Positions 1 to 64,000 of a DNA stretch of 64,000 nt are shown in pieces. This DNA comes from Thermococcus sibiricus MM 739 (GTDB lineage: Archaea; Methanobacteriota_B; Thermococci; Thermococcales; Thermococcaceae): assembly GCF_000022545.1 (NCBI RefSeq), contig NC_012883.1, forward strand, positions 1 through 64,000. Direction: 5' to 3'. The first letter of the stretch is position 1. The number at the start of each line of letters is the position of its first letter. Below the pieces are notes generated by a model. It worked only from the letters and a program-made list of their open reading frames with translations, was not told the DNA's origin and did not search any database. Both the position numbers and the translations under genes were made by a program.

Positions 1-3
1 ATT

Positions 4-1122
4 CTATCTGGCTTTAAATTTGTATTGTATCTTAGGATTTTCTTGCAACTCATGAAGACTTTGGGGATAGTTCTCTATAACCCATGTCATAAAAGCACTT
101 ATATCTATTTTCTCTTTCAGTAATCTTTTTTGCTTTTTTTTCCACTTTCTTTTTAATAGCGAAAGCCTTTCAGAAAGTTCTACGACCTTACTGATACCCT
201 TATCCCCTCGACTATACCTGTAAATAAGACCATACCTCTCCTCTAGTTCTTCAAAGACTCCAACCTTCCAAGCACTCGAATTGATCATTACTGCAGGAAC
301 TCCTAATACAGCAGCCTCCGTTACCATAGTGCCAGTGTCTGCCACCAGCATAGAAGAATAGTAAATAACATCGTGTATCCTATGTTTGGGAATGGAAAGT
401 TTATACTTTTCCAAAGGAGCAGGCAGTGGTAGCTCAGATGAAATAAAAAATTTAATCCCTAATTTTTCTAGTTTTTTTATAAGATAGATTTTGTCTTCAT
501 ACGAAAGTCCGTATAAGTTAACGTCATGTAACGCATCAAATGCATTGAACCTAAGTAATAAATATGTATCATGCTTACTCACTCCTAGTTCGTGCAAGAT
601 GTCTGGATTAGGGTTATAATATTTAGGAGATAAATAGCTAAGTTCTTTGTAGCTGTCTACCTTTATATGCTGATTACCAAGAGACTGTCTAAATGCTTTG
701 GGGGTTATAATCGCCCTAGGGATTCTCGAAAACATCTTAAACTCCAGTTGATACAAACCGCTATAGAACATAGGTTCTCCATCCATATACCAAATATTTG
801 GAACATTAAGAATTTCCGATATAATTGCCCCATAACCTCCACCACCAACTATAACATCCGGTTTAATTTTATTTTTAATTGTTTTCAATAACGCTGACAT
901 TACATCAAGGGGAAACTGAGCAGTTTTTAACAGTTTATTTGAAGACACTAACGGATCTGAATACATAATATAATCGAACCCAAAAGAATTTAGTAATTCT
1001 ATTGTATCTCCATAGTTTCTTGCCAACAAGAATACGGAGTGCCCTTTATCTTTAAGAGCAGTATATATGTTCTTATAGAAATGCGCTTGAGCGGGAGTAT
1101 TTACAACTATAAGGATATTCAT
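4..1122 (-). CDS. DUF354-type glycosyltransferase-like protein
   Basis: About 372 residues with a two-Rossmann, GT-B-like layout typical of DUF354 proteins. The N-terminus is MNILIVVNTPAQAHFYKN, a glycine-rich VGGGGYGA loop lies near residue 95, and a C-terminal DTGTMVTEAAVLGVPAV segment resembles the nucleotide-sugar side of UDP-GlcNAc epimerase-like enzymes. The ATG at 1122 is chosen over an upstream in-frame ATG because GGGGGT lies just 5' of it. It follows the asnB remnant on the same strand in a surface-glycan block, so a role in polysaccharide or N-glycan synthesis is inferred. The substrate cannot be read from the sequence. It appears complete, with its stop at the window edge. Confidence 0.75.
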   Translation of the reverse strand: MNILIVVNTPAQAHFYKNIYTALKDKGHSVFLLARNYGDTIELLNSFGFDYIMYSDPLVSSNKLLKTAQFPLDVMSALLKTIKNKIKPDVIVGGGGYGAIISEILNVPNIWYMDGEPMFYSGLYQLEFKMFSRIPRAIITPKAFRQSLGNQHIKVDSYKELSYLSPKYYNPNPDILHELGVSKHDTYLLLRFNAFDALHDVNLYGLSYEDKIYLIKKLEKLGIKFFISSELPLPAPLEKYKLSIPKHRIHDVIYYSSMLVADTGTMVTEAAVLGVPAVMINSSAWKVGVFEELEERYGLIYRYSRGDKGISKVVELSERLSLLKRKWKKKQKRLLKEKIDISAFMTWVIENYPQSLHELQENPKIQYKFKAR

Positions 1123-1148
1123 TTTATTACCCCCCATACATGATAACT

Positions 1149-3005
1149 TCATATATCCTCTATATATTCCCTATACCATGCCTCAAACACTATTAGGCTC
1201 CATATTTTGAGTCCATTATTCCTTTTTCCGGTTTTGTGCTCCCGTATCAGCCTATCAATGTAATCATAATTGAAAAACCCCTCTCCTTTATGATATCTTC
1301 AGACAGGTACTCATTCACCAAGTCTTGTAGATCCCGGTCTAACCAGAGCCCGGTCGGTGGATTGAAGCCCATTTTTTCCGTTTTAATACAAACTTCGGCA
1401 AGTATGGCTTCATCGCCATCTTTAGCACATATTTTAACTGGAACCTTTTTAACTTTATGCTGTATGGAATAGTTGCTGAAAACTCTATTAGTTTATGATC
1501 CACGAAAGGTACCCTTGCCTCGAGCGATGCGGCCATACTCGTCTTATCGCCGTACTCCAGGAGATTATATGGCAGGAAGCTATTTATCTCTGCATAGAAT
1601 GTCTTCTTTTCATAATCGTTTGTTCTTGCCCTGTTAAAGAGTTCTTTTACGAAATAGGAGGAGTCCTTAAATTTGTGGGATTTCTTGAAACTCTCGGAGT
1701 ATAATTCCTCTTTTTCTTTCTCGCTGAAGTATCGGATCATATTGTAATACCTCTCATCCGGGGGGAGGCGAGTAGCTTCAACAAACATTCTACCCCATCT
1801 AACATAATCCCTTTCTTTTTTGGACTCTGGAAGCAGGTACAGTAATTTCTCGAACGGCCTTGTCACTATGCTTGGGGTTTTGGTATAGTACTCTGCTAGC
1901 CTCATTCCCAGGTACTTTGGATATCCTGCGAAAACTTCATCCCCCCAGTCCCTGAAAGCGCGACTTTAACTTTCTTGGAGATGTAATCTGATATTAAATG
2001 GATTATTGAAGTGGAGTTCCCAAACGGTTCATCGTGTTGCTTAACTATTTTTGGTAATAGCTTAAACACGTCCGGCTCCAAGACAACCTCATGGTGCTCT
2101 GTATCAAAAAACTCAGCTACTTGCCGGGCGTACTCTAATTCGCTAAATTCCTCATCATAAAACCCCACTGTGAATGTTTTTATTGGCTCTTCAGAATACC
2201 TTGACATTAAGGCCACAATGGTGCTCGAATCGAGCCCCCCGCTTAGGTAAACTCCTATTGGGACGTCACTTATCATGTGTATCCTGATGGATTCCTCCAA
2301 CAGTTCTCTGGCTCGTTTTATGTAGTACTCTTCGCTGTAATTACTCTCGGGAAACTCTAAATCCCAATACCTCTTTATCTCAACACTACCCTCTGACTGG
2401 GGTACTAACATATGGGCTGGAGGGAGCTTATGAATATCTACAAATATGGTATCTGGAGCAGGCACGTAAAGATAGGACAAATAGTCATGCAGTGCCTGAA
2501 GGTTTATTCGAGGAATGTATCCGTCATATTGCAAGATAGATTTTATCTCTGACCCAAAAAAGAATACCCCGTCGATAAAAGCATAGTATAATGGTTTAAT
2601 CCCGATTCTATCCCTTGCGAGTATTAGTTTCTTCTCATTTTTGTCCCATATGGCAAACGCAAATCAGTTTATTAATGAAATTTTCTCCGTACTCTTCATA
2701 TGCATGGACTATAACCTCTGTATCAGTATTGGTATAAAACCTGTGGCCCCTCTCTATTAGCTCTTTCTTAAGCTCTGGAAAGTTATATATCTCCCCATTA
2801 AAAACTATCCAAATTGACTCATCTTCGTTGTGTATTGGTTGCTTTCCCCCTTCTATGTCTATAATGCTTAGCCTTCTCATTCCGAGGCCAACATTGTCAT
2901 CAATAAAAAATCCCTCGTCATCTGGGCCCCTGTGCTTAATAAAATCAGTCATTTTTTGAGCAAAACGGGATCTGACAAGCCGTAGAACCCGGTAATTCCG
3001 CACAT
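1149..3005 (-). pseudogene. asnB: asparagine synthase (glutamine-hydrolysing), five frame lesions
   Basis: Conceptual joining of three frames gives a full-length AsnB. It starts MCGITGFYG with nucleophile Cys2 at the ATG at 3005 (GGTGA upstream), followed by the glutaminase domain with RHRGPDDEG-like and FNGEIYN motifs, then the synthetase domain with YLSGGLDSS. The frame breaks five times. An A6 run at 2952-2957 (read on the minus strand) is one base short. About 8 bases are missing near 2664 in the conserved NGMFAFA segment. The G6 run at 1941-1946, the A6 run at 1372-1377 and the T5 run at 1273-1277 each lack one base. The family normally makes asparagine from aspartate and glutamine; near glycan genes it may amidate sugars. 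Four lesions are homopolymeric and could be sequencing errors; the 8-base loss is harder to explain that way. Confidence 0.85.
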
Positions 3006-3012
3006 CTTGGCT

Positions 3013-3130
3013 TCACCTTTTTATGATTTTGTTTAGGTCGATCTTTTCAGGCTTTCCTCTCCTCAACCTTTATGTATCTGGAGGTATTACCTATAAGCCT
3101 CTCTGCGAGCTCAATTATCTTTTGCTCCAT
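3013..3130 (-). pseudogene. short degraded ORF between glycosyltransferase remnant and asnB
   Basis: An ATG at 3130 opens a 27-codon frame (MEQKIIELAERLIGNTSRYI...). A one-base shift would extend it to a TGA at 3013 with the tail KPEKIDLNKIIKR, right at the asnB ribosome site. It overlaps the end of the preceding glycosyltransferase remnant by about 20 bases, as a coupled operon gene would. It could be what remains of a larger glycan-pathway gene after internal deletion. I do not recognise the family. Confidence 0.35.
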
Positions 3131-3690
3131 TAACAAGCACCTCTAAGTAGCTTTTAAGGGATTTTGCAATTTCTTTTCTATCATAATGTCTTTTAACAAA
3201 TCTTCTTCCCCTTTTGCCCATCTTTACCCGAATTTTTGGGTTCTCAAAGAGGAACAATATCTCATCCGCTATCCCATGGGGGTTTGTACTAACAAAAATT
3301 CCACCCTTGGACTCTTTTATGAAGGCCAATAACTCTTTACTGCCTGAGCCCATGACTGGAAGCTCACAGGAGGCATACTCGTATGCTTTTGTTGGCATAG
3401 CATATTCCAAACTCTCTAGTTCTTTTAAGTTTGCGATCCCAACTAACGATTCCGACATAATCTCTGGAGTCCTGTCTCTTGGTAGAAGACCAGTAAAGAT
3501 GACAACGTCTGTAAGGCATTTCTCCTTAGCTAGTTTTTCCAAATACTCTCTAACATCCCCGTCTCTTGCAATTAAAAATTTTATACCAATATTTCTCTCT
3601 TTAAGCTGTTCTATGGCCAAGATGACATTTTTCAAGTCCTGAGCATGCCCCACGTTCCCGGTGTATACGATTTGTCTTTTCTTTTTGGCC
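3111..3690 (-). pseudogene. C-terminal fragment of a GT4 glycosyltransferase
   Basis: The frame carries the second Rossmann domain of a GT4 (glycogen-phosphorylase-fold) glycosyltransferase, from KKRQIVYTGNVGHAQDLKN to the end. It includes the sugar-nucleotide site region with ESLEYAMPTKAYEYASCELPV and EILFLFENPK. The acceptor-binding N-terminal half is absent. Upstream the sequence switches abruptly to a different gene (the Alg14/PssD-like fragment), so a deletion has fused two glycosyltransferase genes out of frame. A first in-frame ATG or GTG would give at most 180 residues, which could not form a complete GT-B enzyme. Confidence 0.7.
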
Positions 3691-3907
3691 TTTCCTTGGC
3701 AATGATTTTTCCAATTTTAAGAAACGCCTTCAACATTTTTAGGGGATTCGTCCCAATATTCTCCAGAAGATATTTTTTATATGGTAGTTGGCGGGTTCTA
3801 AAGTTGTCGTAAGTTATAAAAAACACCTCGTGGCCTTTAAAAGCGTCCATCAAGTAAAGCATCTCAGTCAAATGCCCGCCGTGGGAACAGACTAAGGCAA
3901 CCTTCAT
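3632..3907 (-). pseudogene. N-terminal fragment of an Alg14/PssD-like protein
   Basis: The 91-codon frame begins MKVALVCSHGGHLTEMLYLM, the characteristic N-terminus of Alg14/PssD proteins, the membrane-anchoring partner of a UDP-sugar glycosyltransferase. Family similarity stops at about residue 73 (IIAKERP). The remaining 18 residues are out-of-frame GT4 sequence. Its ATG overlaps the stop of the upstream GT2 gene (ATGA), so it was once part of the operon. It is read here as the 5' side of a deletion junction lying near 3690. Confidence 0.7.
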
Positions 3908-4902
3908 CTCACTATCACCTTATAATTTATCCAGTAAAAGAAGTTTGCAATCCTTTTTATGAGCCTATCGACCACACTATAGCTCAACTGCTCCTCAGGA
4001 ATCTTCCAGTCCAGGCTTCTCAGCAATTTTTTCCTATCACACTCTATTTTCTCAACCTTTGCCGTAATTCCATCTTTCGTCCCTTTAATTTTGAATTTGA
4101 TTCCCTCAAATCCATTCAAAATTGAGTAGCCCCAGGTCAGTACCTCAGTTGCCAGCAAAGAGGGAAGCATTAGCAGGAGCTCTTTCCAGGTTAAGTACTT
4201 CCTTAGGATTATATACCTCCCTTTCTCCAGGTGATATATCTTCTTGGACGGAACTTTAAGCTCGTAATCGTGGTAAACTATTGAAGTCGGCACATACAGA
4301 ATTTTAAACCCCTTTGCATGGGCCCTCCAGGAAAGCTCAGCATCCTCCATGTAGCTGAAAAAGTTCTCGTCAAAGCCCCCGAGTTCAAAGTATTCACTCC
4401 TTCTCATTGCAAAGCACGCCCCAGACAGACCGCTAAGATACTCGAATTCATCAAACTTCCTGGGATCCCCATTCAACCCCCTCACAAACGTTAACCCGGT
4501 AAAATGCTCTATGTTCCCGCAGGTGTTTATCTTGGAGCCATCGTAGGTCAGGATCTTGGGGGTGGTAATTAATTTTTGCTCCTTTTCCAGGGGTTTCAAA
4601 AGCTCTTCGAGCCAGCCCTTCTCGACCTTAGTGTCGGGGTTCAGGATAACAACATACTCCCCCCTCGCATGCCTAACCCCCAAATTGTTCCCTCCACCAT
4701 AGCCCAGGTTTCTAGGGTTTTTAATCAGCTTAACCTGCGGAAATTCCTTCTCAACGAGCTCAGCGGTTCCGTCGGTAGAGCCGTTATCTACCACAATAAC
4801 TTCCAGGGGATTATTATCCAAAACAGAGGTTAAACAGGCCCTTATGTATTTTTCATGATTGTACGTGACTACGATGACGCTCGCCTTATTTGAGAGGCTC
4901 AT
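3904..4902 (-). CDS. family 2 glycosyltransferase (rhamnosyltransferase-like)
   Basis: Intact 332-residue GT-A enzyme. N-terminal ASVIVVTYNHEKY and VIVVDNGSTDGT motifs bind nucleotide sugar. The metal-binding DXD equivalent is in VILNPDTKVEKGW, and the acceptor-side ED motif is in FFSYMEDAELSWRAHAKG. The layout matches rhamnosyltransferase and WcaA-like enzymes that add sugars to lipid-linked glycans. A moderately hydrophobic stretch near residue 240 (LLLMLPSLLATEVLTWGYS) may touch the membrane. GGGAGTGAGC precedes the ATG. It lies between a DPG-synthase-like gene and the broken Alg14-like gene, all downstream of aglB, so a role in assembling the AglB-transferred glycan is inferred. Confidence 0.85.
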   Translation of the reverse strand: MSLSNKASVIVVTYNHEKYIRACLTSVLDNNPLEVIVVDNGSTDGTAELVEKEFPQVKLIKNPRNLGYGGGNNLGVRHARGEYVVILNPDTKVEKGWLEELLKPLEKEQKLITTPKILTYDGSKINTCGNIEHFTGLTFVRGLNGDPRKFDEFEYLSGLSGACFAMRRSEYFELGGFDENFFSYMEDAELSWRAHAKGFKILYVPTSIVYHDYELKVPSKKIYHLEKGRYIILRKYLTWKELLLMLPSLLATEVLTWGYSILNGFEGIKFKIKGTKDGITAKVEKIECDRKKLLRSLDWKIPEEQLSYSVVDRLIKRIANFFYWINYKVIVR

Positions 4903-4905
4903 AGC

Positions 4906-5778
4906 TCACTCCCTCACCATCTTTGCCAGCACGTTGAGCATCAGCCCGGCAACAAATAATTGAATCCCGATGATCACGAAAATCCCCGCGCCTATTGCTT
5001 GAGTTAAATAAACATTCCCACCCCTGTAGTACGGCTCTAGAGCTAAATAAGCCAGAATTCCGGCAACGATGAAAGATATCAAACTCAAAACCCCGAACAG
5101 CAACAAGGGCCTCCTGTACCCTATCAAACTTACAATTCTCGCTAAAACACCGAGCCCGTGAGACAGTGGATTCTTCTTGTGCTTTCTTGGAACATCATAG
5201 CGGACGCTTATCGGGACCTCCATAATTTTAAGTCCCTCTCCCCTGGCCTTCACTATCATGTCCGTCTCCACCGAGTAGTCGGGGCTGTTCAGGTCAAGCT
5301 TCTCCAGAGCTTTTTCGCTGATTGCCCTAAAGCCGCTCTGGGAGTCAACCCCAACTCCGGCCGCGACTTTGGTGCCTTTGTTTAATACCCACAGGCCTAA
5401 CCTTCGGTAGAGCGGAATTTTCTTTTTGCTCCCGTTCAAGTACCTCGAACCGATGACCAGGTCAGCTTTCCCTTTAACTATCGGCTCAAGGAGGAGAGGT
5501 ATCTCATCCGGGTTGTGCTGGCCGTCTGCATCTAAAGTTACAACAACATCGTACTCCTTGCTGAGGGCGTACTCAAAGCCCGTCCTGAGGGCCTGCCCCT
5601 TGCCCTTATTCACTTCGTGCCTTATAACAACCGCGCCCGCTTCTCTGGCTATCTCGGAAGTCCTATCAAAAGAACCGTCGTCAACGACGAGGACATCGCC
5701 GAACTTCTTAGCTAAAGCGACGACAGAACCGATCGTCAGCTCCTCGTTGTAGGCTGGAATCACTATTAGGGTTTTCAT
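4906..5778 (-). CDS. dolichol-phosphate glycosyltransferase-like GT2 enzyme
   Basis: 290 residues. The GT-A domain opens MKTLIVIPAYNEE with LVVDDGSFDRT and the metal-binding TLDADGQHNP motif, followed by GSRYL and QSGFRAI, typical of dolichol-phosphate mannose/glucose synthases. Two C-terminal transmembrane segments (about residues 221-246 and 257-285) match the DPG-synthase branch that makes a polyprenyl-phosphate sugar donor at the membrane. The ATG at 5778 is preferred to the GTG nine bases upstream because GGTGAG sits 5 bases before it. It lies just downstream of aglB, so it probably feeds archaeal N-glycosylation. Confidence 0.85.
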   Translation of the reverse strand: MKTLIVIPAYNEELTIGSVVALAKKFGDVLVVDDGSFDRTSEIAREAGAVVIRHEVNKGKGQALRTGFEYALSKEYDVVVTLDADGQHNPDEIPLLLEPIVKGKADLVIGSRYLNGSKKKIPLYRRLGLWVLNKGTKVAAGVGVDSQSGFRAISEKALEKLDLNSPDYSVETDMIVKARGEGLKIMEVPISVRYDVPRKHKKNPLSHGLGVLARIVSLIGYRRPLLLFGVLSLISFIVAGILAYLALEPYYRGGNVYLTQAIGAGIFVIIGIQLFVAGLMLNVLAKMVRE

Positions 5779-5846
5779 CCTGCTCACCGTTCTTTAAACA
5801 ATCTTAAAACATTATGCTTTAATAAATTTTGGACATTAATGCGCGT

Positions 5847-8144
5847 TCAATCCCTCCTAAATATTCCTCTGTCAACGATTTTCTTACCAACTGCATAGGC
5901 ATACCTTATGACCGTCCCGTTGACTTCCTCCGGAAGCTCAAACTCTTCCTTGCCTTTCACTTCGTACCACTTCTCGAACACTTTGGTCCCGTTGTCCAGG
6001 AAGCCCCATATCCCCAACCCTGTTCCGGTAGCGTTCTCAAAGTGGAGGATTACTTTCTCATTCTCCTTCTCCACCCTGACGTTCGGGTGTTTGAGCCTCA
6101 GGATTTTTATCATTCCCCTATCGGAATATACGAGCTCGTAGGGCTCATTTGCATTGATGAAGAGCCTTACCAGAGTTGTGTTGAAGGCTTCCTCGTTCAT
6201 GAATATTGCATATTTATAATCAAGGTTTATGTAGAGGTAGGTGTTTGTGTTTGATGCCGAAAGCCCTGGCTTCATAACTCTGCCTTGATATTCGACGTAA
6301 AGCTCCTTCGGCGATATTACTTGCCCATTAAGGTTCACAATCACGTTCCACCTCTCCCCAGGCTTCGCTATTATCTTATAATCCCCCCTCTGGAAAACCA
6401 AAGCCCCAATCTTGGATGTGAGGGGCAAAACAATGAGGCCGTACTTTTCGGTTATGTTGTACTTCGGGTGCATTTTTGCGGTATCAACTATGGCTCCAAA
6501 CTTTAAGAAATCATAATAACTAACAACAACGTAATCCACCCCAAGGCTCATGGCCCAGTTTTCATCGAGCTTGTCGAGGTAGTAGAGGGCGACACCAGTA
6601 TTTGGGCTCCCTTGAGCTATTGGGCTTCTTCTTGCATAATAGGTTACAAAGTGCCCGTAGTCCCACCAGGTCAAAACTACGTCGTTTTGGTTGGAGTTCT
6701 CTCTAAGCCATGTTAAGGCCTCTTCCCAGTGCTCGTTTGCATATGGCCTAAGGGAATACGTTTCTTTTATCGAGAACCCCCCGTTAACCATTGGGAGAAG
6801 AACCAGCAGCCCAATGCCCACTGCCGAAACTTTTCTTCCGTCTAGACGGTTTAAGGTTTCATAAAGCTCTACAACCCCAATTCCAGCCATGAGGGCTATC
6901 GCAGCTGAGCCTATGAAGAGGAACCTCGTCCACGTTTTTATCATGTAAATACTTGGGAAGATAAGGCCCAAAATTAGGAAATCACTCATGTTTACCCTAT
7001 TCGGATCAAACCTCAGGAAGAAAAGCGGAGCCAGGAAAAGGCTTATTGAAAACGCCTTCCATAAATCACTAAAACTCGAGGGTTGGGTTTCCTGAATTGG
7101 GGCCTCTATGAAAATCCCAAAGCCTGTGGAAAGCTCCTTAAGTGCCTCGAAGCGGTGGAAGAGCACAAAAACACCAAGAACCGCAAGCCCAATTAAAACT
7201 CCGGCCCTTGCTTTTCTATCTTTGATAAACTTCCCGAGGATGAAAATCAAAATTATGAAGGCCAAGCCCAGTGGAACAAGATACTTAACGTGGACTAAGA
7301 GATAGGCGTCCTTTATCGTGCCGAACTCAAGCATTAATTTTTCAGCGACCCTCTTACCCAGTTGGTCATAACCAAGCATCCCGTAGCCAAACTTCCCGCC
7401 GAGGGAGTTGGCCATAAAAGCTCCCAGAACCGTTGAAAGAACTAACGCCAGGGCATCAAGCAAGTTTTCCTTTTTATCCAGAATGAACGCTCCAACAGCA
7501 AGGAAAACTGCATTTGCAAGCAAAAATATGAATATCGGATAGTAAGCCTGCCAGAAGATTGAGGCAAAGCCGCTCGCAAAAGCCGGAACTAAATAAAGGG
7601 CAAACCTCAGGTTTCCCAGCTTATCCTTCATAGAAATTGCTAGAGCAACGCCGAGCAAAGCCACAGAATACCAGAAGAGCATGTAGTTGTCTCCCCTGTA
7701 ATAGTTGGCCATGGACCTAAATACATGCCCGAAGCTTATTGCAAGGAATAAAGAGGCAAAAAACGCCTTCTTCTCATCGTAGAGCTTCAGAAGAGCAAGG
7801 TAAAGGAAGACCACGGTTAAAACCCCAAAAATCACGGGGGTTATCCGAAACGCATTATAAAGGGAAACCCCAAAAACCTTCAAAACTTTATAAACATAGG
7901 CCGGGGTCATCCAGAGGCCCAAAGGATGAGCGTTATTTATCTGACGCCCCCACGGCCCACCTGCAATCGTCAAAAAGTTAAACCAATCTCCCGCTTTTAA
8001 AGCCTCCTCAATGTAAGCCAGATGAAAGTAAGGATCATACCCAAGTATGTACTTATGCCTCAAGGGAATTAACCTTAGGATAAGCGTGATTGCAGTTAAC
8101 ACAGGCAAAGCAACTTTAGGCTTAAAGGCCTCCTCAAGCTTCAT
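5847..8144 (-). CDS. aglB: oligosaccharyltransferase AglB/STT3
   Basis: About 765 residues. AglB transfers lipid-linked oligosaccharide to Asn in N-X-S/T sequons on the outer face of the membrane. Around a dozen hydrophobic segments fill the first 450 residues. The first catalytic-loop Asp is in GYDPYFH (about D37), a second acidic loop motif is YRGDNY, and the sequon-binding WWDYG motif lies near residue 491. A beta-rich C-terminal region ends in VDRGIFRRD. The length matches the short AglB paralogues of Thermococcales. The ATG at 8144 is used because GGTGGGAT precedes it. A second copy's tail survives near 18.6 kb. Confidence 0.93.
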   Translation of the reverse strand: MKLEEAFKPKVALPVLTAITLILRLIPLRHKYILGYDPYFHLAYIEEALKAGDWFNFLTIAGGPWGRQINNAHPLGLWMTPAYVYKVLKVFGVSLYNAFRITPVIFGVLTVVFLYLALLKLYDEKKAFFASLFLAISFGHVFRSMANYYRGDNYMLFWYSVALLGVALAISMKDKLGNLRFALYLVPAFASGFASIFWQAYYPIFIFLLANAVFLAVGAFILDKKENLLDALALVLSTVLGAFMANSLGGKFGYGMLGYDQLGKRVAEKLMLEFGTIKDAYLLVHVKYLVPLGLAFIILIFILGKFIKDRKARAGVLIGLAVLGVFVLFHRFEALKELSTGFGIFIEAPIQETQPSSFSDLWKAFSISLFLAPLFFLRFDPNRVNMSDFLILGLIFPSIYMIKTWTRFLFIGSAAIALMAGIGVVELYETLNRLDGRKVSAVGIGLLVLLPMVNGGFSIKETYSLRPYANEHWEEALTWLRENSNQNDVVLTWWDYGHFVTYYARRSPIAQGSPNTGVALYYLDKLDENWAMSLGVDYVVVSYYDFLKFGAIVDTAKMHPKYNITEKYGLIVLPLTSKIGALVFQRGDYKIIAKPGERWNVIVNLNGQVISPKELYVEYQGRVMKPGLSASNTNTYLYINLDYKYAIFMNEEAFNTTLVRLFINANEPYELVYSDRGMIKILRLKHPNVRVEKENEKVILHFENATGTGLGIWGFLDNGTKVFEKWYEVKGKEEFELPEEVNGTVIRYAYAVGKKIVDRGIFRRD

Positions 8145-8205
8145 CCCATCCCACCGCCTCACATATTTTTCTTCCTATTTTACTTAAGCATTTCGTTAAT
8201 CTCAT

Positions 8206-8742
8206 CTATCTTAACATATCTACTCTCTTGACCTCTCTCATCAGGAAAGCTACCGTCAAGGTAAAAAGTACAAAACCCCCGAAAACAACAGCCTGTCCCG
8301 ATGCCCCCAGCCCCAATAAATTCTCTTTAAAGATCGCAAAGGCCAATATAACCCCTACAACAGGCAAAGCAACCTTCAAATCTGGTTTCATCATGAGGAA
8401 GTAAAGAACCCCTCCAGCTAGAAAGCTCTCAGGAATTACAAAACCAAAAAGAACAAAGAGGATCGGAATTATTTCAGGTTTTCTCACCCTTACCTCTCTT
8501 CTCAAAACATCATCAAGAAGCAGAACCCCGGAAAAGCCAAAGATCAAAGCATTCATAAGCTCCTCATAGGTGTAAACGTCCCCACTAACTACCTTTGAAC
8601 TGGAATAGATTATGTAGAGAAAATACCCAACCAAACCAAAATCCCTGTTTTTTAGAGAAAGGCCAAATAAAATAGGTGCAATAAACATAACGTACTCCTT
8701 GAGAATTAATCCACCTATTATAGATGCAACAACTCCAATCAT
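8206..8742 (-). CDS. multi-pass membrane protein of unknown function
   Basis: 178 residues with about six hydrophobic segments and only short charged loops. It starts MIGVVASIIGGLILKEYV and ends with a basic tail, MREVKRVDMLR. No recognised motif. It begins immediately after the DUF58 stop (adjacent codons), so it is the last gene of the MoxR-DUF58-DUF4350-DUF4129 operon. Context suggests a membrane partner of that module; its own function is unknown. Confidence 0.7.
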   Translation of the reverse strand: MIGVVASIIGGLILKEYVMFIAPILFGLSLKNRDFGLVGYFLYIIYSSSKVVSGDVYTYEELMNALIFGFSGVLLLDDVLRREVRVRKPEIIPILFVLFGFVIPESFLAGGVLYFLMMKPDLKVALPVVGVILAFAIFKENLLGLGASGQAVVFGGFVLFTLTVAFLMREVKRVDMLR

Positions 8743-10041
8743 CTAAACCACCTTCGCTATTTCCCTTATGTAGTCACTCGGCCCCAGATCTATAGTCGGT
8801 GCTAAAGCATTGAACCTCTTCAATATTTTTTCCCTCTCAAGATAAGCCCTGTAAAGCCTCTTCAGAGTCTCCCTGTCTAGCTCTCCCCCATAAAACAGTA
8901 TTGGATTTGGAGACAGCAGTAATACTTTGTGGTTCCACTTCGCCTGTGCAATAGCTTTGTACAAATCGGAGGGGTTGTTGAGGTCGCTTATGAATATAAG
9001 GAAAGAAGGCATCTTTATAAGTGATAGGCCCTCAAATATTCCCTTGCTCCCCCTTCTACCTTTCTTTAGGGGCAGAACCTTATTCAGAAAATCCCTCCCC
9101 TTTTTGCTAAGCTTCACCTCGAGCTTTGCCCTCAGGCTCATGGCCCCCTTTTTCCATCTCAGGTTTAACTTCCTCCTCATGTTCTCTAGGTGTGCCATTG
9201 ATTTCGCCGCCTTAATAAAATCCGCGCTCTCCTCATCGTAAATCACCATCCCAACACGATAGCTTTTGATTAGCGTTGCGGCAAGCTGTAAGGCCAGTGT
9301 TGATGCGTAATCAACTTTCGCCATTTTGATCCCTTTCCTCATCTCGTTCGTGTTGTCGACAAAAATGTATACATCTGCATCGCTCTCCTTCAGCATCTCC
9401 CTTATTATCAGCTCTCCCAATCTCACACTTGCTTTCCAGTCTATCCTTTTGAAGTCATCACCGTGTCTGTATTCTCTCAGATCCTTGATCTCAACACCTT
9501 CTGTCCCGATGAACTGGCTCTTCTTGTAAAGCTCTGCCAGCCTTAGGTTGTAGTCTGCTTTAGCTGCTTCCTTTATGCCCTCAACCGATGGGTAAACAAA
9601 GATTTTCTCCTCGCTCCCTATAGAGAACTCTTCCAAATACAATCCACGTTCATCCTCAGCTGTAACTTTTGCAGGCCCGAGCGAAAACTCGCCCTTATAC
9701 CTTGGGGTTAAGTAATAGACAAACCCCCTCGATTCTCCACGTTCCAAAAGAGAGGGAGGAACGCTTGAAACTTCAAAATCTTCCGTTGATTCATCTATCT
9801 TTACAACGGCATTCTCACCTTTATTTTCCAACCTGACCGTTACCTTCTCGCTTTTGTTCTCCTCGAGTCGAGTATCTTCAAGAATTCTCTCGCCTTTAAT
9901 ATCAAAATTAGCTTTAGAACGAAGTATGAAGAGATAAACAACTATGGAAAAACCTACTAAGGCCGGGACTATGTTGTCCCCGAGATAGCCCTCAAGGATC
10001 AGCAGAAGTGAGAGAATCACAATAAAATCTTCCCTCTTCAT
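8743..10041 (-). CDS. DUF58 domain protein, partner of MoxR ATPase
   Basis: 432 residues. Two N-terminal hydrophobic stretches (about residues 7-40) are followed by a beta-rich region, then the DUF58 signature around residues 190-215 (LREYRHGDDFKRIDWKASVR). A von Willebrand A-like segment follows, with VYIFVDNTNEM near residue 240. DUF58/VWA proteins work with MoxR AAA+ ATPases as chaperone-like or maturation modules, and that ATPase is the adjacent upstream gene (3-base gap). The biological target is unknown. Confidence 0.85.
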   Translation of the reverse strand: MKREDFIVILSLLLILEGYLGDNIVPALVGFSIVVYLFILRSKANFDIKGERILEDTRLEENKSEKVTVRLENKGENAVVKIDESTEDFEVSSVPPSLLERGESRGFVYYLTPRYKGEFSLGPAKVTAEDERGLYLEEFSIGSEEKIFVYPSVEGIKEAAKADYNLRLAELYKKSQFIGTEGVEIKDLREYRHGDDFKRIDWKASVRLGELIIREMLKESDADVYIFVDNTNEMRKGIKMAKVDYASTLALQLAATLIKSYRVGMVIYDEESADFIKAAKSMAHLENMRRKLNLRWKKGAMSLRAKLEVKLSKKGRDFLNKVLPLKKGRRGSKGIFEGLSLIKMPSFLIFISDLNNPSDLYKAIAQAKWNHKVLLLSPNPILFYGGELDRETLKRLYRAYLEREKILKRFNALAPTIDLGPSDYIREIAKVV

Positions 10042-10044
10042 CTG

Positions 10045-10974
10045 CTACACCGGCACCTCTGTTTCCTCGAGAACTTCCCTTATTATCTCTTTGGTGGTAA
10101 CCCCCTCCAACTCATACTCGGCCTTCAAAAGTAGCCTGTGTGCCAAAACCGCCGGGGCAACCTTCTTCACATCGTCCGGAATAACGTAATCCCTACCATC
10201 CAGGAAAGCCGATGCTTTAGCAGCATAAAGCAAATGCTCACCTGCCCTTGGAGATGCCCCAAAGAGCAGCCTTTCATCGCTCCTCGTCTTTGAAGCTATG
10301 GAGTATATGTACTCTATTATCTCGTCACTCACGCTAACCCCTTTTACTTTCCCCATAAGCTCCAGCAGCTCCTCGTGTTTTATTATCGGGTTGACTTCCC
10401 AGAACTCGCCCCTGCTCTTCCTCTTGAGGAGCCCCATCTCCTCATCCTTGTCGGGAAAGCCAACCTCTATTTTGAGCATAAACCTATCTAATTGGGCCTC
10501 GGGAAGAATGTAGACACCTTCATGCTCCAATGGGTTCATCGTCGCTATCACCAGAAAAGGCTCCGGGAGTTTGTGGGTTACACCCTCTATGGTGACTTGC
10601 TTCTCCTGCATCGCCTCAAGTAAAGCTGATTGAGTTTTTGGCTGGGCCCTGTTTACTTCATCGGCCAGAATAACGTTGGCAAAAATGGGCCCGTGCTTTA
10701 TAGTCCACTCACCGGTCTTTTGGTCGTAGTAGAAGATGCCTATTATATCAGCGGGCAATAAGTCAGGAGTGAGCTGTATTCTTGAAAACTTCAGCCCTAT
10801 TGCGTTTGAAAATGCCTTTGCAATGGTTGTCTTAGCCACTCCAGGAATTCCCTCAATCAATACATGGCCCTCAGAGAGCAATGCAATGGTTAAAAGCTCT
10901 ATAACATCCTCTTTACCAACGACAGCCTTGCTGATCTCGGTTTTAAGCTTTTCCATAAACTCTTTACCTTCCAT
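10045..10974 (-). CDS. MoxR-family AAA+ ATPase
   Basis: 309 residues from the ATG at 10974, which has GGTGGT upstream; a GTG nine bases earlier is possible. Walker A is GIPGVAKT near residue 44, Walker B is ILADEVNRA, followed by the MoxR-type QSALLEAMQEKQVT and sensor ATMNPLEHEG. A C-terminal lid contains GASPRAGEHLL. MoxR ATPases remodel or activate partner complexes with VWA/DUF58 proteins, and here the partner follows directly. Its start overlaps the end of the upstream DUF4350 gene, consistent with translational coupling. Confidence 0.92.
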   Translation of the reverse strand: MEGKEFMEKLKTEISKAVVGKEDVIELLTIALLSEGHVLIEGIPGVAKTTIAKAFSNAIGLKFSRIQLTPDLLPADIIGIFYYDQKTGEWTIKHGPIFANVILADEVNRAQPKTQSALLEAMQEKQVTIEGVTHKLPEPFLVIATMNPLEHEGVYILPEAQLDRFMLKIEVGFPDKDEEMGLLKRKSRGEFWEVNPIIKHEELLELMGKVKGVSVSDEIIEYIYSIASKTRSDERLLFGASPRAGEHLLYAAKASAFLDGRDYVIPDDVKKVAPAVLAHRLLLKAEYELEGVTTKEIIREVLEETEVPV

Positions 10975-11983
10975 GACTACCACCTAACTTTGATCCATTT
11001 TTAATTTCATTGATGATCTTAATTAACAACTCCCTATTTAGTCCATCTTTTTCCAGGCTTTTAATGATTTCCTCTAAGCTTTCTTTCTCTTCCCTTGCGA
11101 AGATTAGGAGAAGGGAAAAGATCTTCTCAAGGACTCTCAACCAGAGGCCGCTTTCGATTATAAACGCTATTGCAGCAACGAGAAGGATGTAATAAAAGAC
11201 AAACTCCTTGTTCACAGCCCTCCTTATTGTTATCGTTCCGGAGGAGTAGGGGTTGAAGTCCCTGTGATGGGCCTCATCTATGTAAAACGGCCCGCTTGCA
11301 TAGTCAAGAAGGTTCTTTATGAACTCCTCGTTCTCCCTGAAGAGCGAGTTCGTGAATAAATCTGGATCTGATATTAGTATTACCTCCCCATTTCCATGCT
11401 CAACTTTCTCAACAATAACGAAGGCCCCGTAGTTGTTTTTGAAAATTGATGAGTTGGGCGTATAAACGAGGGCATTTTGAGAGTTCAGGATTACAGATGG
11501 GTTGTACATAACTATTCTCTCAACGTTTTTGCTGAGATCAGAATCGACTATCTCTGCTGTTACTGGATAGTGGTGATTTTTGGAGTAAATTGGTGTTATT
11601 AGCTCCCCCCTTCCAAACCTCTGCTCAAGGCCGAGCCCTTCCAGAATCTCATTTCCAGTCCCAAAGTCATCGGCCAAAATCAAAGCATTTCCGTTTTCAA
11701 GGAACTTCCTTAGCTCCACTATCTCTTCATTCGTAAAGTCCAAGTTGGGCCCCACTATTATCAGGGTACCCTTCCTCTCTCCCAAATTCACTGAGTCATA
11801 AGTGCTTAAAACCGGAGTTATTTCCCCCTTCGAGTATAGAAGCTTTCCAAAGCTTGAAACACCATTCCAGTCAGTGTTCAAAACGCTGTAGTCTGCACTG
11901 CTCTTGAAGACAGGGACAGATAAGGGCATGATCATTATAGAAACTCCAACAATCAGCATTATTGCATAGAAAACCCTGTTCAT
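10964..11983 (-). CDS. DUF4350 domain membrane protein
   Basis: 339 residues. An N-terminal membrane segment (VFYAIMLIVGVSIMIMPLSV) is followed by an extracytoplasmic DUF4350 region with a GATase-like fold: LLYSKGEITPVLSTYDS, GTLIIVGPN and LILADDFGTGNEIL are typical. A second membrane segment lies near residues 259-280 (FVFYYILLVAAIAFIIESGL), then a charged cytoplasmic tail. DUF4350 proteins commonly accompany MoxR and DUF58 genes, as here. It overlaps the upstream DUF4129 gene by 4 bases and the moxR start by 11. Confidence 0.8.
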   Translation of the reverse strand: MNRVFYAIMLIVGVSIMIMPLSVPVFKSSADYSVLNTDWNGVSSFGKLLYSKGEITPVLSTYDSVNLGERKGTLIIVGPNLDFTNEEIVELRKFLENGNALILADDFGTGNEILEGLGLEQRFGRGELITPIYSKNHHYPVTAEIVDSDLSKNVERIVMYNPSVILNSQNALVYTPNSSIFKNNYGAFVIVEKVEHGNGEVILISDPDLFTNSLFRENEEFIKNLLDYASGPFYIDEAHHRDFNPYSSGTITIRRAVNKEFVFYYILLVAAIAFIIESGLWLRVLEKIFSLLLIFAREEKESLEEIIKSLEKDGLNRELLIKIINEIKNGSKLGGSHGR

Positions 11984-13743
11984 AGCTCCTCCCTCACGAA
12001 AACTTTGACTATTGCCGTTGCCACGCTTCTCACTCCCTCAATAATTTCCCTCGCTCCCAATCTTTTCTTTCCGTAAAATGTCGCTTCGTGGAGAAACGTT
12101 GCCCTCCTTAACTCAGAAAAAAAGCTCTCATTCTCAAGCTTCTTAAGGAGCTCCCTAGGAGTTATTGACTTTGGAAGGTTGTAAAGCCTCCTGAAGAGGC
12201 CGTATAGGAAGCGGTAGGATTTTATCAAGTCTGGCTTCTCTTCGCTCACAGCAATGCTCTTTTGTTCTTCTTTGGGCTTTGTCTCAACAACAACTTTTGG
12301 CCTTCTTGTGAGGAGCTTATATCCTATAAAACCCAAAACCAAAAACACAATGAAGAGCAGAAGCCTTTGCAGGTAATTGTAGGGGATGGCCTGGACCTCA
12401 ACGATGTTGGAAACGCTTTCTGCAAACTCTTCATTTCCCGGGAATTTAACATATACCGCATGCTCCCCCCTATCAAAACGAAGCAGTAGAGTGAAGTTCC
12501 CCCGGGCGTTTATCGTTTCAGTGAGCTTGTCGTCAACGTATACCTCAAGGGGTATCTCATCCGATGTACCGTTAACATAGCCCGGAATCCTAACTTCCTC
12601 GCCTTCTCTTACTTCGCTTTCCTCAAAAAACAGCCTTATCGTTAGTTTTGATTTGGGCGGAAGAAGGGTTAACTTTGTAATTGTGCCCTCATGCTCATCA
12701 TCCCCAAGAAAAGACATCGTTACGTTCTTTTCTTCATAAAACTCCCCCAAGTCAAAGCTAAAAGTGCCGTTTTCATCAGTGAGTGATTTATAATTCTCCC
12801 CATCCATCTCAAGGATGATTTCCTTTCCCTTAAGGGGGCTCCCAAAGTAGTCGAGCAGGTAGCCCTCCACCGTAACTATAGTCCCGGTTTTTTCAAGGGC
12901 TATTATTTGAGTCGGTATCTTTTGAACCTCTATCCGGATAACGTTTGAAGTCACCACATGACTTCCATTCATCGCCTGAGCGTATACCTCATAGAGACCA
13001 GTTTCGTTGAAAGAATAGCGGAGCCTGAATCCGCCGTTTATAATCTCCGGAGTGTAAGAAGCGTTGTTTATTATAACCTTCACGTTCTCAAGCCCGAGGG
13101 TGTACCCGTAGAAGGTGACGTTCTCATGCAGAAAAGGACTCTCCTTTGATGAAAATATTGAGAATTCACTTGGAGCGGCTAATCTGTTGAGCCTCTCTTC
13201 ATATCTCTCTATAAGTCCCTCCAGCTTTTCAAGGGCCTCATACGTTTCCTCCAGCTCAAAATTCAAAGCCTCCCCATTTTCCCCGATTAGCCTTATCCCA
13301 GAAACATGGGCCAGATTGAGATAGATATCATCCATGGATGCCTTCATGGAGAAAAGATTCGTCCTTGCCTCCAAAAAGTCCCCGTTTTCAAGGCTCTCCA
13401 TAAACCTCTGGTGGCTTGAGGATAATATAAATACCCCCTCCCCAAGGCCCTTAAAGCGGTATGCAAGCCCAACAGCAGAGGGCCGTATCCCGAAGGAGTT
13501 ATACTTTACAACCTCCTCAACGGTAACGTTTGCGAGGGAATAGAAAGATTCAGCCTTAATCACGGTGTCGTTCTTATCTTCAAGGATATCTTTTATGATG
13601 GAATTAAAATTGCCGAGCATATCATTGAAGTAAATATAAACCCCATAATCATCTCCCTCAACTTTAGAATAGTCCTCAGCGTAAGCAAACCCCGAAAGGA
13701 TGGTTATTATGATCAGAATTGAAATAAAGCTTCTCCCCCTCAT
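11980..13743 (-). CDS. large surface protein with Ig-like domains and C-terminal DUF4129
   Basis: About 587 residues from the ATG at 13743 (a TTG lies 9 bases upstream). A signal peptide (SFISILIIITILSGFAYA) is followed by a predicted helical extracellular region with coiled-coil character (about residues 160-190), then two or three beta-sandwich domains with a carboxypeptidase-regulatory-like repeat (GYLLDYFGSPLKGKEIIL). A single membrane helix lies near residue 455 (LQRLLLFIVFLVLGFIGYKLL), and the cytoplasmic tail carries a DUF4129-like segment with LYNLPKSITPRELL. It is the first gene of the MoxR operon. DUF4129 modules often accompany MoxR-type systems; the exposed ligand is unknown. Confidence 0.78.
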   Translation of the reverse strand: MRGRSFISILIIITILSGFAYAEDYSKVEGDDYGVYIYFNDMLGNFNSIIKDILEDKNDTVIKAESFYSLANVTVEEVVKYNSFGIRPSAVGLAYRFKGLGEGVFILSSSHQRFMESLENGDFLEARTNLFSMKASMDDIYLNLAHVSGIRLIGENGEALNFELEETYEALEKLEGLIERYEERLNRLAAPSEFSIFSSKESPFLHENVTFYGYTLGLENVKVIINNASYTPEIINGGFRLRYSFNETGLYEVYAQAMNGSHVVTSNVIRIEVQKIPTQIIALEKTGTIVTVEGYLLDYFGSPLKGKEIILEMDGENYKSLTDENGTFSFDLGEFYEEKNVTMSFLGDDEHEGTITKLTLLPPKSKLTIRLFFEESEVREGEEVRIPGYVNGTSDEIPLEVYVDDKLTETINARGNFTLLLRFDRGEHAVYVKFPGNEEFAESVSNIVEVQAIPYNYLQRLLLFIVFLVLGFIGYKLLTRRPKVVVETKPKEEQKSIAVSEEKPDLIKSYRFLYGLFRRLYNLPKSITPRELLKKLENESFFSELRRATFLHEATFYGKKRLGAREIIEGVRSVATAIVKVFVREEL

Positions 13744-13811
13744 TTTTACCAATGAAAATTTCGCAAGATAAATCTTTTAAAGTTAGTGGTGCTTTATAAT
13801 TTGGGGTAAAA

Positions 13812-14552
13812 ATGGAGCTGAAGTACATTGTAAGCGCAGCACTTGGAATTTCCGGCGGGATAATGGTTTTAAGAGGATTCTTGGCTGCAAATCAGAGTTA
13901 CATTAATTTGGGAATTGCCGGGATGTTTTTGGGTGCAGTTGTTCTAACCCTGAAATCCTCCAAGTACGTGAAAAAGGACTCCCTGGATATTCTTCTAAAG
14001 TCCCACAAAGGGTTCTTCAAAGCCCTCCTAAGCAACTTAAGGCTCGAGGGGAAGGCCGTTTACATTCCACCCTATGAAAATCTTCCCGAAGGAGGTATCT
14101 TTGTTCCCCTTCACGAGGAATTTGACATAGATCCCGCTAGACTTGATGAGGGCACATTCTTCTTAACAGAAACACCAGATGAAAAATCAATGGGTCTTCT
14201 CATAACATCTCTGGGAAAAAGCCTCCTAGAAAAGTATGAGGGGCATTTGGAGGCCCCCATTAGCAGCGTTCCAGAGCTTGAAGCCTCGGCAGGGTCCGTT
14301 CTAAGGGCCTTGGGAGTGGCAAAGAGGGTCCACATAGAAGAAAACGAGAGTGAAGTTAGAGTTATCCTCACACCCGAGGTGTCATGCAGCTTTGAGGAGT
14401 GCGAAAGGGCCCCGTGTCCAATATGTGCATCCGTTCTCCTGGGCCTAGCCAAGGCGACTAACAACATGGTAGGCGTGGAAAGCTTCGAGAAAAAAGATTA
14501 TGGAATTGAGATAAAGGCCAGAAAGCTCGGCGAGGTTAGGGAATGGATGTGA
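13812..14552 (+). CDS. membrane-anchored conserved protein with four-cysteine cluster
   Basis: 246 residues. Two hydrophobic N-terminal segments (about 5-22 and 30-48) are followed by a soluble domain, probably cytoplasmic. Near residue 196 is a compact cluster, CSFEECERAPCPICASV (C-x4-C-x4-C-x2-C), which could bind metal or an iron-sulfur centre. The region EFDIDPARLDEGTFFLTE looks like a conserved core. It resembles a DUF-type family shared by Thermococcales and some other archaea, but I cannot name it safely. It is divergent from the MoxR operon and its end overlaps the neighbouring ATPase gene tail to tail by 17 bases. Confidence 0.7.
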   Translation: MELKYIVSAALGISGGIMVLRGFLAANQSYINLGIAGMFLGAVVLTLKSSKYVKKDSLDILLKSHKGFFKALLSNLRLEGKAVYIPPYENLPEGGIFVPLHEEFDIDPARLDEGTFFLTETPDEKSMGLLITSLGKSLLEKYEGHLEAPISSVPELEASAGSVLRALGVAKRVHIEENESEVRVILTPEVSCSFEECERAPCPICASVLLGLAKATNNMVGVESFEKKDYGIEIKARKLGEVREWM

Positions 14553-15963
14553 GCCCCTCGGATGAGTCTAAAACTTTGAGAATCGCTTTTTCATCAAGTA
14601 CTATTGCCTCTTCCGGAGCATTTTTAACCCTCTTAGCTATTATAAGGTAGTATTTATCTCCCTTCCATCCTGTAAGCTCGGATTTCTTCTTCAGCTCCTC
14701 AAAAACCTTTTTCCCATCGACAGGCTTCCCCCTCCATTTGCATTCTCCAAAGAGGGCTTTCTTTCTGTCTCTGCTAACGGCCACTAGGTCTATCTCATAG
14801 ACCCTGCGCACTCCCTCCTCCCTGTAATACCCCCAGTGCCGCCCCATCTGCGTGAACTTAAACGGAAGCTCTCCTTTATGATTCAAAATCCACAGAAGTT
14901 CTCTGGATATAAAGTCAAACCTCTTCCCAACATAATCCGGCAGCATTGACATAACTTCCTTACCGAGATCCTCGCGCATTGCCTCGTACTCGCTCAGCCT
15001 CGGATGAATGAAGCGGAACCAGAAGTTAATCAATGGATGCCTTATGTAGATCACACCCTCCTTCCCCAAAACTGCCCGATCATATGAAAGGAGCTTGAAA
15101 TACTTGGTCAGCTCCTTCAGATGCCTTGTCAGCGATGTCTCCTTCCTGTTTAAATAACCGGCTATTTTGCTTATCGAGGTGGCACCGTTTGCCACAGCTT
15201 CAAGAATATCATAATAAACCCCCGACCTTCTTCCAAACTCCATGGAAAGTATTTTTGGGACTTCCTCCTCCAGAGGAGCGGATGGAGTAAAAAAGAGGTT
15301 TTTGATTATCTCTTCCGAGCTTTTCCCTTCAAGGCCCTCATCCTTTATGGTAACGTAGTATTTCGGAAAGCCCCCGAACAGGGCATAAAGGGTCATGAAA
15401 TCATCAAGATCTCCTATTTTCAGTTCTTTTGTCATTTCATATGCACCCTTAATTCCAAGCTCTTTTAAGTGGATTTCTCGCTTTATCCTCCCATAGAGCG
15501 GCTCCTTTGAGTCTTTGAAAAGTTTCTCCATCATGCCTATGGTTGATCCCGTGAAGATCAACATAAGCCCCGCTCTGTTCTCGTTAGTGTCGATCAGTTT
15601 TTGAAGGAGAGGAAATACTGAAGGATCAACTTTCTGAAATTCCTGGAATTCGTCAAACGCAACTGCACCGTTGAACCTCTCGAAGAGAACTCCAAAGAAC
15701 TCATCCCACGTTGAGAGGCTTTCGTATTTTGTAATAACCCCCTTTTTTCTCAAAATTTCTTCATATTCTCTGAGAAGGGACTCCGAGGTCTTTGTTTTGT
15801 TGACGAAAAAGTAGAGGTCATTCTCTTCCAAAAACTCTAAGAGAAGCCTCGTTTTCCCAACTCTCCTCATTCCGTAAATTACAACGGTGTAAAGCTTTCT
15901 CTTTGAAAGCTCTCTGGCTTTATGGAGTACCTCTATTTCATGCTCCCTATTAACGAAGCGCAT
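14536..15963 (-). CDS. archaeal ATPase (ATPase_2 plus DUF234-like nuclease fold)
   Basis: 475 residues from the ATG at 15963 (GGTGA upstream). Walker A is YGMRRVGKTRLL near residue 35 and Walker B is AVAFDEFQEF. A winged-helix region follows (GATSISKIAGYLNRKETSL). The C-terminal part has a PD-(D/E)XK-like pattern, IDLVAVSRDRKKALFGECKW. This is the widespread archaeal ATPase class whose cellular role is not established. Two near-identical 15-bp palindromes lie between the TATA box and the start codon, which suggests that the winged helix of the protein represses its own gene. No partner gene is evident. Confidence 0.85.
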   Translation of the reverse strand: MRFVNREHEIEVLHKARELSKRKLYTVVIYGMRRVGKTRLLLEFLEENDLYFFVNKTKTSESLLREYEEILRKKGVITKYESLSTWDEFFGVLFERFNGAVAFDEFQEFQKVDPSVFPLLQKLIDTNENRAGLMLIFTGSTIGMMEKLFKDSKEPLYGRIKREIHLKELGIKGAYEMTKELKIGDLDDFMTLYALFGGFPKYYVTIKDEGLEGKSSEEIIKNLFFTPSAPLEEEVPKILSMEFGRRSGVYYDILEAVANGATSISKIAGYLNRKETSLTRHLKELTKYFKLLSYDRAVLGKEGVIYIRHPLINFWFRFIHPRLSEYEAMREDLGKEVMSMLPDYVGKRFDFISRELLWILNHKGELPFKFTQMGRHWGYYREEGVRRVYEIDLVAVSRDRKKALFGECKWRGKPVDGKKVFEELKKKSELTGWKGDKYYLIIAKRVKNAPEEAIVLDEKAILKVLDSSEGLTSIP

Positions 15964-15966
15964 TAT

Positions 15967-15997
15967 ATTCACCTACTGAATAATTCACTAACTGAAT
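15967..15997 (-). promoter_or_regulatory. tandem palindromic operator of the ATPase gene
   Basis: Two copies of ATTCA-N5-TGAAT occupy 15967-15981 and 15983-15997, with a period of 16 bp. They cover the ribosome site and the expected transcription start, next to a TATA-like box at about 15996-16005 (TTTTTATAT on the minus strand). This geometry would let a bound protein block initiation. Confidence 0.65.
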
Positions 15998-16090
15998 ATA
16001 AAAACCTATCGGCCCGCAACCAAATGGTTTAAATAGCCTCTCTCATAGAGACCTCTAAGTTGAAAACCAAAACCTCGGGGGAATTAGGGA

Positions 16091-16333
16091 ATGGATGTAG
16101 AGGATTACATGCTCCTCTTTCTCTCATCATGGGTTCTCATCTCGGCGTTAGCGGTAGGAACTGTTGATGTATTTCTCACCTTGACCCTCATAGGCCTCCT
16201 CATAACCCTCGAAGTTGGAAGCTTCTTCTTAAGCAAAGAACAGAAAGAAAGCTTAAAACCTCTGGTTGAGCTTTTGCTCGTAATATTCGCCATAATAGTG
16301 ATGAAAAAGGTTTACGAGGTTTTGAGCGGTTGA
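16091..16333 (+). CDS. small membrane protein
   Basis: 80 residues with three hydrophobic segments (about 7-27, 29-47 and 58-73) and a short charged linker, SKEQKESLKP. GGGGGAATTAGGG stands before the ATG, and a TATA-like GGTTTAAATAGCC lies about 60 bases upstream. No family recognised. It stands alone between two minus-strand genes. Confidence 0.6.
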   Translation: MDVEDYMLLFLSSWVLISALAVGTVDVFLTLTLIGLLITLEVGSFFLSKEQKESLKPLVELLLVIFAIIVMKKVYEVLSG

Positions 16334-16334
16334 A

Positions 16335-16494
16335 ATCAAACCCCCGGGTTTTAATGTCTTTTTGGCAAAACTGAGGATTATATCTTTTATAGCTGCATTG
16401 TGTTTGAAGGACCAGCAATACAACCGAAAAATATGAATATCCAGAAATAGGATAATCCTGTTGGTGGATTATTCAAAGAGATGAGAGAACACTA
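16335..16494. other. intergenic region with weak hairpin
   Basis: Just after the small membrane protein there is AAACCC-CC-GGGTTT followed by T-rich sequence, which could help termination. Farther on, GGATAATCC and GGATTATT form a minor repeat. I see no gene here. Confidence 0.3.
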
Positions 16495-16913
16495 TTATAC
16501 CAGTTGCTCCACAATTTCCAAAACTTCTCTGGCAAATCTCAAAACGAACTCCGCTTCTTCTTCATCAACCAAAGCCCCTCCATACTGAACATTGTGTCTT
16601 GAAATCCTGAGTTTATCGAAAATGTTCATAAGCTCCACTATTTTGGGATTAGTTCTGTACAGTTCCCTAACAGCAATAACTAAACACTGATGGCTTCTTT
16701 CTTTATATCCCTTTGCAAAGAGTAGGGCCCTCACCGAATGAAATGCGGAATTATAAGCAGCTATTTCAACCATAACATAGTCGCCAATTTCAAATGTTCT
16801 TTCTGCAGATTTTAGGAACCTTCTTGCAATCTCTATTGAACTTTTCACCCTTTCTATTGCTGAAGGAGTCATGCTTTGTTAATCCTCTCTTTAGACAACT
16901 CCTCAAACTTCAT
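16495..16913 (-). CDS. HEPN domain protein of an HEPN/MNT pair, with 5' frameshift
   Basis: The HEPN frame starts at an ATG at 16872 (125 residues). The natural start is probably the ATG at 16913, which overlaps the stop of the nucleotidyltransferase gene (ATGA) and encodes MKFEELSKERINK. One added A at 16874-16876 would join it to SMTPSAIERVKSSIEIARRF, as in family members. Core features are the helical bundle with SAERTFEIGDYVMVE and RISRHNVQY, a variant of the HEPN basic-His motif. HEPN proteins are usually the RNase toxin or inactive partner of MNT nucleotidyltransferases. Whether the internal start still yields an active protein is unclear. Confidence 0.75.
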
Positions 16914-17461
16914 AATGGGGCCCCCTTTATCAACAAATGCTTTCTAATAACACTTTCAGTGAAATGGTCTTTCTCTTCCTTCATTTTCTCCCATTTATAA
17001 AATGGGATAACTGTGAGTTGAAATCTTACTCCCACTTTATCCTCTATTTCATGTAATAGCTGATAGTTGATGTCTTCTTTGTTTCCAATAACGAGTATAT
17101 CCAAATCACTCTTCTCATCAAACTCTCCAGAAGCAAAGCTCCCGTATATTGCGAGGGAACTGCAGTTTTTACAAATATACTGTATGCCTTTCTCTTTTAA
17201 GAGGACTAGGTAGTATGTCTTTTTTATTTCTTTGACTGCAAAATCATCATTGTTTAATCTAAAGAGTCTCAAATTTCCTTTTCTTTTGGAGATTAGGATG
17301 TCTTCACTTTCAAATAAGTCACAGTAAAGTTTAGCACTTCCAGGACTTATTTTTAAGGTTCTGGCCAGCTCTTTTAGGTGTATTTCACAAGCAGGATGGA
17401 GAATGAAGTACTCTAATACTTTAAACCCTGTAAATTTTTTAAAGTGTTCCAGTATTGGCAT
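16910..17461 (-). CDS. MNT nucleotidyltransferase with N-terminal winged helix
   Basis: 183 residues. The first 70 residues form a winged-helix DNA-binding domain (HLKELARTLKISPGSAKLY). The nucleotidyltransferase core follows, with YGSFASGEF (residues 106-114) and the metal-binding DLD at about 119-121. In HEPN/MNT pairs the MNT enzyme neutralises the HEPN partner, typically by AMPylation; the fused winged helix points to autoregulation. An AACGATCGTT palindrome just upstream is a likely binding site. The HEPN gene follows with a 4-base overlap. Confidence 0.85.
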   Translation of the reverse strand: MPILEHFKKFTGFKVLEYFILHPACEIHLKELARTLKISPGSAKLYCDLFESEDILISKRKGNLRLFRLNNDDFAVKEIKKTYYLVLLKEKGIQYICKNCSSLAIYGSFASGEFDEKSDLDILVIGNKEDINYQLLHEIEDKVGVRFQLTVIPFYKWEKMKEEKDHFTESVIRKHLLIKGAPL

Positions 17462-17470
17462 GATATATTG

Positions 17471-17517
17471 AACGATCGTTTATCTTATAAAACTTTCGTT
17501 CATTATAACAAACGATA
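17471..17517 (-). promoter_or_regulatory. operator/promoter of the HEPN/MNT pair
   Basis: A perfect 10-bp palindrome AACGATCGTT (17471-17480) sits between the ATG and a TATA-like TTTTATAAG (17485-17493 on the minus strand). Related ACGAT/AACGA elements recur at 17495-17517 (TTCGTTCATT and AACGAT). It is positioned for repression by the winged-helix domain of the adjacent protein. Confidence 0.5.
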
Positions 17518-17591
17518 TTGTAAATAAATTCACTATAATCGTGAGGGAAAACCATTTTAAGCATTCGCATTCCTTTAGTATTGGTGGTCAA

Positions 17592-18578
17592 ATGAGCTGG
17601 AGAGATTACTGGGATCTGATAACAATCATTACACTTTCACTCCTTCTTGATCTCCTCATAGCCTTCTATCCAGACAGTTTACTTAGAAAAGCCCTTGGTC
17701 TGGCCTTTGTGCTCTTCTTCCCAGGTTACGTTTTCATAACGGCCCTTTTCCCCGAGAAAAAAGAGCTCGACAACCTTGAAAGACTGGCCTTGAGCTTTGG
17801 TTTGAGCATAGCCATAGTCCCCCTCATAGGCCTTGGCCTTAACTACACTCCCTGGGGGATAAGGTTAATCCCCATACTGGTTAGCCTAACAGTTTTCAAC
17901 CTCATCTTTGGTATTGCGGCAATTTACAGAAGGGCCAACGCCGTTGACCCGTGGATCCCAAGGATAAGCAGTGAGAAACTTAAAGAAGAACTGGAATGGG
18001 GGAAATCAAGCAAACTGGACAAAGCTCTAACCGTAATTTTGATAATAGCTATAATCTCTTCAATAGCGACCCTGGGTTACGTCATAACCCACCCAAAGCC
18101 TGGAGAAAAGTTCACGGAGTTTTACATCTTGGGCCCGGAAGGAAAAGCTGCGGATTACCCAACTGAGCTCTTTGTGGGAGAAAAAGCCAGGGTTATTCTG
18201 GGTATAGCCAACCACGAGTACAGGGACGTTACCTATCATGTTGAAGTCTGGCTGGTCAACCTCACCTACGACTTTGAAACGAATGAAACCATTATATATA
18301 ATATGTATATTGTGGATTACTTCAACGTGACCTTACCTCATAAGCCCGTTGATATTGAGGGCAACTGGACACCTCAGTGGGAAACCAATTACACCTTCAC
18401 CATAAACAGGGCCGGAAAATGGCAGCTGTGGTTTTTGCTCTTTAAGGATGAAAGGTCTCCAGTACCTGGGCCATTAAAAGGTGACTATGCCCAAACAAAC
18501 GCCACTCAGAGAATTTTAGATGCAATAGAAGGGGAGATACAATCTCTGAAGTTAAATATCGAGGTTAGGGAGATTTAA
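17592..18578 (+). CDS. DUF1616 domain membrane protein
   Basis: 328 residues from the ATG at 17592, with GGTGGTC 5 bases upstream. Four hydrophobic segments in the first 120 residues (including LGLAFVLFFPGYVFITALFP, typical of DUF1616) are followed by a charged cytoplasmic loop and a fifth helix near residue 155 (TVILIIAIISSIATLGYVI). An external beta-rich domain has N-glycosylation sequons (NLT, NET, NVT). DUF1616 proteins of Thermococcales tend to lie near cell-surface glycosylation genes. Here the tail of a lost aglB copy lies directly against its 3' end. Confidence 0.82.
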   Translation: MSWRDYWDLITIITLSLLLDLLIAFYPDSLLRKALGLAFVLFFPGYVFITALFPEKKELDNLERLALSFGLSIAIVPLIGLGLNYTPWGIRLIPILVSLTVFNLIFGIAAIYRRANAVDPWIPRISSEKLKEELEWGKSSKLDKALTVILIIAIISSIATLGYVITHPKPGEKFTEFYILGPEGKAADYPTELFVGEKARVILGIANHEYRDVTYHVEVWLVNLTYDFETNETIIYNMYIVDYFNVTLPHKPVDIEGNWTPQWETNYTFTINRAGKWQLWFLLFKDERSPVPGPLKGDYAQTNATQRILDAIEGEIQSLKLNIEVREI

Positions 18579-18715
18579 TCCTTCCTGAAGATGCCCCTGT
18601 CCATTATCTTTTCACCCTTAGTGTATTCATATCTTATAAAGTCTCCCTCCACTTCTTTTGGGAGTTTAAATTCTGCTTTGTTTTCAACGTTGTATTCCCT
18701 TTCAAATACCGCTGT
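18575..18715 (-). pseudogene. C-terminal remnant of a second AglB
   Basis: Forty-six codons translate to a peptide ending EKIMDRGIFRKD. It aligns along its whole length with the last 46 residues of the intact AglB at 5.8 kb, which end KKIVDRGIFRRD, with matching blocks such as VFE-x2-Y-x-V and FELP/FKLP. A TAG closes the frame on the 5' side and the rest of the gene is absent. Its TAA overlaps the stop of the DUF1616 gene. It is read as the surviving tail of an aglB paralogue removed by deletion. Confidence 0.75.
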
Positions 18716-18808
18716 CTAACTATAAGAACTGAGGCAAATTTTAGGATGGAAGGGATCTCCAAAAAATGCAACCACAGGTTTTATAAGCCTTCATTATTAC
18801 TATCAATT

Positions 18809-20008
18809 ATGAGTAGAAAAATAAAATCACAAGTAGTTATAGCTCTGATGGCAATGGCCTCAATATCGGGCCTCTACTATCTCGGAGACCTCCAGGCCCA
18901 ATCACCAATGCCTTTGGAAGAGGCCAAAAAGGGTGATTTAATAGAATTCACCGGTATATGTGTTAACTCAAAAGAAAACTTCGCCGTCCTTTACAATGGC
19001 AGCGAGATCATAGTGGTTTTTGAGACATTAGAGTCGGGAAAAGTCTACAAAATCCGGGGCAAGCTTACAGATCCAGATAAAAGCTATGTGCAGGCCTTTG
19101 AAATAAACCAGACTTCTCCCAAAGCTCTCCCGCTAGAAACAGTAACCGGTGCTTACTGGGTTGATGACTACTGCCAGCTCCTCACCCCTCAAAGGATCTC
19201 CCTAAATACATGCTTAAATGCATCGAAAGGAGAGAGGGTTATCGTTGAAGGCCTATACTACAACAAAAGGTTCTATGTTGTAAATTACACCCGGTTAGGT
19301 TTTGAAAATTCTCCCGAGGACAGCATGCCCTTTTTGATAAGGGGCTCTGTGATCTACGGCGGGAACCCGGCTACAATATGGGATGGAGAGGAAGAAGTCA
19401 GGGTTTACCTCCCCTATAAACAAACTTTAGAGGTTGGTGACTACGTTGAGGTTATAGGCACGGCCAAGCTTTATTCCACACTAACCATATACGTTAATGA
19501 CAGATCTGACATCAGGGTTCTTGGAAGAGCCAGAAAATGCCCCATAGGAGAAGAAAAGATTGGCGAGATAGCCTATGGGGTCTGTGCGGTCAAGAAATCA
19601 ACAAAAACCTACATAAGCCTGAATTGCACTTCAATCCCCCTTTATGGATTTTCAGTTAGAGTTGGAGATTTAATTGAGTTCGAGGCCATAAGAAGGAAAA
19701 ACTCTCTTTACTGCCTGGAGTGTAAGGTTTCAAGGCCAAGAGAGGCCCTTGAGAACTCAATTTGCAACCCAGTTCCAGACCAGCCATCAAAAATAGAGGG
19801 CAGAGTAGCTTGGGTAAAATTGTACAGCAACGGCTTTGGAATAGCCAACATAACAAATGGAAACTGCTGGACTCTTTTAAAGCTTTCAAAATCCATTGGA
19901 GTGACTCTTGAAGAGGGTGGGCATGTAGTGGCCTTTGGGTTCCACACCACATATAGGGAAATGCCGGCCTTTGAAGTGGCTTCCAGAGAAGATGTGATCA
20001 AGGATTAG
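18809..20008 (+). CDS. secreted or membrane-anchored protein with OB-fold-like repeats
   Basis: 399 residues. The N-terminal hydrophobic segment (VVIALMAMASISGLYYLG) is a signal anchor. The rest consists of about five beta-barrel modules in the style of bacterial OB-fold/NirD-like repeats, with patterns such as GDLIEFTGICVNSKE, GDYVEVIGTAKLYSTLTIYV and VGDLIEFEAI. About ten cysteines (for example CVNSKE, CQLLTP and CLECK) may form disulfides. The start is set by a TATA box TTTATAAG at about 18779-18786 that places transcription initiation at the ATG, so the mRNA is probably leaderless. Function unknown. Confidence 0.65.
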   Translation: MSRKIKSQVVIALMAMASISGLYYLGDLQAQSPMPLEEAKKGDLIEFTGICVNSKENFAVLYNGSEIIVVFETLESGKVYKIRGKLTDPDKSYVQAFEINQTSPKALPLETVTGAYWVDDYCQLLTPQRISLNTCLNASKGERVIVEGLYYNKRFYVVNYTRLGFENSPEDSMPFLIRGSVIYGGNPATIWDGEEEVRVYLPYKQTLEVGDYVEVIGTAKLYSTLTIYVNDRSDIRVLGRARKCPIGEEKIGEIAYGVCAVKKSTKTYISLNCTSIPLYGFSVRVGDLIEFEAIRRKNSLYCLECKVSRPREALENSICNPVPDQPSKIEGRVAWVKLYSNGFGIANITNGNCWTLLKLSKSIGVTLEEGGHVVAFGFHTTYREMPAFEVASREDVIKD

Positions 20009-20017
20009 GTGTCCCAC

Positions 20018-21169
20018 ATGCTGAGGGAATTAATCCTCGGGATGCTTGGAGGAACATTAACCGGCTTAACGCCCTCCCTCCATGTTAACACTCTAGCTTC
20101 CCTCATAAACAACCTCGACTTCCCGCTTGAGGGCTTTTCCTTTGTTGTTCTGGCCTATGCCATGGGCCTGACACATACTTTTCTTGATGCATTTCCATCG
20201 ACCTTTTTTGGAGTTCCGGATGAGGGGACTGCTTTGAGCGTTCTCCCGGCCCACAGGCTGGCACTTCAGGGAAAGGGCCTGGAGGTTATAAATCTCTCTC
20301 TGAGGGCCAGTTTGCTTGCAGCGATCTTCTCAATAGCATTGATTCCCTTATACCTCATAATTGCCCCCTACTACACTCCGGAGATAGGGAGGGCGATTGT
20401 GTTTTTCCTGGCTTTTCTCATAGTAGTAACTGAAAAAGGTATAAAGAAGCTCTACGCTCTTTTTGTCTTGCTCCTCGCAGGGGCTCTTGGTATTGTCAGC
20501 GATCTTTTGCCGTTAAGGGAACCTTTTTACCACCTATTTGTGGGTCTTTTTGGAGTTCCGGCCATTTTGCTCTCCTTGGATAACAACAATAAGATCTCGG
20601 GCGGAAATGATACGATAGAGATGAGCCAATCCCAACTGGTTGGCTTCTCATTCCTAGGGACTATTTTTGGCATGATGGCCTCTCTATTGCCTACCTTTAC
20701 CTCATCACAGGCCGCATTGATAGGAAGCTTCATTGCAAGGAGTGAGAGGACATTTTTAACAATCACATTTGCCGTAAATACAGCTAACTTTGTTTTTGGT
20801 CTTGGGAACTTTTACTCCACAGGAAAAACAAGAAATGGGATCTTGGTTCTAATCAGGGAGCTTTATTACCCAATAAGTCTCCAGGAGTTTCTGATCCTTT
20901 TATTGGCCACATTAGCTGTAGCTGCTATAGTGAACCTTTACGGTCTCTGGCTGTCAAAGAAACTTGTTACCCTAATAGAGAGGATTGATTATAGGACGTT
21001 AAATGCTCTGATATTGACGACAACAGTTTTAGGTTCTTTATTTCTTGATGGCCTATTTGGTCTTTTGGTTTTAATTGCGGCAACTCTGGTTGGCTTGACG
21101 GCCGTGTTTTTGGGTGTAAAGAGAACAGCTTGTATGGGAGTCTTAATGCTGAAAGTAATGCTTGGTTAA
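20018..21169 (+). CDS. TctA-like (tripartite tricarboxylate transporter-type) permease
   Basis: 383 residues, mostly hydrophobic, about ten membrane helices. Two inverted halves carry the glycine/proline-rich TctA signature: GMLGGTLTGLTPSLHVNTLA near the N-terminus and FLGTIFGMMASLLPTFTSS near residue 210. PDEGTALSVLP near residue 70 may be the substrate loop. No TctB or periplasmic binding partner is nearby, so transport of a carboxylate is only inferred from the fold. The ATG at 20018 follows AGGTG by about 7 bases. It follows the OB-fold gene within 10 bases, so the two are probably co-transcribed. Confidence 0.72.
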   Translation: MLRELILGMLGGTLTGLTPSLHVNTLASLINNLDFPLEGFSFVVLAYAMGLTHTFLDAFPSTFFGVPDEGTALSVLPAHRLALQGKGLEVINLSLRASLLAAIFSIALIPLYLIIAPYYTPEIGRAIVFFLAFLIVVTEKGIKKLYALFVLLLAGALGIVSDLLPLREPFYHLFVGLFGVPAILLSLDNNNKISGGNDTIEMSQSQLVGFSFLGTIFGMMASLLPTFTSSQAALIGSFIARSERTFLTITFAVNTANFVFGLGNFYSTGKTRNGILVLIRELYYPISLQEFLILLLATLAVAAIVNLYGLWLSKKLVTLIERIDYRTLNALILTTTVLGSLFLDGLFGLLVLIAATLVGLTAVFLGVKRTACMGVLMLKVMLG

Positions 21170-21213
21170 GGATCTGACAAAGGAAAAGAGGTTTGATATT
21201 GCTGTTTAGATTT

Positions 21214-21283
21214 TTGTCCAAATTAAGCTGTAGTCATTCAATTGACCAAAATATTTATATATTTGGTCATTTAATTGACCAAA
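21214..21283 (+). promoter_or_regulatory. multi-copy TTGACCAAA operator at the ATPase promoter
   Basis: TTGACCAAA occurs at 21242-21250 and 21275-21283, its complement TTTGGTCA at 21262-21269, and a one-mismatch copy (TTGTCCAAA) at 21214-21222. The inverted copies flank a TATA box (TTTATATA, about 21254-21261), and the last copy runs into the ATG. The 15-bp blocks at 21236-21250 and 21269-21283 are direct repeats with one mismatch. Confidence 0.65.
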
Positions 21284-22593
21284 TGGTGAGAGTAGTGATC
21301 CAATTGGATGACTATCTTGTAAAGCTCGCAGCTGATCTCCCTAGAAGGTTCGAATATGCCAGAGGTCTTAGAAGGAGGTTTATTTTTGAAGAGCTTCAAG
21401 GTAAGGTAAATTCCTTTATGGGGGGTGGTAGATGTGCGACAGTTTTCCTACCGGGGTTAAGAGCCACTGGTAAAACTACTCTCTTGGGTCAGCTCTATTT
21501 TTATACCCATTCCTTGAGCTCGGAGGTAATTTACCTACCCGTTGATGAACTTAAACTTCTGGGTTTCACACTTATTGAGGCTGTTGAAAGGTATTTGGAA
21601 ATATTTAGGCCGGAAAGGCCGGTACTCCTTCTTGATGAGGTTCAGTATGATGAGAAATGGCCGTTGACATTGAAGGTCTTAAATGATAGAAAACAATTTC
21701 TGATAATAGCCACTGGTTCATCTGCGTTAAATCTCAAAGAAAGTCCCGATCTTGCTAGAAGGGCTGAACATATTCATGTGCATCCACTTACCTTTAGAGA
21801 ATACCTTTATCTTTCAGAGGGTGTTTTGGGTAAGGGTAGCTTAAAACCACTTCTCGACTTTGATGTTGAGTTAATTGAGAGATCCATGGCAGAGAGTGCC
21901 CCGTATCTATGGAAAGCTGAAGAATATCTTCGAACAGGCTCCCTTCCATTTTCATTTGATAGAAAAGAACCTGAGGTTTATGAAGCGGTTTTCACTCTAA
22001 TTGAGAGAATGATTTATAGGGATCTTCCTCAGGTAAAAGGGTTTGATTCTCAGACACTTGAAAAGACACTAAAACTTCTCTTCTTGTTAGCAAATCCAAA
22101 AGGAGAACGTTTCAGCTATGAAAGACTATCAAAAATCCTTGGGATGGCTAAGGGCACTGTCATATCCACTATCAATGCCCTAATCAAGGCGGGAATACTG
22201 GTGGAGATTCCTTCGATAGGTGGAATGACAAAAAAGGTTAAGAAAGGTCCAAAATTGAAGTTCTTAGCTCCGACCCTAAGGGCAGCACTTCTTTATAAGT
22301 CCGGAGAGCTTGAAAAAGGTCTTTCTGCCCTTCTTGAAGATGCTGTGGCTTTTTATCTCTCCAAAATTGGTAAGCTGGAGTATGAGCCTGAAAAAGGTGG
22401 CGCCGATTTTGTCCTCACAGTTGATGGGCGAAAATATGTTGTAGAGGTCGGTTTGGGGAAAGATAGAGTAACACAGGTTAGGAGAAGCATGGAGAGAGTC
22501 AGTGCTGATGGAGGGATTGTTATAGGAGAGAAGTTCTATGCTAATGATGACATATTAAGCATCCCTTGGCGGAGATTTCTTGTCCTGATTTAA
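21283..22593 (+). CDS. AAA_14-like ATPase with winged helix and degenerate nuclease-like domain
   Basis: 436 residues from the ATG at 21283. Walker A is LPGLRATGKTTLL near residue 62 and Walker B is VLLLDEVQYDEKW near residue 120. GSSALNLKE and HPLTFREYL are typical of AAA_14/DUF4143 ATPases. A winged-helix region follows (YERLSKILGMAKGTVISTINAL). The C-terminus has a PD-(D/E)XK-like pattern, ADFVLTVDGRKYVVEVGLGK, in which the usual Lys is Gly (EVG), so nuclease activity may be lost. A TATA box 25 bases upstream suggests a leaderless mRNA, bracketed by repeated operators. Cellular role unknown. Confidence 0.82.
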   Translation: MVRVVIQLDDYLVKLAADLPRRFEYARGLRRRFIFEELQGKVNSFMGGGRCATVFLPGLRATGKTTLLGQLYFYTHSLSSEVIYLPVDELKLLGFTLIEAVERYLEIFRPERPVLLLDEVQYDEKWPLTLKVLNDRKQFLIIATGSSALNLKESPDLARRAEHIHVHPLTFREYLYLSEGVLGKGSLKPLLDFDVELIERSMAESAPYLWKAEEYLRTGSLPFSFDRKEPEVYEAVFTLIERMIYRDLPQVKGFDSQTLEKTLKLLFLLANPKGERFSYERLSKILGMAKGTVISTINALIKAGILVEIPSIGGMTKKVKKGPKLKFLAPTLRAALLYKSGELEKGLSALLEDAVAFYLSKIGKLEYEPEKGGADFVLTVDGRKYVVEVGLGKDRVTQVRRSMERVSADGGIVIGEKFYANDDILSIPWRRFLVLI

Positions 22594-22696
22594 TCCTCTT
22601 TTCCCATATAAACGTCTTGAAAAGTTGTGGACCGAAATACTTTTTAATTTTATTGATTTATTACTTTTTGCAATTGTAATGAATCAGGTGATGAGT

Positions 22697-23293
22697 ATGA
22701 GAAGGGAAATTGTCTTCATGATTGTGGGCCTGTTATTGGGGGCAGCAGGCTTTAAAATAGGTGGTGCACTCTTTAGCGATATAAGCATCTCAGAGAACAA
22801 TGAAATCGCAACTGGAGAATTTGACGTTAGAATCAGCAAAACAGGAAGCAGTTTTTACAATGACTTAAAGCTTTTTGAATTCAATGATCTTAAACCGGGG
22901 GACGAGATAAAAGCTGAGTTCTACATAAAAAACAGCGGGGACTTCAACATCTCCAAGATTCTTATAATTCCTCACGTTCAAGACCTGGAAAGCGGTGATC
23001 TTAATGGGGCCGAGGCCTTGGTGGACAATACAACCGAAATTGGGGAGCTAAGTCAAAACCTCATACTGGAGTGGATTGTGATAACACAGAGCAATCAAAC
23101 CTATACCCTAAGTGATTACTCCGGAAAGAGCCTCCATGAGCTAAACAACCAGTCGATCTCGCTCTTAACTGCACCCTTTGCACCTTCAGAAGTCCTCAAA
23201 GTTACAATGTTTTTCTTAGTGAACCCCGAAGCGGGCAATGAGATCCAAAAAGACCTCTGCCTAATTTCAATGCAGATCTATGCAGAGCAGTGA
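22697..23293 (+). CDS. TasA/camelysin-like secreted protein
   Basis: 198 residues from the ATG at 22697 (GGTGA 5-8 bases upstream). The hydrophobic N-terminus (REIVFMIVGLLLGAAGFKI) is a signal segment. Residues 40-180 are beta-rich with the TasA/CalY-like pattern LKPGDEIKAEFYIKNSGDFN. Some family members form extracellular fibres or act as SipW-dependent surface proteins. A SipW-type peptidase is not in the window. It stands alone and its end is followed by a HAD hydrolase. Confidence 0.7.
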   Translation: MRREIVFMIVGLLLGAAGFKIGGALFSDISISENNEIATGEFDVRISKTGSSFYNDLKLFEFNDLKPGDEIKAEFYIKNSGDFNISKILIIPHVQDLESGDLNGAEALVDNTTEIGELSQNLILEWIVITQSNQTYTLSDYSGKSLHELNNQSISLLTAPFAPSEVLKVTMFFLVNPEAGNEIQKDLCLISMQIYAEQ

Positions 23294-23333
23294 GTTTTTA
23301 AACTTCTTTTTCTTTTCTTATTTGGTGTTCGCA

Positions 23334-24131
23334 ATGATCGGGATAATTTTTGATATGGATGGTGTCATTTATAGGGGAAATCAGCCGATTGATGGTGTTA
23401 AAGAGGTTATTGAGTTTTTAAAGTCCAATAAAATTCCCTTCGTATTTCTCACCAATAATTCAACCCGAGATGCTAAAATGTATAGGGAAAAGCTTCAGGG
23501 GATGGGAATTGAGGTTGAAGAGGATAGGATAATAACTTCCGGCCATGCAACGGCCCAGTATTTAAAGAAGCACTTTGAGAAGGGTAACGTTTTTGTGGTT
23601 GGTGGCAAGGGCCTTGTGGAGGAAATAAAATCCATAGATTGGCCTGTGATAAGCCTTGAAGAAGCAAAAGAGAAGTGGAGAGAAATAGGATATGTTGTAG
23701 TTGGTATGGACCCTCAACTGACCTATGAAAAGCTCAAGTACGGCTGTCTGGCGATAAGAAATGGGGCCCGTTTTATAGGCACAAATCCCGACACCACCTA
23801 TCCGGGTGAGGAGGGAATTCTTCCCGGTGCCGGTTCCATAATTGCAGCGTTAAAAGTTGCCACTGAAAAGGAGCCTTTAATTATAGGAAAGCCCAATGAA
23901 CCTGTTTTTGAAGTGGTTAGAGAAAAACTGAACGCTGATGAGATATGGGTGGTGGGGGATAGACTGGACACTGACATAGCATTTGCAAAGAAAATTGGGG
24001 CAAAGGCAATAATGGTTTTAACCGGTGTAAACACGCTTGAGGACATAGAGAAGAGTGAAGTTAAGCCAGATATAGTGTTACCCAGCATCAAGGAGCTTTT
24101 GGAGTACATAAAGGTGCATTTGGAGATTTAG
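23334..24131 (+). CDS. HAD-IIA family sugar/nucleotide phosphatase
   Basis: 265 residues from the ATG at 23334. The four HAD motifs are visible: catalytic FDMDGVIYRG (nucleophile Asp about 7), LTNNSTR (motif II), IIGKP (motif III Lys) and WVVGDRLDTDI (motif IV acidic pair). The type IIA cap contains GMDPQLTYEKL and the substrate loop GTNPDTTYPGEEGILPGAG. The NagD/p-nitrophenylphosphatase-like family dephosphorylates small phosphoesters in the cytoplasm; the exact substrate is not predictable. It is the last intact gene before the toxin-antitoxin graveyard. Confidence 0.9.
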   Translation: MIGIIFDMDGVIYRGNQPIDGVKEVIEFLKSNKIPFVFLTNNSTRDAKMYREKLQGMGIEVEEDRIITSGHATAQYLKKHFEKGNVFVVGGKGLVEEIKSIDWPVISLEEAKEKWREIGYVVVGMDPQLTYEKLKYGCLAIRNGARFIGTNPDTTYPGEEGILPGAGSIIAALKVATEKEPLIIGKPNEPVFEVVREKLNADEIWVVGDRLDTDIAFAKKIGAKAIMVLTGVNTLEDIEKSEVKPDIVLPSIKELLEYIKVHLEI

Positions 24132-24150
24132 GATCTATCTCCTTAATTTT

Positions 24151-24233
24151 TTATTCAATGAGCTCCTCTATTAGGGCTTTAGCCTTATGGCCTCTATAAT
24201 GTCGTTCAGGTAATCTTCATGTGCTCGCTTCAT
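24151..24233 (-). pseudogene. HepT-like (DUF86) HEPN remnant
   Basis: ATG at 24233 encodes MKRAHEDYLNDIIEAI, the standard start of HepT/DUF86 proteins, and overlaps the mntA stop (ATGA). After that the frame shifts and continues KALIEELIE to a TAA at 24151. About 80 internal residues of a normal ~110-residue HepT are missing, so this is an internal deletion product and cannot encode an active toxin. Confidence 0.65.
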
Positions 24234-24600
24234 ATGTAAACGACCTCCTTATGCGCGGCCTGGGATATTTTGGGTTTCAATGCAGACTCCATCACAAGAT
24301 CGACTCTAATACTAAGCAGTTCTTCTAGATACTCTTCAAGTTTGAGGAATGTTAATGGAGAAGGCACTTCATAAAAATCTACAAGTATGTCCACATCACT
24401 CGTTTCTCTAGCCTCCCCTCTAACATAAGATCCAAAAATGCCTATTTTTTTTAACTTTGAACTTTCTTTGGAGTTCTCCTTTGTGTTGTTTTAATATTTG
24501 CTCAATTTCCTCTAATCTCTTCCTATTAGCATCAAGATTTAATATGTTATCAAGGAAAATATAAACCTTACTTTTACTTTTTTCTTTTGAAAGCTTTGTC
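24230..24600 (-). pseudogene. MntA-like nucleotidyltransferase remnant
   Basis: Translation in two frames gives the MNT core: ILKQHKGELQRKFKVKK, then, after a one-base shift in an 8-base A run (24445-24452), IGIFGSYVRGEARETSDVDI with the GSY...DVD catalytic residues. The tail ends KEVVYI, with its TGA overlapping the HepT start. The N-terminus continues upstream without a clear start (KVYIFLDNILNLDANRKRL) and runs into an AbrB fragment. It is the antitoxin half of a broken MntA/HepT pair. Confidence 0.7.
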
Positions 24601-24622
24601 CGTAGGGGTGGGGGTAGTTCAC

Positions 24623-24695
24623 TCCCGAGAGCTTTTCTTATCTCTGCTGGGAGAGTTATCTAATAATTGTGCGTGACTTTTGTGAGTGGATCCAA
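24623..24695 (-). pseudogene. AbrB/VapB-type antitoxin fragment with internal stop
   Basis: From a TTG at 24695 (AGGTGAT upstream) the frame reads DPLTKVTHNY, stop, ITLPAEIRKALG. This matches the SpoVT/AbrB antitoxin N-terminus, in which the stop position is normally Gln. A CAG to TAG change (codon at 24660-24662) is inferred. The rest of the protein is missing and the frame runs on into the MntA remnant, so deletion has also occurred. Confidence 0.6.
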
Positions 24696-24699
24696 TCAC

Positions 24700-24745
24700 C
24701 TGTTACTGACCTCCTCCCCACCCTGAAGGACGAGGCTTTCACGAG
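24700..24745 (-). other. possible IS200/IS605 right-end or omega-RNA-like hairpin
   Basis: On the minus strand the sequence reads CCTCGTCCTTCAGG then GTGGGGAGGAGGTCAG. The hairpin CC-TTCA-GG with flanking CCTC/GAGG resembles the conserved right-end element I associate with TnpB-carrying IS605 elements of Thermococcales. No tnpA or tnpB gene is present. It may be a scar of an element or an unrelated small hairpin. Confidence 0.3.
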
Positions 24746-24849
24746 GTAAAGCGACAACTTTAAAAACCAACCCTTAAAGCTAAATGCAGAAGTTAATTTT
24801 TGGGTTAGATTTATAACTCCGTCTTTTGAAAATCAAAGAGGTGATTGAG
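24746..24849 (+). promoter_or_regulatory. promoter region of ppa
   Basis: TATA-like GATTTATAACTCC lies near 24809 and GAGGTGAT is 5 bases before the ppa ATG, giving an expected start of transcription near 24835. Another A/T box (CTTTAAAAACC near 24760) is also present. No other gene is seen between the toxin-antitoxin remnants and ppa. Confidence 0.45.
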
Positions 24850-25380
24850 ATGAATCCATTCCATGATTTGGAGCCCGGACCAGAAGTACCGGAAGTTGTT
24901 TACGCCTTAATAGAGATTCCAAAGGGAAGCAGAAACAAGTATGAGTTAGACAAGAAAACAGGCCTTATAAAGCTTGATAGGGTTCTTTACAGCCCGTTTT
25001 ACTACCCAGTTGACTATGGTGTAATTCCTCAAACATGGTATGATGATGACGATCCATTTGATATCATGGTTATCATGAGAGAACCGACGTACCCACTAAC
25101 AATAATTGAGGCAAGGCCAATCGGCCTATTCAAGATGATAGACAGTGGAGACAGAGATTACAAAGTTCTTGCAGTTCCAGTGGAAGATCCATACTTCAAG
25201 GACTGGAAAGACTTGGATGATGTTCCAAAGGCCTTCCTTGATGAGATCGCTCACTTTTTTAGAAGGTACAAAGAGCTTCAAGGAAAGGAAATTATTGTCG
25301 AGGGCTGGGAAAACGCTGATAAAGCAAAACAAGAAATCCTTAGGGCCATAGAGCTTTACAAGGAGAAATTCAAGAAGTGA
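24850..25380 (+). CDS. ppa: inorganic pyrophosphatase, class I
   Basis: 176 residues, the usual size of archaeal hexameric class I enzymes. It hydrolyses pyrophosphate in the cytoplasm to pull biosynthetic reactions forward. [11 protein letters not shown] is the typical Thermococcales start. Active-site elements are [20 protein letters not shown], the metal cluster [10 protein letters not shown], and [14 protein letters not shown] with a second metal Asp. The ATG at 24850 follows GAGGTGAT; upstream TTG extensions are not used. It precedes the rpo7 operon. Confidence 0.97.
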
Positions 25381-25412
25381 TTTTCTTTCTTTAAAATTTT
25401 GGAGGTAAGAAA

Positions 25413-25976
25413 ATGTACAGACTCCTTAGAGTTAAAGACATTGTGAGAATCCCCCCGAAGATGTTTACACTGGATCCCAAAGAGGCCGCTAAAATAGTTT
25501 TGAGAGAGGCTTATGAAGGAATCTACAACAAGGATGAAGGTGTTGTTTTGGCTGTCCTAGAGGTTCATGAGATCAGTGAAGGTGTTATCATTCCCGGAGA
25601 CGGTGCAACCTATCATGATGTGGTTTTCGATGTTCTTGTGTGGAAGCCCGAGATGCATGAGGTTGTTGAAGGAGAGGTTATTGACGTTGTTCCCTATGGA
25701 GCTTTCATAAGAATTGGCCCGATGGATGGACTTGTGCACATTTCTCAGCTCATGGATGATTACGTTGTATTTGATGAGAAGAATGCTCAGTTTGTTGGAA
25801 AGGAAAAGGGCCACGTATTAAAACTTGGTGACGTCGTCAGGGCGAGAATAATTGCCATAAGCGAGAAGAGTAAAATAATTAGAGAGAACAAGGTTGGCCT
25901 TACCATGAGACAGCCGGGGTTGGGCAAATTTGACTGGATAGAAAAAGAAAAGAGGAAAGCGGAAAGTGGTGGGTGA
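25413..25976 (+). CDS. rpo7: DNA-directed RNA polymerase subunit Rpo7 (E')
   Basis: 187 residues. The N-terminal tip-associated RNP-like domain (MYRLLRVKDIVRIPPKMF) is followed by a C-terminal S1/OB fold from about residue 82 (GEVIDVVPYGAFIRIGPMDGLVHISQL). It forms the stalk with Rpo4, binds nascent RNA and aids open-complex formation. TTGGAGGTAAG precedes the ATG. It overlaps the in-frame upstream extension of spt4 and is followed by spt4 at once, an arrangement conserved in archaea. Confidence 0.97.
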   Translation: MYRLLRVKDIVRIPPKMFTLDPKEAAKIVLREAYEGIYNKDEGVVLAVLEVHEISEGVIIPGDGATYHDVVFDVLVWKPEMHEVVEGEVIDVVPYGAFIRIGPMDGLVHISQLMDDYVVFDEKNAQFVGKEKGHVLKLGDVVRARIIAISEKSKIIRENKVGLTMRQPGLGKFDWIEKEKRKAESGG

Positions 25977-25978
25977 AA

Positions 25979-26164
25979 ATGACGGAAAAGGCCTGCAGAC
26001 ACTGTCATTACATCACCAATGAAGATCGATGCCCTGCATGTGGGAGCAGAGATTTAAGTGACGAATGGTTTGATCTTGTGATAATCCTCGATCCAGAAAA
26101 CTCCAGGATAGCCCAAACACTCGGAGTGAAAAAACCGGGGAAATATGCCATAAGGGTCAGGTAA
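25979..26164 (+). CDS. spt4: transcription elongation factor Spt4 (RpoE2)
   Basis: 61 residues. Zinc-binding cysteines C6, C9, C18 and C21 (ACRHCHYITNEDRCPACG) define the Spt4 zinc ribbon. Spt4 binds the NGN domain of Spt5 and keeps the RNA polymerase clamp closed for processivity. The ATG at 25979 is preferred over a GTG six bases upstream because GGTGGGTGA forms the ribosome site. It lies in the rpo7 operon, 2 bases after the Rpo7 stop. Confidence 0.95.
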   Translation: MTEKACRHCHYITNEDRCPACGSRDLSDEWFDLVIILDPENSRIAQTLGVKKPGKYAIRVR

Positions 26165-26165
26165 C

Positions 26166-26708
26166 ATGTCAAGAAATTTTTACTACAAACTCACAGAGGA
26201 CCTTAGAAATGAGCTTAAAAAGCCACTAGGTGAATTAATAGAGGGCAAAATGCCCCAACCCTATCTAAAATCCCGTGAAGAACTTAAAAAAGCCCCCTTT
26301 TTGGTTACAGTAGGAGATGTGGTTACTGAAAATGTCCTGAAAGTCGGCATAAAACCATCTGTGGCCATATATGACTATAAAACCAAAAGAAAAGAATATG
26401 AACCGGATATTGAGTTCGGTGCCGTAGTGTTAACAACCAAAAATCCACCTGGGACAATAACGAAAGCTTTATTAAATGCTGTCAAAAAGTCTTTTGAACT
26501 TGCCAAAAAGGGGAAAAGAGTTTACCTGAAAGTAAATGGTGAGGAAGATTTGGCGGCCATTCCAGCCGTTATTTATGCTCCAGAGGGAGCATTGGTAATT
26601 TATGGACAACCTGATGAAGGGATAGTGCTTATAAAGGTCACATCTGAATGTAAGCGCAGATGCGCAAAGTTGCTTAGAAAGATGGAGGTGGTTCATGATG
26701 GAGATTAG
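26166..26708 (+). CDS. GTP-dependent dephospho-CoA kinase (DUF359)
   Basis: 180 residues. The archaeal enzyme phosphorylates the 3' position of dephospho-CoA using GTP, the last step of CoA synthesis. Characteristic DUF359 segments are [31 protein letters not shown] and [14 protein letters not shown], and the acidic [17 protein letters not shown] segment contributes the catalytic Asp. The ATG follows the spt4 stop by one base. Its last codons overlap rps24e. Family assignment is firm; activity is from established knowledge of the homologous Thermococcus enzyme. Confidence 0.93.
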
Positions 26709-26994
26709 GGTTATCGATACTAAAGAAAACAAACTCTTGGGAAGAAAAGAAATATACTTTGAGGTTATTCATGAAGGAGAACCTACACCATCAAGAGCAG
26801 ATGTTAAGGGTAAGCTGGTTGCAATGCTTGATTTAAACCCCGAAGCAACCGTTGTTCAATACATAAGAAGTTACTTTGGTAGTCATGTCAGCGAAGGATA
26901 TGCAAAGGCCTACGAAAGCAAAGAGAGAATGCTTTACATAGAACCTGAGTACGTTTTAAGGAGAGAAGGAATTATACAAGAGCAGGAGGAGTGA
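26698..26994 (+). CDS. rps24e: 30S ribosomal protein S24e
   Basis: 98 residues, small-subunit protein of archaea and eukaryotes. [19 protein letters not shown] and [20 protein letters not shown] are conserved S24e blocks. GGAGGTG lies upstream. The second of two adjacent ATGs is used because family members begin MEI. It overlaps the end of the CoA kinase gene and precedes rps27ae, the standard archaeal pairing. Confidence 0.96.
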
Positions 26995-26999
26995 CATAG

Positions 27000-27167
27000 A
27001 TGGCCGGAAAGAAAACATCACAAAAGTGGAAGCTCTATGAAGTTAAGGATGGCAAAATCTCAAGGAAGAACAGGTTCTGCCCAAGGTGTGGTCCTGGAGT
27101 ATTCATGGCAGACCACAAGAACAGATGGACATGCGGTAGATGCGGTTACACCGAGTGGAAGAAGTAG
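27000..27167 (+). CDS. rps27ae: 30S ribosomal protein S27ae
   Basis: 55 residues, [20 protein letters not shown] and so on. A zinc ribbon is formed by C27, C30, C45 and C48 (CPRC and CGRC). It is a small-subunit protein that in eukaryotes is made as a ubiquitin fusion, whereas archaea have it free. GCAGGAGGAGTGA precedes the ATG. It begins 5 bases after the rps24e stop and is too short for many gene finders. Confidence 0.97.
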
Positions 27168-27205
27168 AGATTTTATCTTTTTTTAACCACTCTTCTGGTG
27201 GACCC

Positions 27206-27805
27206 ATGTTATATTACAGGGATCTTAAGATAAAACTTCATCCGCATGTCTATGAGCCTGCTGAGGATACTTTTCTCTTGGCAGAGAATCTCATGATTAA
27301 GGATGGGGATTTTGCTTTGGATATGGGTACTGGTACTGGAATAATAGCTCTTTTAATGGCAAAAAAAGCAAAGTTTGTTCTTGGGGTGGATGTGAACCCC
27401 ATTGCAGTTGAGCTTGCAAAAGAAAACGCGAGGCTAAATGGAATAACCAATGTCAAGTTTAAACAGAGTGACCTCTTCCAAAATGTTGGAGGTAAATTTG
27501 ACATAATTACTTTCAACGCTCCTTACTTACCGGGAGAGCCAGAGGAGCTAATAGATCTTGCACTTGTAGGTGGTAGAGAGGGGAGGGAGGTTTTAGACAG
27601 GTTCATTGAAGAAGTTGATGGATATCTAACAGAGAATGGAATAATCCAGATAGTTCAATCTTCAATAACAGGTGTGGACAAAACAATAGGAAAATTAACT
27701 TCTAAAGGATTTAAAGTAGAAATAACAGCTAAGGAAAGATATTTTTTTGAGGAAATCGTTTTAATAACAGCTAAGCGAGGTGGATTCTCGGAACCTCTTG
27801 AATAA
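27206..27805 (+). CDS. HemK2/Mtq2-like class I methyltransferase
   Basis: 199 residues from the ATG at 27206 (GGTGG upstream). The SAM-binding motif is ALDMGTGTGIIALLMA, with acidic D at the end of the second strand (LGVDVNP). The usual NPPY of release-factor and lysine methyltransferases reads NAPYLPG here. HPHVYEPAEDTFLL is the typical HemK2 N-terminus. The partner is presumably Trm112, and aRF1 is the probable substrate in archaea. It follows rps27ae and its 3' end overlaps a short opposite-strand frame. Confidence 0.85.
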   Translation: MLYYRDLKIKLHPHVYEPAEDTFLLAENLMIKDGDFALDMGTGTGIIALLMAKKAKFVLGVDVNPIAVELAKENARLNGITNVKFKQSDLFQNVGGKFDIITFNAPYLPGEPEELIDLALVGGREGREVLDRFIEEVDGYLTENGIIQIVQSSITGVDKTIGKLTSKGFKVEITAKERYFFEEIVLITAKRGGFSEPLE

Positions 27806-27911
27806 ACCTCACTTTGGGCTTTGATTCAATCTCGACATCCTCATCGAAAACTTCTCGTTCAAAGACCCTCTTCCGTGTTTTAATTTTGATGGTTGGTTTT
27901 AACCTCTGCAT
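27771..27911 (-). CDS. small basic protein, possible gene
   Basis: From the ATG at 27911 a 46-codon frame reads MQRLKPTIKIKTRKRVFERE and on to VPRIHLA; another ATG 18 bases upstream would add MFYRTV. A TATA-like ACTTAAATAC near 27940 would start RNA close to the second ATG, which would make it leaderless. The frame overlaps the 3' end of the methyltransferase gene tail to tail. Residue composition (many K/R and a few E/D) looks protein-like, but no family is recognised. Confidence 0.4.
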   Translation of the reverse strand: MQRLKPTIKIKTRKRVFEREVFDEDVEIESKPKVRFIQEVPRIHLA

Positions 27912-28035
27912 GACAGTTCGATAAAACATAATAGTATTTAAGTCTTTCGCCGAATTATTTTTCGACGATAAAATAGTCCACCTTCTTTTGCAAAAATTTT
28001 TAAACTTCCTTCCTCATCCACATTAGGTGAGACTA

Positions 28036-29013
28036 ATGGATGTAAAACCAAACATGCCTGAGGAGATTACAAATTTGTTCAAAAAGCAGCATTACGCTCT
28101 TGTTGGGCATCACAGCTCGGTTAAACTTTGTCACTGGTTAAAGGAGAGTATAAAGAATAATCGTGTTTGCTACAAGCAGAAGTTCTATGGTATTGAGTCA
28201 CACAGATGTCTTCAGATGACTCCAGTTACAGCTTGGTGTACCCACAACTGTATTTTCTGCTGGCGTCCAATGGAAGGGTTCCTGGGGGTAGAACTACCAA
28301 AACCATTTGATGATCCAGCTTTTATTGTAGAAGAGAGTGTAAAGGCCCAAAGAAAACTTTTGAGTGGTTATTGGGGAGTAAAAGATCAGATAAATGTTAA
28401 AAAACTTGAAGAGGCCATGGAGCCAAAGCATGCTGCTATAAGTCTCTCCGGCGAACCCATGCTTTATCCTATGATAGGAGAACTAGTTGAGGAGTTTCAC
28501 AAGAGAGGATTCACAACGTTCATAGTGAGCAACGGTACAGAGGTGGAAGTTCTGGAAAAGATGATGAAAGAGAACAAACTCCCGAAGCAGCTTTATATCT
28601 CTCTAACGGCCCCTGATGAGGAGACATATCAAAGAGTAAATGTACCTATGATTCCGGATGGATGGGATAGGATAAATAAAACACTTGAACTAATGAGAGA
28701 TTTGCCCACCAGAACCGTCATAAGACTTACGCTAGTCAAGGGAGAAAATATGCACAATCCGGAAGGCTATGCAAAGCTTATAATGAAGGCAAGGCCGATG
28801 TTTGTTGAGGCAAAGGCTTACATGTTTGTGGGGTTTTCAAGAAATAGATTGACCATAAACAACATGCCAAGTCATGAGGATATAAAGGCCTTTGCAGAGG
28901 AGCTGGTGAAAAATCTACCGGGATATCACATAGAGGATGAATACCCGCCCAGCAGAGTTGTTCTGATCATGAGAGATGACTTAAAAAAGGCGGATAGAGT
29001 TATAAGACATTAG
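28036..29013 (+). CDS. taw1: 4-demethylwyosine synthase Taw1 (TYW1)
   Basis: 325 residues. A radical-SAM enzyme that builds the tricyclic base of wyosine in tRNA-Phe from N1-methylguanosine and pyruvate. The SAM cluster motif CTHNCIFC lies at C68, C72 and C75; a second iron-sulfur cluster is supported by C32, C45 and C58. The SLSGEPMLY motif is the SAM-binding GxGE-like element. AGGTGA lies 8 bases before the ATG; the GTG 9 bases upstream is less likely. It stands alone on the plus strand after the short opposite-strand frame. Confidence 0.95.
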   Translation: MDVKPNMPEEITNLFKKQHYALVGHHSSVKLCHWLKESIKNNRVCYKQKFYGIESHRCLQMTPVTAWCTHNCIFCWRPMEGFLGVELPKPFDDPAFIVEESVKAQRKLLSGYWGVKDQINVKKLEEAMEPKHAAISLSGEPMLYPMIGELVEEFHKRGFTTFIVSNGTEVEVLEKMMKENKLPKQLYISLTAPDEETYQRVNVPMIPDGWDRINKTLELMRDLPTRTVIRLTLVKGENMHNPEGYAKLIMKARPMFVEAKAYMFVGFSRNRLTINNMPSHEDIKAFAEELVKNLPGYHIEDEYPPSRVVLIMRDDLKKADRVIRH

Positions 29014-29098
29014 CTTTTTTCCGCAATCTTTATTTGTTTTGACTGCATAACACTTAATTAGGTAAATTAGCATAAAACTTAGTTTAGAGGTGCGGAGG

Positions 29099-31357
29099 AT
29101 GAAGAGAATATTTTCACTAATCTTAATTCTGTTGATGGTTATCCCTTATGTCAGCGCAGTTCCTATTTTAGACGCTTCCACTAGATTTCTAACCGAGGGC
29201 AAGGATTACATGGATAGTACACAGGAAATAAGCTTGTCTTTAATGGCTTTGGGTTCAAGTTACTCCATCGCTGAAAACCTTACTAAAGAAAACATCACAT
29301 TATTTGTAGAGGAGTTGCTGGAAAGACAGAATTCTGATGGGGGATGGGGATATTATGAGGGGAGTATAAGCAATGTTGTGGACACTTCATACGCAGTAAT
29401 AGCTTTAAAAAGAGTAATTGACCTTTATTACCCAAATGAAAATATTTATCGTAAAATTTCCAAAGCTCTTGAGAATGGATTGAATTTTATCTCCAAGTCT
29501 CACACTCTTAATGGATGGGGGTATATACCCAATACCCTGCCTGAGTTCTATCCGACCGTCATGGCTTTATGGGCATTGGGTGAGAATGGATATACGGAAA
29601 AGAGCAGGCACGTGAATGAAGCAATAGCATACTTGGAATCGGCCGAAAGCATGGAAATAAGTGAAGCAAAGGCCGTTGGATTAAAGATTCTTGCCTATAA
29701 GAGTGTTGGTCATCAAGTACCTGAATCCCTCATTGAAAAAGCATGGGGACTTGTAAACTCTGATAATATTACCATAGATGAGAGGGCCCTGCTTACCTAT
29801 GTACTCACCACTTATGAAGGATTAACTTTTGAAGTTGCTAAACTTCTCAGCAGACTAGAAGACCTAGCAGAGAGCAATGAGACCTTGATTTACTGGGCCA
29901 ATGCTCCAGATGAGTGGACAAACAGAGAGGTATTCGCAGCTTCAGCCTTTGCAGTCATGAGTTTTGCGACGGCCAATACTCTCGGGGGAGTAGGGGGCAT
30001 TATTTCAATAGAAGACTCTTGTTCTGCCCTTGAAAAAGTCCAGAATCCAGATGGAGGATGGGGATACAGAGCGGGCTATAGCTCTGATGATAGAACCACT
30101 TATTACGTTTTAAAGGCATTGAAGAGGTGCTACTTTAAAGATGAAGTCATTGAGAAAGGCTTGGAGTGGGTTGAAACCAGAATCCCTGAGAATATGGAAA
30201 AAGTTTCTAAAGAAAGGCGATTAAACTCTGCTTACATTTACAACCTCCTCACGCTTCTGGAGTTTAACATGCTTAATGAAACCGAGAAGCAAACCCATAT
30301 CTCCTTTATAAAGAGTTTGGGTGAGGATGGAAAGTGGAATACTATACTTGGGCCACAACCCTATGAGACGGCTCTTGCTATAAAGGCTCTCCTAGCATTG
30401 GGAGTTGATCCAAGTGATGAAGACATAGTGAAAGCAAAAGAGTGGCTCCTATCACGACCAACAGATGGATGGGGCCTTCGTATACAGGTTGCCATTCCAT
30501 TTAGGGTTCGTTATATCATGTCTACAGTTCCCACAACTTTAGAGGTTCTTGAGGCCCTTACACCACTGGTCACTAAAGAAGAGGTTGAAAGGCACTTGAC
30601 ATGGCTTATGGAGCAGAAAATCGAAGATGATGGATGGCCCGTTGTTAAGGAGATTTATATTAGAGATATTCTGATGTATCTAGGCGCCCCATCAGTTGAA
30701 CTCACAATACGAGCCACTAAAGTCCTATACGACTTTGGCATAGACTACCATGCTGAGACACTTAACTGGCTTTTGGATCACCGCAGTGATAGTTTATGGG
30801 GAACAACCTTAACAGAATCCGCCCTTGCAGTACTCTTCTTCTCTGAAATGGGAGAGGTAGTAATTAAGCCTCTCAGTCTATATCAAGTCCTCAAGCAAAT
30901 TCCTGAGAAGAACTTTACGATCCTTTACACTTCTAACTATAATTCCACTGCAGTTTCACTTGGAGAGGCCCTTAGTGAAGTATTTGAAAAGAGCTTTGAG
31001 ATTAAGCCCTTTGAAGGGTTTGGAGATTCCAACTACATTGTAGTCTCAGACTTCAATACATTTAACATACCCCAGTACAACCCGTACATCAAGGTAAAGA
31101 GTGATGATATGCATGTTTACCTTGGTGATAAGAGCTATCCAATAAACAATACGGTAATTTTAATTCCAGGAAAAACCAGTGAGGGATACCTACTCTTTGT
31201 ACTCTCATCCAGAGGTGCAGAGGATATTGCGAGCACGTTCTTGAGTTCCACAATAATCAAGTACCTCAATGGGGCCGCCTGTGTGGTAACCCATGAGGAC
31301 AAGAACCATAACGGGGTAGTGGAGTTTGATGAATTGAACATTGAGCTTGTGGGGTGA
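29099..31357 (+). CDS. secreted protein with prenyltransferase/squalene-oxidase-type repeats
   Basis: 752 residues. A signal peptide (IFSLILILLMVIPYVSAV) is followed by alpha-toroid repeats with QW-type motifs: QNSDGGWGYY near residue 80, NGWGYIPN, QNPDGGWGYRA near residue 320, TDGWGL and DDGWPVV. A C-terminal EF-hand-like loop (EDKNHNGVVEFDEL) could bind calcium. The fold resembles squalene cyclases and prenyltransferases but no DXDD acid is seen, so it is probably structural or adhesive. GAGGTGCGGAGG precedes the ATG. It ends 7 bases before the CetZ-like start. Confidence 0.8.
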   Translation: MKRIFSLILILLMVIPYVSAVPILDASTRFLTEGKDYMDSTQEISLSLMALGSSYSIAENLTKENITLFVEELLERQNSDGGWGYYEGSISNVVDTSYAVIALKRVIDLYYPNENIYRKISKALENGLNFISKSHTLNGWGYIPNTLPEFYPTVMALWALGENGYTEKSRHVNEAIAYLESAESMEISEAKAVGLKILAYKSVGHQVPESLIEKAWGLVNSDNITIDERALLTYVLTTYEGLTFEVAKLLSRLEDLAESNETLIYWANAPDEWTNREVFAASAFAVMSFATANTLGGVGGIISIEDSCSALEKVQNPDGGWGYRAGYSSDDRTTYYVLKALKRCYFKDEVIEKGLEWVETRIPENMEKVSKERRLNSAYIYNLLTLLEFNMLNETEKQTHISFIKSLGEDGKWNTILGPQPYETALAIKALLALGVDPSDEDIVKAKEWLLSRPTDGWGLRIQVAIPFRVRYIMSTVPTTLEVLEALTPLVTKEEVERHLTWLMEQKIEDDGWPVVKEIYIRDILMYLGAPSVELTIRATKVLYDFGIDYHAETLNWLLDHRSDSLWGTTLTESALAVLFFSEMGEVVIKPLSLYQVLKQIPEKNFTILYTSNYNSTAVSLGEALSEVFEKSFEIKPFEGFGDSNYIVVSDFNTFNIPQYNPYIKVKSDDMHVYLGDKSYPINNTVILIPGKTSEGYLLFVLSSRGAEDIASTFLSSTIIKYLNGAACVVTHEDKNHNGVVEFDELNIELVG

Positions 31358-31364
31358 AATTACT

Positions 31365-32468
31365 TTGAGGGCTTTAATCATTGGAGTAGGTCAGTGTGGG
31401 ACAAAGATAGCAGACTTGTTCGCCTTAGTGGACTTTGAGGCATTGGCAATAAACACTTCAAAGAGTGACCTTGATTATTTGAAGCATATACCGAAGGAAA
31501 GGCGGATACTGATAGGAGAAAGTTTAACAGGCGGAAAAGGAGTAAATGCAAACCCAGTACTCGGAAGAGAGGCAATGAAAAGAGACCTATCAATGGTGAT
31601 GAAAAAAATAAACGCTATGGTTGGTTACAGCGACGTTGACGTCTTTTTCCTCACTTTTGGTTTTGGCGGGGGTACTGGTTCTGGAGGGACCCCTATTTTA
31701 GCTGAGGCTCTTAAAGATGAATATCCTGAGTCACTTGTGGTTGCGATTGGCGCTCTACCCCTGAAAGAGGAGGGAATAAGGCCCACAATAAACGCTGCAA
31801 TAACTATAGACAAACTCTCAAAAGTGGCCGATTCTATAATAGCCATAGACAATAATAAGCTCAAAGAAAGTGGGGAAGACATAACACGGGCCTATGAAAA
31901 GATAAATCGCACAATAGTTGAACGCATAGCCTCTTTATTGGCGTTGATTGATATTCCGGGTGAGCAGACCCTTGATTCTAGTGACCTGAAGTTTGTATTG
32001 AATGCTTTTGGAAGCTTTGCGACAGTGGGGTATGCAAAGGCAGAAGCCAGCAAAGTTAGAAACTTATCCAGGCTTATCTTAAAATCTTTTGAGAATGAAG
32101 GTCTCTATCTTGAAGCTAACATAGAATCTGCACTTTATGGTCTGGTAGCAGTTCATGGGCCGCCAGAACTGTTGAAAGCTAGGGATATATTTGAGGCCCT
32201 CAGCTATTTGACCAAGAAAATTAAAGGAAAGCAGATTTTCCGGGGCTTTTATCCGGATCCAAGGGAAAGGGAGATAGAAGTGGTTACACTCTTGACTGGG
32301 ATTTATGAGAGCAAGAGTATTGAAGATATAGTTGTAGTTGCCAAAAAATATGCTGAATCTTTTATAAAAGCGAAAGAAGAGGCCGAAACAAAGAAGAGTG
32401 AGCTTTTAACCGGCCTGCCCGACTTTGATGACATTTATCCGGGTGAGGTTAATGAAAGACTCGATTGA
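31365..32468 (+). CDS. CetZ-like tubulin/FtsZ family GTPase
   Basis: 367 residues from a TTG at 31365, which has GGGGTGA 5 bases upstream; an ATG start would need a longer, poorly supported N-terminus. The nucleotide-binding loops are the tubulin/CetZ-style IIGVGQCGTKIADLF (GQCG at about 9-12) and GFGGGTGSGG (GGGTGSG at 101-107). NAFGSFATVGYAKAEASKV and a C-terminal tail PDFDDIYPG complete it. CetZ proteins polymerise with GTP and affect cell shape and motility in haloarchaea. Here it is embedded in a cluster with pilin-like proteins. The 3' end overlaps the next gene by 17 bases. Confidence 0.88.
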   Translation: MRALIIGVGQCGTKIADLFALVDFEALAINTSKSDLDYLKHIPKERRILIGESLTGGKGVNANPVLGREAMKRDLSMVMKKINAMVGYSDVDVFFLTFGFGGGTGSGGTPILAEALKDEYPESLVVAIGALPLKEEGIRPTINAAITIDKLSKVADSIIAIDNNKLKESGEDITRAYEKINRTIVERIASLLALIDIPGEQTLDSSDLKFVLNAFGSFATVGYAKAEASKVRNLSRLILKSFENEGLYLEANIESALYGLVAVHGPPELLKARDIFEALSYLTKKIKGKQIFRGFYPDPREREIEVVTLLTGIYESKSIEDIVVVAKKYAESFIKAKEEAETKKSELLTGLPDFDDIYPGEVNERLD

Positions 32469-33051
32469 TGTGGCACTGGATCTAAAAGAGAAGGAAGTTT
32501 ATTCCCACATAGCCCACGAAAGTGCAGAGGACATGATTAGGATAATTTCTTCAATAGACGCCGAAAGGGCAAAGATTAGGGGTGAAATTATTCATTACGA
32601 GGATGACTGGGACGAACTCATGAAACAGAGGGTGGCCAAAGGAAAAAGACACACTGCCTTTGACTTTTACAACCCTTCTCTTCTCACGATATGGGAAAAC
32701 AAGGTAAAGAATATGAAAAAGGTTAAAAATTTGTTTAAGCTTGGATTAATTCTTTTGGGCCTCTTTATAGCTGGTGGAGTGGCGGTTACAGTTATTTACA
32801 GAGAATTCTGGGTCCTGATACCCTTGAGTGTTGTCCCGATGGTCATATTCCTATTTGACTACAAAAAGAATGCCCTCGATATTGGCTATTATCAGCTTAC
32901 CCAGCTTTTTATTGAGGAACTTAAAGAACTCCTAAAGAAATATGAACTTGATCCCGAAAAGTACAAGTTCAAAATATTTAATCATGATTATTTCGGAGTT
33001 TTAACGAAAAAAATTGGCACCAGTGTTTTTGCAATGGTAAAAAAAGATTAG
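32452..33051 (+). CDS. two-helix membrane protein downstream of CetZ-like gene
   Basis: 199 residues from the ATG at 32452 (GGTGAGG upstream). A charged N-terminal half (SIDVALDLKEKEVYSHIAHE) precedes two membrane segments at about residues 95-135 (LGLILLGLFIAGGVAVTVIY and VLIPLSVVPMVIFLF). The C-terminal half is predicted to be helical and faces the same side. The gene overlaps the CetZ-like stop, so the two are translationally coupled. It could be a membrane anchor for the CetZ-like filament; that is inference. No family recognised. Confidence 0.7.
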   Translation: MKDSIDVALDLKEKEVYSHIAHESAEDMIRIISSIDAERAKIRGEIIHYEDDWDELMKQRVAKGKRHTAFDFYNPSLLTIWENKVKNMKKVKNLFKLGLILLGLFIAGGVAVTVIYREFWVLIPLSVVPMVIFLFDYKKNALDIGYYQLTQLFIEELKELLKKYELDPEKYKFKIFNHDYFGVLTKKIGTSVFAMVKKD

Positions 33052-33109
33052 GATGATGGAAAGCGTTAAATAATTTGTTGACGTGTTATTATTTAGTATG
33101 GTGAGAAGA
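33052..33109 (+). promoter_or_regulatory. promoter region of the pilin-like operon
   Basis: A TATA-like GTTAAATAATT near 33066 would place the start of RNA about 33092. GGTGAGAAG precedes the ATG of the first pilin-like gene. This suggests the pilin genes can be transcribed separately from the CetZ-like gene. Confidence 0.4.
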
Positions 33110-33715
33110 ATGAAAAAAGGACAGATATCGCTGGAATTCATATTCATATTTGTGTTATTTATAATACTACTAACTTTCTCAATTAGGAATATTACCTTCT
33201 CCAGCGAGCACTCTTCAGATATGTTGAGAATTCAGATTAGTGAAGAGGCAAAGTTATTTGCAAACACGGTTTCCAATGCAATATCTCAGGTTTATGCACA
33301 AGGCCCAGGTGCAAAAACCACTGAATACTTTACTTTCAAGTATCTAAATGACGAGTATTTCCTTACAAGGGCGTTTGATATGGATGGAACACCTCAGATC
33401 TTGATAGGGTATAAAAATGGTACTTATGTTGCTATTTTGGATAATGCCAATCAGACCATAAACGTAAATGAGACAGAGACAAAAAAGAAGAACTATTTCT
33501 GGAGTCAGTCTCTTTATGCAAGAGATCTATCAGACAACTCTTCAATTTACTATCCGAATAATACCATAGCTAATTATGCAGGGATGTTTGTGAATGCAAC
33601 AGATTTACCCTCCACTTTGAAGATAGTTGTTGAATGGAATCCAGATAGAAATGAGAGTTGGATTATCAACTCTACTGCCCAAGAACTTAGGATAAACCTT
33701 AACGTCGGTGGTTAG
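33110..33715 (+). CDS. pilin-like protein with class III signal peptide (1)
   Basis: 202 residues. MKKGQISLEFIFIFVLF is a classical archaeal class III/type IV pilin-like signal: short basic tip, GQISLE cleavage motif, then hydrophobic helix. Processing by an EppA- or PibD-type peptidase at the G-Q bond is expected. The mature part is predicted beta-rich with many N-glycosylation sequons (NIT, NGT, NQT, NET, NNS, NNT). First of six similar genes, followed by the next after one base. Confidence 0.8.
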   Translation: MKKGQISLEFIFIFVLFIILLTFSIRNITFSSEHSSDMLRIQISEEAKLFANTVSNAISQVYAQGPGAKTTEYFTFKYLNDEYFLTRAFDMDGTPQILIGYKNGTYVAILDNANQTINVNETETKKKNYFWSQSLYARDLSDNSSIYYPNNTIANYAGMFVNATDLPSTLKIVVEWNPDRNESWIINSTAQELRINLNVGG

Positions 33716-33716
33716 T

Positions 33717-34139
33717 ATGAGGGGACAGTTGAGCTTGGATCTGCTTTTTGCCTTCGTACTTGTTACTCTCACGATGTTAAACCTGATTTATCTAGCTAAT
33801 AATGAGATGGCCCATGCAGAGAGTTTTGATGCAATGGCAAAGGTGAGAGTTTTTTCAGCTGAAATAGTTGACCACACTGCCAAGGTTTACGCTGTTGGAG
33901 AAGGGTACAAACTCAAGGAAGAGGCACCTCAAATAAGCGGAGGGAACTTTACAATAATATTTAATGGGACTACTAACAAAATAACCGTAAGTGCTACGGT
34001 GGATGGAAAGAGTTACTGGATAGTGAAGAATTCCACGGTTCCCATAGCAAATGCTTCGATAAGTGTTAACAGTGGGGAGAGTTTTTGGATAAAAACCGTG
34101 AAAATAGGTGATATGCTCTATGCGAATATCACGAAGTAG
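33717..34139 (+). CDS. pilin-like protein with class III-type signal peptide (2)
   Basis: 140 residues from the ATG at 33717 (GGTGG upstream). MRGQLSLDLLFAFVLVTLTM has the basic tip and GQLSLD variant of the class III signal. The remainder is a small domain with sequons NFT, NGT, NST. It is likely to be assembled or anchored by its N-terminal helix like archaeal pilins. It overlaps the following gene by 20 bases. Confidence 0.75.
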   Translation: MRGQLSLDLLFAFVLVTLTMLNLIYLANNEMAHAESFDAMAKVRVFSAEIVDHTAKVYAVGEGYKLKEEAPQISGGNFTIIFNGTTNKITVSATVDGKSYWIVKNSTVPIANASISVNSGESFWIKTVKIGDMLYANITK

Positions 34140-34599
34140 GGGACAAACGGCCATTGAGATGATATTCATACTGTCTGTAATATTTATTGGGTTAATGTTA
34201 GTGATCCCCTCTTACACTGATAATAATACAAATATAATGATAGTGAGCTATGTGAGAAGTTCCCTTTCAAAGGGAATTGATTATTTGAATACCGGGGTCA
34301 TGACTGACGATGAGCCTTATAAAAGCACATTGAATCCATTATTGTCACAGATTACGGAAAATCCACACTTATCTATTAAAAATCTCACCTCAGAGGAGAT
34401 TTCAACCCAAGTTAACATAACAATAGTGATTTCGACTCCATATTTATCTATCCAGAACCTTAATGCTAGCATTGTCTCACATCTCACAGAGTTTCTTGAA
34501 AAAGATCTTGTGGAGAACTATCACTTTACAAACAATACCGGGTTTTTGAAGTATGGTGGAAAGACGGTAAACATAACGATTACTGTGGTGAGAGGATGA
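34120..34599 (+). CDS. pilin-like protein with class III-type signal peptide (3)
   Basis: 159 residues from the ATG at 34120; AGGTGAT stands upstream. The signal has a longer basic tip, MRISRSRGQTAIEMIFILSV, with GQTAIE at the cleavage site. The ectodomain is predicted helical/beta with few aromatic residues. The 3' end overlaps the next start by 4 bases (ATGA), indicating translational coupling within the pilin operon. Confidence 0.75.
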   Translation: MRISRSRGQTAIEMIFILSVIFIGLMLVIPSYTDNNTNIMIVSYVRSSLSKGIDYLNTGVMTDDEPYKSTLNPLLSQITENPHLSIKNLTSEEISTQVNITIVISTPYLSIQNLNASIVSHLTEFLEKDLVENYHFTNNTGFLKYGGKTVNITITVVRG

Positions 34600-36041
34600 A
34601 GAGGAGAGGACAACTGCTTTCAATAGATGCTTTGCTTTCACTGGTCATTGTTGTCATGGTTGTGGGGGTAGTTATGAATACAAACGACATGATTAAGGCC
34701 GAGATAACTAACCTTCTGGACTGGTACGATAGGGCAAACATTGCTAACAATATGCTTGATGTTTTAACCAAAAGTCCTGGCTATCCAGAGGACTGGGAGA
34801 GTAATGCGAGTAATGTTGAAATGGTAGGATTGAGGGATAAAGATTATCCATTTGCGCTTGATTATGGAAAATTAGAGTCTTTAAACGCTTCTATAAATGA
34901 TGCATTTATACAAAACAGCTATCTTTTGAAACTAAGTAGAGGTCACGATTTTGAAATTGAGGTTTATACAACAAAAAGGGACGTCAATGCTAGTGGACGA
35001 TTCCCACGTGGAGAGACAAACATAGTATTTGAGTCTAATCCGGGTGTGAATCTAGATATAAATGGAAGTTCTCCTAATGGAGTATTTCAAGTTGAATGGG
35101 TAGAGATAACAAAAAATAATGGCTCAATATATAGAAATGAGCAGATATGTACTTCTCTAAAAAGTGGCAATCTAGTGGATTTAGAAAATAATGATGTGCT
35201 TGAATTTAAAGTTTCAGAGGATATAACAATAACTGGAATAAGAGGTGAAGTGATAGGTCCTTATTTGATACCTGCAGGTTCAATAGTCACAATAAACGTG
35301 CTTGTAACCCAGTCTAAGGGATTTCAAATAAACTATGGAGGTGGGAGCTGTCCCTACTCCTTTAAAGTGACTGGTCAAGGAAATGTGAAAGTCTCAGTAG
35401 ACTACATAGACTATGGAAATTGGAACTTGACTTCCCTTGTTACCCACTTTTCGGATATTAAAAAACCCACATACAAGTTTGTTGTAATCAATGGATCGAT
35501 ATATACAGATGAAACTGTGATAAATGCATCAAAGGTTCGGTCACCGTGGATACAATATGAAAGGAGAGAATTCATAGTTAAAAAGGAGATTTACAATAAA
35601 ACCATTAAAGTTGGAAATGCTACTAAAAAAGTGTTGATTTCTGGGAGACTCGTTGGAAATATTCCGGCTCACTTCTATTTAGAGCTTCAAGTTTCGGGCA
35701 CTGGAAATGCCACGTTCATTGTTGTGGATGGCGTCCAAGTTAGAGGTCTTTTTATAGAGAAAACGTCTCAAACCTCCCCCCTCAGAGCTATATTATTCTG
35801 GAAAGAGAATGGTCAGAACATAACAAAGTTTTACACCGGAAATATTACCAGTGTAAAGATACTTTGGAGAGATTTATTTGAAGAACTGCCATCAGACTAT
35901 ACGTCGAAAATTGTTGAGCTATGGGTATATGAGAACAACTTTTCAGATCTCATTCTCAGGGATAAGGGAGATTTAGACCTTCTGTTAGACCCCCTTTTTG
36001 AACAAGCAATGATAAAGCTACGGGTGTGGGATGACAGATGA
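34596..36041 (+). CDS. large pilin-like surface protein (4)
   Basis: 481 residues. The N-terminus MKRRGQLLSIDALLSLVIVV fits a variant class III signal with GQLLSID and one hydrophobic helix. The ectodomain is mainly beta and rich in sequons (NAS, NGS, NET, NLT). It is about three times longer than a usual pilin, so it may be a tip adhesin or minor pilin. Both gene ends overlap neighbours by ATGA. Confidence 0.72.
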   Translation: MKRRGQLLSIDALLSLVIVVMVVGVVMNTNDMIKAEITNLLDWYDRANIANNMLDVLTKSPGYPEDWESNASNVEMVGLRDKDYPFALDYGKLESLNASINDAFIQNSYLLKLSRGHDFEIEVYTTKRDVNASGRFPRGETNIVFESNPGVNLDINGSSPNGVFQVEWVEITKNNGSIYRNEQICTSLKSGNLVDLENNDVLEFKVSEDITITGIRGEVIGPYLIPAGSIVTINVLVTQSKGFQINYGGGSCPYSFKVTGQGNVKVSVDYIDYGNWNLTSLVTHFSDIKKPTYKFVVINGSIYTDETVINASKVRSPWIQYERREFIVKKEIYNKTIKVGNATKKVLISGRLVGNIPAHFYLELQVSGTGNATFIVVDGVQVRGLFIEKTSQTSPLRAILFWKENGQNITKFYTGNITSVKILWRDLFEELPSDYTSKIVELWVYENNFSDLILRDKGDLDLLLDPLFEQAMIKLRVWDDR

Positions 36042-38308
36042 GGAGGAGGGGCTTTATTTTTACACTTGACGCTTTGCTGTCATTGATCTTGGTCATGGTA
36101 TTTGTTAGCAGTGTAGTGGGTATTATAGATAACACGAACGTTTACAGCACTTCCTTAAGAGAAGGGAACAAATATAAAGCCGAAGATGTCCTTACTATCC
36201 TGAAAACTGTCCCATTGAAGGAGATAGTTCCCCAAAACATAATCGAACAGTGGAAAAGCGAAGAGACGCTTAATTTGAACCTGGTAGATGAAAACATGCC
36301 TCCCCTTGATATAGTTGCAACTTACTGGGCAACTAGAGAGCTCTTCCCGGAGAAAAACCTCACCCACAAAGCGGAGTTAATTTTGGGCTATTTGCTGAAC
36401 AAAACTCTTGAAGGATATTACTACGAACTCCTTATAAACAACTATACTAGCCCATATCTAAGAAAGGTTGGTGCCAATTACCCCAAAGCTTTTGAGGTCT
36501 CTCCCGCTACGCTAACATTGAGTGGCTATGCATTCAATCAAACCCCGAGGGGATATGTGGCGAGGGCGTATTTGACAAAGCTGCGAGCCAAAGAAACAAC
36601 TTACACTTACTTTGGAAGCTCAGCATTTGCGTATGCTCCAAGCAGTCAGGACTATACGATAATAAGATATATAATACCAAATGAAGAAGAGAACGAATTG
36701 CCATATGATGCCAATATAACTAAGATAAAGTGGTTCGCTCAGCCCAGATGGTTTTCTCCTTCCTCATATATGCGCCTGTTTATAGATGGAGAGCCGGTTA
36801 AGTGTGGTCAGTTTAGTAGCGATGGTTTTGTAGAATACAGCATATGGGAAGTTCTCGAAGATTCAAACCCCAATGATCCACTGACGTGTAACATGCTGGA
36901 GATTCTAAAGAGGCACGGCGATTTAAGAAGACACACCTTTGAAGTGTGGGTTTATAATCCAGCGGGCTCTCCTTACACAGGTGGAGTCCATCCTAACGTT
37001 TTTATAACTCTAACTTACCAAACATCCCAGTTAAGCACTTTCAATTATCCGCAAACATTTCATTTTGATGAAATTGAAACAGAGCATCCATTCCAAATGG
37101 AGAATGGAATTTTTATAGGAGGAAACTTAAGCTCCCTATACGTTCAAGTTCAGATTATAAATGCTTCAAAAGTTAGTGAGCCTAACTATCCTAAACTTTA
37201 CTTAACTTATCTTGATAGACGGATTTCAGTAGGGGTTGGGGCATACATTGGCAATGATACTTATGTCTGGGACAATCAGACTATTTTTACTGCACTTCAA
37301 AATGAAGGTATATATATTAGCAATTTATCAAAAACATACCTGTGGTTTGCGGTAACTTTTGGAATGGATTATCAAGAACCTCCTTATGGGAATTCTGCCA
37401 GCTATACATATAGGTTGAAACTTAATTATGATACATCTTATATTAGGGCTGTTTATACCCCAGAAACTGCGAAAACTCTCTACTCTATTGACATAACAGA
37501 GGAGATAACAAAGGATGATGTTATAGATAGCACGTATGCAAGAACTGAGTATTCCGTGCCATTTTATACAATGCTCACTTGGAAATACACTTTGCCTTTG
37601 AATGTTACTCCTATTTGGACAAAACTTCACATAGTCCGTCTGCATCGTGTTGATACTACTCCCCCAGAGTTAGATCCGGATGAAGATCAGAAGATATCAA
37701 TATCTCCTGGTGTGAATAATTGGACTGTACTGTATTGTCATAGTGCAAGAGCCTCAGCGTGTAATCCTAATAGACCTTTTGCGGACCCGGCGTTTACGAG
37801 ATGGGGAATTGTAAATATGATGAGAAATAATACTGGCGAACCTGTGGTTAGGGCTCTTGCTCCAGGAGAGAATTATATCAAGGTAGAAACAGGAAATGAT
37901 TATGTAATCTCCAGAGATTTCACTACAGGCGAATTTACATATTTGTTGGACGCCTATGCTCCTTATGGAGACATAAAGCCATATTTACTCCAGGGATATC
38001 CGGAATTGCAAGCATACAATCTTATATATAAATATGGTAGTGAAAGCCTTGGAAGTATATTTGTTGGAGATACAAAAGCTATTGAAAATGGCCAATACAG
38101 GAACCTTACAGTTGATCAGCTTAATCCTCAAGACTATGCTGTTGATGATGCTATTATAAGACTATTTCAGAAACTGGGAGGAGATGGATGGGATAAACCA
38201 CTATTAATTGAGCTTAAGGATACAAAGATAAGTTTCGCATCGTTGAAAGGTATTCCTCGGTCTATTGAACCAATCACAATAACCTTGCGGGTTTGGAGGG
38301 AGGGCTAA
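36038..38308 (+). CDS. large pilin-like surface protein (5)
   Basis: 756 residues. MRRRGFIFTLDALLSLILVM has a basic tip followed by GFIFTLDALLS and a single helix; the Gln of the class III signal is replaced, so processing is less sure. It shares the LDALLSL helix with the preceding gene, which suggests duplication. The mostly beta ectodomain contains Cys pairs (CGQF, CNML, CHSARASACN). Coupled to the preceding gene by ATGA and to the next by TAATG. Confidence 0.7.
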   Translation: MRRRGFIFTLDALLSLILVMVFVSSVVGIIDNTNVYSTSLREGNKYKAEDVLTILKTVPLKEIVPQNIIEQWKSEETLNLNLVDENMPPLDIVATYWATRELFPEKNLTHKAELILGYLLNKTLEGYYYELLINNYTSPYLRKVGANYPKAFEVSPATLTLSGYAFNQTPRGYVARAYLTKLRAKETTYTYFGSSAFAYAPSSQDYTIIRYIIPNEEENELPYDANITKIKWFAQPRWFSPSSYMRLFIDGEPVKCGQFSSDGFVEYSIWEVLEDSNPNDPLTCNMLEILKRHGDLRRHTFEVWVYNPAGSPYTGGVHPNVFITLTYQTSQLSTFNYPQTFHFDEIETEHPFQMENGIFIGGNLSSLYVQVQIINASKVSEPNYPKLYLTYLDRRISVGVGAYIGNDTYVWDNQTIFTALQNEGIYISNLSKTYLWFAVTFGMDYQEPPYGNSASYTYRLKLNYDTSYIRAVYTPETAKTLYSIDITEEITKDDVIDSTYARTEYSVPFYTMLTWKYTLPLNVTPIWTKLHIVRLHRVDTTPPELDPDEDQKISISPGVNNWTVLYCHSARASACNPNRPFADPAFTRWGIVNMMRNNTGEPVVRALAPGENYIKVETGNDYVISRDFTTGEFTYLLDAYAPYGDIKPYLLQGYPELQAYNLIYKYGSESLGSIFVGDTKAIENGQYRNLTVDQLNPQDYAVDDAIIRLFQKLGGDGWDKPLLIELKDTKISFASLKGIPRSIEPITITLRVWREG

Positions 38309-41300
38309 TGAAAAGGAGAGGATTTATACTTAATTCACTAGTTTTGGTTCTCCTCATTCCTATGCTCTTACTTCTGGCAACATATGAGGACGTCACCTCT
38401 TGGATTGTAAAATCTCAAAGTGAGAGAGTCCAAGTAGAGAGAACGTTCAGAGTAACTTCCTACTTAGAGGAAGACTTTAAAAATGCTTTAGAGCTATCAA
38501 CGAAGCGTGCGCTCTCATTAGCGGTTGATTTTGTGACTAATGAGCACACACCAATAGATAACGCGAGTAAAGCTATAAAAGAATTAATCTTAAGAGGAAC
38601 GTACCCACAACTTAGTGGATATAGTAGAGTGAGCCTTTTCATGGGAAATAATACTCTACGAGATTGGATTATTAATTTGAGAGATGAGCTGAGTAGGCAG
38701 GGTTATGTTTTAAGCCCCTCTGTTGATGAAATTTTAAGTAGTATCCAAGTAAAAGTGGTACCTCTAGATTCATTTCACGTTGTTGTGAATGCATCCATAC
38801 CAAACATATTAATTCAGGATATCTCAGGTAAAGTAGTTTACAATTCATCCCTTCCTCAAGATGGTAGCATATACGCTGTGGTTTCTATAGAGGGGATGGA
38901 AGATCCCCTATTTTCATATTTGACTTACGGTAAATACTCCAGGATAGTTAGTTCGTGTAAATTTATGTATCCAAACTTAGCGAAACCTATTAAGGCGATA
39001 GAAGGATATGGTTCCTCAAATATAGAGAAGTTCTCAGGACAAGTTTCAGTCTCTCTTGAAAACCTTACCTCAAATAAAATCTATGTGGGAGAGTACTATA
39101 CTGAAAAAGATGCTCTAGGGTATATTGTAAAGAACCAGCCTGGTGTATCAGTGGATAACCCTATAATATTCAACACCACCATCAATAACATTGAGGTCTC
39201 TCCCTTAGATGTATTCGAGGATGGCGATATAGCTGTAATGGCCTTCGGCAATATAAGTGGGGCTTGGTGTCCAGAGGCCTCTGCATATGAGTATAGAGTT
39301 GAAATGAATATTTCCAGTTTAGAGTTTCAGCCTAATGCTTTAACCTTGCTCGAGATTCCCGCTTCTGTATTGAGTGGTGCGTATCATAACGGAACTATTG
39401 CTTCGATTAGGGTGTACGATGTGGATTGTAATCCAATTCCGTTCTGGATAGAAAAGTGGGGAAACGATGAGATATTGATCTGGATAAAAACAGGGGTTAC
39501 AAACCAGTATTTCATATACTATACCGCGGATCCTGCTTATGCCATCGATGGATATAACAAAGAGACACTGTTTGACCTCTACGATGATTTTGATGGCACC
39601 TCAATAGATACTACCAAGTGGGACATATTGGGGAGTGCTACTGTAGATGGGAACGGGACTCTAATTGTATCCGCTGATGAAAAAGCAAGTGTCTTGGAGT
39701 CAAAGGTGTCATTTAACTATCCAATATTTGTAAGATACAAAATGAAAAGTACCTCGGGAACTTCTGACTTTGACGCTGGGGTAGCTGTGGTGTTTGGACT
39801 CCAAGGGGGAGAAAGATTATTAGTCAATGTAACCTATGCGGGTGAACAAATTCCTGATTACACAAACATCCAGATTCCGATTAAACTTGAAGGAGCAGAC
39901 TTCCCTGATTACATTAATGCACAAGATAATACAGCAGAAATTAAGATCTATGATAATCAGGAGAATGAATTGCCATTTTGGATTGAATATTGGAACACTA
40001 CAGAGGAAAAGGCATTGATATGGGTAAAGAGTAGTTTTATCTATGATCGCCGGCAAGGAAATACCTACTATTATCACGCTACTTTTTACATTGAGTACAA
40101 CACTGGAACCCTGACAAGAGGAAATGGAACGGCTGTATTTGAGTTCTTTGACAATTTTGAGGATAGCACTTGGGACGACAAATGGGAGCTAGCAGGAGGT
40201 ACAGACGATAACATCGAACAGACTAATGGAAATCTAATAATAAAGAATGGTAATAGCCTCTTAGCATTGAGGAATAATGTGGATCTTAATCTTTATGGAG
40301 ATTATGCAATCAGGTTCAAAATGAAGCCTTCTGTGTATTCTGGAGACTGGGATGCTGGAATTGGTATTGAGGACTTTAATGTAAGAGATGGGTCATATGA
40401 TACTTTGTTATTTACTGATGATGTGCAACCGAGTGGAGATTATCTGGCAATTCACAGAGCTTGGTGGAGATGGACATGGCGAGAGGGAGAAACAGATACA
40501 ATTTCTCAAAGCCGCGGAGATGCTAATTTCCACACATATGAGGTCCAAGTATTCCCTGATGGAAATGATGTTTACTTCTACGATCTTACAAACGGTAGAG
40601 AGAATTATGATGCCCGTCAAGTAGAGGATCCCTTATACAGAATATACCTTGTACTGGATAATGAAAACAATGAGAACTGGGCATACTATGACTGGATATT
40701 CCTTAGAAAATATCTGGATGAAGATAGTCTCAGCTATAATGTTCAGCAGGTATCTTCTGTCCAAAGCGTGCCTATGCAATACATTGATGATAATCCAGGG
40801 AATGTTGATCATAATGGTGATTTACTAGCAATACTCCAAAATTGGACCAGTTCATTAGCAAGTTCATCCACAAGTAGTGATCTGACTATATATCGCAGGT
40901 ACGAGGTGATTTTTAATTATGACTCTGGAGGGATTTCTACCACGTTTTCCGATTTGGATGATACCTCTAGGGTTACTTCAGCTTCTGTGGCAACTTCTCC
41001 CCAACTTCCCTTGAAAATCCAGATAATTATTGACAATACCATGGATAACAGTGCTTATTTCGACTGGATTATAGCGGGGAGATATCCATATGTAAGCACA
41101 CAACCCCAGTATTCATCCCCGGAGTCCAAGGCCTCAGTACAAAGTGGGAAAAACGCAAGAGCCTATAATATCCAGCCTTATATTGATTGTATTCAAGAGT
41201 ATAAGTACTTTGGTGTTAGTGGATATCCCTCCTTCTTTGAGCGCTTAGAGGGAGGTGCTACTACCAATAGAGCGTACTATGAGACACTTGCTGAGAAAAC

Positions 41301-41598
41301 GCAGGAGGTAGTATATGGGGAGGCTAAATATCCAATTGGGATTGTTAGCTTCATTCTTCCAAAAGACCTACCTCCAAATTTAGGTTTCCTTGTCAGAAAA
41401 CAACCTGCCGTAGACTCCATATATTTGGATTATGAGAATTACAGAGGTGATAGAACCGATGTATATAAAGTACTTGGGATATCTTCTAATGGGGGTGTTG
41501 CTACTCCGATCATAGATGAGAATTTCTATTTGGATTATCAAATAGCAACAGCAATATTTGGAAGATTAGGAGCCCAAGATTTACTAGTTTCGGGGTGA
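38308..41598 (+). CDS. giant surface protein with duplicated DUF2341-LamG modules (6)
   Basis: 1,097 residues from the ATG at 38308. MKRRGFILNSLVLVLLIPML is a basic tip plus membrane helix. Residues about 315-420 form a DUF2341-like domain (FWIEKWGNDEILIWIKTG), followed by a concanavalin/LamG-like unit (about 425-505). A second DUF2341-like domain (about 505-605, FWIEYWNTTEEKALIWVKSS) and another LamG-like unit follow. These modules are found in large adhesins and sugar-binding surface proteins. This is the last of the six pilin-like genes, and its stop is followed within 6 bases by DUF2101. Confidence 0.78.
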   Translation: MKRRGFILNSLVLVLLIPMLLLLATYEDVTSWIVKSQSERVQVERTFRVTSYLEEDFKNALELSTKRALSLAVDFVTNEHTPIDNASKAIKELILRGTYPQLSGYSRVSLFMGNNTLRDWIINLRDELSRQGYVLSPSVDEILSSIQVKVVPLDSFHVVVNASIPNILIQDISGKVVYNSSLPQDGSIYAVVSIEGMEDPLFSYLTYGKYSRIVSSCKFMYPNLAKPIKAIEGYGSSNIEKFSGQVSVSLENLTSNKIYVGEYYTEKDALGYIVKNQPGVSVDNPIIFNTTINNIEVSPLDVFEDGDIAVMAFGNISGAWCPEASAYEYRVEMNISSLEFQPNALTLLEIPASVLSGAYHNGTIASIRVYDVDCNPIPFWIEKWGNDEILIWIKTGVTNQYFIYYTADPAYAIDGYNKETLFDLYDDFDGTSIDTTKWDILGSATVDGNGTLIVSADEKASVLESKVSFNYPIFVRYKMKSTSGTSDFDAGVAVVFGLQGGERLLVNVTYAGEQIPDYTNIQIPIKLEGADFPDYINAQDNTAEIKIYDNQENELPFWIEYWNTTEEKALIWVKSSFIYDRRQGNTYYYHATFYIEYNTGTLTRGNGTAVFEFFDNFEDSTWDDKWELAGGTDDNIEQTNGNLIIKNGNSLLALRNNVDLNLYGDYAIRFKMKPSVYSGDWDAGIGIEDFNVRDGSYDTLLFTDDVQPSGDYLAIHRAWWRWTWREGETDTISQSRGDANFHTYEVQVFPDGNDVYFYDLTNGRENYDARQVEDPLYRIYLVLDNENNENWAYYDWIFLRKYLDEDSLSYNVQQVSSVQSVPMQYIDDNPGNVDHNGDLLAILQNWTSSLASSSTSSDLTIYRRYEVIFNYDSGGISTTFSDLDDTSRVTSASVATSPQLPLKIQIIIDNTMDNSAYFDWIIAGRYPYVSTQPQYSSPESKASVQSGKNARAYNIQPYIDCIQEYKYFGVSGYPSFFERLEGGATTNRAYYETLAEKTQEVVYGEAKYPIGIVSFILPKDLPPNLGFLVRKQPAVDSIYLDYENYRGDRTDVYKVLGISSNGGVATPIIDENFYLDYQIATAIFGRLGAQDLLVSG

Positions 41599-41603
41599 TA
41601 ATC

Positions 41604-42380
41604 ATGGATCTTGATGGAATCCTGTACAAAATTGGTGAAATAGCGGAAGCATTCACTGGAAAATCAATCCAATGGATTAAAGATATTGTAAATCCTACCC
41701 CCTTTCAAAAACCTCCAAGATTCAAAATCCTCAAAAAGCTGATAAAGAGAGAACTTACAGTCCATGAGCTTTTAAGTTTGAACCTCCAGCTCTCCTTTAT
41801 CTTTTACCTCTTACTTGCTCTCTTATTGATAGTTCTTTTTGGGAATGAGTTATATCTGACTATTATTTCGGTTGTTTATTTTATCTATCTTCGCTACACA
41901 CTTCTTAAAAACCGTGACTTTTTCATTGAAGTTGAGCCTTACAGATTCTTTTATTATGGGCTTACTGCAATAGGCTTTCTTTCCTTCTTGGGCTACCTCT
42001 TAATAAGAAGGTTTGCAAAGAATGTCTATTACTTCTACACTTACCTTATAGCTATTTTTGTCGTTGTATTGGCCTTCAGGTATATCTACAAATCGAAATT
42101 CACTAGGGATTGGACTTATGGAATAGTAGAAGACATCAAAGGAGAGCTTGTGCTGGTAAGTGTTCACGATGACATACGGGCCAATGTGAAGCCTGGTAAA
42201 TATTGGGTGGATAACACAGAGGATGTTGAAGTGGGAGACGTCGTAAAGATTCTTATAGAAGAAAGAATATTCAGAAGCTCCCTTCCAAAAAGGGTGCTAG
42301 AAGTTCATAAAGCGAAACCTTCATCATCAGAAACTTCAACAGAACCAAAAGCTGAAAGTGAAAAGAGCAATAGTAAATAA
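41604..42380 (+). CDS. DUF2101 family membrane protein
   Basis: 258 residues from the ATG at 41604 (GGGGTGAT upstream). Four membrane segments lie between residues 55 and 160, for example LSFIFYLLLALLLIVLFG and LTAIGFLSFLGYLLI. A C-terminal cytoplasmic domain resembles an OB-like regulator (DIKGELVLVSVHDDIRANVKPG) and a Ser/Glu-rich tail follows. DUF2101 proteins are common in Thermococcales; function unknown. It is the last gene of the pilin-like operon and its end overlaps an opposite-strand gene by 76 bases. Confidence 0.82.
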   Translation: MDLDGILYKIGEIAEAFTGKSIQWIKDIVNPTPFQKPPRFKILKKLIKRELTVHELLSLNLQLSFIFYLLLALLLIVLFGNELYLTIISVVYFIYLRYTLLKNRDFFIEVEPYRFFYYGLTAIGFLSFLGYLLIRRFAKNVYYFYTYLIAIFVVVLAFRYIYKSKFTRDWTYGIVEDIKGELVLVSVHDDIRANVKPGKYWVDNTEDVEVGDVVKILIEERIFRSSLPKRVLEVHKAKPSSSETSTEPKAESEKSNSK

Positions 42381-42592
42381 ATCGATGTATACGGCTCTCT
42401 TTTGTAAGTTTTTACAAATCCCCTTCCATTCTTAATTACGAGGGGTTCTACTTCTTTGGAGGATGGTTTGATGATAATCTCCCTCTCGTTAAATCTGCAA
42501 TCTAAATTGAGGCCATTACAGATTCTTTCAATAAATGCACATGCTTTTTCAGGCTCCTTAATGCTTATGCGATAGTAAATGGTATAACCCAT
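42305..42592 (-). CDS. small conserved-looking protein of unknown function
   Basis: 95 residues from the ATG at 42592; GGGGAT is 6 bases upstream. The N-terminal half is alpha/beta with GYTIYYRISIKEPEKACAFI, IERICNGLNLDC and EREIIIKPS, suggesting a small ferredoxin-like fold. The C-terminal quarter is hydrophobic (TSIYLLLLFSLSAFGSV). The region overlapping DUF2101 (76 bases) may mean the true end is shorter. No family recognised. Confidence 0.6.
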   Translation of the reverse strand: MGYTIYYRISIKEPEKACAFIERICNGLNLDCRFNEREIIIKPSSKEVEPLVIKNGRGFVKTYKREPYTSIYLLLLFSLSAFGSVEVSDDEGFAL

Positions 42593-42715
42593 GTGCATCC
42601 CCTATTTACTTTATTACATAGTAAAAAAGAATACTTAAAAATGTTTTTATTTTACCTCTTATGTGGGGGATATAAATAGGATTTTAAAAAGTGGAAAAGC
42701 ATGTGCATTAAAAAT
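42593..42715. other. AT-rich intergenic region with two TATA-like boxes
   Basis: A minus-strand TATA-like TTTTTAAGTATT serves the 95-residue gene. A plus-strand GGGGATATAAATAGG near 42667 would fire toward guaAA in antisense. The 9-mer CATGTGCAT occurs near 42590 and 42702. No protein gene is seen. Confidence 0.35.
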
Positions 42716-43282
42716 TTAAAGCTCTCCACAGAGCTCGGCAAAATTCCTGTAGATATCGCTTCCCCTTTCCGTGTGAGCTACTTCCGGATGGAACTGCACT
42801 CCATAAATTGGCAGTTTTTTGTGTTTCATGGCCTCAACAGGGCAGAACTCACTCTTAGCTAAAAGTTCAAACTCCTCTGGGAGTTCTTTAACCTCGTCCA
42901 TGTGACTTTCCCAAACCTTAAGCTTCTCTGGAAGTCCTTTGAAAATGTCGTTCTCTTCTAGAATCTCAACTTCCACCAGACTGTATTCTCCCCTTTCCCC
43001 CCTTCCTACTTTGCCACCAAAGTACTTTGCTATAAGCTGGTGTCCCAGGCAAATCCCTAGGATCGGCACATTAAATTCCTCGTAGTGCTCTAGGATTGCT
43101 TCACAGTTGCCCGTTCTTTCCAAAGTTGGGCCGCCTGAAAATATTATACCCCTCGGATTCATTGATTTTATTTCTTCTGGTGGTGTGGTGTTTGGGATTA
43201 TTTTAGCCTCAACGCCAAGATATCTCAAAGTTCTCCAGATCCTGTGCACGTACTGCCCGTGGTTGTCCATTATGATTATCAT
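42716..43282 (-). CDS. guaAA: GMP synthase glutaminase subunit (GuaAA)
   Basis: 188 residues. It supplies ammonia for XMP amination from glutamine. Class I GATase motifs: GICLGHQ with nucleophile C78, FSGGPTLE, and the catalytic His/Glu in [10 protein letters not shown]. In archaea the ATP-pyrophosphatase subunit is separate, here 44.0-45.0 kb. Its ATG overlaps the stop of the HEPN gene (ATGA), so it is translated behind that module. It may share a promoter with guaAB upstream. Confidence 0.96.
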
Positions 43283-43677
43283 TTTGCTACCTCCAAAAAT
43301 CCCTTTTTTATGAGGTACTCTTTTGTGAACTCAAGGAATTCTTTTGAGAATTTCACGATTTCTTCAGCTCTCTCTTTTGGAATTTCCAGCATGACTTCAT
43401 AATCTGCTTCCTGCCTTAGGTTAAATGCCATTATTAGGTGAGTATACAATTTATGTGGAATTTCACTGGTCTTCACAAACTCTCTTCCAAAGAGAGCAAT
43501 TAAAGAAGAATGCTTTGAAACGCTTATGTTTTTAGTCAGCAGTATTGCCTCTACACAGTAGAACATTGTATAATATGCCCTGGCTGCCGCAAAGTCATAA
43601 AATCCCTTTTTAAGGAGTTCTTTGCTGGCCTCCAAGCTTTTTTGGGCTTTCTTTATTAGTGCTTCAAAATTATTCAA
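43279..43677 (-). CDS. HEPN domain protein of an HEPN/MNT pair, inside the guaA locus
   Basis: 132 residues from a TTG at 43677 (GGGAGGG upstream). The four-helix HEPN pattern is [22 protein letters not shown], then [13 protein letters not shown] and [12 protein letters not shown], the MNT-associated LRxxADY subtype without a clear RNase RX4-6H motif. It follows the nucleotidyltransferase with an 8-base overlap and is directly followed by guaAA. Alternative: the TTG start may be shortened. Confidence 0.85.
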
Positions 43678-43984
43678 CTTTGATTCCCTCCCTTTTCACA
43701 TTTTGCAAAAATGGAGAGTCAGAAGATGTAAAAATCCACTTTGGATAATCTATTATCGATACAACTTTTTCGTATTTGAGACTTAGTTCTGCTGCAATTT
43801 CCATAATTTTTTCATATTCTTCAAGGTTTAGTTTTCCTTTTACCACTAGAAGAATATCCACGTCACTTCTGGTGGAGTAATCTCCCCTAGCATAAGAGCC
43901 ATAAAGAATGATTTCTTCGAGCTTGTCTCCCAAGATGGAACGAACTTTCTCTCTTAATTCGTTCAAGAGTGCTTGAATGCTCAT
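43670..43984 (-). CDS. MNT-type nucleotidyltransferase, inside the guaA locus
   Basis: 104 residues from the ATG at 43984 (GGTGCGG upstream). The minimal nucleotidyltransferase signature is ILYGSYARGDYSTRSDVDI with GSYARG at 29-34 and metal-binding D41 and D43. It lies 44 bases after the guaAB stop on the same strand. In HEPN/MNT pairs this subunit usually modifies and inactivates the HEPN partner, encoded right behind it. Here no DNA-binding domain is attached. A TAAATTTTTAG segment in the gap could be an additional promoter. Confidence 0.86.
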   Translation of the reverse strand: MSIQALLNELREKVRSILGDKLEEIILYGSYARGDYSTRSDVDILLVVKGKLNLEEYEKIMEIAAELSLKYEKVVSIIDYPKWIFTSSDSPFLQNVKREGIKVE

Positions 43985-44028
43985 TAACCGCACCACTAAA
44001 AATTTAGTTGAAAAGTAAATAAACATTA

Positions 44029-44952
44029 TCACTCGAACTCAATAGTTGCTGGAGGTTTGTTTGTTATATCGTAAAGCACCCTCCCCACCTGTGGAATCTC
44101 ACTCGTTATCCTGAAGGCTATTCTTTGTAGTACTTCAAAGGGAACTTTCATGGCATTTGCAGTCATGCCATCCAAGCTCTCAACTACTCTAACTGCTATT
44201 GTCTCTTTGTATGCCCTTATGTCCCCTTGCACACCGACGGTTTTGACCCCTAAAAGCACGGCAAAGGCCTGCCATGGTTTAAGGCCTGCGTTTTCAATTT
44301 CTTCTTCTACTATTGCATTGGCCTCTCTTACTACCGCAACTTTTTCTGGGGTAACTTCGCCTAAGACCCTCACGGCTAATCCTGGACCCGGGAATGGCAT
44401 TCTGTGGTATATTTTCTCAGGAAGGCCAAGTTCTTTTGCGACTTCTCTCACTTCATCTTTGTAAAGATCTCTTAAGGGTTCAATGAGCTTGAGGTTTAAC
44501 CTCTCAGGAAGTCCGCCCACATTGTGGTGGCTCTTTATTTTACCTTGACTCTCAATCCAGTCTGGGGCTATTGTGCCTTGAATAAGAAAATCTGCGTCTA
44601 TTTCATTGGCAACCTCTTCAAAAACATCTATGAAGGTCTTGCCTATTATTTTTCTCTTCTCTTCTGGGTCTGTTACGCCTTTAAGTGCTGTGAAAAATCT
44701 CTCTTGTGCATCTACGTAAATTAGATTTAAGCCAAATTCCTCTTTAAATGTTTTTATAACGAACTCTGGTTCCCCCTTTCTCAAAAACCCGGTGTTTACG
44801 AAGACAGCATGAAGTCTGTCTCCGATAGCTTTGTAAGCCAGTATTGCTGCTGTGGAACTGTCAACTCCACCGCTTAGAGCTATTATGGCTTTTTTCTCTC
44901 CTACAGTCTTTTTAATCTCTTTAACCTTCTCTTCAATGAATTTTTCCCACAT
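44029..44952 (-). CDS. guaAB: GMP synthase ATP-pyrophosphatase subunit (GuaAB)
   Basis: 307 residues from the ATG at 44952; GGTGACGC stands upstream. It activates XMP with ATP and aminates it to GMP with ammonia from GuaAA. The P-loop is [15 protein letters not shown] near residue 35. [20 protein letters not shown] and [17 protein letters not shown] are the conserved substrate loops, and the end is [12 protein letters not shown]. Two candidate purine-operator sites flank its promoter (TTTTTTAAAGC near 44990). Confidence 0.96.
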
Positions 44953-44962
44953 GAGCGTCACC

Positions 44963-44982
44963 TTCAACATAAAATTGTAAAA
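44963..44982. promoter_or_regulatory. candidate purine operator, guaAB site 1
   Basis: TTCA-ACAT-AAAA-TTGT-AAAA, one mismatch from the shared ACAT-N4-ATGT core. It lies just upstream of the guaAB ATG, downstream of the TATA-like box. Confidence 0.4.
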
Positions 44983-45004
44983 TCTGCTTTAAAAAATTTG
45001 TTAT

Positions 45005-45024
45005 TTAAACAAAAAAATGTAAAA
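45005..45024. promoter_or_regulatory. candidate purine operator, guaAB site 2
   Basis: TTAA-ACAA-AAAA-ATGT-AAAA, upstream of the guaAB TATA box and just past the guaB stop. One mismatch in the left half. Confidence 0.4.
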
Positions 45025-45025
45025 A

Positions 45026-46492
<1,467 letters not shown>

Positions 46493-46500
46493 TCACCGTT

Positions 46501-46520
46501 TTTAACATAAGAATGTATAG
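46501..46520. promoter_or_regulatory. candidate purine operator at guaB
   Basis: TTTA-ACAT-AAGA-ATGT-ATAG lies between a TATA-like CTTTAAAAGAC (about 46530, minus) and the guaB start, so it would overlap transcription initiation. Confidence 0.5.
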
Positions 46521-46591
46521 GTCTTTTAAAGTTTACTACATGAAAGCCTCACCTTTCAGAAGAGGAGAAGTCTCAGGAAAAGAAAAGGAAG

Positions 46592-47617
<1,026 letters not shown>

Positions 47618-47638
47618 TCAATTGTTTTTAAGGTTTAT

Positions 47639-47658
47639 TTTTACATAAAAATGTTAAA
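47639..47658. promoter_or_regulatory. candidate purine operator at purP
   Basis: TTTT-ACAT-AAAA-ATGT-TAAA, the best-formed copy of the motif. It lies upstream of a TATA-like CTTAAAAAC near 47625 on the minus strand, and just after the end of the pdxT pseudogene. Confidence 0.5.
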
Positions 47659-47659
47659 G

Positions 47660-48119
47660 TTAGATGACCTTTCCAAGAAAGTACTCGTGGAGTCTTGTAT
47701 CGTCAGTAAACTCTGGATGGAACTCGAATCTGATTAAGGTCCCTTGTTCTACGCTCACTACTCTGTCCCCCAAGCCATGCTATGGACTTTACCTTGTTGC
47801 TCAGCAGTTCAACAATTCTTGGAGTGCATATGAAGACGCCATTAAGTGGTTTAGAACTAAATGTCAGCTTCAATGCTGCCTCAAAACTGTCAACCTATCT
47901 CTCGTAAGCGTTTCTGTTGACCTTAATGTCAAGGAACTTTAGGATTTTTTGCTCCAGGGTGGCTCCTATTACCTCTTTGGAGAGGATTATCAAGCCGGCA
48001 CATGCTCCCATTATTGGAAATCCCTCTTTACCAAGCTTCTTAACTAACTCAAAGAGATCGTTTTTCTGCATTAGCCGAGATATGATTGTAACCTCCCCAC
48101 CCGCAATAATTGGGCACAA
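47660..48119 (-). pseudogene. pdxT: pyridoxal 5'-phosphate synthase glutaminase PdxT, broken
   Basis: The surviving part starts inside the protein near the PGGES loop (here AGGEV) and contains MGACAGLIILSKEVIGAT with the nucleophile Cys. A CAG to TAG change (codon at 47895-47897) stops the frame where YGRQVDSFEA is expected. After that the sequence still reads PdxT (VDSFEAALKL, FEFHPEFTDD) but a five-C run at 47767-47771 carries one extra base. About 45 N-terminal residues are missing. Functional PdxT feeds ammonia to PdxS for vitamin B6; pdxS is not in the window. Confidence 0.85.
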
Positions 48120-48200
48120 GGTTTTTAAGAGTTGGAGTTGATAGTGATAGTGTATCCAAAACCGGATAATTAAAAGTTTTACTACTTAGAGGTAAAAGTT

Positions 48201-49016
48201 ATGAACTTGCTTCAGCGCTCTCTTCAGGATCCAAAGGTGCTCTTGAGGCTCAATGCCTTTTTCTTGAGTTCCTTTGGGTGGATAGCCTTTGGGGTTCTGT
48301 ACGGAATCATTGGCCTCTGGAGTGTAGACTTGACACCACAGTTTCTCAAGCTCCCTCTCACGTCGAGGGATTTGGTCGTTGGCTTGGTGGAGTTCATTAA
48401 GGGTGTGCCGCCCATCCACACATTCTTCACCGTTGTGTATTATCTCGGCTTCGCTGGTTCCATAGCCCTTATGATTGCTTACCTCCTGCTGTATATGAGG
48501 GATCTAGAGGCGTCTGACCGGCTGCTTGCCCGATATCTGCTGGCGTATGCTGTTGCGGGCCTAGTATACCTGATAGCCCACATCCACGCCCCGCATATAG
48601 TCTACAACCTGCCCGGCTACACTTCCAGTAATACCCTCCTGACGAGGCAGGAATTCGTCCTCCCCTCCCTCCACAACACGTTCATTATGATAAACATAAT
48701 CACTCTGTGGAAATACAGGAACCGGCTCGGTGGAAAGGTTCTAATACTCACAAACAGCCTTATATCGTTCGCAACGGTGTTCCTGGGGCACCATTGGATC
48801 TACGATGTCATTGTCGGCTTTTTCCTCGGCATTGCAGTGTCAAAGGTCTCCTGGGAATGGAGCACAATGATATCCGAGGTCGTATACAAGTGGGAGGTTT
48901 CCTCGCTCCAGAGGATCACAGTCTTCAACCTCTTCCTCGTGGTTATAGTCCTGATAGTGGCGACCGATCCCGCCAGGGTCTTGGCCATCTTCAGGGGACT
49001 CCTCGGTGCTCCCTGA
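48201..49016 (+). CDS. PAP2-superfamily phosphatase/IPC-synthase-like membrane enzyme
   Basis: 271 residues with about six membrane helices. PAP2-type motifs LPSLHNTF (first His) and GHHWIYDVIVGFFLG (second His and Asp) are intact, while the first KxxxxxxRP motif is weak. Such enzymes hydrolyse or transfer phospholipid head groups at the membrane; the Aur1/inositol-phosphate-transferase branch is the closest in pattern. A TATA-like AATTAAAAG and GAGGTAAAAG precede the ATG. It shows no tie to the neighbouring purine genes. Confidence 0.75.
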   Translation: MNLLQRSLQDPKVLLRLNAFFLSSFGWIAFGVLYGIIGLWSVDLTPQFLKLPLTSRDLVVGLVEFIKGVPPIHTFFTVVYYLGFAGSIALMIAYLLLYMRDLEASDRLLARYLLAYAVAGLVYLIAHIHAPHIVYNLPGYTSSNTLLTRQEFVLPSLHNTFIMINIITLWKYRNRLGGKVLILTNSLISFATVFLGHHWIYDVIVGFFLGIAVSKVSWEWSTMISEVVYKWEVSSLQRITVFNLFLVVIVLIVATDPARVLAIFRGLLGAP

Positions 49017-49042
49017 GAAAAGCTTATAACCCCCTCGCTGGT

Positions 49043-49156
49043 CTTTATTTTCTCCAAAAATTCTGGTATAATTTTGTTAGGGTTCATTCTCAGTTTGGTG
49101 GGCCGCTTGCTGATATTACTGAATGGTTTCAGGAGGCGATGCCAAAGTTATCCTGA
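49043..49156 (+). mobile_element. IS6-family transposase C-terminal remnant
   Basis: The reading frame ends KFWYNFVRVHSQFGGPLADI and on to TEWFQEAMPKLS, which matches the tail of IS6/IS240-type DDE transposases as I know them from Pyrococcus elements. No start, catalytic DDE residues or inverted repeats are visible; the upstream PAP2 gene lies immediately before it, so only the 3' end of the element is left. Confidence 0.7.
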
Positions 49157-49219
49157 AAGTACCTAAAATAGGACAAATACCTTTTTAACATCTCATACTT
49201 TCAAATATGCTTGGTAAAA

Positions 49220-50370
49220 ATGAGGAAACAAACTTTAGGCATAACTTTACTCATAGCATCGGCATTCACAGGTACAATCGGCTTTAGATTGGCCACTCCA
49301 GCTGTGGCTTTTATACACGCGATGTATTGAACGCTTCAATGATTTCAATCTCATTAATTTCCATAGCTTTTGTACTCTCTCGAGCCTTTTCCTCTGTAAT
49401 TGGTGGGTCACTCCTCGAGAAAAAGAAGGAGTTGGTCTTTTTAGGGGCTTTAGCGATGTTTGGGAACGCATTCGTAATGCCCCTATACGCCCTAACGAAC
49501 TCTTGGGTGCAGGTTGTTGGAATTAAGCTTTTGAACGGCGTTTTAAACGGCCTCTCCTGGCCCATAGCTCAGTTTGTAATAGTCATATCTTCACCCAAAG
49601 AGCTCAAAGGAAGAGTAACCGCTTTATACTTCCTCTTTGGGAACTTTGCCGCGTTCCTCGGAAACTACACCTACGCCCTCACCATAGACTTGGGCATAAA
49701 AGCTCAAATGCTCTTGGCATCGCTGTCCTTCGTTGTAACCTCCCTGCTGATGCTCACAGCATATTATGTCCTCTATAAGTGGGTTGTGCCTAAAAGAACC
49801 CAAAATGCCTCTGCCCCATTTGATGCAAAGAAAATCTTAGCTTTAAGCGGACTTTTCTTCTTCACGATAGCCTTCTCTTCCGGCGACATAACATATGTCT
49901 ACGTTGCCGAAGCGTTGGGCATAGAAAAGGGTAACGCAGCTACACTCATTGGATTATCCTCGTTAATTGGTGCTCTCTTAGCATATGCTCCTTCATGGCT
50001 CGCCGATATTGGAAAAGAGGAGAGAGTGCTTAGATTTGCAGTGATTTTGGCAGCGCTTTCTCCAATTCTAGCCGCAATTAAAACTCCTTATACAGTATTC
50101 CCAGCTTTGGTCATGGCCTTATTTGCTATACACACATTTAGGCCTCTCGTAAGAAAGCTCTTGGCCATGAAGGCATCAAGAATCTCTGCATCCATTGGTG
50201 GGCTGAACGCTGTTTCAAACTTAGGGACTACCCTCGGTCAGCTCCTCTTTGGCTTCGCCTATGGAATCTTCGGAGATGTGAATATTGGAGAAATCTCGGT
50301 TAGGCTGTCCCTCCTAATCTTTGCTCCATTCTCGGTGCTTTTAATTTTGCTGGAAAGGAAAAAGGACTAA
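49220..50370 (+). pseudogene. MFS transporter with N-terminal frameshift
   Basis: ATG at 49220 encodes the first helix (MRKQTLGITLLIASAFTGTI). The frame breaks at a four-T run (49309-49312) where five would continue into DVLNASMISISLISIAFVLS and about ten further membrane helices. The joined protein would be near 384 residues with the typical MFS motif A-like VIGGSLLEKKK and a second bundle starting near ILALSGLFF. A TATA-like CTTTTTAAC is upstream at about 49180. The substrate is unknown. Its end overlaps nadC tail to tail by 4 bases. Confidence 0.8.
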
Positions 50371-51194
50371 TGAAGAATTTCCAAGCTGACATCAAAGTTC
50401 TTCACACTGTGAGTTAAAGCCCCGAGGCTTATAACGTCGATATCGAGCTTTGCATAATCCTGGATATTTTCTTCAGTTATGCCACCGCTCACTTCAATTT
50501 TGACTTTATCCCTGAGCCTGTCACGCTTTAAAGCTTCAAGGACTTCCTTGATTTGTCCTGGTGTCATGTTATCGAGCATTATTACATCAGCCCCTGCTTT
50601 GGCAGCTTTTAGTGCATCTTCTAGGCTTTCCACCTCGACCTCAACGATCTTATAAGCTGAAAAGGCTTTTGCCCGCTTAATGGCCTCTTCAAGCGGCACT
50701 AATGCCAAATGGTTATCTTTTATAAGTATGGCATCGCTTAAGCTGAATCTGTGGGGTTCACCATTTCCTATGAGTATTGCCTTCTTGTCTAAGGGCTTTA
50801 AGAGGGTTTTTCTTGTGCCTGCCACCCTGACTTTGGGGTTAACAGCCCTAACTTTTCCAACAAGCTTTCTAGTTTGGGTTGCTATGCCACTCATTCTTCC
50901 TATGATGTTTAGTGCTGTCCTTTCCACCAGCAAAATCTTTCTTGCATTGCCCTTGAGGTTTATAACTACAGTTCCCTTTTTCACTTCATCTCCGTCCTTA
51001 ACTTTAAGCTCAACTTTAACGCCGAAGTGCTCAAAGAGGGCTTTCGCTTCCTCCAAGCCCGCTATAACCCCATCCTGCTTTGCTAAAATTACAGCCTCTG
51101 CCTCCAAATCCTCGGGAATAACAGCTTCACTCGTGACATCACCGAAGGGAGTGTCTTCCTCTAGGAAGCGGAGGAGGTATGAAAGGGGAATCAT
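50367..51194 (-). CDS. nadC: nicotinate-nucleotide pyrophosphorylase (quinolinate phosphoribosyltransferase)
   Basis: 275 residues. It converts quinolinate and PRPP to nicotinate mononucleotide. Key segments are LVERTALNIIGRMSGIAT, RVAGTRKTLL (PRPP/quinolinate site) and IMLDNMTPGQIKEV, with SGGITEENIQDYA and VDVISLGALTHS near the end. GGTGGTGATGAAAA precedes the ATG. It is the last gene of nadB-nadA-nadC, though AT-rich sequence before it could carry a second promoter. Confidence 0.96.
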   Translation of the reverse strand: MIPLSYLLRFLEEDTPFGDVTSEAVIPEDLEAEAVILAKQDGVIAGLEEAKALFEHFGVKVELKVKDGDEVKKGTVVINLKGNARKILLVERTALNIIGRMSGIATQTRKLVGKVRAVNPKVRVAGTRKTLLKPLDKKAILIGNGEPHRFSLSDAILIKDNHLALVPLEEAIKRAKAFSAYKIVEVEVESLEDALKAAKAGADVIMLDNMTPGQIKEVLEALKRDRLRDKVKIEVSGGITEENIQDYAKLDIDVISLGALTHSVKNFDVSLEILH

Positions 51195-51258
51195 TTTTCA
51201 TCACCACCTTGTTCAGTTAAGAGGTAAAGAAAGTAGAAAAGTTTATCTCCTTATTTAA

Positions 51259-52161
51259 TTACCTGCTCATCTCCAACATTCTCTCGATGGCCTTTCTAGC
51301 CCTGTGTGCTATTTCTTCTGGTACATCAACTTCATATTTCTCATCTCTAAGGGCCTCGTAGAGGTGTTTGAGTGTAATTGATTTCATTCCAATGCAGAAG
51401 GCATCCTCAATTGCAGGATAGAACTTTTTGTCTGGATAGAGCTTTTGCAACCTATAAACCATTTCCTTTTCAGTGAAGACAACCCACTCATCATGCTGAC
51501 AGGCGTTTCTAACCATTCCGCCAGTTGAGACTATTAAATCGGCTTTCTCTTGAACCTCTGGGTTGCACTCGGGGTGAACCATTAACTTTGCATTGGGATA
51601 GAGCCCCCTTGCTCTCTCAACGTCCTTAAGGGTGAACTTCCTGTGAACATAGCAATGGCCCCCTTCTGGGATTGGGATAATCCTTTTTCCAGTCCGATTT
51701 GCAACATAATAGGCGAGATTGTTATCTGGGCCGAAAATTATTGTCTCAGCATCGAGTTTTGCAATGATTTTCTCGGCATTTGCTGATGTAACAGTCACGT
51801 CTGCATAAGCTTTGCTTTCGGCGGTCGTGTTTACATAAAGCACAACGGGAGCATTTGGATGTTTCTTTTTGGCTTCGAGGATGTGATCAACTTTAAGCAT
51901 GTTTGCCATTGCGCATGTGGCTCTCTTAGTTGGAAGAAGAACTTTCTTTTCGGGGTTTAAGATTTTAGCAGTTTCGGCCATAAAATCAACGCCAGCAAAG
52001 ACTATAATATCCGCATCCACATTTACAGCCTTTCTAGCCAATTCAAGACTATCCCCTAAAAAGTCGGCTATATCTTGTATCTCAGGTAGCTGATAATTGT
52101 GAGCCAATATTATTGCATTCTTTTCCTCTTTAAGTCTCATGATCTCTTCAACTAAATTCAT
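51259..52161 (-). CDS. nadA: quinolinate synthase
   Basis: 300 residues. It condenses iminoaspartate with dihydroxyacetone phosphate at a [4Fe-4S] cluster. The three cluster cysteines fit [15 protein letters not shown] and [28 protein letters not shown] and [10 protein letters not shown] are standard NadA motifs. The gene starts just after the nadB stop (one base between), so the two are translated as a unit. Confidence 0.97.
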
Positions 52162-52162
52162 G

Positions 52163-53548
52163 TTAACACCTCCAAAAGCTGGGGGTTTTAAACTCCTCTC
52201 TTGTGAATGGAAAATCTACTCTATAGTGCACACCTCTACTCTCTTCTCTCCATAAGGCACTCTTTAGAATGCCTTCTGCGAGGCATTTAATTCTCTTATC
52301 TGCTTCAATGTTTTTAAGCTTTTTAATACCCTCTTTGAGTTTTTCTCCACTTCTTACAATTCCCGCATGTTTCCAAAGCACTTCTCTAATCTGCTCTACA
52401 TCCCCGGCTTCTTGACTAGTATTTAGTGGCTCTATATTTTCTCTGAGTTTTGGTCTCTCTCTAAAAATGGTCCTTGAAACTTCAAGCCCGCTTACAATGC
52501 ACTCTAAGAGTGAATTACTTGCCAACCTGTTCGCTCCATGAAATCCATTATCGGCCGCTTCTCCAATGGCATACAAGTTTTCGACGTTGGTTCTGTAATA
52601 AGTGTCAACACTTAGGCCCCCGATTGAGTAGTGAGCTATTGGAGAGATTGGTATCATATCTCTTTTCGGGTTTATGTTCTCTTGTTTGAGAAAGGCATAT
52701 ATCTGAGGAAATCTCGATTTGAAATCCTCTATATCAGTGGCATCTAAATAGACCTCTTTCCCCTCTTGGGTTTGCATATAAATGGCCCTTGCAACGATAT
52801 CCCTTGGCTCAAGTTCGTTGATAAACCTCTCACCATCCGAGTTGATTAACTTCGCCCCTGCTCCTCTTACTGCTTCACTTATGAGTTTTATTCCATTTTT
52901 TCCTATGAATCCAGTGGGATGGAACTGAACAAATTCTAAATCTCTCGCCAGTGCTCCCTTCATAACGGTATCTCCAATCAGTGTGCCCAAGTTAAGAGGG
53001 GAACCAGCTGTGTATTTGAATAATGCTGTATAACCCCCGGTTGCCAAAACTGTGGCATCAAATTTTAAGAACTCCCCATCGAGAAACACACCATAACACT
53101 TTTTATTTTTGATAGCCACTGATTCTGCAAGTCCTTTGATGAATTGAACGCCCAATTCTTTGGCTCTCATATAGAGTAGCTTTATTATATGTTTTCCGGT
53201 TTCGTTTTTAATTGTGAAAACCCTTGGAAAACTATGCCCCCCTTCAATTTCGTTTCCCTCAAATTCTAACCCAAGTGAAAGCAAAAAATCATAGGCCTCG
53301 CTCGATTTTGAAATGACACTCCAGACAGTTTCTTCGTTATTTAAATGCCTACCAGCGTTAATTGTGTCCAGAACATGTTTTCTTATAGAGTCCTCATCTA
53401 GGATTGGAAAAGCTATTCCTGCTTGGGCCAAGTAAGAGTTCGTCTTTTTTATGGTGTCTCCGACAATATAAACCTCGTTTCCCTTTTTTGCAAGAGATAT
53501 GGCCGCTGTTAATCCTGCTGTTCCATTTCCGATTATTCCTACCTTCAA
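52163..53548 (-). CDS. nadB: L-aspartate oxidase
   Basis: 461 residues. FAD enzyme that makes iminoaspartate for NadA. It begins at a TTG at 53548 (GGGGAGGG immediately upstream) with the FAD loop [28 protein letters not shown] and the fumarate-reductase-like [11 protein letters not shown] follow, then [18 protein letters not shown] perfect palindrome overlaps the expected transcription start. It is the first gene of nadBAC and therefore the likely control point. Confidence 0.94.
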
Positions 53549-53555
53549 GACCCTC

Positions 53556-53573
53556 CCCGAACATTTGTTCGGG
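53556..53573 (-). promoter_or_regulatory. NAD-operon palindrome
   Basis: CCCGAACA-TT-TGTTCGGG is an exact inverted repeat with 8-bp arms, 8 bases upstream of the nadB start codon and about 10 bases after a TATA-like TTTTAAAAC. It is positioned as an operator for NAD-linked repression. It is GC-rich in an AT-rich region. Confidence 0.6.
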
Positions 53574-53647
53574 AGACTGTTTTAAAACTTTTTGTTGAAT
53601 GCAGTCTAAAAATCCGTAAAATAGGGAGTATAAAATTTAAAAAAGTC

Positions 53648-55789
53648 TCACTCTCCTAGAATACTAGGAAGTGAGTTGTAAAGTGCTTTAACCTGCCTTA
53701 AGTCTGAATTTATGACCTCTTTGTTTTCATGCTTGAATATGAGCATTTCTTCTGCTACCCTTCCAATAACGGCGAACTCATCAAAGATGGCCTTGATCTT
53801 TTCAAGGTTCTTTTCTTCAAAGCTTATCAAAAAGCGGCCATGACTTTCTGAAAAGAGCACCTCTAGAGGAGAAAGCCCGCCCTCTGCTGGAACCTTCTCT
53901 ATGTCCACTTCGAATCCCTTATTCCCTGAAATTGCCATTTCTATAAGTGCAATGGCCAGTCCTCCTTTACTTACATCATGAACAGCTTTGACAAGCTTGA
54001 GCTCGATTGCTTTCAAAATACCTTCAACATTTTGTTTCTCCCTTTCAAGGTCGACTCTCGGGGCAATCCCCTTGTTAATGCCAAAAATTCTGTAAAGCTC
54101 ACTTCCTCCAAGCTCTTTTTTAGTGGTTCCCACTACCGCTATTAAATCGCCTTTGTCTTTGAAGTCCATTGTTGTAATGTTTTCAAGCTTCACTTTTCCG
54201 AGACCAGCAACAACTGGTGTTGGTTTTATGGGTTTTTTTCCTACCTCATTGTAGAAACTAACGTTCCCACTGACATAGGCTAGACCAAAAGCTTTCGCTG
54301 CATCAGCCAATCCTTTAATGGTTTCTATGAAGCTCCAGTAAACTTCGGGCCTTTCAGGTGAGGCAAAGTTAAGGTTGTCTACGAGTGCTAGGGGCCTTGC
54401 TCCAACACTAGCGAGGTTTCTTACCACCTCAGCAACAGCGCTCATTGCTCCGTGATATGGATTTAAGTGAGAATAGGAGGGATTTCCATCGCTCACGAAG
54501 GCCAAACCATGTTCATCGTTTATCTTGAGAACTGTTGCATCAAGGCCAGGTTTTAAGACCGTCCTCCCTTGAACTTCATGGTCATACTGTTGCCATATCC
54601 ATGCTTTGCTTACTATGTTCGGGCTTGAGAGAACCTCAAGGAGGGCCTCTTCAATGCTGATTTCTGGTGTTTGTACATCCTTTTCAATATCATATGATTT
54701 AGCTTCCCACTCTATTATGGGAACGTCTGCCAGGAGATCTATAGGAAGGTCTGCTATTTTTTCGTCATTCCAGTAAACAATGTATCGAGGTTCTTCTATG
54801 GTTTCACCTACTACAGTCCATTCAAGATCATATTTCTCAAAGATTTTTGTGATTTCATTTAAGTCCTCCTTTCTAACGGCAAAAAGCATTCTTTCTTGGC
54901 TTTCTGAAATCATGATTTCCATAGGATTCATGTTCGGCTCTCTTTGGGGTACTCTGTCTGCATAGATTACTGCACCAAAGCCCTTCTTTCCAGCCATTTC
55001 CGACGAAGCACACGTTAAACCACCACCGCCGAGATCTTTAAGAGCTTTTACCTTACCTGTGTGCACTGCTTCAAGAGTTGCTTCAATCAACAGCTTCTCC
55101 GTAAAGGGGTCGGGAATTTGCACCGCAGAACGGTCTTCCTCTTCCGCATTCTCGCTTAGCTCTTCGCTCGCAAATGTAACTCCATGAATTCCATCTCTTC
55201 CTGTTTTGTTTCCCACCAAAACCAAAAGCAGACCGCTCTCCTCAACATAACTGTGCACAAGCTCTTCAGGCCTCATTAAACCAATGCATGCCACATTCAC
55301 AAGTGTGTAGTTGTCAAGGCTTTCATCAAATTCCGTTTCCCCTCCAACTGTTGGGACACCTATTCTGTTCCCATAATCAGCTATTCCCTTAACAACATAC
55401 TCAAAGAGATAGCGGTTGCGCTCTTTCCCAAGGGGCCCGAAGCGTATGGGGTCGAGCAGAGCTATTGGTCTTGCCCCCATACAGAGGATATCTCTTACGA
55501 TTCCGCCAACTCCAGTGGCCGCTCCACCGTAGGGCTCAACAGCTGAGGGATGATTGTGACTCTCTATTCCAACGACTATTGCGGTGTTATCATCAAACTT
55601 CACAACACCCGCATCTTCTCCTGGGCCCAAAATAACGTGCTCATTTTCTGTCGGCAAAAGCTTGAGCCATTTTCTGCTTGATTTATAGGAAGCATGCTCG
55701 CTCCACATGACCTCAAGCATGGCCTTTTCAACTTCGTTCGGTTCCCTGCCAAGCCTCTCTTTTATTAGCTTTTCCTCGTGAGGAAACAT
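53648..55789 (-). CDS. purL: phosphoribosylformylglycinamidine synthase, large subunit
   Basis: 713 residues, the small (PurL-only) type that pairs with PurQ and PurS. It forms FGAM from FGAR. The N-terminal loop [18 protein letters not shown] and [19 protein letters not shown] (ATP site) lead the first half, and [16 protein letters not shown] with SGNVSFYNE marks the second. GGAGGTGATT is an excellent ribosome site. The last gene of purD-purP2-purS-purQ-purL, transcribed from the 59 kb side. Confidence 0.97.
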
Positions 55790-55794
55790 GAGAA

Positions 55795-56463
55795 TCACCT
55801 CCTAACGTATTCTACCATTGACTTGAACACCTTTAATCCATCCTCGCTCCCGAGCCATTTGTCGCTCGCTCTCTCTGGATGGGGCATCATGCCGAGAACG
55901 TTCCCCTTTTCATTGCTTATTCCGGCGATGTTCAAGATAGAACCATTTGGATTTGCATCTTCCGTTATCTTTCCTTTTTCATCGCTGTACTGGAAGACAA
56001 TTCTAACTTTCGGAGAATCGGTATAGTAATTCCCTTCAGCATGGGCTATTGGCATTCTAATGACTTCTCCTTCTTCATAGAATTTGGTAAACGCTGTTTG
56101 GGTATCGTTAACTCTAAGGTAAACCCACTTGCATAGAAACCTTGGAACCTTGTTTGGTCTTAATGCTCCGGGCAAAAGGCCGCTTTCGGTTAAGATTTGA
56201 AATCCGTTGCAAATTCCTAAAATTGGTTTGTCCTCACTGGCGAGAGCTTTAACTTCCTCCATTATCTCTGCCCTCGCGCTTATTGCTCCGGCTCTCAAAT
56301 AATCTGCATAGCTAAAGCCTCCTGGCAAAACCACGCCGTCAAAGTCTTTGAGGGATGACTTATACCAGACCCTCTCCGCTTTTCCACCGGCTTTTTTAAT
56401 TGCTTCAACGGTCTCAAAGTCGCAGTTTGTCCCTGGGAATACTATAACGGCAAACTTGGGCAT
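55795..56463 (-). CDS. purQ: phosphoribosylformylglycinamidine synthase, glutaminase subunit
   Basis: 222 residues. Class I GATase that gives ammonia to Pur[21 protein letters not shown] is the typical start and GICNGFQ holds the nucleophile Cys. The catalytic His/Glu lie in [10 protein letters not shown] or MMPHPERA. The ATG at 56463 follows AGGTGAG, with the purS stop at 56465 just upstream. Operon order is purS-purQ-purL. Confidence 0.96.
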
Positions 56464-56464
56464 C

Positions 56465-56710
56465 TCACTCACCTAAGCGTTCTATCTCATAAGAATATGT
56501 ATGTATGACAGGGTTCGCGAGCAAACGACGACACATCTCTTCTACGTCTTTTTCAGGATTTTCACTTTCAAAAGTGAGTTCAAAGTACTTTGGAACCTTC
56601 AACTCACCAATTTTATAGCCCAAATTTTTGAGTGCCTTTCCAATAACTCTCCCTTCAGGATCGTTCAATCCTTCCTTTAGATGGACAATAATTTTTGCCT
56701 TATATTTCAT
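56465..56710 (-). CDS. purS: phosphoribosylformylglycinamidine synthase, PurS subunit
   Basis: 81 residues from the ATG at 56710 (GAGGTGATGACC upstream). [20 protein letters not shown] and [18 protein letters not shown] are standard PurS blocks. It bridges PurL and PurQ and helps ammonia transfer. A longer upstream frame overlapping purP2 is not used. It lies 10 bases after the purP2 stop. Confidence 0.94.
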
Positions 56711-56720
56711 GGTCATCACC

Positions 56721-57863
56721 TCATGTAACAACCTTTTCAAGCTCACCCAGCTCGATTGCTCTCTTAATTTCAAGCGCAATCCTCCTTCCAGTGCTCATCT
56801 GTTTCCTCCAGAGAGCGTTTCCATAGGGGTGGCCCATTGCCATGTGAATGTTTGTTCCTCCTCCGGTTCTTGGAGCAACATCATAGATATAGAAGTTCAA
56901 ATCCTTATCAACGGTCGTTTGAAGCGTGAAGGGCCCAATAACACCGGGTGAGTAGTACTTCTTTGTAGCCTCTACGTAGCGCTCGGCCATATCGAAGACT
57001 TTCTCCAGGAGGGACTCTCTAAGAGTGGAACTTGCATGACCACAAACAGTGTACTCAGGTTCAAACTGATGCTCGGGCAAAGTCAGCTGCTGTGGAGCTG
57101 GCAATCTAACATGGCCATCCAAACTTGTCTCAAAGCGCCAGTCTATTCCAAGGAGCTCAATATCCCCATCTATCGGCGAATAGAAGAAGTCAAAGTTGAA
57201 TACCGGTCCTATAATATAGCGTTCAATCCTTGCTTTGTTCAAATCTTCCTCAGTGATTACGCCGAGTTTCATAAGCCTTTCAGCCTTCTCTTTAAACTCT
57301 TTGTAGCTTGCAGCAGTGAAGAAACCTCTCTCGAGCCTCTTCTTTGCGTGAGGGAGCTTAACAATCACAAGGCCAACGTCATCAATTTCTTCCGGCTTAA
57401 CAGGCTCGGGATAGGGAAGTCCGGCTTTTTCCAAAAGCCAGTAGTAGCTTTTTTCTTCGCTCCTCTCCTCGCTCCTTAATAGGTTCCTGCTTCCAAAGAG
57501 CGGCACCAGAAATTCGTTTTCAACTTTATCAATGCCTGTATAAACCACGAAGGAGCGGTTCGGGATAAAGATGACGTTTTTCTTCCTCAGTTCCTCTTGA
57601 ATCTCAATGATTTGGGCGAACTTCTCCAAAACTATTACCTCATCAATAAATCCCTTTGCTAAGCCATCTTTTGTTGTTTTTTGCTTAAAATACTCAGCAT
57701 ATGTCCTGTGTCTTCCCTTTTGGGAAACAATAATAGTTTTGAAGCCTTCGACCTTGGCTCCATCTGCTATGTCAAGGGCAGAGTGGCTCCCAATCGCCCC
57801 AATAATTATGTTCTCTTTATCATAATTCTTCAAAACTTCCAGGATCTGCTCTCTTTCAATCAT
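56721..57863 (-). CDS. PurP paralogue (ATP-grasp)
   Basis: 380 residues from the ATG at 57863, with AGGTGAGTG upstream. It has the PurP-like GAIGSHSALDIADGAKVEGF, FIPNRSFVVYTG and VVKL/VIVKLPHAKKRLERGF segments, and the ATP-grasp YDVAPRTGGGTNIHMAMGHP. It is placed between purD and purS in the IMP operon, so a purine role is likely. It differs from the 46.6 kb copy by a longer N-terminus and a loop around residue 80. Two PurP clades are known in archaea; some members form non-FAICAR functions, so the reaction is inferred. Confidence 0.87.
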   Translation of the reverse strand: MIEREQILEVLKNYDKENIIIGAIGSHSALDIADGAKVEGFKTIIVSQKGRHRTYAEYFKQKTTKDGLAKGFIDEVIVLEKFAQIIEIQEELRKKNVIFIPNRSFVVYTGIDKVENEFLVPLFGSRNLLRSEERSEEKSYYWLLEKAGLPYPEPVKPEEIDDVGLVIVKLPHAKKRLERGFFTAASYKEFKEKAERLMKLGVITEEDLNKARIERYIIGPVFNFDFFYSPIDGDIELLGIDWRFETSLDGHVRLPAPQQLTLPEHQFEPEYTVCGHASSTLRESLLEKVFDMAERYVEATKKYYSPGVIGPFTLQTTVDKDLNFYIYDVAPRTGGGTNIHMAMGHPYGNALWRKQMSTGRRIALEIKRAIELGELEKVVT

Positions 57864-57864
57864 T

Positions 57865-59160
57865 TCACTCACCTCTAATTGCTTTCATAAGTTCAATCCT
57901 TTTTACGATGCTCTCTTTAGTTCCTACATCAGCGCGGTAGAAAATTTCGCCCTTAACATGTTTTATCCCTGCAGAGGCTATTTTTTCAGCCTCCTCTAAA
58001 GAATCGGATATTCCCACAATGGCCAATGCTCTTGAACCAAGCATTGTGAAGTCTTCATCTATCGAGGCATAGTAGATCTTAGCCCCTTCTTTTTTGATTT
58101 TATCCTCGCTGATTTGAACTTTAACCCCCTTTATTGGATCAGTGGGATAACCTTTGGGCGCTACATACTTCACAACAGTAGCTTTTTTCTCAAACTTCGC
58201 TGTCTTTAGATCGCCATCGATGATGCTCTCTCCAATCTCTACAAGAGAAGTTCTCAAAATTGGTAGAACGTTCATGGCCTCTGGATCCCCAAAACGGGCA
58301 TTAAACTCTATAATCTTTGGCTCATCGTTTGCAAGCATAAACTGGCCATATAGAATACCTTTGTAAGGAGTTCCCTCTTTATACATAGCTTTAACTGTTT
58401 TTTTCAGAGTCTCAAGAGCTTTGTGATAATCTTCTCTTGGTATAAATGGCAGTAAATGATCCTCACAAGAATAAGAGCCCATTCCGCCGGTTATTGGGCC
58501 CACATCACCCTCATACGCATGGGGGTAGTCTTGAGCCAGAGGCATTGGAATAACTTTCTTTCCATCTGTGAAAACCTGGAAGGTGAACTCCACGCCATCA
58601 GTTCTTTCCTCAACGAGGACTTTCCCATCCTTCTCTATCAAGGCCTTTGCATATTCCTTTGCCTCTTCATTGTCTTTGAGCTGGTACCCGACGACTTTAA
58701 CTCCTTTGCCCCCGGTAAGTCCAAGGGGTTTAACAACAACTGGTTTTCCAAACTCATCTATCCATGTTTTCATTTCAGCAACGTCATCGAAAACTTTGAA
58801 CAATTTCCTTCCCGGAATTTTGTATTTCTCCATTATTTGTCTTGCAAAGGCTTTGTTTGTTTCAAGTTGAGCTGCTTCTTTTGAAGGGCCAACTGTTGGG
58901 ATGCCATTTTCTTCAAGAACATCAACGATTCCTTTCTCCAGAGGAGATTCTGGGCCAATAAAGGCCATATCAACATTCCACTTCAGAGCAAAATCGAGGA
59001 CTTTTTGAACATCAGTCTCTTTAGTAAGGCCATATTCCTTTGTAATTCTTTTAATCCCGGGATTTTTATGTTTTGCGACTACATAAAGCTCTGCATCCGT
59101 TGAAAGAGCCTCGGCGATTGCGTTCTCTCTTCCTCCCCCACCCACGAGTAAAACGCGCAT
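57865..59160 (-). CDS. purD: phosphoribosylamine-glycine ligase
   Basis: 431 residues from the ATG at 59160 (GGTGAAG upstream; an ATG 12 bases further up is less likely). It ligates glycine to phosphoribosylamine with ATP. MRVLLVGGGGRENAIAEAL is the standard start, FIGPESPLEKGIVDVLEENG, VVKPLGLTGGKGVKVV (ATP-grasp), MGSYSCEDHLLPF and EFNARFGDPEAMNVLP follow. First gene of purD-purP2-purS-purQ-purL. An operator candidate sits between it and the divergent purE. Confidence 0.96.
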   Translation of the reverse strand: MRVLLVGGGGRENAIAEALSTDAELYVVAKHKNPGIKRITKEYGLTKETDVQKVLDFALKWNVDMAFIGPESPLEKGIVDVLEENGIPTVGPSKEAAQLETNKAFARQIMEKYKIPGRKLFKVFDDVAEMKTWIDEFGKPVVVKPLGLTGGKGVKVVGYQLKDNEEAKEYAKALIEKDGKVLVEERTDGVEFTFQVFTDGKKVIPMPLAQDYPHAYEGDVGPITGGMGSYSCEDHLLPFIPREDYHKALETLKKTVKAMYKEGTPYKGILYGQFMLANDEPKIIEFNARFGDPEAMNVLPILRTSLVEIGESIIDGDLKTAKFEKKATVVKYVAPKGYPTDPIKGVKVQISEDKIKKEGAKIYYASIDEDFTMLGSRALAIVGISDSLEEAEKIASAGIKHVKGEIFYRADVGTKESIVKRIELMKAIRGE

Positions 59161-59206
59161 AATCTTCACCATGAATTTGTTAAAATTCTTTGTTTTTAAG
59201 CTTTAT

Positions 59207-59226
59207 TTTGACATCTAAATGACAAA
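59207..59226. promoter_or_regulatory. candidate purine operator between purD and purE
   Basis: TTTG-ACAT-CTAA-ATGA-CAAA in the divergent promoter region. It overlaps the left edge of the purE TATA box (TTTATAAG near 59229) and is upstream of the purD box (GCTTAAAAAC near 59195), so both genes could be controlled. Confidence 0.5.
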
Positions 59227-59266
59227 ATTTATAAGGGTAAACTTCCCAGAGAAATCCGGTGGTGTT

Positions 59267-59697
59267 ATGAAGGTGCTTGTAGTGATGGGAAGCAAGAGTG
59301 ATTCTCACATTGCGGAGAAGGTTACGAAAGTGCCTGGTGACTTCGGAGTTAGCTATGATGTAGAAGTGGCATCTGCCCATAGAAACCCGAAAAAGTTGAG
59401 GAATTAGCAAAGAAAGACTACGATGTCTTTATTGCCATAGCTGGTTTAAGCGCCGCCTTACCAGGAATGATAGCGGCTCATACGACTAAGCCTGTGATAG
59501 GAGTTCCCGTTTCAGCAAAGCTCGGCGGTTTGGATGCTCTCTTGAGCATTACCCAAATGCCTCCGGGAGTCCCGGTAGTTGCTGTGGGGATAGACAATGG
59601 AAAGAACGCAGCACTGCTTGCCATTGAGATTTTGGCACTAAAAGATGAGGAACTTAAGCAAAAGCTTGAGAAATACAAGGAAAGGATACGGAGTTAA
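59267..59697 (+). pseudogene. purE: 5-(carboxyamino)imidazole ribonucleotide mutase PurE, frameshifted
   Basis: ATG at 59267 (GGTGGTG upstream) encodes MKVLVVMGSKSDSHIAEKVT and the active-site SAHRNP segment. The frame fails in an A5 run (59390-59394); one more A would join [20 protein letters not shown] and the rest, with [18 protein letters not shown], to a TAA at 59697. The joined product (about 143 residues) fits class I PurE. PurE is needed for de novo purine synthesis when PurK-type chemistry is used, so a one-base sequencing error is as likely as a real loss. Its 3' end overlaps the ATPase by 4 bases. Confidence 0.85.
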
Positions 59698-60938
59698 ACA
59701 AGTGCTTCCAAGCTTCTTTTTGCAATTTCTAGGAGATCTTCGGGAGTTAATACCTCAATCGTTTTAGGTTCTCTTTCGAGGGCGTCTTCAGATGGAACAA
59801 CAAGAACTTTCCTGCACTTGAATTTAGAAAGCTTCTCTTCAATTTTTTTCACTTCTTCACGCTTAACCCTGCTTCTCCACTTGACCTCTCCTACCAGCTC
59901 AAGTTTGCTGAAGCCCATTAACGCGATATCAAGTTCAAGAGCTGGGAGCTCAACTTTCACCGGTCTTAAACCATAAGTCTTAGCCAGAAGGCTCTCAATG
60001 AAGCTTTCAACATGCCTTGGAACCTTTTCATCAACGGCTTTCCTGATGAACTCTTTGGGTGTCTCAAGCTCGGTGTAGGCGTACTTTGCCTCAAGGTAGA
60101 AGTGAAGGTCGAGGAGGGGAGATGCTATTGAGTAGCGGAAGCGCCTTTTCTTTCCATGGATTGGCTTTTTCTTTATGAACTCCATCGAGGACAATACTCT
60201 AAGATACTTCTGGATGCTGGAAGGGGATTCGATTAACCCTTTGGAAAGTAGGTAGCTTCCAATTTCGCCGCTTTTTGATTTTCCGTCTGCTATAGAATGG
60301 AGAACACCTTGGTAAACCTCAGAGAAGAAAATTTCCTCTTCAGTGAAGGTTTCTCCTATGATATCCTTGATAATTGGGCCCGATGAGTGTAGGTAATCAG
60401 TTAGGAACTCTCTGAGCGGTGGCTTATAAGAAGGCACAAGCATCGGCTCACGGAGGTACGTTGAAGCTTCAATAAGCTCTTTTCCATTGACTTCCCTCGA
60501 CAGTTCTACGAGAATTTCCCTTTCGTCGATTAGACCGACTTTGATAGGAAGCAATATCCCAAGGAGAGGACTTTCACGCATTGAGAGAATTCTCACTGTC
60601 AGCCATAGGGTCGAAGTTATAAGGATAAGCTCGCTATCCAAAGTTGAGTGAGCGTGGAGAAGATCAAGAAAGCCATCTGGAAGGCGGTGAAACTCATCTA
60701 TTACGATTTTCTCTTTTCCGAGATGATCAAGGAATTCTCTCCGAAATTCATCGTAGTTCATGTATTTTCCTGATGTTAAATCGAGTATGGTTCCATCCCG
60801 ATTTACGAAGTAAAATCTATCATATTCAAGGAAGTGCTGAACAAGGAAAGTTTTTCCTGTCTTCCTTCTTCCATAGAGCATTTTCCAGCCTTCACTCTCA
60901 AACTGTGCAACTTCAATTCTTCTTGGAATGATTCTCAT
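59694..60938 (-). CDS. archaeal ATPase with winged helix and nuclease-like C-terminus
   Basis: 414 residues. Walker A is [12 protein letters not shown] near residue 22, Walker B is [11 protein letters not shown]. The winged-helix region is about [20 protein letters not shown]. The C-terminus contains [20 protein letters not shown], a PD-(D/E)XK-like pattern with D, E and K present. A TATA-like CTTAAAAAG near 60966 places the start of RNA close to the ATG (leaderless), and three 14-bp palindromes cover that region. It lies tail to tail with purE, unrelated in function. Confidence 0.85.
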
Positions 60939-60959
60939 GAGAATGATTCTGGTTAGAAT
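60916..60959 (-). promoter_or_regulatory. triple 15-bp-spaced palindromic operator over the ATPase start
   Basis: Three tandem copies of ATTCT-N4-AGAAT lie at 60916-60929 (one mismatch, GGAAT), 60931-60944 and 60946-60959, separated by one base each (period 15 bp). The ATG is inside the central copy. The array spans from inside the gene to just before the TATA-like box. Confidence 0.7.
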
Positions 60960-61067
60960 CTTTTTAAGGATTTCGGTTGAAAAAGGTGCTACGTATAAAG
61001 CGGGTTGGAAAGATGTTGAAGCTGATTTGCTGGGAAATAAGAAGGAAACTCAAATAGAAAAACAAAC
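60960..61067 (+). other. intergenic region upstream of the ATPase and after purT
   Basis: The only plausible feature is the ATPase promoter box near 60962-60970. A short plus-strand frame reads KAGWKDVEADLLGNKK but has no sensible start or family. Nothing else is seen. Confidence 0.3.
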
Positions 61068-62357
61068 TCAAAGCAGATGCTTCTCCTTAATGAAATCTTG
61101 GCTCTGCCATTCCCCGCTTCTTGTTTTGAGCTCTATCATGTGGGCAACTTGCTCTGCCTTCCTCTTTGCCACTTGAACGTTACTATCCCATGCAAGGGTA
61201 ACGCCAAGGCGCCTTCCTATATACGCTTCGGGCTTTCCAAAGAACCTAACGGTCGTGTTTGGAATATTCAATGCTCTAAAAACGTTCCTGAACTTTGGAG
61301 CGTAGCCCTCTTGGTTTGACAAGATCACATGGGTTGCAGCCGGCGTTAGAACTGGGAACTTTCTAACACCCTCCTCTTCCACCGCTGGAATTGGAAGTCC
61401 CAAAATCGCTCTTACATGGAGCCCAAATTCGGAGAAGCCGGTAGGATGAGACGCCATGGTCACCATTCCAGTGTCGTGGGGTCTTGGAGAGACTTCGTTG
61501 GCCCATACTTTGTCCCCTTTGACGAACATCTCAACTCCAAAGATTCCAAGACCTCCAAGAACATCGGTAATCGCTTTGGCTATTCTATACACCTCACGTT
61601 CTGCTTTTTCTGAAATTTCGGCCGGCTGCCAGCTTGAGTGATAGTCTCCTTCAATTTGATAATGGCCGACTGGCTTTGGGAAAGTAGTAACTATCTTTCC
61701 GTTCTCGTCAAAGTGCCTCACTGCCAGTTCGGTTATTTCAATGTCAAAGTTTATATGCTCCTCAACTATTATTTTATCAGCACTGCCACGAGCTTTCTTT
61801 TTTGCAACTTCCCATGCCTTTGGTATGTCTTCAGGGCCTTTGACAAAGTAAGATCCCTTCCCACTGGAGCTCATTATTGCCTTGGTGTGACATGGGTAGC
61901 CAATCTTTTCACATGCATCATAAAGCTCATCTAGGGTTGTTGCGTAGGCGTATCTCGATGTAGGAACTTTTGCTTCCTTTGCGAGCGTCTCCCTCGTTCT
62001 CTCGCGGTGCATTGCGATCCAAGTTGCTTTAGCATTTGGGACAACAAAGTAGCCTTCCTTTTCAAGCTCAAATAGAGCGTCAAGGTTTATGGCCTCTATT
62101 TCTGGCACTATCGCGTCGGGGTTTTCTCTCTCCACAATGCTCCAGAGGAAGTCTTTATCCTTCATATTACCCACATAGGCCTTATGGGCTACCTGCATGG
62201 CCGGAGCATTTGGATATCGATCAACTGCGATAACTTCCACTCCCAATCTTTGGGCCTCTATGGCTATCTCTTTTCCAAGCTCCCCGCTTCCAAGGAGCAT
62301 TATCTTGACAGCAGAATCCGTTAAGGGAGTTCCAATTTCATCTCTAATACCTATCAT
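61068..62357 (-). CDS. purT: formate-dependent phosphoribosylglycinamide formyltransferase
   Basis: 429 residues from the ATG at 62357 (AGGTGATACCC). PurT uses formate and ATP to make FGAR, without folate. VKIMLLGSGELGKEIAIEAQ is the typical start; the ATP-grasp centre includes MSSSGKGSYFVKGPEDI, HINFDIEITELAVRH, SWQPAEISEKAE and NEVSPRPHDTGMVTMASH. An operator candidate overlaps the expected RNA start. Divergent from purM. Confidence 0.96.
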   Translation of the reverse strand: MIGIRDEIGTPLTDSAVKIMLLGSGELGKEIAIEAQRLGVEVIAVDRYPNAPAMQVAHKAYVGNMKDKDFLWSIVERENPDAIVPEIEAINLDALFELEKEGYFVVPNAKATWIAMHRERTRETLAKEAKVPTSRYAYATTLDELYDACEKIGYPCHTKAIMSSSGKGSYFVKGPEDIPKAWEVAKKKARGSADKIIVEEHINFDIEITELAVRHFDENGKIVTTFPKPVGHYQIEGDYHSSWQPAEISEKAEREVYRIAKAITDVLGGLGIFGVEMFVKGDKVWANEVSPRPHDTGMVTMASHPTGFSEFGLHVRAILGLPIPAVEEEGVRKFPVLTPAATHVILSNQEGYAPKFRNVFRALNIPNTTVRFFGKPEAYIGRRLGVTLAWDSNVQVAKRKAEQVAHMIELKTRSGEWQSQDFIKEKHLL

Positions 62358-62374
62358 GGGTATCACCTAAATTC

Positions 62375-62394
62375 ATTGACGTTTGTATGTTAAA
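62375..62394. promoter_or_regulatory. candidate purine operator at purT
   Basis: ATTG-ACGT-TTGT-ATGT-TAAA, one mismatch from the core, overlapping the region expected to start purT RNA (TATA-like CTTAAATATTTCC near 62405 on the minus strand). Confidence 0.45.
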
Positions 62395-62417
62395 ATTGTG
62401 GAAATATTTAAGAGTTT

Positions 62418-62437
62418 TTGAACATAAAAATGATAAA
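62418..62437. promoter_or_regulatory. candidate purine operator at purM
   Basis: TTGA-ACAT-AAAA-ATGA-TAAA sits right before the purM TATA-like ATTTTTAAAGCC. It could act on both purM and purT. Confidence 0.45.
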
Positions 62438-62477
62438 ATTTTTAAAGCCTTTTCTCAAACACCTTTCGGTGATGTTC

Positions 62478-63482
62478 ATGCTGACATATGCTCAGGCTGG
62501 TGTCGATGATGAAAAAACTCAAAAAGCTTTGAAAAGTATTATTTCTCTTGCAAAGGCTACCTTTGAGTTTAGAAGAGGAAAAATTGGCGAACCAAAAGAA
62601 GATATTGGTCATTACGCTGCGCTTATGGACTTTGGAAGCTTTTATCTTGCAATGACGACGGATGGGGTTGGAACCAAAACCTTGGTTGCAGAGGCAGTTG
62701 GAAAATACGACAACATTGGGGTAGATATGATAGCAATGAATGTAAACGATTTGATATGCTTGGGAGCTGAACCCGTAGCTCTGGTAGATTATCTTGCTGT
62801 TAGAGAGCCAGATGAAGAGGTTTTTCAGGAAATAGCAAAGGGTATCTATGAGGGTGCAAAACAGTCGGGGATAGCCATAGTTGGTGGTGAAACCGCGGTC
62901 TTACCAGAGCTCGTGAACGGCTTTGACCTTGCCGGAACGGCCATTGGGGTTGTTGAGAAAGATAAAGTGGTGACTGGAAAGGATATAAATCCGGGGGATG
63001 CAGTAATAGGGATATCAAGCTCGGGGATTCACTCCAACGGTTTAACCCTTGCAAGAAAGCTTTTAATTCCCAAATATGGACTTGAATACGAGTTTGAAGG
63101 CAAAAAGCTCTGGGAGCACTTGCTTGAGCCAACAAGGATTTATGTGAAGGCAGTCCTTGAGCTGCTCAAAAGGGTGGAGGTTCATGGTTTGGCACACATC
63201 ACCGGAGGGGGCCTGCTTAATCTAAAGCGGCTCACTAGCTATGGATTTTCCCTAGAAATGCCTCCAATAAGCGGGATTTTTAAGCTAATCCATGAGAACG
63301 GCGTGCCTTTAGATGAGATGTTTAAAGTATTCAATATGGGGGTTGGTTTTGTAGTCGTTGTGGATGAAAAAGACAAAGAAGATGCGCTTGAAACACTGAA
63401 CAAGCATTATCCAAGTTTTGAGATTGGAAAGGTTACAGAGGATAAGGGGATAATAGTTGATAATTATAGGGTAAGGCTTTAG
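62478..63482 (+). CDS. purM: phosphoribosylformylglycinamidine cyclo-ligase
   Basis: 334 residues from the ATG at 62478; GGTGATG precedes it. Makes aminoimidazole ribonucleotide from [21 protein letters not shown] starts the protein, the substrate/ATP loop is [17 protein letters not shown], then [19 protein letters not shown]-like (here [18 protein letters not shown]), and [14 protein letters not shown] and [10 protein letters not shown] follow. Alternative upstream ATGs are not used as the GGTGATG lies too close. Divergent from purT. Confidence 0.96.
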
Positions 63483-63540
63483 TTCTTTTCTATAACTTCA
63501 TTTGGAACTAAAATATAAAAAACAGATTAAGAAAGGGGGT
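63483..63540. other. short region between convergent purM and purC
   Basis: T- and A-rich sequence (TTCTTTTCTATAAC) after the purM stop may serve as a terminator for both directions. Nothing else is visible. Confidence 0.3.
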
Positions 63541-64000
63541 TTATGCGGTGAGACGCTTATAGAGCTCTTCATAAGCATTTATAAGCTCTCCTTTGTCAAA
63601 GCGGAAAACGTCTTTATCGAGGCTCTCTTTTGTTTCGGCATCCCAGAAACGACAAGTATCTGGGCTTATCTCATCTCCAAGGATTATCTCGCCTCTCTCA
63701 TTTTTGCCGAATTCGAGTTTAAAGTCAACTAGAATTATCCCTCTTTGAGCGAAATACTCTTTTAAGATATTATTTACCTTTAAGGCTATATTTTCGATTT
63801 CTTTAAGTTCTCTCTCACTCACTCCAAGGACTTTTGCATGATAATGGTTTATCATGGGATCTCCAAGATCGTCATTTTTGTAATAGAGCTCTACTATTGG
63901 TTCTGAAAGTTCTGTACCCTCTTTTAAGGGCAATCTTTTTTTCAGACTTCCAGCAATCACGTTTCTAACAACGACTTCAACTGGATACATCTTGAGCTTC
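63541..64000 (-). CDS. purC: phosphoribosylaminoimidazole-succinocarboxamide synthase, partial
   Basis: The 5' end lies beyond the window. The visible 153 codons carry the PurC core: [50 protein letters not shown] and [14 protein letters not shown] (SAICAR-synthase signature). It joins CAIR and aspartate with ATP. A normal protein is about 215-240 residues, so roughly a third is missing here. It is transcribed toward purM (convergent). Confidence 0.95.

Follow-up and report, generated by a model that had tools for sequence, protein, structure and literature searches.

In the window, the first 64 kb of the closed 1,845,800-base genome of Thermococcus sibiricus, a gene for a CetZ-type tubulin-like GTPase is followed by genes for a two-transmembrane (2-TM) protein, six pilin-like proteins (pil1 to pil6) and a DUF2101 membrane protein, an arrangement whose order is retained in all 77 other Thermococcaceae loci compared. 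We hold, with just over even confidence, that this block is the minor-pilin tip module of a 'clade 1' pilus, for which CetZ and the 2-TM protein would provide scaffolding or positioning. The linkage of CetZ genes to pilus genes is itself already published. According to Makarova et al. (2016; PMC4858521), who credit Szabo 2007, most Thermococci have an FtsZ-family gene (arCOG02202) and a squalene cyclase within their clade 1 pilus loci, and passages of Brown and Duggin (2023; PMC9856176) describe all 15 Thermococcales cetZ regions as pili-associated with conserved gene order and propose a scaffold role. Beyond the published linkage, the present analysis adds the acid register of the pilins, the separate location of the motor, the independence from the archaellum and a candidate membrane anchor.

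Gene content of the block

All genes from the one encoding the QW protein to that for DUF2101 lie on the plus strand and are tightly packed, with neighbors overlapping by 1 to 20 nt or separated by approximately 60 nt at most. The QW protein (29099–31357) has a signal peptide at its N-terminus, is predicted to be secreted and to adopt a squalene-cyclase-like alpha/alpha-toroid, based on squalene-hopene cyclase toroid domains (Pfam SQHop_cyclase_C, 50 bits), and carries an EF-hand-like C-terminal loop. Its gene directly precedes cetZ (31365–32468, 367 aa), which is followed by the 2-TM gene (approximately 32452–33051), pil1 (approximately 33110–33715), pil2 (approximately 33717–34139), pil3 (approximately 34120–34599), pil4 (approximately 34596–36041), pil5 (approximately 36038–38308), pil6 (approximately 38308–41598) and the gene for the multi-pass DUF2101 protein (41595–42380; PF09874, 246 bits). 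Re-reading of the open reading frames recovered every gene named in the first-pass annotation in its place, on one strand and tightly packed, including the QW gene next to cetZ. The stretch from cetZ to DUF2101, however, comprises nine genes rather than the eight counted there, and the pilins do not grow steadily in length as had been stated, measuring approximately 204, 141, 159, 481, 756 and 1096 aa in the window.

The GTPase encoded at 31365–32468 is, by its sequence, a CetZ. It matches CetZ_C (PF21011) with 64.2 bits against a cut-off of 21.6 and, also above cut-off, Tubulin (PF00091) with 114.7 bits, whereas the canonical FtsZ model reaches 129 bits, far under its cut-off of 295. The top three solved relatives, 4b46, 4b45 and 3zid, bear PDB titles that read FtsZ or tubulin, but we take them to be CetZ proteins, two from Haloferax and one from Methanosaeta. 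The G-box, GGGTGSG, occupies residues 101–107, and the invariant D207 aligns with E218 of Haloferax CetZ1, the catalytic acid of the T7 loop. A tubulin search of the genome returned two further family members scoring above CetZ, presumably the usual FtsZ pair.

Conservation across Thermococcaceae

CetZ is encoded in 89 of 94 Thermococcaceae genomes (75–97% identity), and the 2-TM gene lies beside it in the same 89; the five genomes in which both are missing (G073, G077, G082, G084 and G096) are fragmented drafts, 73–91% complete. We compared 77 loci from six genera with the window. In all 77, the 2-TM gene is located directly 3' of cetZ on the same strand and the order of the block is kept. 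Wherever the locus is untruncated, six genes with class III signals come next and DUF2101 closes the series, the one exception being G028, which lacks DUF2101. A strict automatic test was passed by 62 of the 78 loci, the window counted; in the other 16, contig ends cut the block or one gene escaped the regular expression or the open reading frame picker. The QW gene adjoins cetZ in 75 of the 77 loci and is an accessory, dispensable part of the block, being absent from G040 and G093, where a radical-SAM gene abuts cetZ. The flanks are less constant, with a different upstream neighbor in 8 of 75 loci and a different downstream neighbor in 10 of 72. Since the block remains whole while the genes around it vary, it constitutes a unit with edges.

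The conservation across Thermococcales that the first-pass annotation had proposed to check was thus found, and the contrary pattern, with CetZ residing elsewhere and the pilins occurring without it, was not: CetZ was never encountered without the block in Thermococcaceae. The linkage of CetZ to the block is real and not due to chance. Nonetheless, nearly every genome of the family encodes CetZ, so that its presence or absence cannot separate a role in the pilus from a general household role; co-occurrence therefore cannot prove function, and the argument has to rest on gene order and adjacency.

Relative to the window proteins, CetZ shows a median identity of 84% and the 2-TM protein one of 56%, while the pilins and the QW protein reach 33–44%, a pattern consistent with a cytoplasmic core whose outer parts vary. 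The much slower evolution of CetZ relative to the pilins can also be read differently, namely, that CetZ works on the shape of the cell or the growth of its envelope and is co-transcribed with surface genes because one growth phase calls for all of them, with no physical coupling to a pilus. Makarova et al. (PMC4858521) suggested that such genes perhaps share a common regulon, and Haloferax CetZ1 acts mostly on shape and motility (PMC9856176, PMC11621097). Shared regulation alone nevertheless appears rather unlikely to us, given that the block stays intact while its flanks vary, that a 2-TM protein with a conserved cytoplasmic face always adjoins CetZ, and that a separate link between CetZ2 and pili has been published for Halobacteria, as a passage of PMC9856176 indicates.

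A candidate membrane partner of CetZ

The 2-TM protein is predicted, from alignment and hydropathy, to consist of a conserved cytoplasmic N-terminal domain, a transmembrane hairpin (residues approximately 95–138) and a cytoplasmic C-terminal domain. Mean conservation over residues 1–80 is 0.85–0.93 per 20-residue block, compared to 0.48 in the hairpin. Both membrane segments are flanked by basic residues, and under the positive-inside rule both termini should therefore be cytoplasmic. Neither Pfam nor NCBIfam holds a family matching this protein above cut-off, and a fold search with its single-chain model, which is of moderate confidence (pLDDT 78), gave no meaningful match. Outside Thermococcaceae, within the phylum of the host, only weak matches to other 2-TM proteins were obtained (E-values from 2e-4 to 0.03), and two such loci that we examined, in G103 and G020, have neither pilins nor CetZ nearby; within this search of its own phylum, the protein is specific to Thermococcales. 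Judged by conservation, topology and co-occurrence with CetZ, it ranks first among the possible partners of CetZ and is a candidate membrane anchor. A stronger version, in which the 2-TM protein is a dedicated CetZ adaptor and the two form a tubulin-type platform that nucleates and positions the pilus tip complex, is one that we offer tentatively, as possible rather than probable.

We considered whether the conserved tail of CetZ, LPDFDDIY, might be a motif dedicated to the 2-TM protein. A similar tail, INDLEEIY, is found in Methanosaeta CetZ, a lineage that passages of Brown and Duggin (PMC9856176) present as not pili-associated. The likeness weakens the candidate, so the tail does not have to be a binding site for the 2-TM protein.

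Prepilin signals and the acid register

Only pil1 exceeds the cut-off of the class III signal family PF04021 (28.7 bits against 23.7), with pil3 falling under it. The signals are nevertheless strictly maintained over the 62 loci, in which residue −1 is, by the pattern used, always Gly or Ala in pil1 to pil6. A basic tip, Gly or Ala at −1, a hydrophobic helix and an acid at +5 are all present in pil1 (KKG/QISLE, Glu +5 in 62/62), pil2 (RG/QLSLD, Asp +5 in 61/62) and pil3 (RG/QTAIE, Glu +5 in 62/62); the single pil2 exception appears to reflect a double Gly that set the register one residue too early. The tip, the −1 residue and the helix are likewise present in pil4 (RRG/QLLSIDA) and pil5 (RRG/FIFTLDA), but the acid is an Asp at +6, with Ala directly after it, in all 62 loci; this D6 would become D5 if the cleavage site shifted by one residue. 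In pil6 (RRG/FILNS), there is Asn at +4 and no acid at +5 or +6, again in 62 of 62 loci. Thus, the six pilin-like proteins with class III-type signals proposed in the first-pass annotation are all there, and from their sequences they are predicted to be prepilins subject to class III cleavage.

The larger proteins vary in the middle while their ends are conserved, pil4 ranging from 331 to 918 and pil6 from 359 to 1206 residues across loci. A single-chain model of pil4, of moderate confidence, comprises an N-terminal helix, a beta head and a variable middle, and a fold search with it yielded no meaningful match. Homologues of pil4 were not recovered outside Thermococcaceae in the homology search, and DUF2101 was not detected in class relatives or in 14 control genomes, the latter protein being Thermococcales-specific within the searches made. 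DUF2341 is matched by two stretches of the window pil6 above the Pfam cut-off (91.6 bits) and is present in 12 of 13 pil6 homologues. Of the duplicated DUF2341-LamG modules originally described, the duplication of DUF2341 stands, but LamG is unsupported in the window protein, where Pfam reports none, and reaches E=0.046 in 1 of the 13 homologues.

The fixed register suggests, by analogy with bacteria, a tip or priming complex with pil6 at its apex. In bacterial pili, Glu5 is missing from K/PilX, the minor pilin at the very tip, as no subunit sits above it; a lectin-bearing modular pilin can occupy the tip, and tips are capped by large modular pilins or PilY1 adhesins (PMC9934059, PMC7541494). 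We would place pil6 at the apex because it has no acid to receive another subunit and carries DUF2341; a DUF2341 adhesin was also assigned to the pilus tip by Makarova et al. (PMC4858521). The six pilins thus appear to be minor pilins that form the tip of the filament or prime its assembly, and not its main body. Alternatively, pil1 to pil6 might be membrane-retained adhesins or form a short pseudopilus, akin to a bindosome or a T2SS, with no pilus tip at all. The three largest (481–1096 aa in the window) are oversized for pilins and have variable middles, and the adjacent secreted QW protein could be a substrate; yet bulky modular pilins are known at pilus tips, none of the six proteins has lost its class III-type signal and the QW gene is dispensable, so we regard this alternative as improbable.

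The pilus motor and the archaellum

A motor within the block was ruled out. Genes for two TadC-like proteins and an ATPase with an intein-like insert lie at 1,747.7–1,753.1 kb, approximately 125 kb from the block on the circular map. A match to the prepilin peptidase family PF06847, marginally under cut-off, is found at 992.9 kb, and small class III proteins are encoded at 1,737 kb and 992 kb. The genome thus holds an ATPase, two TadC proteins, a weak peptidase match and pilins, as judged from gene content. Non-archaellum ATPase matches occur in nearly all genomes of the family; their genomic neighborhood is described here for the genome of the window.

Haloferax CetZ1 influences the assembly and positioning of the archaellum (PMC11621097), raising the possibility that the block serves that organelle. 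However, the archaellum operon of T. sibiricus is separate (714–724 kb) and has its own genes. Moreover, six closed genomes (G011, G037, G040, G047, G052 and G095) contain no close match to the archaellum ATPase, yet all retain the complete core block (CetZ, the 2-TM gene, the six pilins and DUF2101) together with another T2SSE ATPase, of the pilus type. CetZ in Thermococcales therefore travels with the pilus and not with the archaellum, and we consider an archaellum function very improbable.

Discussion

The block shares with the clade 1 loci of Makarova et al. an FtsZ-like/CetZ gene, a squalene cyclase, five or more class III proteins, a DUF2341 adhesin and additional membrane proteins. It differs in that the minor pilins were placed near the base there, whereas the register described here argues for the tip, and in that the motor lies outside the block in the T. 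sibiricus genome. Pilus association and conserved order also agree with the cetZ regions of Brown and Duggin; their passages on these regions deal with 15 regions, compared to the 94 genomes surveyed here, and make no mention of a membrane protein dedicated to CetZ, of the position of the acid in the pilins or of genomes that lack the archaellum. Thus, the filament or adhesion machine coupled to a tubulin-like polymer envisaged initially matches the published reading (PMC9856176, PMC4858521), except that the pilins point to a tip or priming set instead of the filament and that the motor is encoded elsewhere. Our search of the open-access literature, with few subscription papers covered, found no experiments on the block in any Thermococcales.

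Like the bacterial HIJK and FimU-PilVWX-PilY1 tip complexes, the block is a minor-pilin operon with a tip subunit devoid of Glu5 and a large tip adhesin, but its adhesin is itself a pilin, its subunits number six and it is coupled to CetZ. Neither pil4 nor pil6 gave relevant Pfam, NCBIfam or PDB matches indicating homology to H, I, J or K; the block may work like the HIJK tip complex, and we do not classify it as a member. The PilABC pilins of Streptococcus sanguinis (PMC9934059) are modular too, and their adhesin domains are likewise predicted to lie at the tip of the pilus, although the Glu5-less PilA is small, whereas the Glu5-less pil6 is large and modular.

We propose that the block encodes the CetZ-linked set of minor pilins for the 'clade 1' type IV pilus of Thermococcales. 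All six proteins with class III signals would be prepilins that a prepilin peptidase trims. Pil6, with its DUF2341 adhesin modules and no acid for a further subunit, would cap the pilus, pil4 and pil5 would sit beneath it, and pil1 to pil3 would connect to the major pilin, with assembly driven by the ATPase and the two TadC platform proteins encoded elsewhere. CetZ may polymerize at the membrane, held there by the 2-TM protein, and position or template the pilus base.

For the role of CetZ outside Haloferax, the block brings together, in the genetically tractable genus Thermococcus, a single-copy CetZ, a defined organelle of the cell surface and a candidate partner in the membrane, and the archaellum-less genomes remove the usual confounder. 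Should CetZ indeed build or place the pilus, polymers of the tubulin family would contribute to pilus biogenesis in a manner akin to FtsZ in division.

Two loci, L143 and L148 (genomes G040 and G093), do not carry the gene for the squalene-cyclase-like QW protein and have a radical-SAM gene immediately upstream of cetZ, indicating that the QW gene is an accessory part of the block. At L129 (G028), DUF2101 does not follow pil6, and the remaining core genes are intact. Homologues of pil4 retain both the N and C ends, with a middle part strongly variable in sequence and length (331–918 aa overall; for example, L069:12228–14681 and L066:9029–10864), as if under diversifying pressure. The 2-TM protein of the block shares a C-terminal YK..xYxxDY pattern with other 2-TM proteins of relatives from the same class, outside Thermococcaceae (L083:6135–6836 and L084:10179–11081); no CetZ or pilin genes were seen near the latter at these two loci.

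On the minus strand of the window, HEPN-like and nucleotidyltransferase-like genes (43279–44032), possibly a toxin-antitoxin pair, are flanked by the genes for both subunits of GuaA (GMP synthase).

The type IV pilus ATPase gene of T. sibiricus (L044:5752–9093; genome 1,749.8–1,753.1 kb) appears to be split by an intein-like insert: the frame spans 1113 aa versus about 620 aa in many relatives, with frames of similar length to the former present in many other Thermococcaceae genomes. Candidate major pilins of T. sibiricus are class III-signal proteins encoded in two other places: at 1,737.0–1,737.6 kb, which lies roughly 10 kb away from the genes of the pilus motor, and in the 992.0–993.3 kb region, where a 60-codon gene adjoins a prepilin-peptidase-like match.
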